Source: Bacillus sp. (in: firmicutes) (GTDB lineage: Bacteria > Bacillota > Bacilli > Bacillales > Bacillaceae). From it: a stretch of 32,630 nt of DNA. This document shows, piece after piece, positions 1 through 32,630 of this stretch (position 1 is its first letter; every line of letters begins with the position of its first letter). A program made the position numbers and the translations under genes. Location of the stretch: contig JAPSLU010000023.1 in the NCBI GenBank assembly GCA_031180405.1, forward strand, positions 1 to 32,630. The letters are read 5' to 3'. The notes under the pieces are model-generated. The model did not search any database and was not told the DNA's origin. It saw only the letters and a program-made list of their open reading frames with translations.

Positions 1-149
1 TCTTCATCCTCGATAAGACCCTTTGTGGCATTCCTGAATTCTCTCAATGTCTTTCCAGCAGCTTTTCCAAGAGCCGGTAATTTATTTGGTCCAAATAGCA
101 AAAGAGCGACAAACAGAATAAGTAAGATTTCTCCGAATCCCAAGTTCAC
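1..149 (-). CDS. tatA: Sec-independent translocase subunit TatA (partial)
   Basis: Only the N-terminal part is present, because the gene runs off the left edge of the window. Translation from a GTG start gives a short N-terminus (MNLGFGEILLILFVALLLFG), one hydrophobic membrane helix, the FGPNKLPALGKAAG hinge and the start of the amphipathic helix ending KGLIEDE. This is the standard TatA/E layout. TatA oligomerises in the cytoplasmic membrane and forms the passage for folded proteins carrying a twin-arginine signal. The GTG start is chosen because the hydrophobic segment begins almost at once after it. No tatC lies on the visible side, so the partner gene is either left of the window or elsewhere. 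Confidence 0.85.
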   Translation of the reverse strand, partial: MNLGFGEILLILFVALLLFGPNKLPALGKAAGKTLREFRNATKGLIEDE

Positions 150-231
150 GTTCAAACACTTCTTTCTCTAAAAGAGTGATAGGTTATCTCCAAATTATAA
201 ATGAATATTGAAAAAGAAGCAAAGTAAGCTC

Positions 232-1428
232 CTATACTTTTCTTATTTGAAAGTAAAATAGAATTGACACGAAAAGGCCAATGATGATTGCAAATGGGAC
301 AATAAAGTTTAGATGTTGTTCCTCTTTTTCCGTGTCCTTCACATCCTCGTTTGTTACAATCTCACTTTTCAATTTTTCATTACTTTCTTTACTTTCTACT
401 TTATCGAGCTTTATCTCTTTTATTGTTCTGCCATCTTCACCTTTTATCAAAAGCTCTCCAGATGGGCTTACTTCTTTTTCAATACTCTCACCCAGCTGCT
501 TTGTAAAAGCCACATCTTCTTTAACTAAGAAAGTGTTATCTAAAGTGTCTCTAAACTGTTCGTTTCTTATAATTTGTTCTGTTTCATAATGGTCAAAACC
601 ATAATTTAGTAATGTTATGGTGTCATCATAGGATTGCTGATCATACATCGCATTTAAAGTGACAGCGATCAAACTTATATTCTCTCGGTCGGCTGTTGTA
701 ACAAGTGTAAATCCTGACTCATGTACAAACCCATTTTTTCCACCTGAGATCCCTTCGTACTCTTTGTCGCGAACCATTTCATGGTGGTTAATAATGGTTG
801 TATCCCAGCTTTGACCATCCCATGTCAGTTCACTTGTTTGAAAGATTTCTTTAAATGTTTCATTTTGTATGGCATATTGCGTAATTTTAGCCATGTCCTC
901 GGCTGTTGTTACATGCTCTGGGTCATAAAGGCCATGTGGGTTTGTAAAAGAAGTGTTTTCAACTCCAACCTCATCTTGCAAAAACTTATTAAATTCTACT
1001 GTAAATTGATCCACTGAGCCACTTAAGTGTTCTGCAATAGCAACTCCTGCATCATTTCCTGAATTAATGACCAAACCTTGAATTAATTTTATTAATGGAA
1101 CCCTCTCACCTATTTCTAAGTATACTCGTGTTCCATCTACATTCCTGGCGTTTTCACTAACAGTCACAAGGTCATTCAAGTTTCCTTTTTCAATTGCATA
1201 AATTGCTGTAGCAATCTTTGTTATACTTGCAGGTGATAACTTTTTTTTACTGTTTTTTTCGTAGAGTATTTGTCCTGAAACAGCGTCAACTAAGATGACG
1301 GATTGGCTATGAAGCTGGAAATTCTGCTTCTCGGTTCTGTCCGTTGTTTCAGCTTTTATACTTTTCGGCAAAAAAAATGAGCATATGACAAAAGCAATCA
1401 GAACATACTTAATGTAGAATTTTCTCAT
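232..1428 (-). CDS. D-alanyl-D-alanine carboxypeptidase (DacF/DacA-type low-molecular-mass PBP)
   Basis: 398 residues. There is a signal peptide (about residues 1-26), then a peptidase S11 domain. The SxxK motif is S68-I-T-K71 with the nucleophilic serine, and the SxN motif is S123-G-N125. The third motif reads K231-N-G233 inside GGKNGF where the family usually has KTG. The C-terminus has a hydrophobic helix (about residues 373-394) ending in QIRKV, so the protein is probably anchored with its catalytic domain outside the membrane. S11 enzymes trim the terminal D-Ala from peptidoglycan pentapeptides and so limit cross-linking. The motif spacing and the full two-domain length point to an active enzyme despite the KNG variant. 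It could belong to either the vegetative or the sporulation (DacF) branch, and I cannot decide which. Confidence 0.88.
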   Translation of the reverse strand: MRKFYIKYVLIAFVICSFFLPKSIKAETTDRTEKQNFQLHSQSVILVDAVSGQILYEKNSKKKLSPASITKIATAIYAIEKGNLNDLVTVSENARNVDGTRVYLEIGERVPLIKLIQGLVINSGNDAGVAIAEHLSGSVDQFTVEFNKFLQDEVGVENTSFTNPHGLYDPEHVTTAEDMAKITQYAIQNETFKEIFQTSELTWDGQSWDTTIINHHEMVRDKEYEGISGGKNGFVHESGFTLVTTADRENISLIAVTLNAMYDQQSYDDTITLLNYGFDHYETEQIIRNEQFRDTLDNTFLVKEDVAFTKQLGESIEKEVSPSGELLIKGEDGRTIKEIKLDKVESKESNEKLKSEIVTNEDVKDTEKEEQHLNFIVPFAIIIGLFVSILFYFQIRKV

Positions 1429-1523
1429 GATGCTACTCCTATAATGTCATTGTTCTTACTTCTTTCTAATAGCATAACAAGCAAAAGCTATGGAAAGCAA
1501 TGTCAGTATTTTGAAAACTATAA

Positions 1524-1628
1524 AAAAAGCGCAAGCACCTTAAAAAGCCGAGGGGAAAGGCATCTTACTTTTTTCACAAGTGTAAGACTGCTGGATCCAG
1601 ATATAAAAACTAAGTAAAAACTTTATCC
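1524..1628 (+). repeat. Dispersed repeat, copy A (internally deleted)
   Basis: The left end (AGCGCAAGCACCTT) and a second block (CATCTTACTTTTTTCACAAG followed by TGTAAGACTGCT) match the two corresponding blocks of the full copy at 25007-25205. The central long hairpin of that copy is missing here. The element fills the gap between the carboxypeptidase gene and the TetR promoter. No coding potential was seen. Confidence 0.7.
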
Positions 1629-1661
1629 ATTAATCACTTCTCTTAAACTATAATCTTATCA

Positions 1662-1690
1662 TTGACTCTGTGTATAAAAAGTTTTATAAT
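1662..1690 (+). promoter_or_regulatory. SigA-type promoter of the TetR/efflux operon
   Basis: TTGACT at 1662-1667 and a consensus TATAAT at 1685-1690 are separated by exactly 17 bp. They lie just upstream of the TetR start. Confidence 0.8.
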
Positions 1691-1698
1691 TTAAAACT
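1680..1698. promoter_or_regulatory. Palindromic operator over the -10 box (probable TetR autoregulation site)
   Basis: A perfect 7-bp inverted repeat, AGTTTTA-N5-TAAAACT, contains the whole TATAAT box. A repressor bound here would block RNA polymerase. That the bound protein is the TetR regulator encoded directly downstream is an inference from position. Confidence 0.6.
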
Positions 1699-1724
1699 GA
1701 CGAACGTAAGGAAGGTTGATGAAA

Positions 1725-2315
1725 ATGTCTGCAATAAAAATTAAACAGGCAGGGCTGCTGCAATTTGCACAGAATGGCTATGATGGAACATCACTTGCTT
1801 CAATCGCTCAAGATGTTGGGATCAAAAAACAATCTATTTATGCGCATTATGCCAATAAAGACGAACTATATTTAACCATTTTAGAAGACGTAATCGAGGA
1901 TGAAAAACGATATTTACAAGACTATTTTTCTAGTCATACCATATTACCTTTACATGAAAAGCTGTATCAATTTTTAAGCGAATATGGCAAGCGATACGAA
2001 ACACATGCATCCATGAAGTTTTTATTAAGAAATGGCTTCCTCCCTCCCTCACATTTGTGTGAACAAATGATGAAGAAAGTGTACCAATTTTACGATGAAA
2101 TCGAATATCTCTTAAATCAGCACCTAGAGAAGCATCAAAAAGTTCTTGCAGCACCAGTCAAGGAAGTTGTCATCTCCTTTATTGGTCTTATTGATTCCAT
2201 TCAAATTGAGCTCCTTTATAGTGGAACAGAACGATTTCAACGAAGATTAAATGCATCCTGGAAAATATTCTGGAGGGGCATTTCTATTGAGAAGGAGGAC
2301 GGAGGACATGAATAA
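1725..2315 (+). CDS. TetR-family transcriptional regulator
   Basis: About 197 residues. The N-terminal helix-turn-helix (residues about 8-50) has the TetR pattern FAQNGYDGTSLASIAQDVGI then KKQSIYAHYANKDELY. The rest is the variable ligand-binding and dimerisation helices. Three in-frame starts lie close together (TTG 1716, ATG 1719, ATG 1725). AAGGAAGG at 1708-1715 sits 9 nt before ATG 1725 and only 3 nt before ATG 1719, so 1725 is preferred. The stop overlaps the next gene by 8 bp, so the regulator is translated from the same message as the efflux genes. It probably represses its own operon through the palindrome over the promoter and is released by a substrate of the pump. The ligand is unknown. 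The order TetR then two SMR genes resembles the yvdT-yvdS-yvdR arrangement of B. subtilis. Confidence 0.88.
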   Translation: MSAIKIKQAGLLQFAQNGYDGTSLASIAQDVGIKKQSIYAHYANKDELYLTILEDVIEDEKRYLQDYFSSHTILPLHEKLYQFLSEYGKRYETHASMKFLLRNGFLPPSHLCEQMMKKVYQFYDEIEYLLNQHLEKHQKVLAAPVKEVVISFIGLIDSIQIELLYSGTERFQRRLNASWKIFWRGISIEKEDGGHE

Positions 2316-2652
2316 GTACTGGTTTCTTGTCTATATTTCAACTTTTTTTGAGGTTAGTTGGGTCACTGGGCTTAAGCATGCAACAACCGTTTTAGAGTGG
2401 ATGGGTACGGCGATTTGCATTGTAATTAGCTTCTATTTATTAATCACAGCAACAAAAAAGCTGCCAATTAGCACAGTTTATGCTGTTTTTACTGGCTTAG
2501 GTGCTGCTGGTACAGTCCTAATAGAGCTACTATTCTTTACTAATGAAGTAAACTGGCTAAAGCTTGGGTTATGTACGGTCCTTATTGCAGGGGTTGTTGG
2601 CCTAAAAATGGTCACAACTGAACCTAGTCAACCACTGGAAGGAGAGCGTTAA
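2308..2652 (+). CDS. ykkC: SMR-family efflux subunit, YkkC-like
   Basis: 114 residues with four membrane helices. The conserved helix-1 glutamate is in FFEVSWVTGLKHA, followed by the helix-3 pattern TVYAVFTGLGAAGTV and the C-terminal GLKMVT. This is closest, from memory, to B. subtilis YkkC, the larger half of a paired SMR exporter whose role in guanidinium export is known. The ATG at 2308 is favoured over upstream codons because AAGGAGG at 2292-2298 stands 9 nt before it and the hydrophobic helix begins directly. It overlaps the TetR gene and is followed after 1 bp by its partner. Unlike B. subtilis ykkCD, no guanidine riboswitch precedes it, and control seems to pass through TetR. The substrate cannot be read from sequence alone. 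Confidence 0.85.
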   Translation: MNKYWFLVYISTFFEVSWVTGLKHATTVLEWMGTAICIVISFYLLITATKKLPISTVYAVFTGLGAAGTVLIELLFFTNEVNWLKLGLCTVLIAGVVGLKMVTTEPSQPLEGER

Positions 2653-2653
2653 G

Positions 2654-2971
2654 ATGGATTGGTTTTTTCTTATTTCAGCTGGTCTTTGTGAAATAGCTGG
2701 TGTTGCAGCGATTGCACGTTTTAATGAACAAAAAAACTTTCTTAATGGGCTATTTTTAATTTTAGGCTTTGGTACGAGCTTTTTCTTCCTAACCTTAGCT
2801 CTAGAAACGATTTCGATGGGAACTGCCTATGCTGTTTGGACAGGAATAGGTACTGTTGGCAGTACTATATTTGGTATTTTCTTTTTAAAGGAACCTGCTG
2901 GGTGGAAACGAGTTTTATTCATTGCGATGATCATATCAGCTACTATTGGGTTGAAATTTTTACCATCTTAA
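2654..2971 (+). CDS. ykkD: SMR-family efflux subunit, YkkD-like
   Basis: 105 residues, four membrane helices, with the helix-1 acidic residue in GLCEIAGVAAIARF and the signature MGTAYAVWTGIGTVGS. It resembles YkkD, the shorter partner of the paired SMR exporters. Paired SMR proteins form a heterodimer in which the two halves have opposite membrane topology. The start lies 1 bp after the YkkC-like stop, so the pair is translationally coupled. A following AAGGAG site leads into the next transporter gene, making this the third gene of a four-gene operon. Confidence 0.85.
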   Translation: MDWFFLISAGLCEIAGVAAIARFNEQKNFLNGLFLILGFGTSFFFLTLALETISMGTAYAVWTGIGTVGSTIFGIFFLKEPAGWKRVLFIAMIISATIGLKFLPS

Positions 2972-2983
2972 AGGAGATTTCAT

Positions 2984-3874
2984 ATGCTAGCATCATTAAA
3001 ATATTCTAGTTGCATTTTATTAGGAGCTTGCAGCTTTGGCATTCTTTCCGTTATTGTCAAGCTTGCATACGAGCAAGGATTTTCAGTATCAGAAGTGATT
3101 GGCAGCCAGTATTTATTCGGGTTTATTTTTGTCTGTATTCCATTTTTATTTATGAAAAAAGGATTTTTCATTAAAGATGTTGCTTATTTATGTGTAGCTG
3201 GAATCACGGCAAGTTTAACAGGATTGTTATACGGAAAATCCCTCGAAACGCTTCCTGCCTCTTTGGCTGTTATTCTTTTATTTCAATTTACCTGGATTGG
3301 TATTTTAATCGAAGGGATTGCTGATCGCAGGCTACCCTCTAAAGCTAAGCTTTTTTCAGTTTTTGTTTTATTTATAGGGACATTACTCGCTGGTGGGGTA
3401 TTTTCGGGTCACATTGAGGGGTATACGTTGCATGGGCTAATCTACGGAATATTAGCCGCTATTTCTTTTTCATTGTTTATTTTTGTGAGTGGAAGAGTAG
3501 CTGTAGAGCTTCCTTCCATTACACGTAGCTTCTTTATTTCACTTGGTGCTTTAATCTTTTTATTATTAGTTTTATCACCAGATTTTGTCGTCAATGGTTC
3601 CCTTGGTGATGGGTTATGGAGATATGGAAGTTTACTAGGTTTCTTTGGTGTCCTATTACCTGTCCTGTTATTTTCAATAGGGACCCCTAAAATAGGCGGA
3701 GGCCTTGCTACTATTTTAGGTGCAGCAGAACTACCAACAGCCATCATTGCCTCAGTCCTAATTTTAAACGAGAAAGTAACATGGATTCAGGTTATAGGTA
3801 TTTTGGTGATTATTATTGGTATCGCGATCCCTCAACTACATGTAACAAGAGAGAATTTAATAAGACAAGAATAG
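2984..3874 (+). CDS. EamA/DMT-family transporter
   Basis: 296 residues with about ten predicted membrane helices arranged as two EamA repeats. The second repeat ends in the typical AAELPTAIIASVLILNEKVT pattern followed by a last helix rich in isoleucine. AAGGAG at 2971-2976 sits 7 nt before the ATG, and the gene starts 12 bp after the SMR pair, so it is very probably in the same operon. EamA proteins export or import small metabolites by a 10-TMS mechanism, and the substrate here is unknown. Finding a third transporter of the same drug/metabolite superfamily beside the SMR pair suggests a broader detoxification role (inference). Confidence 0.82.
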   Translation: MLASLKYSSCILLGACSFGILSVIVKLAYEQGFSVSEVIGSQYLFGFIFVCIPFLFMKKGFFIKDVAYLCVAGITASLTGLLYGKSLETLPASLAVILLFQFTWIGILIEGIADRRLPSKAKLFSVFVLFIGTLLAGGVFSGHIEGYTLHGLIYGILAAISFSLFIFVSGRVAVELPSITRSFFISLGALIFLLLVLSPDFVVNGSLGDGLWRYGSLLGFFGVLLPVLLFSIGTPKIGGGLATILGAAELPTAIIASVLILNEKVTWIQVIGILVIIIGIAIPQLHVTRENLIRQE

Positions 3875-3915
3875 GAAGACAGTGTGGCAAACCTTCAATT
3901 TTGTGATGCTGATCC

Positions 3916-3969
3916 ACATGCCTTCCGTTCTCTTTTATCCTTGTTTTGTTGGATGACAGGAAGGCATGT
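3916..3969 (+). terminator. Hairpin downstream of the TetR/efflux operon
   Basis: An 11-bp perfect stem, ACATGCCTTCC (3916-3926) and GGAAGGCATGT (3959-3969), with a 32-nt loop is followed by a T-rich stretch (TTTGTTTG). It lies 42 bp after the EamA stop. The loop is long for an intrinsic terminator and overlaps the end of a decayed minus-strand gene, so termination is only probable. Confidence 0.45.
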
Positions 3970-4310
3970 TTGTTTGAGTTGCTTCAGCCATTTCTATTAA
4001 GTAATAGCATTCCGTTCTCATCGTATGGTCCTGCCATCAACGGATTTCATTATTCAGTTCCATTTCCTCGAGTAAATACTCCTCTAGCTCATTAACCATA
4101 TGGGTGATAAGGTAGGTGGAAGATGAATTTTGATTCTTCCTGTTACATGCCTCCTTATCATCGAAAGCTTGAATTCTCAGGACTCTTTCGCATCTCCCTC
4201 TGCTTCTAGTGTTAACGACGTAAGATTTAATTGTTCTCTTGATTTTTTTAATAAGATCTCCAAGTATCTGAAGCCAAAATTGATGCTCAAATTCAGCGGT
4301 TTTCTCATAA
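3935..4310 (-). pseudogene. Decayed DUF2935 (ferritin-like) gene
   Basis: No intact frame exists, but three blocks in different minus-strand frames match, in order, the conserved parts of DUF2935 proteins as I remember them. The N-terminal block is EFEHQFWLQILGD (from about 4309). The middle block is EFKLSMIRRHVTGRIKIHL, preceded by a stop codon, and continues after a frameshift as ITHMVNELEEYLL. The C-terminal block is DHTMRTECYYL, ending at PSCHPTKQG and a stop at 3935-3937. Intact members are roughly 260-280 residues, while this remnant could code for about 120, so large internal parts are deleted as well as frame-shifted. A strong Shine-Dalgarno (GAGAGGAGG) survives just upstream. DUF2935 proteins are four-helix metal-binding bundles of unclear role. 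It faces the manganese catalase gene. Confidence 0.65.
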
Positions 4311-4434
4311 ATCCTCCTCTCTGTGCCAATGTTTAAGAAACTTGAATTAGTAAATGGGATTTAACTAGGCATAGGACATAGATAGTAAGAATATACATAT
4401 CCATGTTCACAACAAAAACAAGGAGGGTTTCTTC

Positions 4435-5259
4435 ATGTTTTTTCACATCAAGGAACTTCAATACAACGCGAAACCCGAACGTCCAGACGCTGTTTATGCC
4501 AAAAAGCTTCAAGAAGTATTAGGTGGTCAATTTGGAGAAATTTCAGTTGCTTTGCAATATTTATTTCAGGGTTGGGGAACAAGATGTCCAGGGAAATATA
4601 AGGATATGCTCTATGATATTGGAACAGAGGAGCTTGCACATATTGAAATGTTAGCGATAATGATTGGTAGATTACTTGACAACGCGCCACTTAATGAACA
4701 AGAAGAAGCTGCCAAAAATCCTGTTATTGGAGCTGTACTAGGTGGTATGAATCCTCAGCATGCAATAGTTTCCGGATTAGGAGCAATGCCCGCGGATAGT
4801 GTTGGTAACCGCTGGACAGCAGATTATATTATTGCAAGTGGTAATTTATTAGCAGATTTTCGAGCAAATCTTAATGCCGAATCACAAGGACGATTACAAG
4901 CTGTTCGTCTATATGAAGCAACAGATGATCGTGGGGTCAAAGATATGCTGTCATTTTTAATTGCACGAGATCGGATGCATCAAAATCAGTGGTTAGCAGC
5001 CATTGCGGAACTAGAAGCGAAAGAAGGTAGAACGGTCCCAAGTACTTTCCCAATTCATCTAGAAGCGCAAGGCTTCTCCTATAAATTTATGAATCTGTCA
5101 AGAGGAGAAGAAAGTGCTCAAGGTCGATGGGCAAGTGGACCAAGTATGGATGGGCAAGGAGTATTTGAATATGTGCAATACCCACAGCCACACGCACCAA
5201 AACCAGTCCCACGTCCGGCACCTCCTGTATTTCATGACACACCGCCAAGTAGCTGTTAA
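4435..5259 (+). CDS. ydbD: Manganese (non-haem) catalase, YdbD-like
   Basis: 274 residues. The di-manganese ligands known from the family are all present at the expected positions: E35 (GGQFGEISVALQY), E66 and H69 (GTEELAHIEML), E149 (NLNAESQGR) and H182 (RDRMHQNQW). Mn catalases disproportionate hydrogen peroxide in the cytoplasm. In Bacillus, members of this length include YdbD and the spore-coat protein CotJC, and the C-terminal Pro/His-rich tail (PQPHAPKPVPRPAPP) is typical of the YdbD type. AAGGAGGG at 4420-4427 lies 7 nt before the ATG. The gene is monocistronic, with a strong terminator directly after it. Confidence 0.92.
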   Translation: MFFHIKELQYNAKPERPDAVYAKKLQEVLGGQFGEISVALQYLFQGWGTRCPGKYKDMLYDIGTEELAHIEMLAIMIGRLLDNAPLNEQEEAAKNPVIGAVLGGMNPQHAIVSGLGAMPADSVGNRWTADYIIASGNLLADFRANLNAESQGRLQAVRLYEATDDRGVKDMLSFLIARDRMHQNQWLAAIAELEAKEGRTVPSTFPIHLEAQGFSYKFMNLSRGEESAQGRWASGPSMDGQGVFEYVQYPQPHAPKPVPRPAPPVFHDTPPSSC

Positions 5260-5285
5260 GAAAAAAGCGCATGTTGTAACAAAAC

Positions 5286-5333
5286 AAAAAGTGATCTCCC
5301 CCACACTACTCTTTGTGAGGAAGATCACTTTTT
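5286..5333. terminator. Bidirectional terminator between Mn catalase and acetyltransferase
   Basis: A 12-bp perfect outer stem, AAAAAGTGATCT (5286-5297) and AGATCACTTTTT (5322-5333), continues into an inner CCxCACA/TGTGxGG stem. It has a T-run on one side and an A-run on the other, so it can serve both converging genes. Confidence 0.9.
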
Positions 5334-5345
5334 ATGTTTGATTCA

Positions 5346-5798
5346 TTAATGAAAGATATGTCTTTCCCAATACACCATATGTTCATCTTCTTCCACTCTA
5401 GTCATGATCAACTTCTCTAATACACGAATGGATGCTTGGTTTGTTAGCAAACATTCCGCAATGATTTTATTTACTTGACCTGTTCGGAACGCCCAGTCAA
5501 ACAGGGCTCCAACCGCCTCGGTCGCATATCCGTTGTTTTGTGCATCAGGATAGATTCCATAACCAACCTCAACTACACCATGTTCAGGCTTACCTTTAAA
5601 CCCAATGTCGCCAATTAATTGTTGGTCCTCTTGCTTATAAACAAGCCATACTCCCCAACCAAGAAGCTCTGTATCCACTTCGAGCTCTTCTAAATAATGT
5701 TGGATATGTGGACTTAATTCCTCGTCATCTTTTATTAAATTTATCACACATGGCTTAATGATTAATCTTTCCGTCTTAATCTCCATTATTTTCCTCAC
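5346..5798 (-). CDS. GNAT-family N-acetyltransferase (RimJ/RimL type)
   Basis: About 146-150 residues with a typical RimJ/RimL layout: N-terminal TERLIIKP, a central IGDIGFKG strand and the acetyl-CoA loop region YPDAQNNGYATEAVGAL, where the usual R/QxxGxG/A pattern is QNNGYA. It should transfer an acetyl group from acetyl-CoA to an amine, with unknown substrate. Two starts are possible. GTG at 5798 overlaps the TGA of the preceding kinase gene (GTGA), while ATG at 5786, preceded by GAGG, gives the more typical N-terminus MEIKTERLII. Either way it is translationally coupled to the kinase. Confidence 0.8.
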   Translation of the reverse strand: MRKIMEIKTERLIIKPCVINLIKDDEELSPHIQHYLEELEVDTELLGWGVWLVYKQEDQQLIGDIGFKGKPEHGVVEVGYGIYPDAQNNGYATEAVGALFDWAFRTGQVNKIIAECLLTNQASIRVLEKLIMTRVEEDEHMVYWERHIFH

Positions 5799-7270
5799 TC
5801 TTCCTCTTTTCGGTCTTCAGGATCAGAAATTGGGAGTTGAATCGAAATGGTCGTGCCATTTGAATGACTTTCGATATTTACATCGCCATTATGATGTTTC
5901 ACAATTTCAAAGCTAACCATAACGCCTAGGCCTGTACCGTTTTCCTTTGTTGTAAAAAAGGGCTCACCTATTTTATCAAGGATTTCCTTTGGGATACCTG
6001 GCCCTTCATCTCGAATCTTTATCTCAACAAAAGAATCATCATATCGCTCAACACTTACTGTTATGGTCCCTCCATTCTTCATTGCCTCTATAGCATTTTT
6101 TATAAAATTGATAAAGACCTGCTTTAATTTATTTTCATCACATAATACGAATATTGGCCTTGGATGTAGCTTAATCGCAATATGCACATTATGTAAAATT
6201 GCTTGAGACTTCGTGAGTGCAACAACATGCTGTAAAATACTTTGAATATCTTTATGTAGGTAACGTTCTAGCTGCGGCTTGGCTAATGCTAATAATTCGC
6301 TCAAAATAATTTCAATTCTATTAATTTCAGCTGAGATAACTTTAAAAAATTCTTGCTTATAGTTTTTTCCACGATCCATCAACTGCAAAAAACCTTTTAT
6401 GGCCGTAATTGGATTGCGTATTTCATGAGCAATACCTGCTGCTAGTTGTCCAGCAACTGTTAATTTTTCTGAGTTAATCATCATGTCATGTGCAAACTTT
6501 CGTTCTGAAACATCTCTGATAATGAAATAGACTGTTTGAATTTCTTGACATGTAGTAAGAATCGTCTTGACCTCAACATCGTCAATTTTCTCTCCGTTTA
6601 GTTGAAGTATTTTTACCTCATGCATTTCTGACGCTATCCCCTTCTCAGCCTTTAGGTTGTTGAAGACCTCACTTGAATATCCTTGGAAAAATTGACTTAT
6701 TTCTTTTCCTAAAATATCCTCGAGACCTTTTGCTCCTAAAAGCTCAGTAGCCTTTTTGTTCGCAAAAACAACCCTTTGCTCCTGGGTGATAATAATTCCA
6801 TCTGGAGAGTGCTCTACTAAACTACGATGAAGACTTTCACTTTCCTCTAGCTTCTTTTTTTGTTCTTTAAAATCAGTGATATCCTTCGCGATTCCATATA
6901 CACCAATAATCTCATTATCCATAATAATTGGCGAATTGGTTACTTCCAAATCCACTCTTTTGTTATTTTTCGTTATTAATGAACATTCGTAATGTTGAAT
7001 GGCTCCTGCTAATGAATGATGAAACTTTTTATGTACATTTTCAAGATGGGCGTCTACTATTAAATCCTTATAAGAGAATTGAGTTAATTCATCTTGTCTA
7101 TATTCGGATATCCTTTCACAAGCTCTATTTGCAAGGACAAATTCACCCTCTAAATCCATGGCATAAAAAGCTTCAGGCTTGGATTCTTCAAAAAGCTGCT
7201 TAACAAACTGGCTCTCTCTTATAAATATTTCTAGCTTTTCTCTCTTTCTCTCTGTTTGCATGCTCTTCAT
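5795..7270 (-). CDS. PAS-domain sensor histidine kinase (sporulation-kinase type)
   Basis: 491 residues, soluble, with no membrane helix. It has two PAS domains (about residues 25-140 and 145-260) with a PAC-like end each (VYGIAKDITDFK and YFIIRDVSERK). The HisKA domain has the phospho-acceptor H282 in AAGIAHEIRNPITAIKGFLQ. The HATPase_c domain has its N box (NFIKNAIEAM) and G boxes (DEGPGIP, GTGLGVMVS). This is the domain plan of the KinA/KinE family feeding the Spo0A phosphorelay. No response regulator is adjacent, consistent with an orphan phosphorelay kinase. The start at 7270 (MKSMQTERKRE) is preferred over ATG 7294 because AGGAAGGGG lies 6 nt before it. Its target is inferred from family only. 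Confidence 0.85.
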   Translation of the reverse strand: MKSMQTERKREKLEIFIRESQFVKQLFEESKPEAFYAMDLEGEFVLANRACERISEYRQDELTQFSYKDLIVDAHLENVHKKFHHSLAGAIQHYECSLITKNNKRVDLEVTNSPIIMDNEIIGVYGIAKDITDFKEQKKKLEESESLHRSLVEHSPDGIIITQEQRVVFANKKATELLGAKGLEDILGKEISQFFQGYSSEVFNNLKAEKGIASEMHEVKILQLNGEKIDDVEVKTILTTCQEIQTVYFIIRDVSERKFAHDMMINSEKLTVAGQLAAGIAHEIRNPITAIKGFLQLMDRGKNYKQEFFKVISAEINRIEIILSELLALAKPQLERYLHKDIQSILQHVVALTKSQAILHNVHIAIKLHPRPIFVLCDENKLKQVFINFIKNAIEAMKNGGTITVSVERYDDSFVEIKIRDEGPGIPKEILDKIGEPFFTTKENGTGLGVMVSFEIVKHHNGDVNIESHSNGTTISIQLPISDPEDRKEEE

Positions 7271-7417
7271 GGTGTTCCCCTTCCTAGTTTTCATAAGAAT
7301 CTAGATAAATAGATATATTTGCTTAATGAACTAGTACCCATGTTTTATTTTACACTATATAATTTTCAAACTCTTCTATTTTTTGTGAACTCCCCTAGAA
7401 TTGCAGATAGAAACTAA

Positions 7418-7481
7418 AAAAAGCTGACAGTCAGTAAATGATCCGAAGGGGGATAGATCATAAACATCTTGTCAGCTTTTT
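7418..7481 (-). terminator. Terminator of htrB
   Basis: A 12-bp perfect stem, AAAAAGCTGACA (7418-7429) and TGTCAGCTTTTT (7470-7481), has a secondary hairpin in its loop. On the minus strand the stem is followed by a run of seven T. It sits downstream of the protease gene and upstream of the kinase start. Confidence 0.85.
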
Positions 7482-7528
7482 CAATCTATATAAAGAGTAA
7501 CCGCTATTCCTATTGCAAGACTTTGGTG

Positions 7529-8761
7529 TTAAGCATTTGTTGCATCACGGTTTGTAAGTTTAATTTTGACGTTTACTTTTTTACCTGCACGATAGAGAGT
7601 AATGTCAACTTCTTCACCTATTTCTGTTTCTGTGTAAAGAAACTTCCTTAAATCACTTGCATTCGTAATGGCTTGACCGTTCATTGAAACGATTACGTCT
7701 TGTTGCTTTAGTCCTGCTTCATCAGCAGGTGAGCTTGGCGAGACATTACCTACGATGACACCTTCTGTTATCTCTTCTGGTAGGTTCATTTGTTCCTGGA
7801 GGTAATACTGAGGAACTTCGCTCATTTCCACCAGACCTACTCCAAGGAATGGACGTTGAATTTTCCCATTATTCATTAACTCTTCAGCAATAGGTAGCAC
7901 ATCATTACTCGGAATAGCAAAACCTAAACCTTCAACACCACTTTCCGTAATCTTTAAGCTATTAATTCCGATTACCTGTCCGCTCATATTGATGAGTGGG
8001 CCACCGCTGTTTCCTGGATTTATAGCCGCATCTGTTTGAATAACATCTAATGCCCAATCACCTTCAGATGTTGTCACATCAATAGTTCTATCTACTCCGC
8101 TAATAATTCCTTGCGTTACTGTTCTAGAAAATTCTTCTCCTAACGGATTACCGATTGCAATAACATTTTCTCCTGTACGAAGTTTTGATGAATCACCCAT
8201 TTCTGCCACTGTGGTTACGTGTTCAGCATTGATTTTTAATACAGCAATGTCTGTTAACGCATCTGTTCCGACTAATTCTGCTTCAACTTTATCCCCACTG
8301 AAAAGAGTTACTTCAATTGATTGAGCACTCTCTATGACATGATTATTTGTGATGATATAACCAGCGTCTCCTTCTTTCTTAAAAATCACTCCGGACCCTG
8401 TCCCACTTTCAACACTCTCACTTGTTGAATTTTCAAACATATTCCCATTTGAATGGTTTTGTAAATTTGTAATTCCAACAATCGCCGGGGATATGCTATC
8501 TACGATATCAGCAATAGAGTTTAAATTAGTTGATAATGCTTGTGTATTAACAGTTGTGCTAGAATTTTCATTATGTGCAGCTGTTTCAACAGCCAGATTA
8601 TTTTCAGTAACACTAGGTTCCTGGTCATTTGTAAAAGTAGTAACACCTAATACTAGCGCTCCACCTACAACTCCGCTAACAATTGATGAAAAAATTGGTT
8701 TTATACTTCTACGTGGTTTTTTGTGTTCGCGCGTTATTTCTGTTTCATCATAATATCCCAT
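7529..8761 (-). CDS. htrB: HtrA-family membrane-anchored serine protease (HtrB)
   Basis: 410 residues: a cytoplasmic N-terminus, one membrane helix (about 22-44), a low-complexity linker, a trypsin-like S1C domain and one PDZ domain (about 305-400). The catalytic triad is visible as H141 (ITNNHV), D171 (LTDIAV) and S252 (GNSGGP). HtrA proteases degrade or refold misfolded secreted proteins at the outer face of the membrane. The gene lies divergently next to cssRS, the same arrangement as htrB in B. subtilis, which supports the HtrB assignment over HtrA or YyxA. AGGAGG lies 8 nt before the ATG. Expression is expected to depend on CssR under secretion stress, and repeated TTGTG-AAA motifs occur in the shared promoter region. 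Confidence 0.92.
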   Translation of the reverse strand: MGYYDETEITREHKKPRRSIKPIFSSIVSGVVGGALVLGVTTFTNDQEPSVTENNLAVETAAHNENSSTTVNTQALSTNLNSIADIVDSISPAIVGITNLQNHSNGNMFENSTSESVESGTGSGVIFKKEGDAGYIITNNHVIESAQSIEVTLFSGDKVEAELVGTDALTDIAVLKINAEHVTTVAEMGDSSKLRTGENVIAIGNPLGEEFSRTVTQGIISGVDRTIDVTTSEGDWALDVIQTDAAINPGNSGGPLINMSGQVIGINSLKITESGVEGLGFAIPSNDVLPIAEELMNNGKIQRPFLGVGLVEMSEVPQYYLQEQMNLPEEITEGVIVGNVSPSSPADEAGLKQQDVIVSMNGQAITNASDLRKFLYTETEIGEEVDITLYRAGKKVNVKIKLTNRDATNA

Positions 8762-8787
8762 ATTTATTTCCTCCTGTATCTAATTTC

Positions 8788-8871
8788 TTATACACTTTGT
8801 GAACTTATGAATCCGCCTATGACAATTAATATTAATAGAAGAGAAATACCTGTGAAAATAATGGCTCTCAT
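8788..8871 (-). CDS. Small membrane peptide ORF (27 aa) upstream of htrB
   Basis: ATG to TAA encodes 27 residues: a short MRAIIFTG start, one strongly hydrophobic helix (ISLLLILIVIGGFI) and a polar SSQSV tail. A good AAAGGAG site sits 7 nt before the ATG. It ends 26 bp before the htrB start, between the predicted htrB promoter and htrB itself, so it should be co-transcribed with the protease. I do not recognise a family. A role as a small membrane partner or regulator of HtrB or CssS is speculation from position. It could alternatively be an unselected ORF, but the combination of SD, spacing and a clean TM segment makes a real gene likely. Confidence 0.6.
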   Translation of the reverse strand: MRAIIFTGISLLLILIVIGGFISSQSV

Positions 8872-8924
8872 TATTCAATCTCCTTTTTGTAATCTGCTTA
8901 ATGGATTTGCTTTAGATTAGCTTA

Positions 8925-8978
8925 AGTATATGAAAAGAGTTTGGGATAATAATGAGAGAATTGTGGGAAATTGTGAAA
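8925..8978 (-). promoter_or_regulatory. htrB-side promoter with probable CssR boxes
   Basis: Two repeats, TTGTGGGAAA (8961-8970) and TTGTGAAATT (8971-8980), follow each other in tandem with a 10-bp period, one DNA turn. On the htrB strand they read TTTCACAA and TTTCCCACAA, like the TTTTCACA octamers described for CssR targets in B. subtilis. A TATACT -10 box on the minus strand (8930-8925) lacks a good -35, and the repeats end just upstream of where the -35 would be, as expected for an activator-dependent promoter. Confidence 0.55.
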
Positions 8979-9005
8979 TTGATAAACGTTAAAGTACGCA
9001 AGATG

Positions 9006-9011
9006 TATAAT
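9006..9011 (+). promoter_or_regulatory. -10 box of the cssRS promoter
   Basis: A consensus TATAAT lies 23 bp before the cssR start. No proper -35 stands 16-18 bp upstream, and the tandem TTGTG repeats end 27 bp upstream, suggesting activation and autoregulation by CssR from the same sites that serve htrB. Confidence 0.5.
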
Positions 9012-9033
9012 AACGTTGAGAGGAAGTGAAACA

Positions 9034-9708
9034 ATGAGTTACAGCGTCTATTTAGTTGAAGATGAACAAAACTTAAATGAATTATTAACGATGTATTTAA
9101 AAAATGAAAAATGGCTTGTTACTTCTTGCCAGACTGGCTCTGAAGCTAGAAAATTAATAAGCACTCCCCCCCATTTGTGGATATTAGATATTATGCTGCC
9201 AGACATTGATGGATATCAATTAATTAGGGAAATTAAGGCTGCTACACCAGAGGTTCCAGTTATTTTTATTTCAGCGAGAGATGCAGATATTGATCGCGTC
9301 TTAGGTTTAGAGCTTGGAAGCGATGATTATATCTCAAAGCCGTTTTTACCAAGAGAACTAGTAATTCGTGCGCAAAAGCTTCTTTCAAGAACATATTTAG
9401 AGGAATCCAGCGGCTCTAGTCAATTGATAAGGCTTGAACCATATGAAATTGATGAACAAGTACGAATTGTTTATTTTAAAGGTGAAGAAGTTAATCTTAC
9501 CTCAAAGGAATTTGATCTCCTTCAGCTATTCCTACACAATAAAGGGCAAGCTTTTTCGAGAGAACAAATTTTAACAAATATATGGGGAGAGGATTATTTT
9601 GGAACAGATCGCGTCGTTGATGATTTAGTGAGAAGACTGAGGAAAAAAATGCCTGAATTAAAACTAGAAACCATTTATGGATTTGGGTATCGGATGTTAA
9701 AAGGATGA
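9034..9708 (+). CDS. cssR: Two-component response regulator CssR (OmpR family)
   Basis: 224 residues. The receiver domain has the acidic pair E9/D10, phospho-acceptor D52 (WILDIMLPD) and the conserved lysine in SKPF. The C-terminal winged helix ends in TIYGFGYRM. CssR with CssS detects misfolded secreted protein and activates htrA, htrB and its own operon. The assignment rests mainly on gene context: divergent htrB, downstream cssS, then citG, as in B. subtilis. The ATG at 9034 (MSYSVYLVEDEQ) is chosen because GAGAGGAAG precedes it at good spacing. Its stop overlaps the cssS start (ATGA). Confidence 0.9.
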   Translation: MSYSVYLVEDEQNLNELLTMYLKNEKWLVTSCQTGSEARKLISTPPHLWILDIMLPDIDGYQLIREIKAATPEVPVIFISARDADIDRVLGLELGSDDYISKPFLPRELVIRAQKLLSRTYLEESSGSSQLIRLEPYEIDEQVRIVYFKGEEVNLTSKEFDLLQLFLHNKGQAFSREQILTNIWGEDYFGTDRVVDDLVRRLRKKMPELKLETIYGFGYRMLKG

Positions 9709-11033
9709 GGAACAAGCCACTAGCTTTTCAAATATGGATTGTATTTTCAGGAATACTGCTTGTGATTTCCTTGTTACTTGTCATCTTGTTTCCTACGACG
9801 TTAAGAGGATTCTTTACGAAAGAGATCTATAAAACGATTGAAAATGAGCAGCTTGTTCTAACAGAGTACGGAAATCCTGGTAATAATTTTGGCGTTGAAA
9901 AACAAAAAGATCGTTCTGTTTCACATTTAGTTCTACCAATTCAAAGTTCTTTTTACTTATATTCAGATGAGCTTCCAATTGATTTTATTAGACAAACACA
10001 GGATTTGGCTGCCAGTCAAACACAAGTAGTAGAAAGATATGAAAAAAATTTAAGAAATCAAACTCTCTTTTATGTGATTCGAAAGATTACCGTTAACGGA
10101 GAAGCGAGCTACTTGTTGTCTTACTCTTGGGATTCATATCGTAATGACCTTGTTTTTACACTATTTCGTCAGTTAATGATCGTTATGGTCATAGTATTTT
10201 TATTTAGTTGGATTCCTTCCATTTGGTTAGCCAGATATTTATCAAAACCTCTCGTAAAGCTTGAAAAGCATGTGAAAGATATATCTGATCAAGAATGGCA
10301 TGAACCTGTTGAAGTAGATCGAGATGATGAAATCGGCAAGTTAGGGCAAACCATCGAAAAAATGAGACAACATCTTGTGAGGAAGGATGAAGCCCAGCAA
10401 ACCTTATTGCAGAATATCTCGCATGATTTAAAAACACCTGTTATGGTTATTCGCGGTTATGCACGATCTGTTAGTGACGGAATTTTTCCAAAAGGTGATT
10501 TATCAAGCACAATGGATGTTATTGAAGAAGAATCCGAAAAGCTCGAGAAAAAAATAAAGGATTTACTTTACTTAACAAAGCTGGATTTTCTTGCTACACG
10601 GAAACCCAAAAAAGTGAACTTTCTCCTTGATGATCTTGTTCGTAAAGAAGTCGAACGAATTAAATGGGCAAAGTCTGAAATACGTTGGGATTTTAAGCTA
10701 GAAGAAAGTTTGATTGTCGGAGATTCAGAACAATGGGGTAAACTCCTTGAAAATCTATTGGAAAATTCATTACGTTATGCCGAACAAGTTATAACTATTT
10801 CACTAACGAAGGCTGAAAACCATCTCACTTTAAGGTTATGGAATGATGGACCACCTATTGATAAAGACATGATAGGGCAACTATTTGAACCTTTCCAAAA
10901 AGGTCAAAAGGGTGAATTTGGGATTGGATTAAGCATTGTAAAACGAATTGCTGATTTACATGGTGTAAAGGTTTGGGCAGCTAATGAAAATAACGGTGCA
11001 GCATTTTATTTAGAAATACCTATATCAAACTAG
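9705..11033 (+). CDS. cssS: Sensor histidine kinase CssS
   Basis: 442 residues. TM1 is at about 9-31, an extracytoplasmic sensor domain at about 32-160 and TM2 at about 163-185. Then come a HAMP linker, HisKA with H240 (QNISHDLKTPVMVIRGYARS) and HATPase_c (LLENLLENSLRYAE; GIGLSIVKRI). The membrane topology suits a sensor of protein quality outside the membrane. It is translationally coupled to cssR through ATGA. A GC-rich hairpin follows immediately after the stop. Confidence 0.9.
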   Translation: MRNKPLAFQIWIVFSGILLVISLLLVILFPTTLRGFFTKEIYKTIENEQLVLTEYGNPGNNFGVEKQKDRSVSHLVLPIQSSFYLYSDELPIDFIRQTQDLAASQTQVVERYEKNLRNQTLFYVIRKITVNGEASYLLSYSWDSYRNDLVFTLFRQLMIVMVIVFLFSWIPSIWLARYLSKPLVKLEKHVKDISDQEWHEPVEVDRDDEIGKLGQTIEKMRQHLVRKDEAQQTLLQNISHDLKTPVMVIRGYARSVSDGIFPKGDLSSTMDVIEEESEKLEKKIKDLLYLTKLDFLATRKPKKVNFLLDDLVRKEVERIKWAKSEIRWDFKLEESLIVGDSEQWGKLLENLLENSLRYAEQVITISLTKAENHLTLRLWNDGPPIDKDMIGQLFEPFQKGQKGEFGIGLSIVKRIADLHGVKVWAANENNGAAFYLEIPISN

Positions 11034-11056
11034 GGGCTGTCCCTTCGAACAGCCCA
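11033..11056. terminator. Hairpin between convergent cssS and citG
   Basis: GGGCTGT (11034-11040) pairs with ACAGCCC (11049-11055) across an 8-nt loop. The T-tract is weak on both strands, but the site lies exactly between the two convergent stops, so it probably serves both. Confidence 0.6.
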
Positions 11057-11064
11057 AAATTCTA

Positions 11065-12450
11065 TTATTTTGGATACGTCATTTCCTCTGGCTTTACATA
11101 TTGTTCAAATTGTTCTTCTGTTAGTAATTGAAGCTTTATAGCGGCCGCCTTCAATGTTAACCCTTCTTTATGCGCAAGTTTCGCAATTTTCGCAGCATTT
11201 TCATAGCCGATATGTGGATTTAAGGCTGTGACAAGCATTAAAGAGTCTTTCAAATATTTTTCAATTACAGGCAGATTCGCTTCAATCCCTACTGCACAGT
11301 TGTCATGGAAAGAATTCATCCCATCTGACAGCAATTGTACTGATTGAAGAAAATTATAAATAATAACAGGCTTGAATACATTTAATTCGAAGTTTCCCTG
11401 ACTTGCAGCAAAGCCAATTGTTGCATCATTTCCCATTACTTGAACAGCAATCATTGTTAATGCTTCACTTTGGGTTGGATTGACTTTACCTGGCATAATC
11501 GAGCTACCCGGCTCATTTTCAGGAATCGTTATTTCACCAATCCCACACCGCGGACCACTCGCAAGCCAACGGACATCGTTTGCAATTTTCATTAAGTTGG
11601 CTGCTAATGCCTTTAATGCGCCATGAGCATACACAAGCTCATCATGACTTGTTAAAGCATGAAATTTATTAATTGAAGAGTGAAATGTTTTTTTTGTATA
11701 ATTACTGATTTCCATAGCGACGCGGTCACCAAACTCAGGATGTGCATTAATCCCTGTACCAACCGCAGTTCCACCAATTGCTAAGTTTTTCATATAAGCT
11801 GTTGCCTGCTCAATCATTTCCTTAGTTTGCGAAAGCATGTGGGTCCAGCCGCTAATTTCCTGTCCCAGGGTTAAAGGTGTTGCATCTTGTAAATGCGTAC
11901 GACCAATTTTTACGACGTCCTCAAATTGCTTTACTTTTTTATCTAAAGTGTTATATAGCTGGTCAATTGCCGGAAGGAGCTTTGTTTCTATCGCTAACAC
12001 CCCAGCAATATGCATTGCCGTTGGAAATGTATCATTGGAACTTTGACTCATATTTACATCATCATTAGGATGGATGACTTCTTCGATGCCTTTCTCTTTT
12101 AAAAGCTCATTCCCTCTTCTTGCCACAACCTCGTTTACATTCATATTACTTTGCGTACCACTTCCAGTTTGCCACACAACTAGCGGGAAATGATCATTTA
12201 ACTTTCCTTCGATAATTTCACCACAAGCTGTTACGATAGCAGCCGCTTTTATGTTATGTAGTTTTCCAAGTGAATTGTTAACGATCGCAGCACTTCTTTT
12301 TAAAATTGCAAAGCCAATAATAACCTCGTTCGGCATTTTTTCTCCACCAATTTTAAAATTCTGCTTACTACGTTGTGTCTGTGCTCCCCAATACTTTTCA
12401 GCTGGTACTTGAATCTCTCCCATTGTGTCTTTCTCTACACGATAATTCAA
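11065..12450 (-). CDS. citG: Class II fumarate hydratase
   Basis: 461 residues (B. subtilis CitG has 462). It interconverts fumarate and L-malate in the TCA cycle as a cytoplasmic homotetramer. Family marks are [13 protein letters not shown], the active-site region [22 protein letters not shown], and the fumarase/aspartase signature [11 protein letters not shown]. The start is TTG at 12450 ([12 protein letters not shown]): GGAGG lies 7 nt before it and this matches the known N-terminus, whereas an upstream ATG at 12477 adds nine residues without family support. It is convergent with cssRS, and htrB-cssRS-citG neighbourhood is shared with B. subtilis. Confidence 0.95.
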
Positions 12451-12494
12451 ATCAACACCTCCGAAAAATGAATTCACCCCTTTATTGTATATTT

Positions 12495-12515
12495 TTTCCT
12501 TTACTTTTAAAAGGA
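12495..12515. promoter_or_regulatory. Inverted repeat in the citG upstream region
   Basis: TTCCTTT-N7-AAAGGAA lies 45 bp ahead of the citG start. Next to it on the minus strand is TACAAT, a possible -10. It may be an operator, but the repeat is low in complexity and I cannot name a regulator. Confidence 0.25.
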
Positions 12516-12603
12516 ATGTGAATCTTTCTTTTCTTAAGTAAGACTTGTTATATTTTTGCTATTCTTACATATTGAAAATTTAAATAAAATTTTTATTAAA
12601 AAC

Positions 12604-12645
12604 TTAGTTTATTGGATAGACAAACTGAAGAGAGGTTGCTATAAT
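12604..12645 (+). promoter_or_regulatory. xylA promoter with overlapping XylR operator
   Basis: TTAGTTT (12604-12610) and ACAAACT (12620-12626) form the half-sites of a XylR operator, as in the Bacillus xyl operons. The operator overlaps the -35 box TAGACA (12617-12622), which stands exactly 17 bp from TATAAT (12640-12645). XylR bound here would exclude RNA polymerase, and xylose would release it. No xylR gene is in the window. Confidence 0.8.
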
Positions 12646-12684
12646 AAAAAACAGTTAATGATCATTTTACTATAAGGTCTTATT

Positions 12685-12698
12685 TGTAAGCGATAACA
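12685..12698 (+). promoter_or_regulatory. cre site (CcpA) upstream of xylA
   Basis: TGTAAGCGATAACA matches the cre consensus TGWAANCGNTNWCA at every position. It lies about 35 bp downstream of the predicted transcription start, a position where CcpA acts as a roadblock, so glucose should repress xylA. Confidence 0.85.
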
Positions 12699-12733
12699 AA
12701 AGATAGAATCATAGCTTATTAGGAGGCAAGATT

Positions 12734-14050
12734 ATGAGTTATTTTCAAGAAATGAAGAAAATTCAATTTGAAGGTCCACAATCACAGAACCCTTTTTCAT
12801 TCAAGTATTACAATCCTAATGAAATCATTAATGGGCAAACTATGGAAGAAATTCTTCGCTTCTCTGTAGCCTATTGGCATACTTTTAATGCAGATGGCTC
12901 AGATCCATTCGGAGTAGGAACAGCTATCCGCCCATGGAATCACTTAACTGGAATAGATCTAGCTAAGGCTCGTGTAGAAGCAGCATTTGAATTTTTTGAA
13001 AAACTAGATGTTCCTTACTTCTGCTTCCATGATGTGGATATCGCTCCAGAAGGCGCTACTCTAGGAGAAACCTATAAAAATATAGACACGATCGTTGCTA
13101 TGATAAAAGATTATATGAGTACTAGTAAAACGAAGCTTTTATGGAATACTGCAAACATGTTTACACACCCTCGATACGTTCATGGAGCAGCTACTTCTAA
13201 TAACGCAGATGTATTTGCATACTCTGCAGCTAAAGTAAAAAAGGGACTAGAAGTAGGAAAAGAGCTTGGAGCAGAAAACTATGTGTTCTGGGGAGGTCGT
13301 GAAGGCTACGAAACACTTCTTAATACAAATATGAAGCTTGAACAAGATAATCTCGCCCGTCTCTTCCATATGGCTGTTGACTATGCAAAAGAAATCGGTT
13401 TTGATGCTCCATTTTTAATTGAGCCAAAGCCAAAAGAGCCAACAAAACATCAATATGATTTCGATGTGGCAACAGGTCTTGCTTTCCTACAAAAATATGG
13501 ATTAACAGATAAATTCAAATTTAATATCGAAGCAAATCACGCTACTCTTGCTGGTCATACCTTTGAACATGAATTACGTGTTGCTCGTATAAATAATATG
13601 CTAGGTTCTGTTGATGCAAACCAAGGTGATACCTTACTAGGTTGGGACACTGACGAGTTTCCAACAGATTTATATACAACAACTCTAGCAATGTATGAGA
13701 TTTTACAAAATGGCGGACTTGGTAAAGGCGGATTAAACTTTGATGCTAAAGTTAGGAGAGGTTCTTTTGATGTAGAAGACCTTTTCCATGCCCATATCGC
13801 TGGAATGGATAGCTTTGCAATTGGTTTAAAGGCAGCCAACAAGCTTATTAAAGATCGAGTTTTAGAGGATTTCATTGAGCAAAGATATAGCAGCTATTCA
13901 GAGGGCATTGGTCTCGATATTGTAGAAGGAAGAACCGATCTCCAAAAACTAGAAAAATACGCATTAAATCTTAAAGAAATTAGAAATCAATCAGGCAGAC
14001 AAGAACGATTAAAGGCATTAGTAAATCAGTATATTATAGAAATACTTTAA
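12734..14050 (+). CDS. xylA: Xylose isomerase
   Basis: 438 residues, class II xylose isomerase. It converts D-xylose to D-xylulose with two divalent metals in a TIM barrel. Family marks are [13 protein letters not shown], the catalytic-His region [23 protein letters not shown], the metal-binding [27 protein letters not shown] and [14 protein letters not shown] lies 9 nt before the ATG. It is controlled by the upstream XylR operator and cre. No xylulokinase gene (xylB) follows. Instead a sugar symporter lies downstream, so the kinase and XylR must be encoded elsewhere. Confidence 0.96.
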
Positions 14051-14059
14051 AATCCATAA

Positions 14060-14102
14060 GAAGATATGCGCTAAGTGGAGGTCTCTTTCAGCACATATCT
14101 TC
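14060..14102 (+). promoter_or_regulatory. mRNA hairpin between xylA and the symporter
   Basis: GAAGATATG (14060-14068) pairs with CATATCTTC (14094-14102). No T-tract follows, so it is probably not a terminator. A stem like this just after a highly expressed gene could slow 3' decay of the xylA part of the message and allow lower symporter levels (inference). Confidence 0.4.
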
Positions 14103-14177
14103 ACTGACTACAGTCCAACTATATAAGAAAGGAGAATAGAGACAAATACATAAGGGTGAGATTATTGAACCCGATTA

Positions 14178-14191
14178 TGTAAACGTTATCT
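14178..14191 (+). promoter_or_regulatory. Second cre site, upstream of the symporter
   Basis: TGTAAACGTTATCT matches the cre consensus at 13 of 14 positions, with only the last base different. It lies 66 bp before the symporter start and suggests separate catabolite control of the transporter. Confidence 0.7.
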
Positions 14192-14256
14192 CTTCAGTAT
14201 TACCTATTAAATTAGGTGATCCTGATTAACTAAATTGTGTCTCTAACACGACCAGT

Positions 14257-15657
14257 ATGAAAAGACAAAATTCAATTTATATCCTTGTTATTACTCTAGT
14301 TGCAACACTTGGAGGTTTGCTTTTTGGATATGACACAGCTGTTATTTCCGGTGCTGAGAAGTCTCTTGAAGCATACTTTATTGATAGTTTAGGGCTTGAT
14401 ACTTTTATTCACGGTATCACAACTTCTAGTGCATTAATCGGTTGTATTATCGGAGGTATTATTTCAGGTTATTTTGCTTCTAATTTCGGGCGAAAAAAAT
14501 CTTTAGTAATTGCAGCCGTTTTGTTTATACTATCTGCACTTGGCTCTGCTTATCCTGAATTTTTATTTTTCACTGTAGGTGAACCATCCGTTTCTTTATT
14601 AATCACGTTTAATATCTATCGAATATTAGGTGGAATTGGGGTAGGACTAGCTTCAGCAATTTGTCCGATGTATATTAGTGAAATTGCTCCTGCGAAGATT
14701 CGAGGTCGCTTAGTTTCATTTAATCAATTTGCTATTATCTTTGGGATGCTAGTTGTTTACTTTGTGAACTGGGGCATCGCAAGAGGTCAATCATTAGAAT
14801 GGATTAATGATATTGGCTGGAGATATATGTTTGCGTCAGAAGCAATTCCAGCATTATTATTTGGAATCCTTCTGCTGTTCGTTCCTGAAACACCTCGTTA
14901 TTTAGCAATGAAAAAACAAGATAGCAAAGCTTTACAAATTCTAGAGAAAATTAATGGAGCTGCTGAAGCTAAAACAATTTTGTCAGAAATTAAACAAACC
15001 GTTACCATTCCAAAAGGTAAGCTACTCTCCTACGGAAAATTAGTCATTGTTATCGGGATCTTACTTTCTGTCTTTCAACAGTTTGTCGGAATCAATGTAG
15101 CTTTATATTATGCTCCTCGCATTTTTGAAAGCATGGGGGCAGCAAAAGATGCTTCAATGCTACAAACGATCGTAATGGGTTTAGTTAACGCAATCTTTAC
15201 CATTGTTGCAATCTTAACAGTTGATAAATGGGGGCGTAAACCTCTGTTAATTATAGGTTCAATTGGAATGGCCATTGGAATGTTTGGTGTTTCCACGTTA
15301 GCATTTACAGGAATTATCGGAATCAGTACACTCCTGTTCATTATTGTATATACAGCTTCCTTCATGATGTCTTGGGGGCCGATTTGCTGGGTTCTCATTT
15401 CTGAGATCTTCCCTAATAAAATTAGAGGCCAAGCAGTGGCGATTGCTGTTGCAGCGCAATGGGCTGCAAACTATTTCATCTCATCTACTTATCCAATGAT
15501 GATGGAATACAGCGGCGGTCTAACGTATGGATTCTATGGTTTAATGAGTGTTTTATCAGCAATCTTCGTATGGAAGTATGTTCCTGAAACAAAAGGAAAA
15601 ACATTGGAACAAATGGAATTCCTATGGACGCGCAAATCTAATAAGAAAGCTGCATGA
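14257..15657 (+). CDS. MFS sugar:H+ symporter, probable D-xylose transporter
   Basis: 466 residues, twelve membrane helices. Sugar-porter family signatures are TLGGLLFGYDTAVISGA in helix 1, NFGRKKS, VPETPRYL after helix 6, QQFVGINVALYYAPRIF in helix 7, DKWGRKPLL and the C-terminal PETKGKTLEQME. It resembles XylE/XylT/AraE-type pentose or hexose symporters. Its place after xylA makes xylose the likely substrate. The ATG at 14257 gives the expected N-terminus, but there is no Shine-Dalgarno sequence in the 20 bases before it (ends CACGACCAGT), which is unusual in this window. A strong palindromic terminator follows. Confidence 0.9.
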   Translation: MKRQNSIYILVITLVATLGGLLFGYDTAVISGAEKSLEAYFIDSLGLDTFIHGITTSSALIGCIIGGIISGYFASNFGRKKSLVIAAVLFILSALGSAYPEFLFFTVGEPSVSLLITFNIYRILGGIGVGLASAICPMYISEIAPAKIRGRLVSFNQFAIIFGMLVVYFVNWGIARGQSLEWINDIGWRYMFASEAIPALLFGILLLFVPETPRYLAMKKQDSKALQILEKINGAAEAKTILSEIKQTVTIPKGKLLSYGKLVIVIGILLSVFQQFVGINVALYYAPRIFESMGAAKDASMLQTIVMGLVNAIFTIVAILTVDKWGRKPLLIIGSIGMAIGMFGVSTLAFTGIIGISTLLFIIVYTASFMMSWGPICWVLISEIFPNKIRGQAVAIAVAAQWAANYFISSTYPMMMEYSGGLTYGFYGLMSVLSAIFVWKYVPETKGKTLEQMEFLWTRKSNKKAA

Positions 15658-15660
15658 GCA

Positions 15661-15691
15661 AAAGGCGTTGGAATTCCAACGCCTTTTATTA
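15661..15691. terminator. Perfect palindromic terminator after the symporter
   Basis: Positions 15661-15686 form one perfect 26-nt palindrome (AAAGGCGTTGGAA and its complement). The AAAGG/CCTTT ends give A- and T-runs on both strands, so it can also terminate the convergent NADH oxidase gene. Confidence 0.92.
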
Positions 15692-15694
15692 TAA

Positions 15695-17023
15695 CTAGAT
15701 AGTCTGCAAACCTGCCTGATTTAAAAAATTCCACGGCTTATTATAGTGTGGCTGGAAGAAGAAATCAACAAAACCCAATTCATCCATTGTCATGTTATTT
15801 TGGATACACACAGATAACGTATTAATAGATTGTGTCACATCAACCTTTGACATGACTTGTGCTCCTACGATGCGTTTAGTGTCTTCCTCATATACTACTT
15901 TTAAAGTAATGTCTTCAAATGTGGGCATGAATTCTGGACGGTCATGCTCTAAGATTGTGATACTTTTCACATTCAAACCCATACGAAGAGCTGAGGTTTC
16001 GGTTAGACCGGTCGCTGCAATGTTTCGATCATAGATTTTAATTCCAGATGTCCCCTGTGTTCCCATATATCGAATGGTTGGTTTCAGTATGTTTTTCGCA
16101 ACCAATGTTCCCATCCTCACTGCATTAGTAGCAAGTGGAATATACGCAGATTCACCTGTTGGATTGTAGCGAATCGCACAGCTATCACCTGCAGCATACA
16201 CATCTTTATTACTTGTTCTCATATAATCATCTACTTTAATAGCACCATTATCAAGCATTTCTATTTGACCTTTTACTAAATGTGTATTTGGCTGGAATCC
16301 AATACATAGAATCACAAGCTCTGCTTCATACGTCCCTTTTGTTGTTTCAACAGCATCTAACTCCCCATCATTTCCGACAAAACGAGTCACTGTTTCACCT
16401 AATGCTAGTTTTACACCTCGATCCTGAAAGTCCTGTTCAACCACATCTGTAAATGATCTATCTAAATATTTACTTAAAATTCGCTCTTCTCCGTCAATAA
16501 GGGTAACTTTTTTACCACTCATTTCAAATGCTTCAACTAATTCAATTCCTATATAACCTGCACCAACAACGACAATATTTTGGACATCTTTTGCTTTTTG
16601 AATAATTGTGTTAGCGTGATGAAAATTCTTACATAAAAGTACATTTTCCATTTCAATGCCTTCAATTTTAGGTATAAGCGGCCAAGATCCTGTTGTTAAT
16701 ACTAATTTATCAAAAGTATCGTGTACAATTGTATTTGTCATAAGATTTTTTGCAGTAATTGTTTTATCTTCAACATTAATATCATTTACTTCATGCATCA
16801 ACTTCATAGTAACACCAAGTTTTGTTAATTCTTCAGGAGTACAATAAAATAAACCATTCGGATCCTCAACTACTCCACTTACATGTAAGGCTATACCGCA
16901 AGATAGAAAAGAGATATTGTCATTTTTTTCGTAAACAGTGATTTTTGCGTCTGGGTATAGTTTTACCATATTCGAAACAGCTGCTGTTCCTGCGTGTGTA
17001 CATCCAATAACAGCAATCTTCAT
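15695..17023 (-). CDS. nox: NADH oxidase, FAD-dependent (probably water-forming)
   Basis: 442 residues. The N-terminal FAD site is IGCTHAGTAA with H10, the redox-active cysteine is C42 (FLSCGI), the NAD-binding fold is VVVGAGYIGIEL, the second FAD motif is VYAAGDSCA, and a dimerisation domain follows. H10 and C42 match the NADH oxidase/NADH peroxidase group of the disulfide-reductase family, where C42 cycles as a sulfenic acid. The protein reoxidises NADH with O2. CoA-disulfide reductase is the main alternative, since it shares the cysteine. AGGAGG lies 8 nt before the ATG. Three Rex boxes around the promoter fit an NADH-consuming enzyme, with induction when NADH/NAD+ is high. Confidence 0.88.
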   Translation of the reverse strand: MKIAVIGCTHAGTAAVSNMVKLYPDAKITVYEKNDNISFLSCGIALHVSGVVEDPNGLFYCTPEELTKLGVTMKLMHEVNDINVEDKTITAKNLMTNTIVHDTFDKLVLTTGSWPLIPKIEGIEMENVLLCKNFHHANTIIQKAKDVQNIVVVGAGYIGIELVEAFEMSGKKVTLIDGEERILSKYLDRSFTDVVEQDFQDRGVKLALGETVTRFVGNDGELDAVETTKGTYEAELVILCIGFQPNTHLVKGQIEMLDNGAIKVDDYMRTSNKDVYAAGDSCAIRYNPTGESAYIPLATNAVRMGTLVAKNILKPTIRYMGTQGTSGIKIYDRNIAATGLTETSALRMGLNVKSITILEHDRPEFMPTFEDITLKVVYEEDTKRIVGAQVMSKVDVTQSINTLSVCIQNNMTMDELGFVDFFFQPHYNKPWNFLNQAGLQTI

Positions 17024-17062
17024 GTAAAATTCCTCCTATGAAATTCGAATTGTCCATAATGT

Positions 17063-17080
17063 TTGTGAAGTGTTTCACAT
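17063..17080. promoter_or_regulatory. Rex box 1 (nox)
   Basis: TTGTGAAGTGTTTCACAT is an inverted repeat matching the Rex consensus TTGTGAANNNNTTCACAA except for the last base. It lies downstream of the nox -10 on the minus strand, at about +31 to +48. Confidence 0.8.
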
Positions 17081-17084
17081 GCAT

Positions 17085-17102
17085 TTGTGAATAATTTCAC
17101 AA
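17085..17102. promoter_or_regulatory. Rex box 2 (nox)
   Basis: TTGTGAATAATTTCACAA is a perfect Rex consensus. Its centre is 22 bp (two helical turns) from the centre of box 1, and it covers about +10 to +27 of the nox transcript. Confidence 0.9.
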
Positions 17103-17117
17103 TCACTTGATGACTTT

Positions 17118-17146
17118 ATTATAATGCACTTATTTTAAAAACTCAA
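17118..17146 (-). promoter_or_regulatory. nox promoter
   Basis: On the minus strand, TTGAGT (17146-17141) and TATAAT (17123-17118) are separated by 17 bp. The promoter is bracketed by Rex boxes on both sides. Confidence 0.75.
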
Positions 17147-17152
17147 TACTCT

Positions 17153-17170
17153 TTGTGAAGTTTTTCACAA
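17153..17170. promoter_or_regulatory. Rex box 3 (nox)
   Basis: TTGTGAAGTTTTTCACAA is a perfect Rex consensus. It lies just upstream of the nox -35 box, 68 bp centre-to-centre from box 2. Confidence 0.9.
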
Positions 17171-17179
17171 AATAATACC

Positions 17180-17222
17180 AAATAGGTATGAGCCCTTTTC
17201 CTAACCTAGCTCACACCTATTT
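17180..17222 (-). terminator. Terminator after the MutS2-like gene
   Basis: AAATAGGTATGAGC (17180-17193) pairs with GCTCACACCTATTT (17209-17222) with a single mismatch. It begins directly after the MutS2-like stop codon. The T-tract on the minus strand is interrupted, so efficiency may be partial. Confidence 0.65.
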
Positions 17223-17224
17223 TT

Positions 17225-19117
17225 CTATTTTTCCTCTTGTTCGATTACTAATCCATCAACATGCTTTCGATTCATTAATTTCTTCTTTTTCCTAACATCC
17301 TTCGCATCGAAAACTTGATCTAAGTCATATTCCTCAGGATATAATTCCTCAGCTAGAATAAAAGGTTTTATACGTTTATGATTAAGAGTCAATTTTTCTC
17401 CTTTCACAACTAGCTTCAATTCTCCCATTGGATTTACAGTTGTTTCCACGATGCCCTTTGTTTGCAGGTGTGGGATCCAAACCGCATCACCTACTTGATA
17501 GGCCTGGATCTGCTTATTATCTTTTCTATCTTCCTTTTTTCTTAGTCTTTCTCTTTCATTAATTGCCGGAATGAAATTTGTTTCCACATTTGGTTTTTGG
17601 TAGGAAATTTCCTTAGCTCGATGAATAATATCCAATGGCATTCCTAGTTTTTGTGCAATCGAGAATGCTTGACTGTCTCCACCTTTTCCGACAATAAGTT
17701 TATAAAGAGGTTGTAGTGTTTCGATGTCGAAATCCATTGAACCATTTTGAAATCCTGCTGCTTTTTCTGCAAAATCTTTTATTTCGCTATAATGAGTGGT
17801 AGCAACAAGCATTGCTCCTGAACGATATAAAGCTTCAAGTATCGAGATTGCTAAACCCATTCCTTCTCTCGGATCTGTCCCTGAACCAATCTCATCAAGG
17901 ATGACAAGTGTATCTTCACGTGAATAGCTTAAAATCTCAATGACATTTTTAATATGAGATGAAAATGTACTCAATGAATGCTCGATGCTTTGTTGATCAC
18001 CTATATCGACAAAGATATTTTTCACAATACAAAAGCTACTTTCAGGTTCTGCAGGTATATGAAGACCTGATTGAACCATCATGGCTAATAAGCCAATTGT
18101 TTTTATCGTAACCGTTTTTCCTCCTGTATTTGGCCAAGTAATAACTAAGGCCATATACTCTTTTCCTAACGTAATTGTTAAAGGAACAGCCGTCACACCT
18201 AACAAAGGATGTCTTGCATTGATAATCTGGAAACCTTGATTTGGTTGGAGCTTCACCTCGTTTCCACGCATTAATTTACTCAGCTTTGCCTTTGCAAAAA
18301 TGAAATCATACGAAACCATTCCTTCTATATTAATAAGAAGCTCGTGCTTATAAGCTGCAGTCAAATCTGTTAATTGCCCCAAGATCTTTTGAATTTCCAG
18401 CTCCTCTTCTACTTTTAAATATGCAAGCTCATCTTGTAGTTTATTTAAATCCTGTGGTTCCATAAAGACGGTTTGCCCACTTGAAGATTGATCAATAATT
18501 GTTCCAGGGAATTTACGTTTGTATTCATTTTTCACTGGTACAACATATCTTCCATTTCGGACACTAATTACTTGGTCTTGGAGATAAAACGCAGATGTCT
18601 TCATAATTTGTGCAAGCTTTGTTTTAATTTTTTCATCAAGAGTAGCCAATTTGCTTCTTATTTTGGATAAACCTCTACTTGCATAATCATCCACTTGATT
18701 ATTGCGAATACATCGTGTTATTTCTTCTGTAAGATCTGTTAGCTCGTATAGAGAATAAGCATAAGAGCTCACGATTGGCGCGTGATATTCTTGTTTAATC
18801 ATAAACTTTTTAATTTTTTTCACACTGTCCAAAAATACTCCTAAAAACTCAAATTGATCTGGAGTAGGCAGATATCCTTTGTCAACAAGTGTAACGATTT
18901 GTTCAACTCCATGAAGAGAGTGTACCGGAATACTTGAGGATTTCTCGATAATTTTACATGCTTCAGTTGTCTCATTTAGCCACCTTTTAATTTTTCTTTC
19001 ATCCTGGATTGGTAAAAGGTTACGTGCTCTATGTTTTGCCGCTTCACTCATTGCATAATCGCTAAGTAATGCTAAAACTTTATTAAATTCTAAACTTTCG
19101 ATTGTTTTCTTGTTCAA
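17225..19117 (-). CDS. MutS2-like ATPase without Smr domain
   Basis: 630 residues from a TTG start at 19117 (MNKKTIESLEF), chosen because GGAGG lies 8 nt before it. A TTG at 19132 in the same frame has no SD. The N-terminal core and lever domains resemble MutS2. The MutS ATPase domain has a Walker A of W-P-N-T-G-G-K-T (W328 where GPNTGGKT is expected), Walker B TLVILDEIGSGTDP and the TTHYSEIKDF segment. A KOW-like module follows (YQVGDAVWIPHLQTKGIV). Canonical MutS2 is about 785 residues. This one lacks the C-terminal Smr nuclease domain and most of the coiled clamp insertion. B. subtilis MutS2 (RqcU) is known to bind and rescue collided ribosomes. A ribosome-directed role here is an inference, strengthened by the attenuator-like leader. 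A diverged mismatch/recombination role is the alternative. Confidence 0.82.
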   Translation of the reverse strand: MNKKTIESLEFNKVLALLSDYAMSEAAKHRARNLLPIQDERKIKRWLNETTEACKIIEKSSSIPVHSLHGVEQIVTLVDKGYLPTPDQFEFLGVFLDSVKKIKKFMIKQEYHAPIVSSYAYSLYELTDLTEEITRCIRNNQVDDYASRGLSKIRSKLATLDEKIKTKLAQIMKTSAFYLQDQVISVRNGRYVVPVKNEYKRKFPGTIIDQSSSGQTVFMEPQDLNKLQDELAYLKVEEELEIQKILGQLTDLTAAYKHELLINIEGMVSYDFIFAKAKLSKLMRGNEVKLQPNQGFQIINARHPLLGVTAVPLTITLGKEYMALVITWPNTGGKTVTIKTIGLLAMMVQSGLHIPAEPESSFCIVKNIFVDIGDQQSIEHSLSTFSSHIKNVIEILSYSREDTLVILDEIGSGTDPREGMGLAISILEALYRSGAMLVATTHYSEIKDFAEKAAGFQNGSMDFDIETLQPLYKLIVGKGGDSQAFSIAQKLGMPLDIIHRAKEISYQKPNVETNFIPAINERERLRKKEDRKDNKQIQAYQVGDAVWIPHLQTKGIVETTVNPMGELKLVVKGEKLTLNHKRIKPFILAEELYPEEYDLDQVFDAKDVRKKKKLMNRKHVDGLVIEQEEK

Positions 19118-19149
19118 TGTTTGAACCTCCAAATGTATTTTTTAAAGAC

Positions 19150-19196
19150 CAAAATATCCACAGTTCAAGGCATTTTATAAGTTTCCTAAAACGGCA
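19150..19196 (-). repeat. Fragment of the dispersed repeat (end module)
   Basis: TATCCACAGTTCAA, then ATTTTATAA and TTTCCTAAA, correspond block by block to the right end of the full copy at 25161-25206. In both places this module directly abuts a terminator hairpin, so it may be a recurrent companion of terminators. Here it separates the second leader terminator from the MutS2-like start. Confidence 0.65.
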
Positions 19197-19269
19197 AAAA
19201 AAGAGGTGACGAACAATGGCTGTTCATCACCTCTTTTAGACCTTCACAAGCTCTTTGATACACATTCAT
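19186..19269 (-). CDS. Short leader ORF 2 (27 aa)
   Basis: The ORF runs from ATG at 19269 to TAG at 19186 and begins MNVYQRACEGLKEVM. AGGGGA stands 6 nt before the ATG, a strong ribosome site. The reading frame runs straight through the second terminator hairpin (19199-19237), so translating ribosomes would unwind or mask it. I recognise no protein family. It could be a regulatory ORF of the leader, or the first codons of a lost gene. Confidence 0.4.
   Translation of the reverse strand: MNVYQRACEGLKEVMNSHCSSPLFLPF
19193..19237 (-). terminator. Leader terminator T2
   Basis: AAAAGAGGTGA and GAACA pair with TGTTC and TCACCTCTTTT (one mismatch; arms 19199-19215 and 19221-19237), with a 5-nt loop. 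On the minus strand seven T follow. It lies 76 bp before the MutS2-like start and inside leader ORF 2. Confidence 0.85.
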
Positions 19270-19310
19270 ACAAATTCCCCTCTATGGGTCAGTCATATGA
19301 ACGTGGATAC

Positions 19311-19337
19311 AAAAAAACCGTACTTAAACAAGCACGG
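19311..19337 (-). terminator. Leader terminator T1 (attenuator)
   Basis: On the minus strand CCGTGCTT-gttt-AAGTACGG (19337-19318, one mismatch) is followed by seven T (19317-19311). It ends the first section of the leader, about 200 nt from the predicted start of transcription. Confidence 0.8.
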
Positions 19338-19386
19338 ATTTTCCCCACGAGCACTATGCAAGAAGATCGCAAATTGTGTACGATTA

Positions 19387-19507
19387 CCGTTTTGTTCTTA
19401 ACCGTCCACATAAACACACTTAAATAAACCTTCAAAAATAAAAGTTTTTTAAGCTGATTCATGCAGATGAAGTATTTACTTCGTTAGTTAAGAACAGAAA
19501 CCCTCAC
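19387..19507 (-). promoter_or_regulatory. Attenuator switch: leader peptide, anti-antiterminator and antiterminator
   Basis: The 3' end of the leader-peptide codons (GTTCTTAAC, 19495-19487) is perfectly complementary to GTTAAGAAC (19402-19394). The 3' half of that second segment and the next bases (AACAAAACGG, 19396-19387) can pair instead with the 5' side of T1 (CCGT then TTGTT). The two pairings share bases and exclude each other. If a ribosome stalls near the end of the leader peptide it covers GTTCTTAAC, frees the second segment and prevents T1. Without stalling T1 forms. Base-pairing is seen in the sequence; the switching is inferred. Confidence 0.6.
19484..19507 (-). CDS. Leader peptide MRVSVLN (7 aa)
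   Basis: GTG start at 19507, TAA stop at 19484. AGGAG lies 9 nt upstream. An ATG three codons further up is in frame but abuts the SD, so GTG is preferred. Position, size and overlap with the pairing segment fit a regulatory uORF of the kind found ahead of inducible antibiotic-resistance genes. I do not know this peptide. Confidence 0.55.
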   Translation of the reverse strand: MRVSVLN

Positions 19508-19538
19508 AAAACACATCTCCTAAACTGTAATTACCTTT

Positions 19539-19568
19539 AAAATACCAGATTTTGGAACGAATTGTCAA
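19539..19568 (-). promoter_or_regulatory. Promoter of the MutS2-like leader
   Basis: On the minus strand a consensus TTGACA (19568-19563), an 18-bp spacer and TATTTT (19544-19539) with an extended TGG just before it. It begins 17 bp after the stop of the upstream acetyltransferase gene. Confidence 0.7.
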
Positions 19569-19584
19569 TATGAAAACTAATATT

Positions 19585-20295
19585 TCAAAACCCATTTCTT
19601 ATATCAGTAATACTCTTACCACCTAGAAACGCATGCCCTATCTTTAGTGTCAAGATTGTTTCAAAACCCGATTTCTTATAGACCTTCTCAACTCTTTCAC
19701 TAATAGGGAGCACCCAAAACCGTTCAATATGTTTCTTTTCTATATCCTCTTGGATATGATGAATAAGCTGTCCAATAAGTCCTTTCCCTCTATACCTTTC
19801 TATTGTAGCTACACTTTCCAATCTTGCATCTTGTTTATATAAAAATTCTTTAAAAGCCTGTTCACGAATAGCCCCGCCAAGCTCTTGAATTTGGCACTCA
19901 ATATCAATAGCAGCCTGCATATTTTCAGACGTTACTGCTTCAATTGTAACAAGTGGCTGGCGTACAATTTCTATCTTTTGTTTCAATAATTGAACAGGAG
20001 ATTCAAATTCTTCAAAGTCAAATCCATTCCTCTTTAAAGCTTTAACAAATCCCTGGTGTCCATCGTAATTTGAGAGATAAAATCTTGGCGTTATATTTTT
20101 CTGTTGATAAAAAACAATAACTTCGTTGATGATCTCTTCGACATTTCCATTGTACGATGAAAGATATGCATGATTTGCATCATAATAATTTGGTTGATTT
20201 TCATTATAAAAAAGATATCCCCAATTTGTTTCTACCTTTGTGGAGAACGATGAAACATAGGCGATATCTAGTGCTTCAATATAGTCTTCAATCAT
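19585..20295 (-). CDS. GNAT-family acetyltransferase with a shortened core
   Basis: 236 residues. The N-terminal half (1-110) is a GNAT-like extension. The C-terminal half has the acetyl-CoA loop in SVATIERYRGKGLIGQLI (about 161-177) and the end motif EKVYKKSGFE. Just before the loop, FLYK (151-154) is joined directly to QDARLESVAT. Related proteins usually have about 20-25 residues here, forming the beta-4 hairpin that contacts the substrate, so an in-frame deletion is likely. The gene may therefore be impaired despite an open frame. The SD is a GGGGGAAA stretch before the ATG. There is no terminator between its stop and the leader promoter of the MutS2-like gene, so read-through into T1 is expected. 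Confidence 0.75.
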   Translation of the reverse strand: MIEDYIEALDIAYVSSFSTKVETNWGYLFYNENQPNYYDANHAYLSSYNGNVEEIINEVIVFYQQKNITPRFYLSNYDGHQGFVKALKRNGFDFEEFESPVQLLKQKIEIVRQPLVTIEAVTSENMQAAIDIECQIQELGGAIREQAFKEFLYKQDARLESVATIERYRGKGLIGQLIHHIQEDIEKKHIERFWVLPISERVEKVYKKSGFETILTLKIGHAFLGGKSITDIRNGF

Positions 20296-20395
20296 TCTAT
20301 TTCCCCCGCTCTTGGAATTTCCTTATCAATACCAATCATATCAGGAAATCATTGGATAACCCACTTAATTGATGTAAAAGGAAAAAGGGTGGTTA

Positions 20396-20429
20396 TTTTC
20401 TCTGTTTTTTCACTCAATCATGGTAAAAT
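20396..20429 (+). promoter_or_regulatory. Promoter and direct-repeat operator of the two-component operon
   Basis: TTTTCTCT (20396-20403) and TTTTCACT (20407-20414) are 11 bp apart, start to start. The second repeat begins 17 bp before an extended -10, TGGTAAAAT (20421-20429). The same repeat, spacing and distance recur ahead of the PspA operon at 22720. Likely the binding site of the regulator encoded just downstream (autoregulation). Confidence 0.6.
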
Positions 20430-20462
20430 ACGTTAAAATACTGTCTGGAAAGGGGTTTACCT

Positions 20463-21137
20463 ATGAATATCTTATTAGCTGAAGATGATTTAAAGCTTGG
20501 TGAGCTTATTACATATATGTTAGTAAAAAAGGGAAAATATCATGTCGATTGGGTAAAAACTGGTGATGATGCCTATGAATATGCCATTGCTTCTCATTAT
20601 GATGTAATAATTATGGATTGGATGATGCCTGAAGGTGACGGAATTGAGATTTGCAAAAAATTAAGAAATGAACGCTATGGGGGAGCAATCTTAATGCTAA
20701 CGGCTAAAGATGCCATTCAAGATCGAGTAGTTGGGTTAGACTCTGGAGCAGATGATTACCTTGTTAAACCATTTGAAATTGATGAGCTGTTAGCAAGATT
20801 AAGAGCATTAGGACGCCGAAACTTTTCACCAATTCGTGAAGATGTTCTAAAAGTAGAGGAAGTAACGATTAACCGTACAAGCCAAACTATTGAATTAACT
20901 GAGCAAATCATACAGTTAACCCCCAGAGAATATCAACTGCTTGATTTACTTGTTCAAAATAAGGGTCAAGTTCTGACAAGGGACATTATTTATGATCGAA
21001 TCTGGGGAACTGAAACTGACGTGTCCTATAAAACGATTGATGCCACTGTGAAGTTACTTCGAAAAAAGCTTGCCATTTTTGACAAAGAGAATTGGCTTCA
21101 TAGCATAAGGGGAGTTGGATACAAGCTTGAAACGTAA
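20463..21137 (+). CDS. OmpR-family response regulator
   Basis: 224 residues. The receiver has D8/D9, phospho-acceptor D52 (VIIMDWMMPEGDG), T in MLTAKD and K in LVKPFE. The C-terminal winged helix is typical (LTPREYQLLDLL, TRDIIYDRIWG, HSIRGVGYKLE). AAAGGGG precedes the ATG at 8 nt. It overlaps the start of the histidine kinase gene. The target promoters are probably its own and that of the membrane protein/PspA operon 1.6 kb downstream, as both share the same direct repeat. I cannot match it to a named B. subtilis system with confidence. Confidence 0.9.
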   Translation: MNILLAEDDLKLGELITYMLVKKGKYHVDWVKTGDDAYEYAIASHYDVIIMDWMMPEGDGIEICKKLRNERYGGAILMLTAKDAIQDRVVGLDSGADDYLVKPFEIDELLARLRALGRRNFSPIREDVLKVEEVTINRTSQTIELTEQIIQLTPREYQLLDLLVQNKGQVLTRDIIYDRIWGTETDVSYKTIDATVKLLRKKLAIFDKENWLHSIRGVGYKLET

Positions 21138-22485
21138 AAAGTCAGATCTTTTTGTTAAAACACAAAAAAGCTTAACAGGTAAATACAGTTCACTAATTCT
21201 CTTGTTTTTATTTCTTTTTATTTCACTCCTTTACGCTATTGCCTATTTTTGGTTTACCTCAGCTGAAAAAAATGAACTAATGAAAATGGCAAAAAACGAA
21301 ACTAACTCAGTTGAACAGCTTTTAGAGGATTTTCGTGTTCGAAAGCATGAACCGCAATTCTTTACAGGTAATAGTAACCAGCTCTTTTATTATGTAGTTA
21401 ATTCCCATGGAGAACTCATATTACAAACAGAACAGCTGTCACTATTTAAAGGAGAGTTTCTTCAGTTAATTGCTGAATGGACACCAGCAAAAGAACAAAT
21501 TCGCACGGAAGATGTTAAGATCCACCAGGATAAGATTCTTAAACATAAAAAAGAAGATCAATTTTCAGCGTATATCCCAAAAGAGCAAGATTTAACGATT
21601 ATGATGATTGCTCAACCAATATACGACCGAAATCAGCTAATTGGCTATCTTTACTTAGGTCAGGACATTACGGATATTTCAGAGCTATTACGCGGACTTT
21701 TTATTATTCTCCTTATTATGATGGTCGTTTTTTCAATTATTGCCTATTCCTTTAGTTCGGTCATGTCCAAACGGGCGATGGTTCCAATTAGACAGGCTTT
21801 TAAGCGACAGCAGGAATTCGTTGCTGATGCCTCACATGAGCTTAGAACCCCGCTAAGTGTAATGCTGTCTTCGATCGAGATACTTGAGATGGAAAAAGAT
21901 CAGCTAAGTGAAATGCCAGCTAGAATGGTAGATAACGTAAAAGAAGAAGTAAAAAGGATGACAGGATTAGTTGGAGATTTGCTTACACTTGCTAGGTCTG
22001 ACACCGACGATCCGCAGCATATTAGTTTTGAAAGAATTGATTTTCATTCTGTTGCCGAAAAAGCTGCCCATTCCTTTGAACCACATGCTCTTGAAAAGAA
22101 AATTCAGCTTGATTTTGAGGTTCATCCTCCGGTTATTGTTTTTGGCCAAAAAGAGCGTCTAACCCAGTTGCTTTACATTCTACTTGATAATGCCATTAAA
22201 TACTCTCGTGAAGATGGTGTCGTAACATTAGCGGTTTGGAAAGAAAAAGATGATGCTTTCATTTCAGTTTCTGATTCTGGTATCGGCATAGGTGAAAAAG
22301 ACCTACCATACATCTTTGAGAGATTTTATCGAGTCGACCGCGCAAGAACACGACAAAATGGCGGACATGGACTAGGTCTTTCAATTGCCAAATGGATAGT
22401 TGATATCCATGGTGGCAGGCTTACTGTAGAAAGTAAATTAGATATAGGGAGTACATTTTTAGTAAAATTACCTCAAAAAAGATAA
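21127..22485 (+). CDS. Membrane sensor histidine kinase
   Basis: 452 residues from TTG 21127 (MKRKKSDLFVKTQKS), 12 nt after AAGGGGAG. TTG 21115 abuts the SD and is less likely. TM1 lies at about 21-43, an extracytoplasmic sensor segment follows, TM2 is at about 192-216, and then, without a clear HAMP domain, HisKA has H237 (EFVADASHELRTPLSVMLSS). HATPase_c has LLDNAIKYS, the DSGIGIG box and GHGLGLSIAKWI. It overlaps the response regulator, so the two form a coupled two-component pair. The signal is unknown, and the neighbouring PspA gene points to envelope stress. Confidence 0.88.
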   Translation: MKRKKSDLFVKTQKSLTGKYSSLILLFLFLFISLLYAIAYFWFTSAEKNELMKMAKNETNSVEQLLEDFRVRKHEPQFFTGNSNQLFYYVVNSHGELILQTEQLSLFKGEFLQLIAEWTPAKEQIRTEDVKIHQDKILKHKKEDQFSAYIPKEQDLTIMMIAQPIYDRNQLIGYLYLGQDITDISELLRGLFIILLIMMVVFSIIAYSFSSVMSKRAMVPIRQAFKRQQEFVADASHELRTPLSVMLSSIEILEMEKDQLSEMPARMVDNVKEEVKRMTGLVGDLLTLARSDTDDPQHISFERIDFHSVAEKAAHSFEPHALEKKIQLDFEVHPPVIVFGQKERLTQLLYILLDNAIKYSREDGVVTLAVWKEKDDAFISVSDSGIGIGEKDLPYIFERFYRVDRARTRQNGGHGLGLSIAKWIVDIHGGRLTVESKLDIGSTFLVKLPQKR

Positions 22486-22486
22486 C

Positions 22487-22519
22487 TTGCAGGGCAAAAT
22501 GCTCTGCAATTTTTTTTTT
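22487..22519 (+). terminator. Terminator of the two-component operon
   Basis: TTGCAGGGCA (22487-22496) pairs with TGCTCTGCAA (22500-22509), with one G/T pair and a 3-nt loop, followed by ten T. Confidence 0.95.
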
Positions 22520-22719
22520 GTAGTGCGGACAGAACATCCAATTTCTGTAGTTATTCTCTTTTTCTCTTAAATTTATTTTTCATTTCTGAAACTTATTTAC
22601 CTATTATTCTTATTTATTTTCGATTATGAAAATATATTTTCTATTTTGCAATTTCCGTCAAAATTCGAGCATTATTGCCTCCTCCACTTACCTTATAAGA
22701 TTTTCCCTCCTCTTTCAAT

Positions 22720-22753
22720 TTTTCACCGTCTTTTCACCAAATTCTTGTACATT
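22720..22753 (+). promoter_or_regulatory. Promoter and direct-repeat operator of the membrane protein/PspA operon
   Basis: TTTTCACC (22720-22727) and TTTTCACC (22731-22738) are identical and 11 bp apart. The second begins 17 bp before TACATT (22748-22753). This copies the layout at 20396. The 200 bp before it are AT-rich with no gene or other signal that I can see. Confidence 0.6.
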
Positions 22754-22799
22754 AGTATTCATAGAAACGCAAGACACATAAGGAGGAGGTGAAGCAATA

Positions 22800-23264
22800 A
22801 TGAAAAAAAGTCCTTTGTTTTGGATTATGACGGCTATTTTAGGGCTTGTAGCATTAACATTTGTTTTAAATGTATTTGGACAATTAGTTATGCAACCATA
22901 TTTTAGCCATGGTCAAGGCGGTGGATTTCACCATCATGATTTGAGAATGCTGACGTTTGGTTTATCGTTCCTTCCATTCTTATTTCATCTAGGATTAATT
23001 GTCTTAGGCTGGTGGATTTGGAGGAAGGCCAATGGAGAATCCGTGAAAAAGTGGGTTGGAATCATTCTGCTAACAGTTGGAATGTTCTCGATCCTTCCAC
23101 TAATCATTGTGATCCCAGTACTATTAATCGCGGTATATTTTATAGTCAAAGGAAAAACACAATCAGATAGTGAGTTTATCGCCGATCCAATTATCGTATC
23201 ATCCCTTTCTTACAGCAGTAACACAAATAACATTCTTGATGAATGGGAACGAAAAAACAAATAA
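22800..23264 (+). CDS. Small integral membrane protein, partner of PspA
   Basis: 154 residues. An N-terminal TM (about 8-30) is followed by a His/Gly-rich stretch (FSHGQGGGFHHHD), two more TMs (about 53-70 and 83-118, the latter possibly a hairpin) and a polar C-terminal tail that ends in ILDEWERKNK. AGGAGGAGGTG precedes the ATG. I do not recognise a named family. It is followed after 16 bp by pspA with its own SD. By analogy with LiaI beside LiaH, it may recruit PspA to the membrane (inference). Confidence 0.75.
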   Translation: MKKSPLFWIMTAILGLVALTFVLNVFGQLVMQPYFSHGQGGGFHHHDLRMLTFGLSFLPFLFHLGLIVLGWWIWRKANGESVKKWVGIILLTVGMFSILPLIIVIPVLLIAVYFIVKGKTQSDSEFIADPIIVSSLSYSSNTNNILDEWERKNK

Positions 23265-23280
23265 GGAGGAAACAAAAAAA

Positions 23281-23940
23281 ATGGGTATTTTTAAACGTGT
23301 TAAAACTATATCATTAGCCAATATGAATCATTCTTTGGACAACCATGAGGATCCGATCAGAATGGCGAAACAATATATTAGGGACCTTGAGGTTGAAATT
23401 AACAAAGCAAAATCTGCTTTAGCAAACCAGATCTATTTTGAACAAAGACATGAAGGACTTATCGTCCAAGTAAAACAGAAAATTGAGGATCGTAAAAGAC
23501 AGCAGCAGCTAGCTCTTGAAAAAAATAATGATGAGATGGCAAAGCTTGCGATTCAAGATCGGATTGAAAATGAAAAGAAACTAATCATCCTTGAAGAACA
23601 AAGCACAATTATTCAAAATCAAACTCGACAAATAAAAGCTCAAGTTGCAAACCTGAAGGATACACATTCGGACTTGCAAAATCGTAAGTCACTCCTTATT
23701 TCAAGAGCGAATATTGCACGATCAACAAATACAATTAATAGTACAGTACTTTCCACTCAATCAGAAGGTATCTTAAGCGGTTTGGCCAGAATGGAAGACA
23801 AGGTGTCGCTCCTTGAAGCTCAAGCAATTGCACATGATTATATGTATGGAAAAACACCTACATCTGAAAAAACTTATTCAATCGATGTAGAAGAAGAGTT
23901 TTTGAGAGTAAAAGAAGCGTATAGCAAAAAAGAAGAATAA
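23281..23940 (+). CDS. pspA: PspA/IM30-family envelope-stress protein
   Basis: 219 residues, nearly all helical coiled coil. The N-terminal amphipathic helix and family signature are visible as MGIFKRVKTISLANMNHSLD, then EDPIRMAKQYIRDLE. PspA/LiaH/IM30 proteins form ring or rod oligomers on stressed membranes and limit proton leakage. The start at 23281 gives the conserved N-terminus, with AAGGAGG 10 nt upstream; longer upstream reading of the frame overlaps the preceding gene and is not supported. In B. subtilis pspA is under SigW and liaH under LiaRS (NarL type). Here an OmpR-type pair is next door and shares an operator motif, a different wiring. Confidence 0.92.
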   Translation: MGIFKRVKTISLANMNHSLDNHEDPIRMAKQYIRDLEVEINKAKSALANQIYFEQRHEGLIVQVKQKIEDRKRQQQLALEKNNDEMAKLAIQDRIENEKKLIILEEQSTIIQNQTRQIKAQVANLKDTHSDLQNRKSLLISRANIARSTNTINSTVLSTQSEGILSGLARMEDKVSLLEAQAIAHDYMYGKTPTSEKTYSIDVEEEFLRVKEAYSKKEE

Positions 23941-23944
23941 CAGC

Positions 23945-23973
23945 AGGGTCTGTCCATTTGGACAGGCCCTTTT
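23945..23973 (+). terminator. Terminator after pspA
   Basis: AGGGTCTGTCC (23945-23955) pairs with GGACAGGCCCT (23960-23970), with one G/T pair and a 4-nt loop, followed by four T. It lies between convergent pspA and copZ. Confidence 0.88.
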
Positions 23974-23980
23974 CAATAAA

Positions 23981-24187
23981 CTAAACGACATCATAACCTT
24001 GATCTTCTATTGCATCTTTCACCGCTTTTTTAGATACTTTTGAAGAATCCAGTTCAACATCAACAGTTCCATTTTCTAAATGAACGTTTACCTTTGAAAC
24101 ACCTTCTAATTTTCCAACACTGCCTTCCACTGCTTTCACACAATGATTACATGTCATACCTTCGACTATTAATGTAATGGTTTCCAC
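23981..24187 (-). CDS. copZ: Copper chaperone CopZ
   Basis: 68 residues, one heavy-metal-associated (HMA) fold. The Cu(I) site is C13 and C16 in GMTCNHC. CopZ carries Cu(I) in the cytoplasm to the CopA ATPase. It lies 11 bp downstream of csoR in the same direction, so it is in the csoR operon. The usual copA gene does not follow: the next gene is convergent pspA. Confidence 0.93.
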   Translation of the reverse strand: METITLIVEGMTCNHCVKAVEGSVGKLEGVSKVNVHLENGTVDVELDSSKVSKKAVKDAIEDQGYDVV

Positions 24188-24198
24188 TATGTTCCCTC

Positions 24199-24525
24199 CT
24201 ATTTTTTCATTAGCCTTTGCACTGTGACTAATAATTCATCAACGACTTCCTCATCACCCTCTTGAATTCGCTCTACTACACAAGTACGCAGATGACCTTC
24301 TAGCAGTACCTTTCCAACACCATTTAAAGCTGATTGTGTGGCAGAAATTTGAGTGATCACATCATCACAATATGTATCTTTTTCAATTAACGCTTTAATA
24401 CCGCGTATTTGGCCTTCTATTCGGTTTAGACGAATAATTAGATTTTTTTTCACTTTATCTGAATGATGACTAGTCCTATAATCATGATGATGAAACTGCT
24501 CCTGAAAGTCCTGATCTAAACTCAA
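24199..24525 (-). CDS. csoR: Copper-sensing repressor CsoR
   Basis: 108 residues, DUF156/CsoR family four-helix bundle. The Cu(I) ligands C53 (TYCDD), H78 (EGHLRTC) and C82 are present with the same spacing as Cys45, His70 and Cys74 of B. subtilis CsoR, and this distinguishes it from FrmR or RcnR types. The N-terminus is His-rich (FHHHDY, SHHSD), an extension that may bind metal weakly. The start is TTG at 24525, with AGGAGG 9 nt upstream. CsoR represses copper-efflux genes until Cu(I) binds. Confidence 0.93.
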   Translation of the reverse strand: MSLDQDFQEQFHHHDYRTSHHSDKVKKNLIIRLNRIEGQIRGIKALIEKDTYCDDVITQISATQSALNGVGKVLLEGHLRTCVVERIQEGDEEVVDELLVTVQRLMKK

Positions 24526-24563
24526 AAAAACATTCCTCCTAAACTCTTCATGTTTTTATTTTA

Positions 24564-24580
24564 ATATCCCCTATAATCCC
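24564..24580. promoter_or_regulatory. Candidate CsoR operator
   Basis: ATATCCCCTATAATCCC, 40-55 bp before the csoR start, has the two C/G tracts separated by an AT centre that are typical of CsoR sites. It is not a close match to the B. subtilis site as I remember it, so the call is tentative. Confidence 0.4.
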
Positions 24581-24665
24581 TTTTATTTTCCAAGCAATAT
24601 TTAAAGCATGTCTTACTCCTGGTCGCTTATATATAGTAGTAGAACTCAAAAAGGAGCGTGAAACT

Positions 24666-24998
24666 TTGCGTAACATGTTACTCTGTTTTGCTCTATTCAC
24701 CTTCACCATCGTTGTAGCTGGTTGTGGTTCTTCAATGGATCAGCAAGAAAACGCTGTGTCTGCACATGAGGATCCTAAGAAAGAACTTCTCCGTGCAAAA
24801 GCTATTTATATCGGGCTAATAGATTCCAACTCGATTGAAGTTGTCATTGATAAATCACCAACAGCTATCCAAATATCAAAAGTGCAATACAAAACACTTG
24901 AATCCCTTCAGACTAACACGCCAATCAGTATCACGTACTACGTTAAAAAGAGCACCTCTCAAAACATCTTAGAGAATGTTGTAATTATTGATGATTAA
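24666..24998 (+). CDS. Small lipoprotein of unknown function
   Basis: 110 residues. A lipoprotein signal peptide has the lipobox VAGC, with the lipidated cysteine at residue 20. The mature part is about 90 residues of mixed alpha/beta character without recognised domain, with a KAIYIGLIDSNSIEVVID segment that looks like a small beta-barrel of the kind seen in secreted Bacillus proteins. The start is TTG at 24666, 9 nt after AAGGAG; an ATG three codons on is possible. It is monocistronic, divergent from csoR, and shares the 140-bp upstream region with it. Confidence 0.75.
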   Translation: MRNMLLCFALFTFTIVVAGCGSSMDQQENAVSAHEDPKKELLRAKAIYIGLIDSNSIEVVIDKSPTAIQISKVQYKTLESLQTNTPISITYYVKKSTSQNILENVVIIDD

Positions 24999-25006
24999 CA
25001 GAACAA

Positions 25007-25205
25007 AAGCGCAAGCGCCTTGATTAGCCCCGACAAGCATAAGACGCAATTGAATAGAAGGCGGTTCTTTGTCTTCAATTCAATTGCGTCTAGACCCTAG
25101 AGGAGCTAGACATCTTACTTTTCTGCAAAAAGTAAGACTGCTATAGCTGGATGCTAAGTCGCTTATCCACAGTTCAACAAGAATTTTATAATTTCCTAAA
25201 CGACA
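25007..25205 (+). repeat. Dispersed structured repeat, copy B (full length)
   Basis: The element runs from AAGCGCAAGCGCCTTG to the block ATCCACAGTTCAA...TTTCCTAAACG. Its centre is a long hairpin: GACGCAATTGAAT (25043-25055) against ATTCAATTGCGTC (25078-25090). A second hairpin (ATCTTACTTTT against AAAAAGTAAGA) follows. Parts recur at 1524, 19150 and 28951. Copy C differs by a paired change in the main stem. No ORF is seen in it. Confidence 0.8.
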
Positions 25206-25209
25206 GAAA

Positions 25210-25241
25210 AGGACGGCCCCAGTTTAAATTCAGGCCGTCCT
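25210..25241 (-). terminator. Terminator of the DUF3817 gene
   Basis: AGGACGGCC (25210-25218) pairs with GGCCGTCCT (25233-25241). On the minus strand TTTT follows. It lies 11 bp after the DUF3817 stop. Confidence 0.85.
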
Positions 25242-25251
25242 ATTATTTGCG

Positions 25252-25584
25252 TTATGTTTTCACCTTCAACTGTTTATCTAAATAAAAGGTCCCAAACGGA
25301 ACAAAAGCTAAAAATACTGCCCACACCGCCCAGAAAAAAGACCATCTTTTTCTGAAAAGGACAAGGGCAATCATGATCACATATGCCACAAATAAAAAAC
25401 CATGAATCAACCCTACAATTGTGACTGCTGATGGGAAATCAAAAAAGTACTTTAAAGGCATTGCAATTAGTAGCAGAACTAAATAGGAAATCCCCTCTAA
25501 AATCGCTGTAATACGCAGGAATCCAATCGATGTCTTGAGCATTTTCCTCAACTCCATTTTGATATCAATAATTCCATTATACAA
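25252..25584 (-). CDS. DUF3817-family membrane protein
   Basis: 96-110 residues. The pattern ITAILEGISYLVLLLIAMPLKY, then VGLIHGFLFVAYV and a C-terminal GTFYLDKQL, is characteristic of DUF3817 integral membrane proteins with three helices. Function is unknown. Two starts compete: TTG at 25584, with a GGGGGA site 6 nt upstream, and ATG at 25542 (MLKTSIGFLRI), which matches the usual N-terminus but has only a closely spaced GAGG. The extra residues may be real here. Confidence 0.8.
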   Translation of the reverse strand: MYNGIIDIKMELRKMLKTSIGFLRITAILEGISYLVLLLIAMPLKYFFDFPSAVTIVGLIHGFLFVAYVIMIALVLFRKRWSFFWAVWAVFLAFVPFGTFYLDKQLKVKT

Positions 25585-25691
25585 GCAGATTCCCCCTTCA
25601 TGACTGTTAACTTTGAAAAATTTTATAACATTGCTACATATTGGATAAAGTCGTCATTCATTTTCCATACTAAAAATGGAGGTGTAATTTC

Positions 25692-25937
25692 ATGAGATTT
25701 TTGCATAAATATGGGGTTGAACAGCAAGAGAATGGGGTCATCCTCACTCTATATGTATATGTATCTGATTTTGACACCGAGTTTGCTAATGAAATAGGAA
25801 CAGATATAACCTCTACTCATCAAGAGGCTGTCTGTGATTATGCCAATAAGCGATTTCCACATTTAAAGATTAAAGCTGTGAAAATTGTCTGTGGGGGCAT
25901 TTTAATTGGAAGGTGCTCTTTTACAACTATGTCTTAA
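25692..25937 (+). CDS. Hypothetical protein (81 aa)
   Basis: 81 residues, acidic N-terminal half, no membrane helix or signal peptide except a hydrophobic C-terminal stretch (VKIVCGGILIGRCSF). GGAGGTG lies 8 nt before the ATG, so translation is likely. The segment ANKRFPHLKIKAVKIVCGGI looks like an alpha/beta fragment. I do not recognise a family. The about 90 bases after it could continue a degraded frame ending in PGIFDIPFKGPI, so the protein might be the N-terminal part of a once longer one. Confidence 0.6.
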   Translation: MRFLHKYGVEQQENGVILTLYVYVSDFDTEFANEIGTDITSTHQEAVCDYANKRFPHLKIKAVKIVCGGILIGRCSFTTMS

Positions 25938-26103
25938 TCTAAATTTTCAGCAAGTATGACCTTCATGATATAGATATAGTAAAAACAACGGAATTACCAG
26001 GCATTTTTGATATTCCTTTTAAAGGCCCAATCTAAGCAATTAGTAAGAGGGCTGCCATTGTACAGTAAGTACTTCTAATCATATCAAACAGCCAAAAACA
26101 AAA

Positions 26104-26120
26104 GGGGCGAATATCGCCCC
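26104..26120 (-). terminator. Terminator of the yjcZ-like gene
   Basis: GGGGCGA (26104-26110) and TCGCCCC (26114-26120) with a 3-nt loop. On the minus strand it is followed by TTTTGTTTTT. Confidence 0.9.
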
Positions 26121-26130
26121 TATACCGTTC

Positions 26131-26262
26131 TCACCATCCATATCCATAACCAGGCTGGTTACCACCTGTGAAACCACCAGCACCAACAATTATTAACAAG
26201 ATAAATAACACAACTAATAAAGCAAAGCCGCTACCATAATCAACTGCACCTTTTCCACTCAT
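26131..26262 (-). CDS. YjcZ-family sporulation protein
   Basis: 43 residues. It contains the family core GFALLVVLFILLIIVGAGG and a Gly/Tyr-rich tail ending in GYGYGW. Members are small single-helix proteins made in sporulation and associated with the spore. GGAGGTGAT lies 7 nt before the ATG and a strong terminator follows, so this is a separate transcript. It supports a spore-forming host. Confidence 0.88.
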   Translation of the reverse strand: MSGKGAVDYGSGFALLVVLFILLIIVGAGGFTGGNQPGYGYGW

Positions 26263-26345
26263 GCCTATCACCTCCAAGTCAACTACTTTACTACAGTATG
26301 TTGAACCAAAAAAAGTGACCTGGGCATTTTACTGATCGCCTATAA

Positions 26346-28382
26346 TTACTTATTAATCTTAAATTTATTAATCTTTGTTTCTAATTCAAGAATGGTTTGA
26401 GAAAGAGATGAAGCTAGATCTCCTAATTCTTCTGCTGCTGCTGACTGTTCTTCCGTAGTAGCTGTGACCTCTTGTGTTGTAGCTGAGGAAACCTCCGCAA
26501 CGTCCACCATTTCACTAATGGCATGTTCTACTTTTTCTTTATTTAAATTGATTTTTCCAATTGAGGCTTCAATATAATCAATTTCATTAATAATTGAGTT
26601 CGTTCCTTCTAATATATTTTCGAATGCTTGTTGTGTATCGTGAATAGACGTCGACTGATCTTTAAACAGAGTAATCGTTGTTTTAACAAGCTCAACCGAT
26701 GTTTTAGTTTGTGTAAGAATGCTTGCAATGACAGTTTCAATTCGTAATGATGAGCTCTTTGTTTGGTCTGCAAGCTTACGGATTTCTTTGGCAACAACAG
26801 CAAAACCTCGTCCTGCATCACCTGCTCTTGCCGCTTCTATACTTGCGTTAAGTGACAACAAATTTGTTTCTTCACTTACATTTTTTATTATCTTAACCAT
26901 ATCTTTTATTTGAGCAATTTCCACATTTAATAGATCCATCGTTGTATCAACCTGGCTGATATTTGCTCCCATTTCAGTATTCTTTTCTGTTAACTCTTTA
27001 ATGGTTTCAATCGATTGGCTACTTAACCTTTTCGTTGTCTCCGTAATGGACGACACCTTAACCATATTACTGGCAACCTCATTGATCTCACTTGAGAGCT
27101 CTTTCATTTCACGATCCGTTCTTTCTGAATAATCAACCTGGCTTATCGCACCTTTTGCTACTTCATCGATAGCGCTCGCAATTTGCTCTGATGCACTAGC
27201 TGATTCTCCAGAAATTCGTTTAAGGTCATTTGCACTCTTTACTGCATATGCGGATACCTTTTTATTTTCTTGGATCATTAAGGTTATGTTATCAATCATA
27301 TGATTAAAGCTGTTTCCTAATTGACCCACTTCATTTTTATATAAATAATCTGCCCTATTCGTTAAATCTCCATTTTCTGCTTCCTTCATGATTGCAACAA
27401 TATTATTTATAGGCTTTGTCATACTTCTGGCTAAGAAAATACTTACAAAAACAGACAATAGCATAAAACCTAAAATAATGAGATACACTAAGTAAATTAC
27501 ATTTTGTATTTCTTTCATTAAAAAGGATTTTGATGTAGAAACAGCCACATTCCATCCGTTTTCAGTCTTTTTAATTGAAACAAGATTCTTATCTGTATTT
27601 TTATGACCTTCAAACTTCTTTCCAATTAATTCAACATTATTACTGGAAATGACGGTTCCATCCTCATTGTAAACTGTAATTTCTCTAGCCGAATTGTCTT
27701 GACCATTTGTAAAAACCTCATTAAATACTTCTCCATTTGCAACTAGAATAATCGTACCGATTCGATCAAATTTTCGAAATAAATAGATGTTCTCATAATT
27801 ATTTTCTATCCCTGTTTTCCATGAGATAACTCCTTTGGAATTTTCAACCTCTTTTGCATAAGGACTGTTATTATAGTCCTCTATAAAATATTCTTCAGGA
27901 TCTTGCCCACCGTAAATTGTATCTTCACTGTTTACGAAAAACATAGCCTTGGCATACTTATTCGAAAATGTAATGCTAGAAAAAAACTCTGATACCGTTC
28001 TCTCCTTTGTGATAACCTCGAATTCTGATAGACCTTCGTTTGTTCTTAATGTTTCCATTAGCTCAATATTAGAAAATGGTACTAATGATAGATTATTAAT
28101 CTCTCGTAAAGCATTGTTTACATTTTTCGTTACTTGTACATTAATATCCTCATTCATTGTCGAGACTTTATTTTCAATCGTATTTTTTGAAACAAAATAC
28201 ACGACATTTCCAATAATAATACTAGGAATAAGAGTGAATAATAACAAAAAGAGAATAATCTTAGACTTAAGTGTCATTGCTTCCATAAAGGATGGTACTT
28301 TTAAACGAAGTATTCTTTTATCCCTTTGAGATTTTGCTTTTATTGGAACTTGTTTATTTCTCCCTTTCATACGTTTAAGCAT
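26346..28382 (-). CDS. Methyl-accepting chemotaxis protein
   Basis: 678 residues. A basic cytoplasmic N-terminus of about 38 residues (longer than usual) is followed by TM1 (about 40-62), an extracellular Cache-type sensor (about 63-295), TM2 (about 297-319), HAMP (about 320-372) and the signalling coiled coil. The hairpin tip shows the highly conserved [20 protein letters not shown] and [15 protein letters not shown]. The C-terminal segment contains [16 protein letters not shown], a likely methylation region. It should signal to CheA/CheW. The ligand is unknown. GAGGGGGA precedes the ATG, and a second ATG four codons on is also possible. Confidence 0.92.
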
Positions 28383-28468
28383 TTGTTCGTATCCCCCTCA
28401 TAAAAATGACCATAGAGAAAAATGTATACCTGATATACTGCCTTTTGATACAAATCCAGCATTTTCAT

Positions 28469-28738
28469 CTATTTTACCTGAGCAAATGATTCTACTAACG
28501 TTGCCACCCAAATAGATCTCTTTATGTATACGTTTTCAATTATACTATATTTTCGACCAAATTCGTCATAAGTTTTACTATCATTTAAAGTACTTAGTAA
28601 TTTCTTCTTACATCCTTTCAAGAATATACTAGTATCGATTTGTTCTAGTTTTCTATTATTTTCACTAAACATCTTGAAATTATGGCGATAAAAAACTTGA
28701 TGTACCAGCGATCTAGCCCTTAGCCTACAGCTACACAA
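28469..28738 (-). CDS. Doubtful ORF or gene remnant (up to 89 aa)
   Basis: The frame is open for 89 residues, but no start has a ribosome-binding site and I recognise no family. Composition (RHNFKMFSENNRKLEQID, then KTYDEFGRKYSIIENVYIKR) looks protein-like rather than random. A truncated remnant is the best guess. It lies between the chemotaxis receptor and the palindromic element, and the rest of 28383-28787 holds no other gene that I can see. Confidence 0.25.
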   Translation of the reverse strand: MCSCRLRARSLVHQVFYRHNFKMFSENNRKLEQIDTSIFLKGCKKKLLSTLNDSKTYDEFGRKYSIIENVYIKRSIWVATLVESFAQVK

Positions 28739-28787
28739 AAGAGAAGATTAACTCTACGATTGAGAAGTAAATCGTCTATTAATAAAA

Positions 28788-28815
28788 AAACGGTTCGGCA
28801 TTGGTCAAACCGTTT
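28788..28815 (-). terminator. Outward-facing terminator, left end of palindromic element
   Basis: AAACGGTT (28788-28795) pairs with AACCGTTT (28808-28815). On the minus strand seven T follow. The same hairpin in opposite orientation ends the element at 29100. Confidence 0.75.
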
Positions 28816-28950
28816 GTGTGTGTCGACAAAGTAATATTGCTAGCCCCTCAGACTGATTGCTAACGCTTGCCTTTCGAGGCACGAAGCCTTGAGAGGAGCG
28901 GAGTTACCGGGGTTGGTAATGAGCACCGCAGCAAGGTGAGTAACACCAAA

Positions 28951-29066
28951 AGTGCAAGCGCCTTGAAAAGCCCCGACAAGCATAAGACGCAAATGAATAG
29001 AAGACGTTCTTTGTCTTCAATTCATTTGTGGCTTATGACCTCGAGGGGCTTGGCGCTGTAGCTAGA
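28951..29066 (+). repeat. Dispersed structured repeat, copy C
   Basis: Starts AGTGCAAGCGCCTTG and folds almost end to end. GCGCC and AGCCCC on the left pair with GGGGCT and GGCGC on the right. CATAAG pairs with CTTATG. The central GCAAATGAAT (28989-28998) pairs with ATTCATTTG (29020-29028). Compared with copy B, the T/A pair in the middle of the stem is A/T here, so pairing is kept. Confidence 0.75.
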
Positions 29067-29099
29067 CTCAGAAGAAAGCAAGCGTTTGTCAACAGTCTG

Positions 29100-29129
29100 A
29101 AACGGTTTGGCATTGGCCAAACCGTTTTT
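29100..29129 (+). terminator. Outward-facing terminator, right end of palindromic element
   Basis: AAACGGTTTGG (29100-29110) pairs perfectly with CCAAACCGTTT (29117-29127), loop CATTGG, then TTTTT. It lies 21 bp after the RND pump stop and on the minus strand can still form the stem, though the T-tract there is short. Confidence 0.8.
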
Positions 29130-29149
29130 CTCGTCTTTATTAGTAGGTT

Positions 29150-32100
29150 TTATATAGCAATTGTCTCTTCTTGTTGTTCTGCCGATTTACGTTGCTTTTT
29201 CGATTTTTTAAAGTATAACAGCTCATAGACAACCGGTATAACAACAAGTGTTAATAGTGTGGCAACACTTAATCCTCCAATAACAACAACTGCTAAACTT
29301 GCAGAAACTAAGTTACCTGTTTCTGCTTCTTTAAATAATAATGGAAGCATAGCAAATATTGTTGCCACAGCTGTCATAATGATTGGTCTCATTCGAATTG
29401 TTGCTGCTTCGACAATTGCATCCCGAATGATCATTGTTTGTTCATTTTGCTTTACTCGATCTAATAGTACAATCGCGTTTGTCACAACGATACCAATCAA
29501 CATTAACGCACCTAATAATGCCGTAATATCAACTGTAATTCCACTGATCATGATCCCTAATATTGCCCCGATCGCTGCAAGAGGTAATGAGAACAAAATG
29601 GCGATTGGTGTGCGAATTGTTTTAAATGTAATCACCATGATCAAGAAGACAATTCCGATTGATGCTAGCATCGTCATAAATAAATCATTAAAATCACTGG
29701 CTTGATCAGCACTTGCACCACCAACAAATACTTCAATGTCATCTGGAATGTCCATGCCTTCTACGTCTTTACTTCCGAAGATTTCACTATTCACTGCTGT
29801 CGAAATAATCGAAAGTTTTTCTGGATCAACGTTTGCCGTTATCCTGACATATTGTTTCCCATCCTTATGAAATGTGCTCGTTGGTTCTTCTGTTTGTTTT
29901 AATTCAGCTACCTCTGAGATCGTTGTCATCCCAGTGGAAGTCATAATCGGGACCTCTGATAGATCCTTTTTTGTATCAGGTGTGTACACTGGTTCTAGCA
30001 TGACCATAGTTTGCTGCTCATTAATTTCAATAGCACCAAGTGGTGTTTTATTCAGCATTACAGCTGCTTGTTGAGCAATTTGGTCAGCCTTTGCCATACT
30101 TGGATCAACAACAAATGAATAAACTGTTTTTGTTTCTTCTTGGTTTGTAGTGACCTTTTCAACTCCATCTATTTCGTTGATTTTGTTTTGAATATTTTCA
30201 GAAACTGTCACCAATTGATTTAGATCATCACCAATGACATCAATTGTAATAGATGTAGTTCCACCACCCATCATCGTTGCTTCTGTAGCCTCTAAGGTTG
30301 CATCTTTATATTCGTCCTTTTGTGTAAGAACTTTGTCAATAAAAGCTTTCATGTCTGCATCTTCTTTTAATATCGCCATAATCTGAGTTTCGGTTGGACT
30401 TCCGACAGCCCCATACTTGGCAGCATCGGATGAATTACCCAGTTGAAGATAAATATTTTCGAGCTCCTCTTGCTTTAACACGTATTCCTCAAGCTTTACA
30501 GACTCTTCTTTTACCTTTTCAATCGGCGTTTCGTTCGGATATTTCAATGACACATAAACATAATCAGCTTTTGTTTTATTAACTGATCCCTTCGGTAGAG
30601 CCAAATATCCGCCAATCGAACCCGCAAAAAGGATGAAAGCTGTTAAAAGCACAACCCACTTATGATTTAACGACCATGTTAAAAATGTTGAAAAACGAGT
30701 GGATGGCTTATGCTCCTTCATTTTTGCATTTTTAAGTAACCCAGCACTCATAACAGGAACAACTGTTATGGCCACAACTAAAGAGGCTAACAATGAATAC
30801 GTAATCGTTAAGGCAAATGGTAAAAGGAAATCCTGTAACCCTCCATTAAGTAAACCCATCGGTAGGAAAACCGCCACTGTCGTTAATGTTGAGGATGTAA
30901 TCGCAGAGCCGACCTCTTTTGTTGCCTCAATCACCATATTAACTGAAAACTTCTCTGTTTGTGCTCTTCTGAAGATATTTTCAATAACTACAATACTATC
31001 GTCAACAAGGCGTCCTACAGCCACTGCAACTCCGCCAAGTGTCAAAATATTCAATGTGACACCTGATTGCGCTAATAAGAATAGGGTAAAGCCTAATGAC
31101 AATGGAATCGAAACAATTGTAATTAGGGTTGAGCGTAGGTTACGTAAAAACAGCATAATGACAATTGTTGCAAAAAGTGCTCCAAGTAATACCTCCTTAA
31201 TCATACTGTGTACAGAGGATTCCACCATATCCGCAGAGGCCAAAATGACTGTTGTTTTTAGATTATCGTATTTCTTGTTCATGTCTTCTGCAACTTTTTC
31301 CGCTTCTTTACTAATGGTTACTGCATTAGACTGACTGTCTTTTGTAATAACAAAGGTTAGAGCATCAGAACCGTTTACTTTTGTTAAATTACCTTCTTGC
31401 TTTTCAACTGATATCGTTGCTACATCCTTTAAAGGAACATTCGGAGCAACTTCTGTATGCTCTAGGTTTTCAATCGTTTTAATATCACCAATCACTTTGA
31501 TGTTAGCCGTTTTTCCATCAACTGTATTTTCAGAAATAGCTGTAGCGATATTCTGTCCTTGAAGCAGCGTCATCATTTGTTCAATCGAAACATTCTTTTC
31601 TGCCATCATTTTTTCATCTAACTCCACTGAAACGTAGGAAGGAATAATACCGTTTGTTTGAATATCTGCAACACCTTTAATATCTTTAAATTGCGGAACA
31701 ATTTCATCTTGTGCATATTGAACTGTTTCTGGATTGATACCTTCTTCAAATGTTAGTGCGATATATGTGACTGGAATCATTGATGTATTTAATTGAACAA
31801 TATTTGGCTTCATCACATTTTGCGGTAACGTGACACTTGCCAAGGCTTCTTCGATTTCTCGTTTCGCTTCTTTTTTATCTACACTCGATTCAAAGTGAAT
31901 ATCAACTGAGGAGTATCCATCACCTGTGGTCGAAAACACATTCAATTTACCATTCACACTATCTACCGCTTCTTCGATCGGGATTGTTACCTGATCCTCC
32001 ATCGTACTGGCATCTAACCCATCTCCCATTGTCACAACAGATATAAACGGCTGATCTGCTGAAGGTAAAAACTCCATTGGAAGTTTGAAGTAACTAAGTA

Positions 32101-32179
32101 CCCCCATAACTAGAATTAACGCGGACATTAAGAAAATCGCTGCTTTGTTTTTAAATGACCATTTTGTAAACCATGACAT
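29150..32179 (-). CDS. swrC: RND-family multidrug efflux transporter (SwrC/AcrB type)
   Basis: 1009 residues with the duplicated RND plan: TM1 at about 12-31, a large extracytoplasmic domain, TM2-6, a second large domain and TM8-12. The proton-relay aspartates are D393-D394 in GRLVDDSIVVIENIFRR (TM4). The second half has LMLIGIVVTNAIVLLDRV and a C-terminal GGLSVATLLTLVVIPVVYEL. The nearest named protein I recall is B. subtilis SwrC (YerP), which gives surfactin resistance and is needed for swarming. No periplasmic adaptor or outer-membrane partner is adjacent, as expected in a Gram-positive. AAAGGAG stands 10 nt before the ATG. The swrC symbol is a family-level assignment, and substrates are not readable from sequence. 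Confidence 0.88.
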   Translation of the reverse strand: MSWFTKWSFKNKAAIFLMSALILVMGVLSYFKLPMEFLPSADQPFISVVTMGDGLDASTMEDQVTIPIEEAVDSVNGKLNVFSTTGDGYSSVDIHFESSVDKKEAKREIEEALASVTLPQNVMKPNIVQLNTSMIPVTYIALTFEEGINPETVQYAQDEIVPQFKDIKGVADIQTNGIIPSYVSVELDEKMMAEKNVSIEQMMTLLQGQNIATAISENTVDGKTANIKVIGDIKTIENLEHTEVAPNVPLKDVATISVEKQEGNLTKVNGSDALTFVITKDSQSNAVTISKEAEKVAEDMNKKYDNLKTTVILASADMVESSVHSMIKEVLLGALFATIVIMLFLRNLRSTLITIVSIPLSLGFTLFLLAQSGVTLNILTLGGVAVAVGRLVDDSIVVIENIFRRAQTEKFSVNMVIEATKEVGSAITSSTLTTVAVFLPMGLLNGGLQDFLLPFALTITYSLLASLVVAITVVPVMSAGLLKNAKMKEHKPSTRFSTFLTWSLNHKWVVLLTAFILFAGSIGGYLALPKGSVNKTKADYVYVSLKYPNETPIEKVKEESVKLEEYVLKQEELENIYLQLGNSSDAAKYGAVGSPTETQIMAILKEDADMKAFIDKVLTQKDEYKDATLEATEATMMGGGTTSITIDVIGDDLNQLVTVSENIQNKINEIDGVEKVTTNQEETKTVYSFVVDPSMAKADQIAQQAAVMLNKTPLGAIEINEQQTMVMLEPVYTPDTKKDLSEVPIMTSTGMTTISEVAELKQTEEPTSTFHKDGKQYVRITANVDPEKLSIISTAVNSEIFGSKDVEGMDIPDDIEVFVGGASADQASDFNDLFMTMLASIGIVFLIMVITFKTIRTPIAILFSLPLAAIGAILGIMISGITVDITALLGALMLIGIVVTNAIVLLDRVKQNEQTMIIRDAIVEAATIRMRPIIMTAVATIFAMLPLLFKEAETGNLVSASLAVVVIGGLSVATLLTLVVIPVVYELLYFKKSKKQRKSAEQQEETIAI

Positions 32180-32210
32180 ATTATTCTTTCTCCTTTCAAA
32201 TCCATTTACT

Positions 32211-32239
32211 TTTTAGTTAATGTTTGAATGAAACTAAAA
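32211..32239. promoter_or_regulatory. Inverted repeat ahead of the RND pump
   Basis: TTTTAGTT (32211-32218) and AACTAAAA (32232-32239) with a 13-nt spacer lie 32-60 bp before the pump start. Possibly an operator, but AT-rich and of moderate length. In the remaining upstream DNA (32240-32455) I see no gene and no clear promoter on the minus strand. Confidence 0.3.
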
Positions 32240-32455
32240 GAGCTCCTTCCTTATTAGATCAAATGATTTATCATCTTTTCGTTACTACAGACCTTATTTT
32301 AATAACAATTTATGGAAATGTTAATTGACTTAAGGTGTAAAATCATCTACGTCTTGAGACGTATTCTACAGCAAGCTGTACTAATTTATGGAATGCTCAA
32401 TTATCCTAGATTAGCCTTAGGCAAAAGAACAATTTAATGTAAATTGCCACTCATT

Positions 32456-32630
32456 CTCTATGAAGGTCTTTTCTTTTGAATTCGCTCAAACTTTGGTTCT
32501 TCATTCCCACTATGAAGGACTCTTCCTCTGCTTTCGATCACTCTTCGGTCCTTCATTACCACTATGAAGGACTCTTCTTCTGCTTTTGATCACTCTTGGG
32601 TCCTTCATTCCCACTTTGAAGGACTTTTCA
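32456..32630 (+). repeat. 52-bp tandem direct repeat (at least 3.4 copies)
   Basis: Units begin at 32456, 32508, 32560 and 32612, and the array runs off the window. Units 2 and 3 differ at only a few positions and unit 1 is more diverged. Each junction carries GTCCTTCAT and each unit ATGAAGGAC, so every unit can form a 9-bp stem. There are no unique spacers, so it is not CRISPR, and 52 is not a multiple of three, so it is not a coding repeat. Confidence 0.85.

Follow-up and report, generated by a model that had tools for sequence, protein, structure and literature searches.

A probable ribosome-mediated transcription attenuator ahead of an Smr-less MutS2 paralogue in Bacillus sp.

The DNA analysed here, referred to as the window, is a stretch of 32,630 nucleotides from Bacillus sp. 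(contig JAPSLU010000023.1). Its minus strand carries the gene of a MutS2 paralogue lacking an Smr domain, preceded by a leader that has the anatomy of a transcription attenuator (Table 1). The promoter-like site, the Shine-Dalgarno sequence with the seven-codon upstream open reading frame (uORF) MRVSVLN, and the terminator T1 are all there on the minus strand, in agreement with the first-pass annotation. That annotation also claimed that the 3' end of the uORF is complementary to a later segment, and that bases overlapping this segment can pair with the 5' arm of T1. Both pairings were found: the two arms of P1 are complementary and separated by 84 nt, and the antiterminator strand forms 5 + 4 pairs flanking an internal loop with the 5' strand of T1, as judged by eye. 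The terminator T2 and the pause-like TTNTTT motif are additional features absent from the earlier description. Of the repeat that it had entered as a caveat, one stretch is positioned after T2, outside the leader.

Table 1. Features of the leader and the MutS2-like gene (positions in the window)
Feature	Position	Strand	Details
Promoter-like site	19539..19568	(-)	TTGACA 19568-19563, 18-nt spacer, TATTTT 19544-19539; 10/12 matches
Shine-Dalgarno sequence and uORF	19484..19520	(-)	GGAG 19520-19517; MRVSVLN-stop 19507-19484, GTG start (GTG AGG GTT TCT GTT CTT AAC TAA)
P1 5' arm	19487..19495	(-)	GTTCTTAAC, within the uORF
Small hairpin P2	19469..19482	(-)	GAAGT/ACTTC, directly past the uORF stop
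Hairpin P3 region	19422..19450	(-)	TTATTT 19427-19422 on the 3' side, resembling the NusG pause motif TTNTTT
P1 3' arm and antiterminator 5' strand	19387..19402	(-)	GTTAAGAAC (19402-19394) continuing into AACAAAACGG
Intrinsic terminator T1	19311..19337	(-)	
Second intrinsic terminator T2	19196..19235	(-)	
Dispersed-repeat stretch	19161..19192	(-)	Between T2 and the MutS2-like gene, outside the switch; repeats adjoin T1/T2
Smr-less MutS2 paralogue gene	17225..19117	(-)	630 aa; TTG start; GGAGG 19130-19126

The structure of the leader has been probed by folding calculations. The segment 19530-19301 folds with a z of -6.7 relative to dinucleotide shuffles (0/200 as low), and the longer segment 19530-19110 with a z of -11.0 (0/100 as low). 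Rfam families gave 0 matches at gathering score in the window, with weak and implausible ones only within 19100-19600, and the R/K-x-R/K motif of macrolide leader peptides is absent from the leader uORF peptides listed. The first-pass annotation had held the two pairings to be mutually exclusive, and in silico they are so in nascent RNA. When the transcript ends in the T1 loop and the uORF is free, the median expected pairs are 16.8 for P1 and 0 for the antiterminator, and with the uORF occupied these become 0 and 10.2, respectively. With the uORF blocked, 77 of 81 leaders reach at least 5 antiterminator pairs; since 190/405 shuffled T1 halves also do so, this pairing is enriched rather than unique. 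A duplex test of the arm against the T1 half gave a median z of -1.88, with 45/89 at p 0.05 or less. The exclusivity does not extend to the equilibrium partition function with T1 complete, where masking the uORF moves the median T1 from 0.95 to 0.94, with a fall of at least 0.2 in 9/81 leaders and a rise in one. Masking therefore does not melt T1 at equilibrium, and the switch has to operate while the RNA is still being made. No clear antiterminator exists for T2; its pairing as a second partner of the same arm (GAACA with TGTTC) can be traced by eye in only some of the leaders and is not claimed.

The comparison of upstream regions of related genes that the first-pass annotation had proposed was also carried out. 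The uORF and pairing arm are conserved before short mutS2 genes, occurring in 80 of 99 upstream regions and in 1/990 dinucleotide shuffles, and were found in 0/6 upstream regions of housekeeping mutS2 genes. On the side of covariation the comparison yielded less: 7/12 pairs of the P1 core are invariant and 2 show a double change, and support is thin because the core hardly varies. Among 89 leaders the uORF, 6-8 codons long, ends in VLN-stop in 85, VVLR in 2, VLS in 1 and IFN in 1. Codons vary together with the arm while the peptide stays constant, as in L086 (CTG AAC with TTCAGAACAA), L105 (CTG AAT with GTTCAGGACAA) and L015 (CTT AAT with TTAATTGAGAACA). The fixed V-L-N-stop end is suggestive of an arrest that depends on the peptide and occurs close to its final codon. 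In 55/89 leaders a promoter-like match is present at most 110 nt ahead of the uORF (74/1780 mononucleotide shuffles), and TTNTTT occurs between uORF and arm in 64/89, where 24.4 would be expected from mononucleotide shuffles. All 89 leaders carry a terminator-like hairpin past the arm, within 75 nt in 81 of them, and 73 have at least two terminators.

Leader and gene are also inherited together. In a protein tree of 107 rows, the VLN leaders occupy 77 rows with one change (96*) and another uORF type occupies 17 rows with one change (100*). The tree was made by a quick method and drawn with a midpoint root, and the program warns of long branches; it leaves out four short or broken proteins (L083, L085, L087, L101) and seven duplicate loci (L007-L011, L013, L014). 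Sixteen of the other 19 upstream regions carry different uORFs in a similar layout. In the sister clade the last residues of the uORF differ from VLN; 16/18 uORFs were chosen by eye from a script listing (none for L091 and L100), and the pairings are weak in L089 and L098. A class-level search extended the sampling by fetching 60 of 75 new matches. Four plasmid-borne MutS2 loci were fetched after a covariance model of the leader had been built, and the leader is present in L167 (652 aa), L169 (643 aa) and L170, the last unannotated and with its gene end taken unverified; the model gave no match in L168 (789 aa).

Taken with the folding results, this conservation makes it probable that a ribosome-mediated transcription attenuator, inducible by stalling, controls the Smr-less MutS2 paralogue. 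During unhindered translation the ribosome would read MRVSVLN and depart, leaving the 3' end of the uORF to pair in P1; T1 would then form and transcription would stop. A ribosome stalled on the uORF, most likely by a ribosome-targeting antibiotic, would block P1, so that the freed arm could take the T1 5' strand and RNA polymerase would read through into the MutS2-like gene. By analogy with B. subtilis MutS2, which uses ATP to split stalled ribosomes, and with the attenuator-controlled splitter HflXr of Listeria, the ATPase may then recycle stalled ribosomes. The anatomy, its conservation, the joint inheritance with the gene, the mutually exclusive pairings in silico and the occurrence of the leader before other resistance-type genes are observations, whereas the stalling, the drug inducer, the read-through and the splitting activity are inferred.

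The identification of the downstream gene as a MutS2 paralogue holds: TIGR01069 (MutS2) scores 598.5 bits against a curated cut-off of 400. PF00488 (MutS domain V ATPase) is found in 26/26 short members with invariant Walker-type columns, while PF20297 (KOW/SH3) reaches E 0.1 or better in 3/26. A profile from the 26 short homologues aligns to residues 1-683 of B. subtilis MutS2 and crosses its KOW region, with its uS10-contact residues QxxILK unmatched by eye in the alignment; the structure model has strands at 545-587. No Smr family is among the Pfam matches of these members at E 0.1, in contrast to 12 housekeeping MutS2 proteins, which end in LDLRG...HGKGTG and from which the short paralogues group apart in the tree. 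The short group has instead a conserved C-terminal tail, LYPxxYD...RK. In B. subtilis, MutS2 acts as a disome splitter, and a strain that lacks it is hypersensitive to chloramphenicol, tetracycline and erythromycin (PMC10897456). It is conceivable, though unlikely, that the attenuator responds to drugs while its product is not a splitter at all, acting on DNA or RNA like other MutS members or as a sensor. The missing Smr match would suit such a role, as deleting Smr strongly lowers the ribosome binding of B. subtilis MutS2 and leaves it a poor binder of collided ribosomes (PMC10897456), and some MutS2 proteins are reportedly linked with recombination. Yet the B. subtilis ATPase mutant is deletion-like on erythromycin and the KOW and Smr mutants are only very modestly sensitive (PMC10897456), and the Walker-type columns are invariant here. 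A leader read by the ribosome also fits a ribosome-directed product, and the C-terminal tail could stand in for Smr.

The leader is shared with other resistance-type genes. The VLN leader also precedes 16 BpsA-like genes, one GNAT gene and one APH-like gene, and an LmrB-like efflux gene has the leader with an altered uORF in which the VLN frame is lost. The covariance model was built from 32 leaders, including five first found by exact pattern (L131, L133, L134, L136, L137), whose recovery by the model is circular because they were included in it; it gave five further matches away from short mutS2, in G287, G322, G375, G384 and G418. Two ABC-F leaders from one genome (L152, L153; E 0.0021 and 0.0071) are suggestive at most, L152 scoring about as high as true leaders matched in antisense. 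Among the other targets read, the largest set, at 16 loci, encodes a protein that has a BpsA_C domain and is related to N4-bis(aminopropyl)spermidine synthase; these BpsA-like genes are not known resistance genes. Stalling of ribosomes on uORFs by metabolites is a known phenomenon, and the prominence of this set could point to a real attenuator with a metabolic signal, in which the ribosome is delayed on the uORF by polyamine or amino-acid status, and general translation or polyamine homeostasis is what the MutS2-like and BpsA-like proteins support. Such a signal appears improbable, as the uORF has no repeated regulatory codons, uORFs of the sister clade end in other residues, and the further APH-like, GNAT and LmrB-like targets suit drug-inducible leaders. 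Finally, although the MutS2-like gene is separated by T1 and T2, with repeats adjoining, from an upstream GNAT gene (20295-19585), it is very improbable that the leader is a non-functional relic, a chance arrangement or merely the terminators of that GNAT gene, a reading largely contradicted by distant relatives, Clostridia among them, in which the uORF, the arm, the pause motif, the promoter-like site and the terminators are all retained.

A broader form of the drug-inducible reading, to which we give roughly even chances, is that the V-L-N leader combines an arrest peptide that senses drugs with an RNA switch, so far undescribed, and defines a small regulon across Bacilli and Clostridia. The chief effector of this regulon would be a new class of inducible resistance or tolerance factor, an Smr-less MutS2 that splits drug-stalled ribosomes via its ATPase and new C-terminal tail, with others, including a BpsA-like aminopropyltransferase or methyltransferase, modifying the drug or the ribosome.

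The first-pass annotation had held that an antibiotic-inducible MutS2-type factor would be a new type of resistance or rescue gene. The control of an inducible ribosome splitter by an attenuator of this sort has a precedent, since Listeria monocytogenes hflXr (lmo0762, leader rli80) is likewise a second splitter-factor copy beside a housekeeping copy; its uORF attenuator acts on transcription, and lincomycin and erythromycin induce the gene (PMC6310831). What differs is the family: the Listeria product is a drug-inducible HflX GTPase and its uORF encodes 14 aa with an RLR motif (PMC6310831), whereas here a MutS2-like product follows 6-8 codons ending in V-L-N-stop. The leaders of B. subtilis vmlR (PMC9226507) and C. 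difficile cplR (PMC10201436) similarly combine a uORF within the anti-antiterminator stem, a terminator and the gene of a ribosome-acting ATPase, and the vmlR leader shares the pause hairpin with TTNTTT (PMC9226507). Their uORFs, MIN and MR[I/M], are thought to stall ribosomes around initiation, and their products are ABC-F proteins (PMC9226507, PMC10201436), in contrast to the longer peptide with a fixed end, the MutS2-like product and the often two terminators seen here. In the streptococcal msrD leader msrDL an intrinsic terminator likewise follows a uORF of very few codons, MYLIFM, with NusG-type pausing considered (PMC10314930), but there is no sequence kinship to the present leader. With B. 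subtilis MutS2 (PDB 8qpp, 7qv3; PMC10897456) the protein shares the core/lever, the clamp, the ABC ATPase and possibly the KOW region; it differs in its lack of Smr, shorter coiled coil, C-terminal tail and attenuator. No paper among the literature matches listed, from a search with bioRxiv and most subscription journals outside its scope, connects MutS2 with a leader, a uORF or an attenuator.

If the proposal is correct, MutS2 would be a second splitter family, after HflXr, in drug-inducible ribosome rescue, and a role for MutS2-type ATPases without an Smr domain would be revealed. Relatives that now carry the label mismatch-repair protein MutS or endonuclease MutS2 would receive a better name. 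The leader offers a ready-made sensor in which a peptide of about seven codons with a near-fixed V-L-N-stop is directly testable, and the BpsA-like targets are candidates for unknown resistance chemistry. Found as it is before other resistance-type genes, the leader may therefore activate defences when translation is blocked by antibiotics.

All elements of the minus-strand attenuator described in the first-pass annotation were located in the window sequence, and the leader folds far more strongly than shuffled sequence (z of -6.7 and -11.0 for two leader segments).

Elements of the leader and its gene, as read from the window sequence
Feature	Position	Strand
Promoter-like site	19568-19539	-
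Shine-Dalgarno GGAG	19520-19517	-
uORF MRVSVLN*	19507-19484	-
P1 complementary arms	19495-19487 + 19402-19394	-
Hairpin P2	19482-19469	-
Hairpin P3 region with TTATTT	19450-19422	-
Terminator T1	19337-19311	-
Second terminator T2	19235-19196	-
MutS2-like gene, 630 aa	19117-17225	-

A repeat between leader and gene had been raised as a caveat; the repeat is present (19192-19161), yet it lies past T2 and does not overlap the switch. This short dispersed repeat recurs at 25164-25213, with similar copies on further contigs of the genome. A GNAT acetyltransferase gene (19585-20295, minus strand) ends directly ahead of the leader promoter, and a similar reading-frame end is seen ahead of the leader at several same-genus loci. 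On the plus strand, 20463-23940 holds response regulator and sensor kinase genes; the products encoded after them, a small one and one resembling LiaH/PspA, score under the cut-offs of those models.

The downstream gene is a MutS2 paralogue, as had been proposed: its protein scores 598.5 bits against the MutS2 model, where the cut-off is 400; against the model of the MutS2-related KamC it reaches 198 bits, short of the cut-off of 300. Identity to the ~787-aa MutS2 of the same genome is 38% across residues 1-538. When 26 short homologues are combined into a profile, it aligns to residues 1-683 of Bacillus subtilis MutS2; the KOW region is covered, and a large gap falls in the coiled coil. Smr families are absent among the Pfam matches of these homologues. 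Twelve housekeeping MutS2 proteins have the C-terminal end LDLRG...HGKGTGALR, while most short proteins share a tail like ELYPExYDxDIxFxSKExRKKKKxMxRKHVxG in place of the Smr ending. The AlphaFold2 model of the window protein (mean pLDDT 80.8, pTM 0.66) has a predicted fold whose top 12 PDB matches are all MutS2 structures. A protein tree with 107 rows sets the short sequences apart from the 12 housekeeping MutS2 and divides them into two groups. A MutS2 match occurs in 80/80 family genomes and a short copy in 35/80 (hand count from the table, window genome included). At class level, 80/398 genomes match the window protein at E 1e-128 or better, and a named-genome scan gave 11 loci in Metabacillus, Bacillus, Peribacillus, Neobacillus, Clostridium hydrogenum and a Clostridia MAG.

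Conservation of the uORF and pairing ahead of orthologues was probed with a script that accepted a region only if a Shine-Dalgarno sequence and start codon opened a uORF whose last residues before the stop were [V/I]-[L/F]-[N/S/R], and if a complementary arm was present. This check came out in favor of the attenuator, with 80 of 99 upstream regions positive (the window plus 34 loci from the family, 60 from the class and 4 from named genomes) versus 1 of 990 dinucleotide shuffles and 0 of 6 housekeeping mutS2 upstream regions. Nine pattern-found loci (L131-L139) bring the set to 89 leaders, which otherwise comprises 48/60 class and 28/34 family short-mutS2 loci, the window and three named loci; at the fourth, L012, the contig start falls inside the leader. 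The uORF peptide ends in VLN in 85 leaders, VLR in 2, VLS in 1 and IFN in 1, these three residues being encoded by GTT (88) or ATT (1), then CTT (86), CTG (2) or TTT (1), then AAC (84), AAT (2), CGT (2) or AGC (1), with TAA (77), TAG (11) or TGA (1) as the stop. In L086 and L105 the Leu codon is CTG and the arm is altered to match, and in L092 a TGA stop is matched by TCA in the arm, so that peptide and pairing are both retained. Apart from such cases the P1 core is near-invariant: 7 of 12 pairs never vary, 2 show a double change, and 90.4% of P1 cells are paired versus 26.9-49.0% after sliding. A terminator follows the arm in 89/89 leaders (at least two in 73/89), TTNTTT lies between uORF and arm in 64/89 (24.4 expected; median 26 nt upstream of the arm), and a promoter-like match lies upstream in 55/89 versus 74/1780 shuffles. 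Taken together, the comparison establishes the attenuator to roughly the limit of what can be shown from sequence. A AATTTCATA-like sequence is also seen shortly past the uORF stop in many of these leaders (loose motif, 62/89).

Translation of the uORF would choose between P1, leading to termination, and an antiterminator formed by the arm and the 5' strand of T1, leading to expression. At equilibrium with T1 complete, T1 was not lowered when the uORF was blocked; the moment that counts for the switch is when the RNA ends in the T1 loop. Nascent RNA was folded with its end placed there for 81 leaders, omitting 8 whose first detected terminator lies >75 nt from the arm. With a free uORF, the medians were 16.8 P1 pairs and 0 antiterminator pairs; with an occupied uORF they were 0 and 10.2. 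At least 5 antiterminator pairs formed in 77/81 leaders versus 190/405 with shuffled T1 halves.

The leader also precedes other genes. The exact pattern GTTCTTAACTAR-N60-90-GTTAAGAAC matches in 29/398 class genomes, and a covariance model built from 32 leaders, 5 of them from these matches, hits 78/398 at E 0.01 or better. Among 24 loci read from both searches (9 + 15), 3 have a short mutS2 downstream (L136, frameshifted; L148 and L150, both judged by sequence) and 16 a BpsA_C-type gene (L131-L135, L138-L146, L151, L154; ~390 aa, 61-86% identity to the L140 protein). The Pfam assignment was run on the L131 protein, and the L140 protein has a PDB match to N4-bis(aminopropyl)spermidine synthase. 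The L151 match is weak (E 0.0016), its uORF extending beyond VLN. One genome carries two such loci, L132 and L133. The remaining loci precede a GNAT gene (L137, MFVVVLN*), an APH-like protein (L147, MSAVVLS*; PF01636 24.4 bits, cut-off 23.2), a DHA2 efflux protein that comes closest to Lmr(B) yet falls under the cut-off of that model (L149, 466 vs 800 bits; arms retained, uORF end no longer VLN) and, as weak matches of similar layout with uORF MPSYC*, ABC-F genes (L152, L153). The L152 protein scores 467 bits against the ribosomal-protection ABC-F model (cut-off 380). L152 and L153 share the stretch AGGTTTATTTGGTTATGC. Four plasmid-borne loci were added afterwards: the leader is present at three of them (L167, L169, L170), and no leader match was obtained at L168, where the MutS2 is 789 aa long.

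The remaining 18 short-mutS2 loci (L047-L052, L084, L088-L091, L094, L096-L101) lack V-L-N and form a sister group. Partly by eye, uORFs were picked in 16/18 (such as MSAVGSN, MSVVGIN, MSAVGTK, MSVYRF and MSVAVSSK) in a layout similar to the VLN leaders, with a GGTATCTTC-like element 39-52 nt upstream of the gene start in 13/16 and GAAGAT[A/G]CC downstream of the uORF in 11/16. The two could pair, which suggests an extra translational layer near the gene start.

Control by uORF translation has been demonstrated by experiment, with differing details, for vmlR (PMC9226507), msrD (PMC10314930), cplR (PMC10201436) and hflXr (PMC6310831). Known start-stalled leaders have uORFs of 3-4 residues, MIN, MR[I/M], MK[L/Q] and MAGN (PMC9226507, PMC10201436), while MsrDL stalls at its stop codon (PMC10314930). 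Because the VLN uORF has, in contrast to the former, ~7 codons and a near-fixed end, we infer arrest near its last codon, as in MsrDL. No earlier report tying MutS2 to a leader, uORF or attenuator was among the matches listed, a search with bioRxiv and most subscription journals outside its scope. B. subtilis MutS2 uses its ATPase to split collided ribosomes, and cells that lack it are hypersensitive to three drugs acting on the ribosome; Smr loss weakens ribosome binding (PMC10897456). Mutating KOW or Smr brings only a very modest sensitivity to erythromycin, while the ATPase mutant resembles the deletion on this drug (PMC10897456), making a Smr-less splitter plausible. HflXr offers a precedent for a second, drug-inducible splitter copy (PMC6310831). 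Given the architecture and the other genes found under the leader, its induction by drugs is likely, and the short MutS2 may, by reasoned analogy, split ribosomes.
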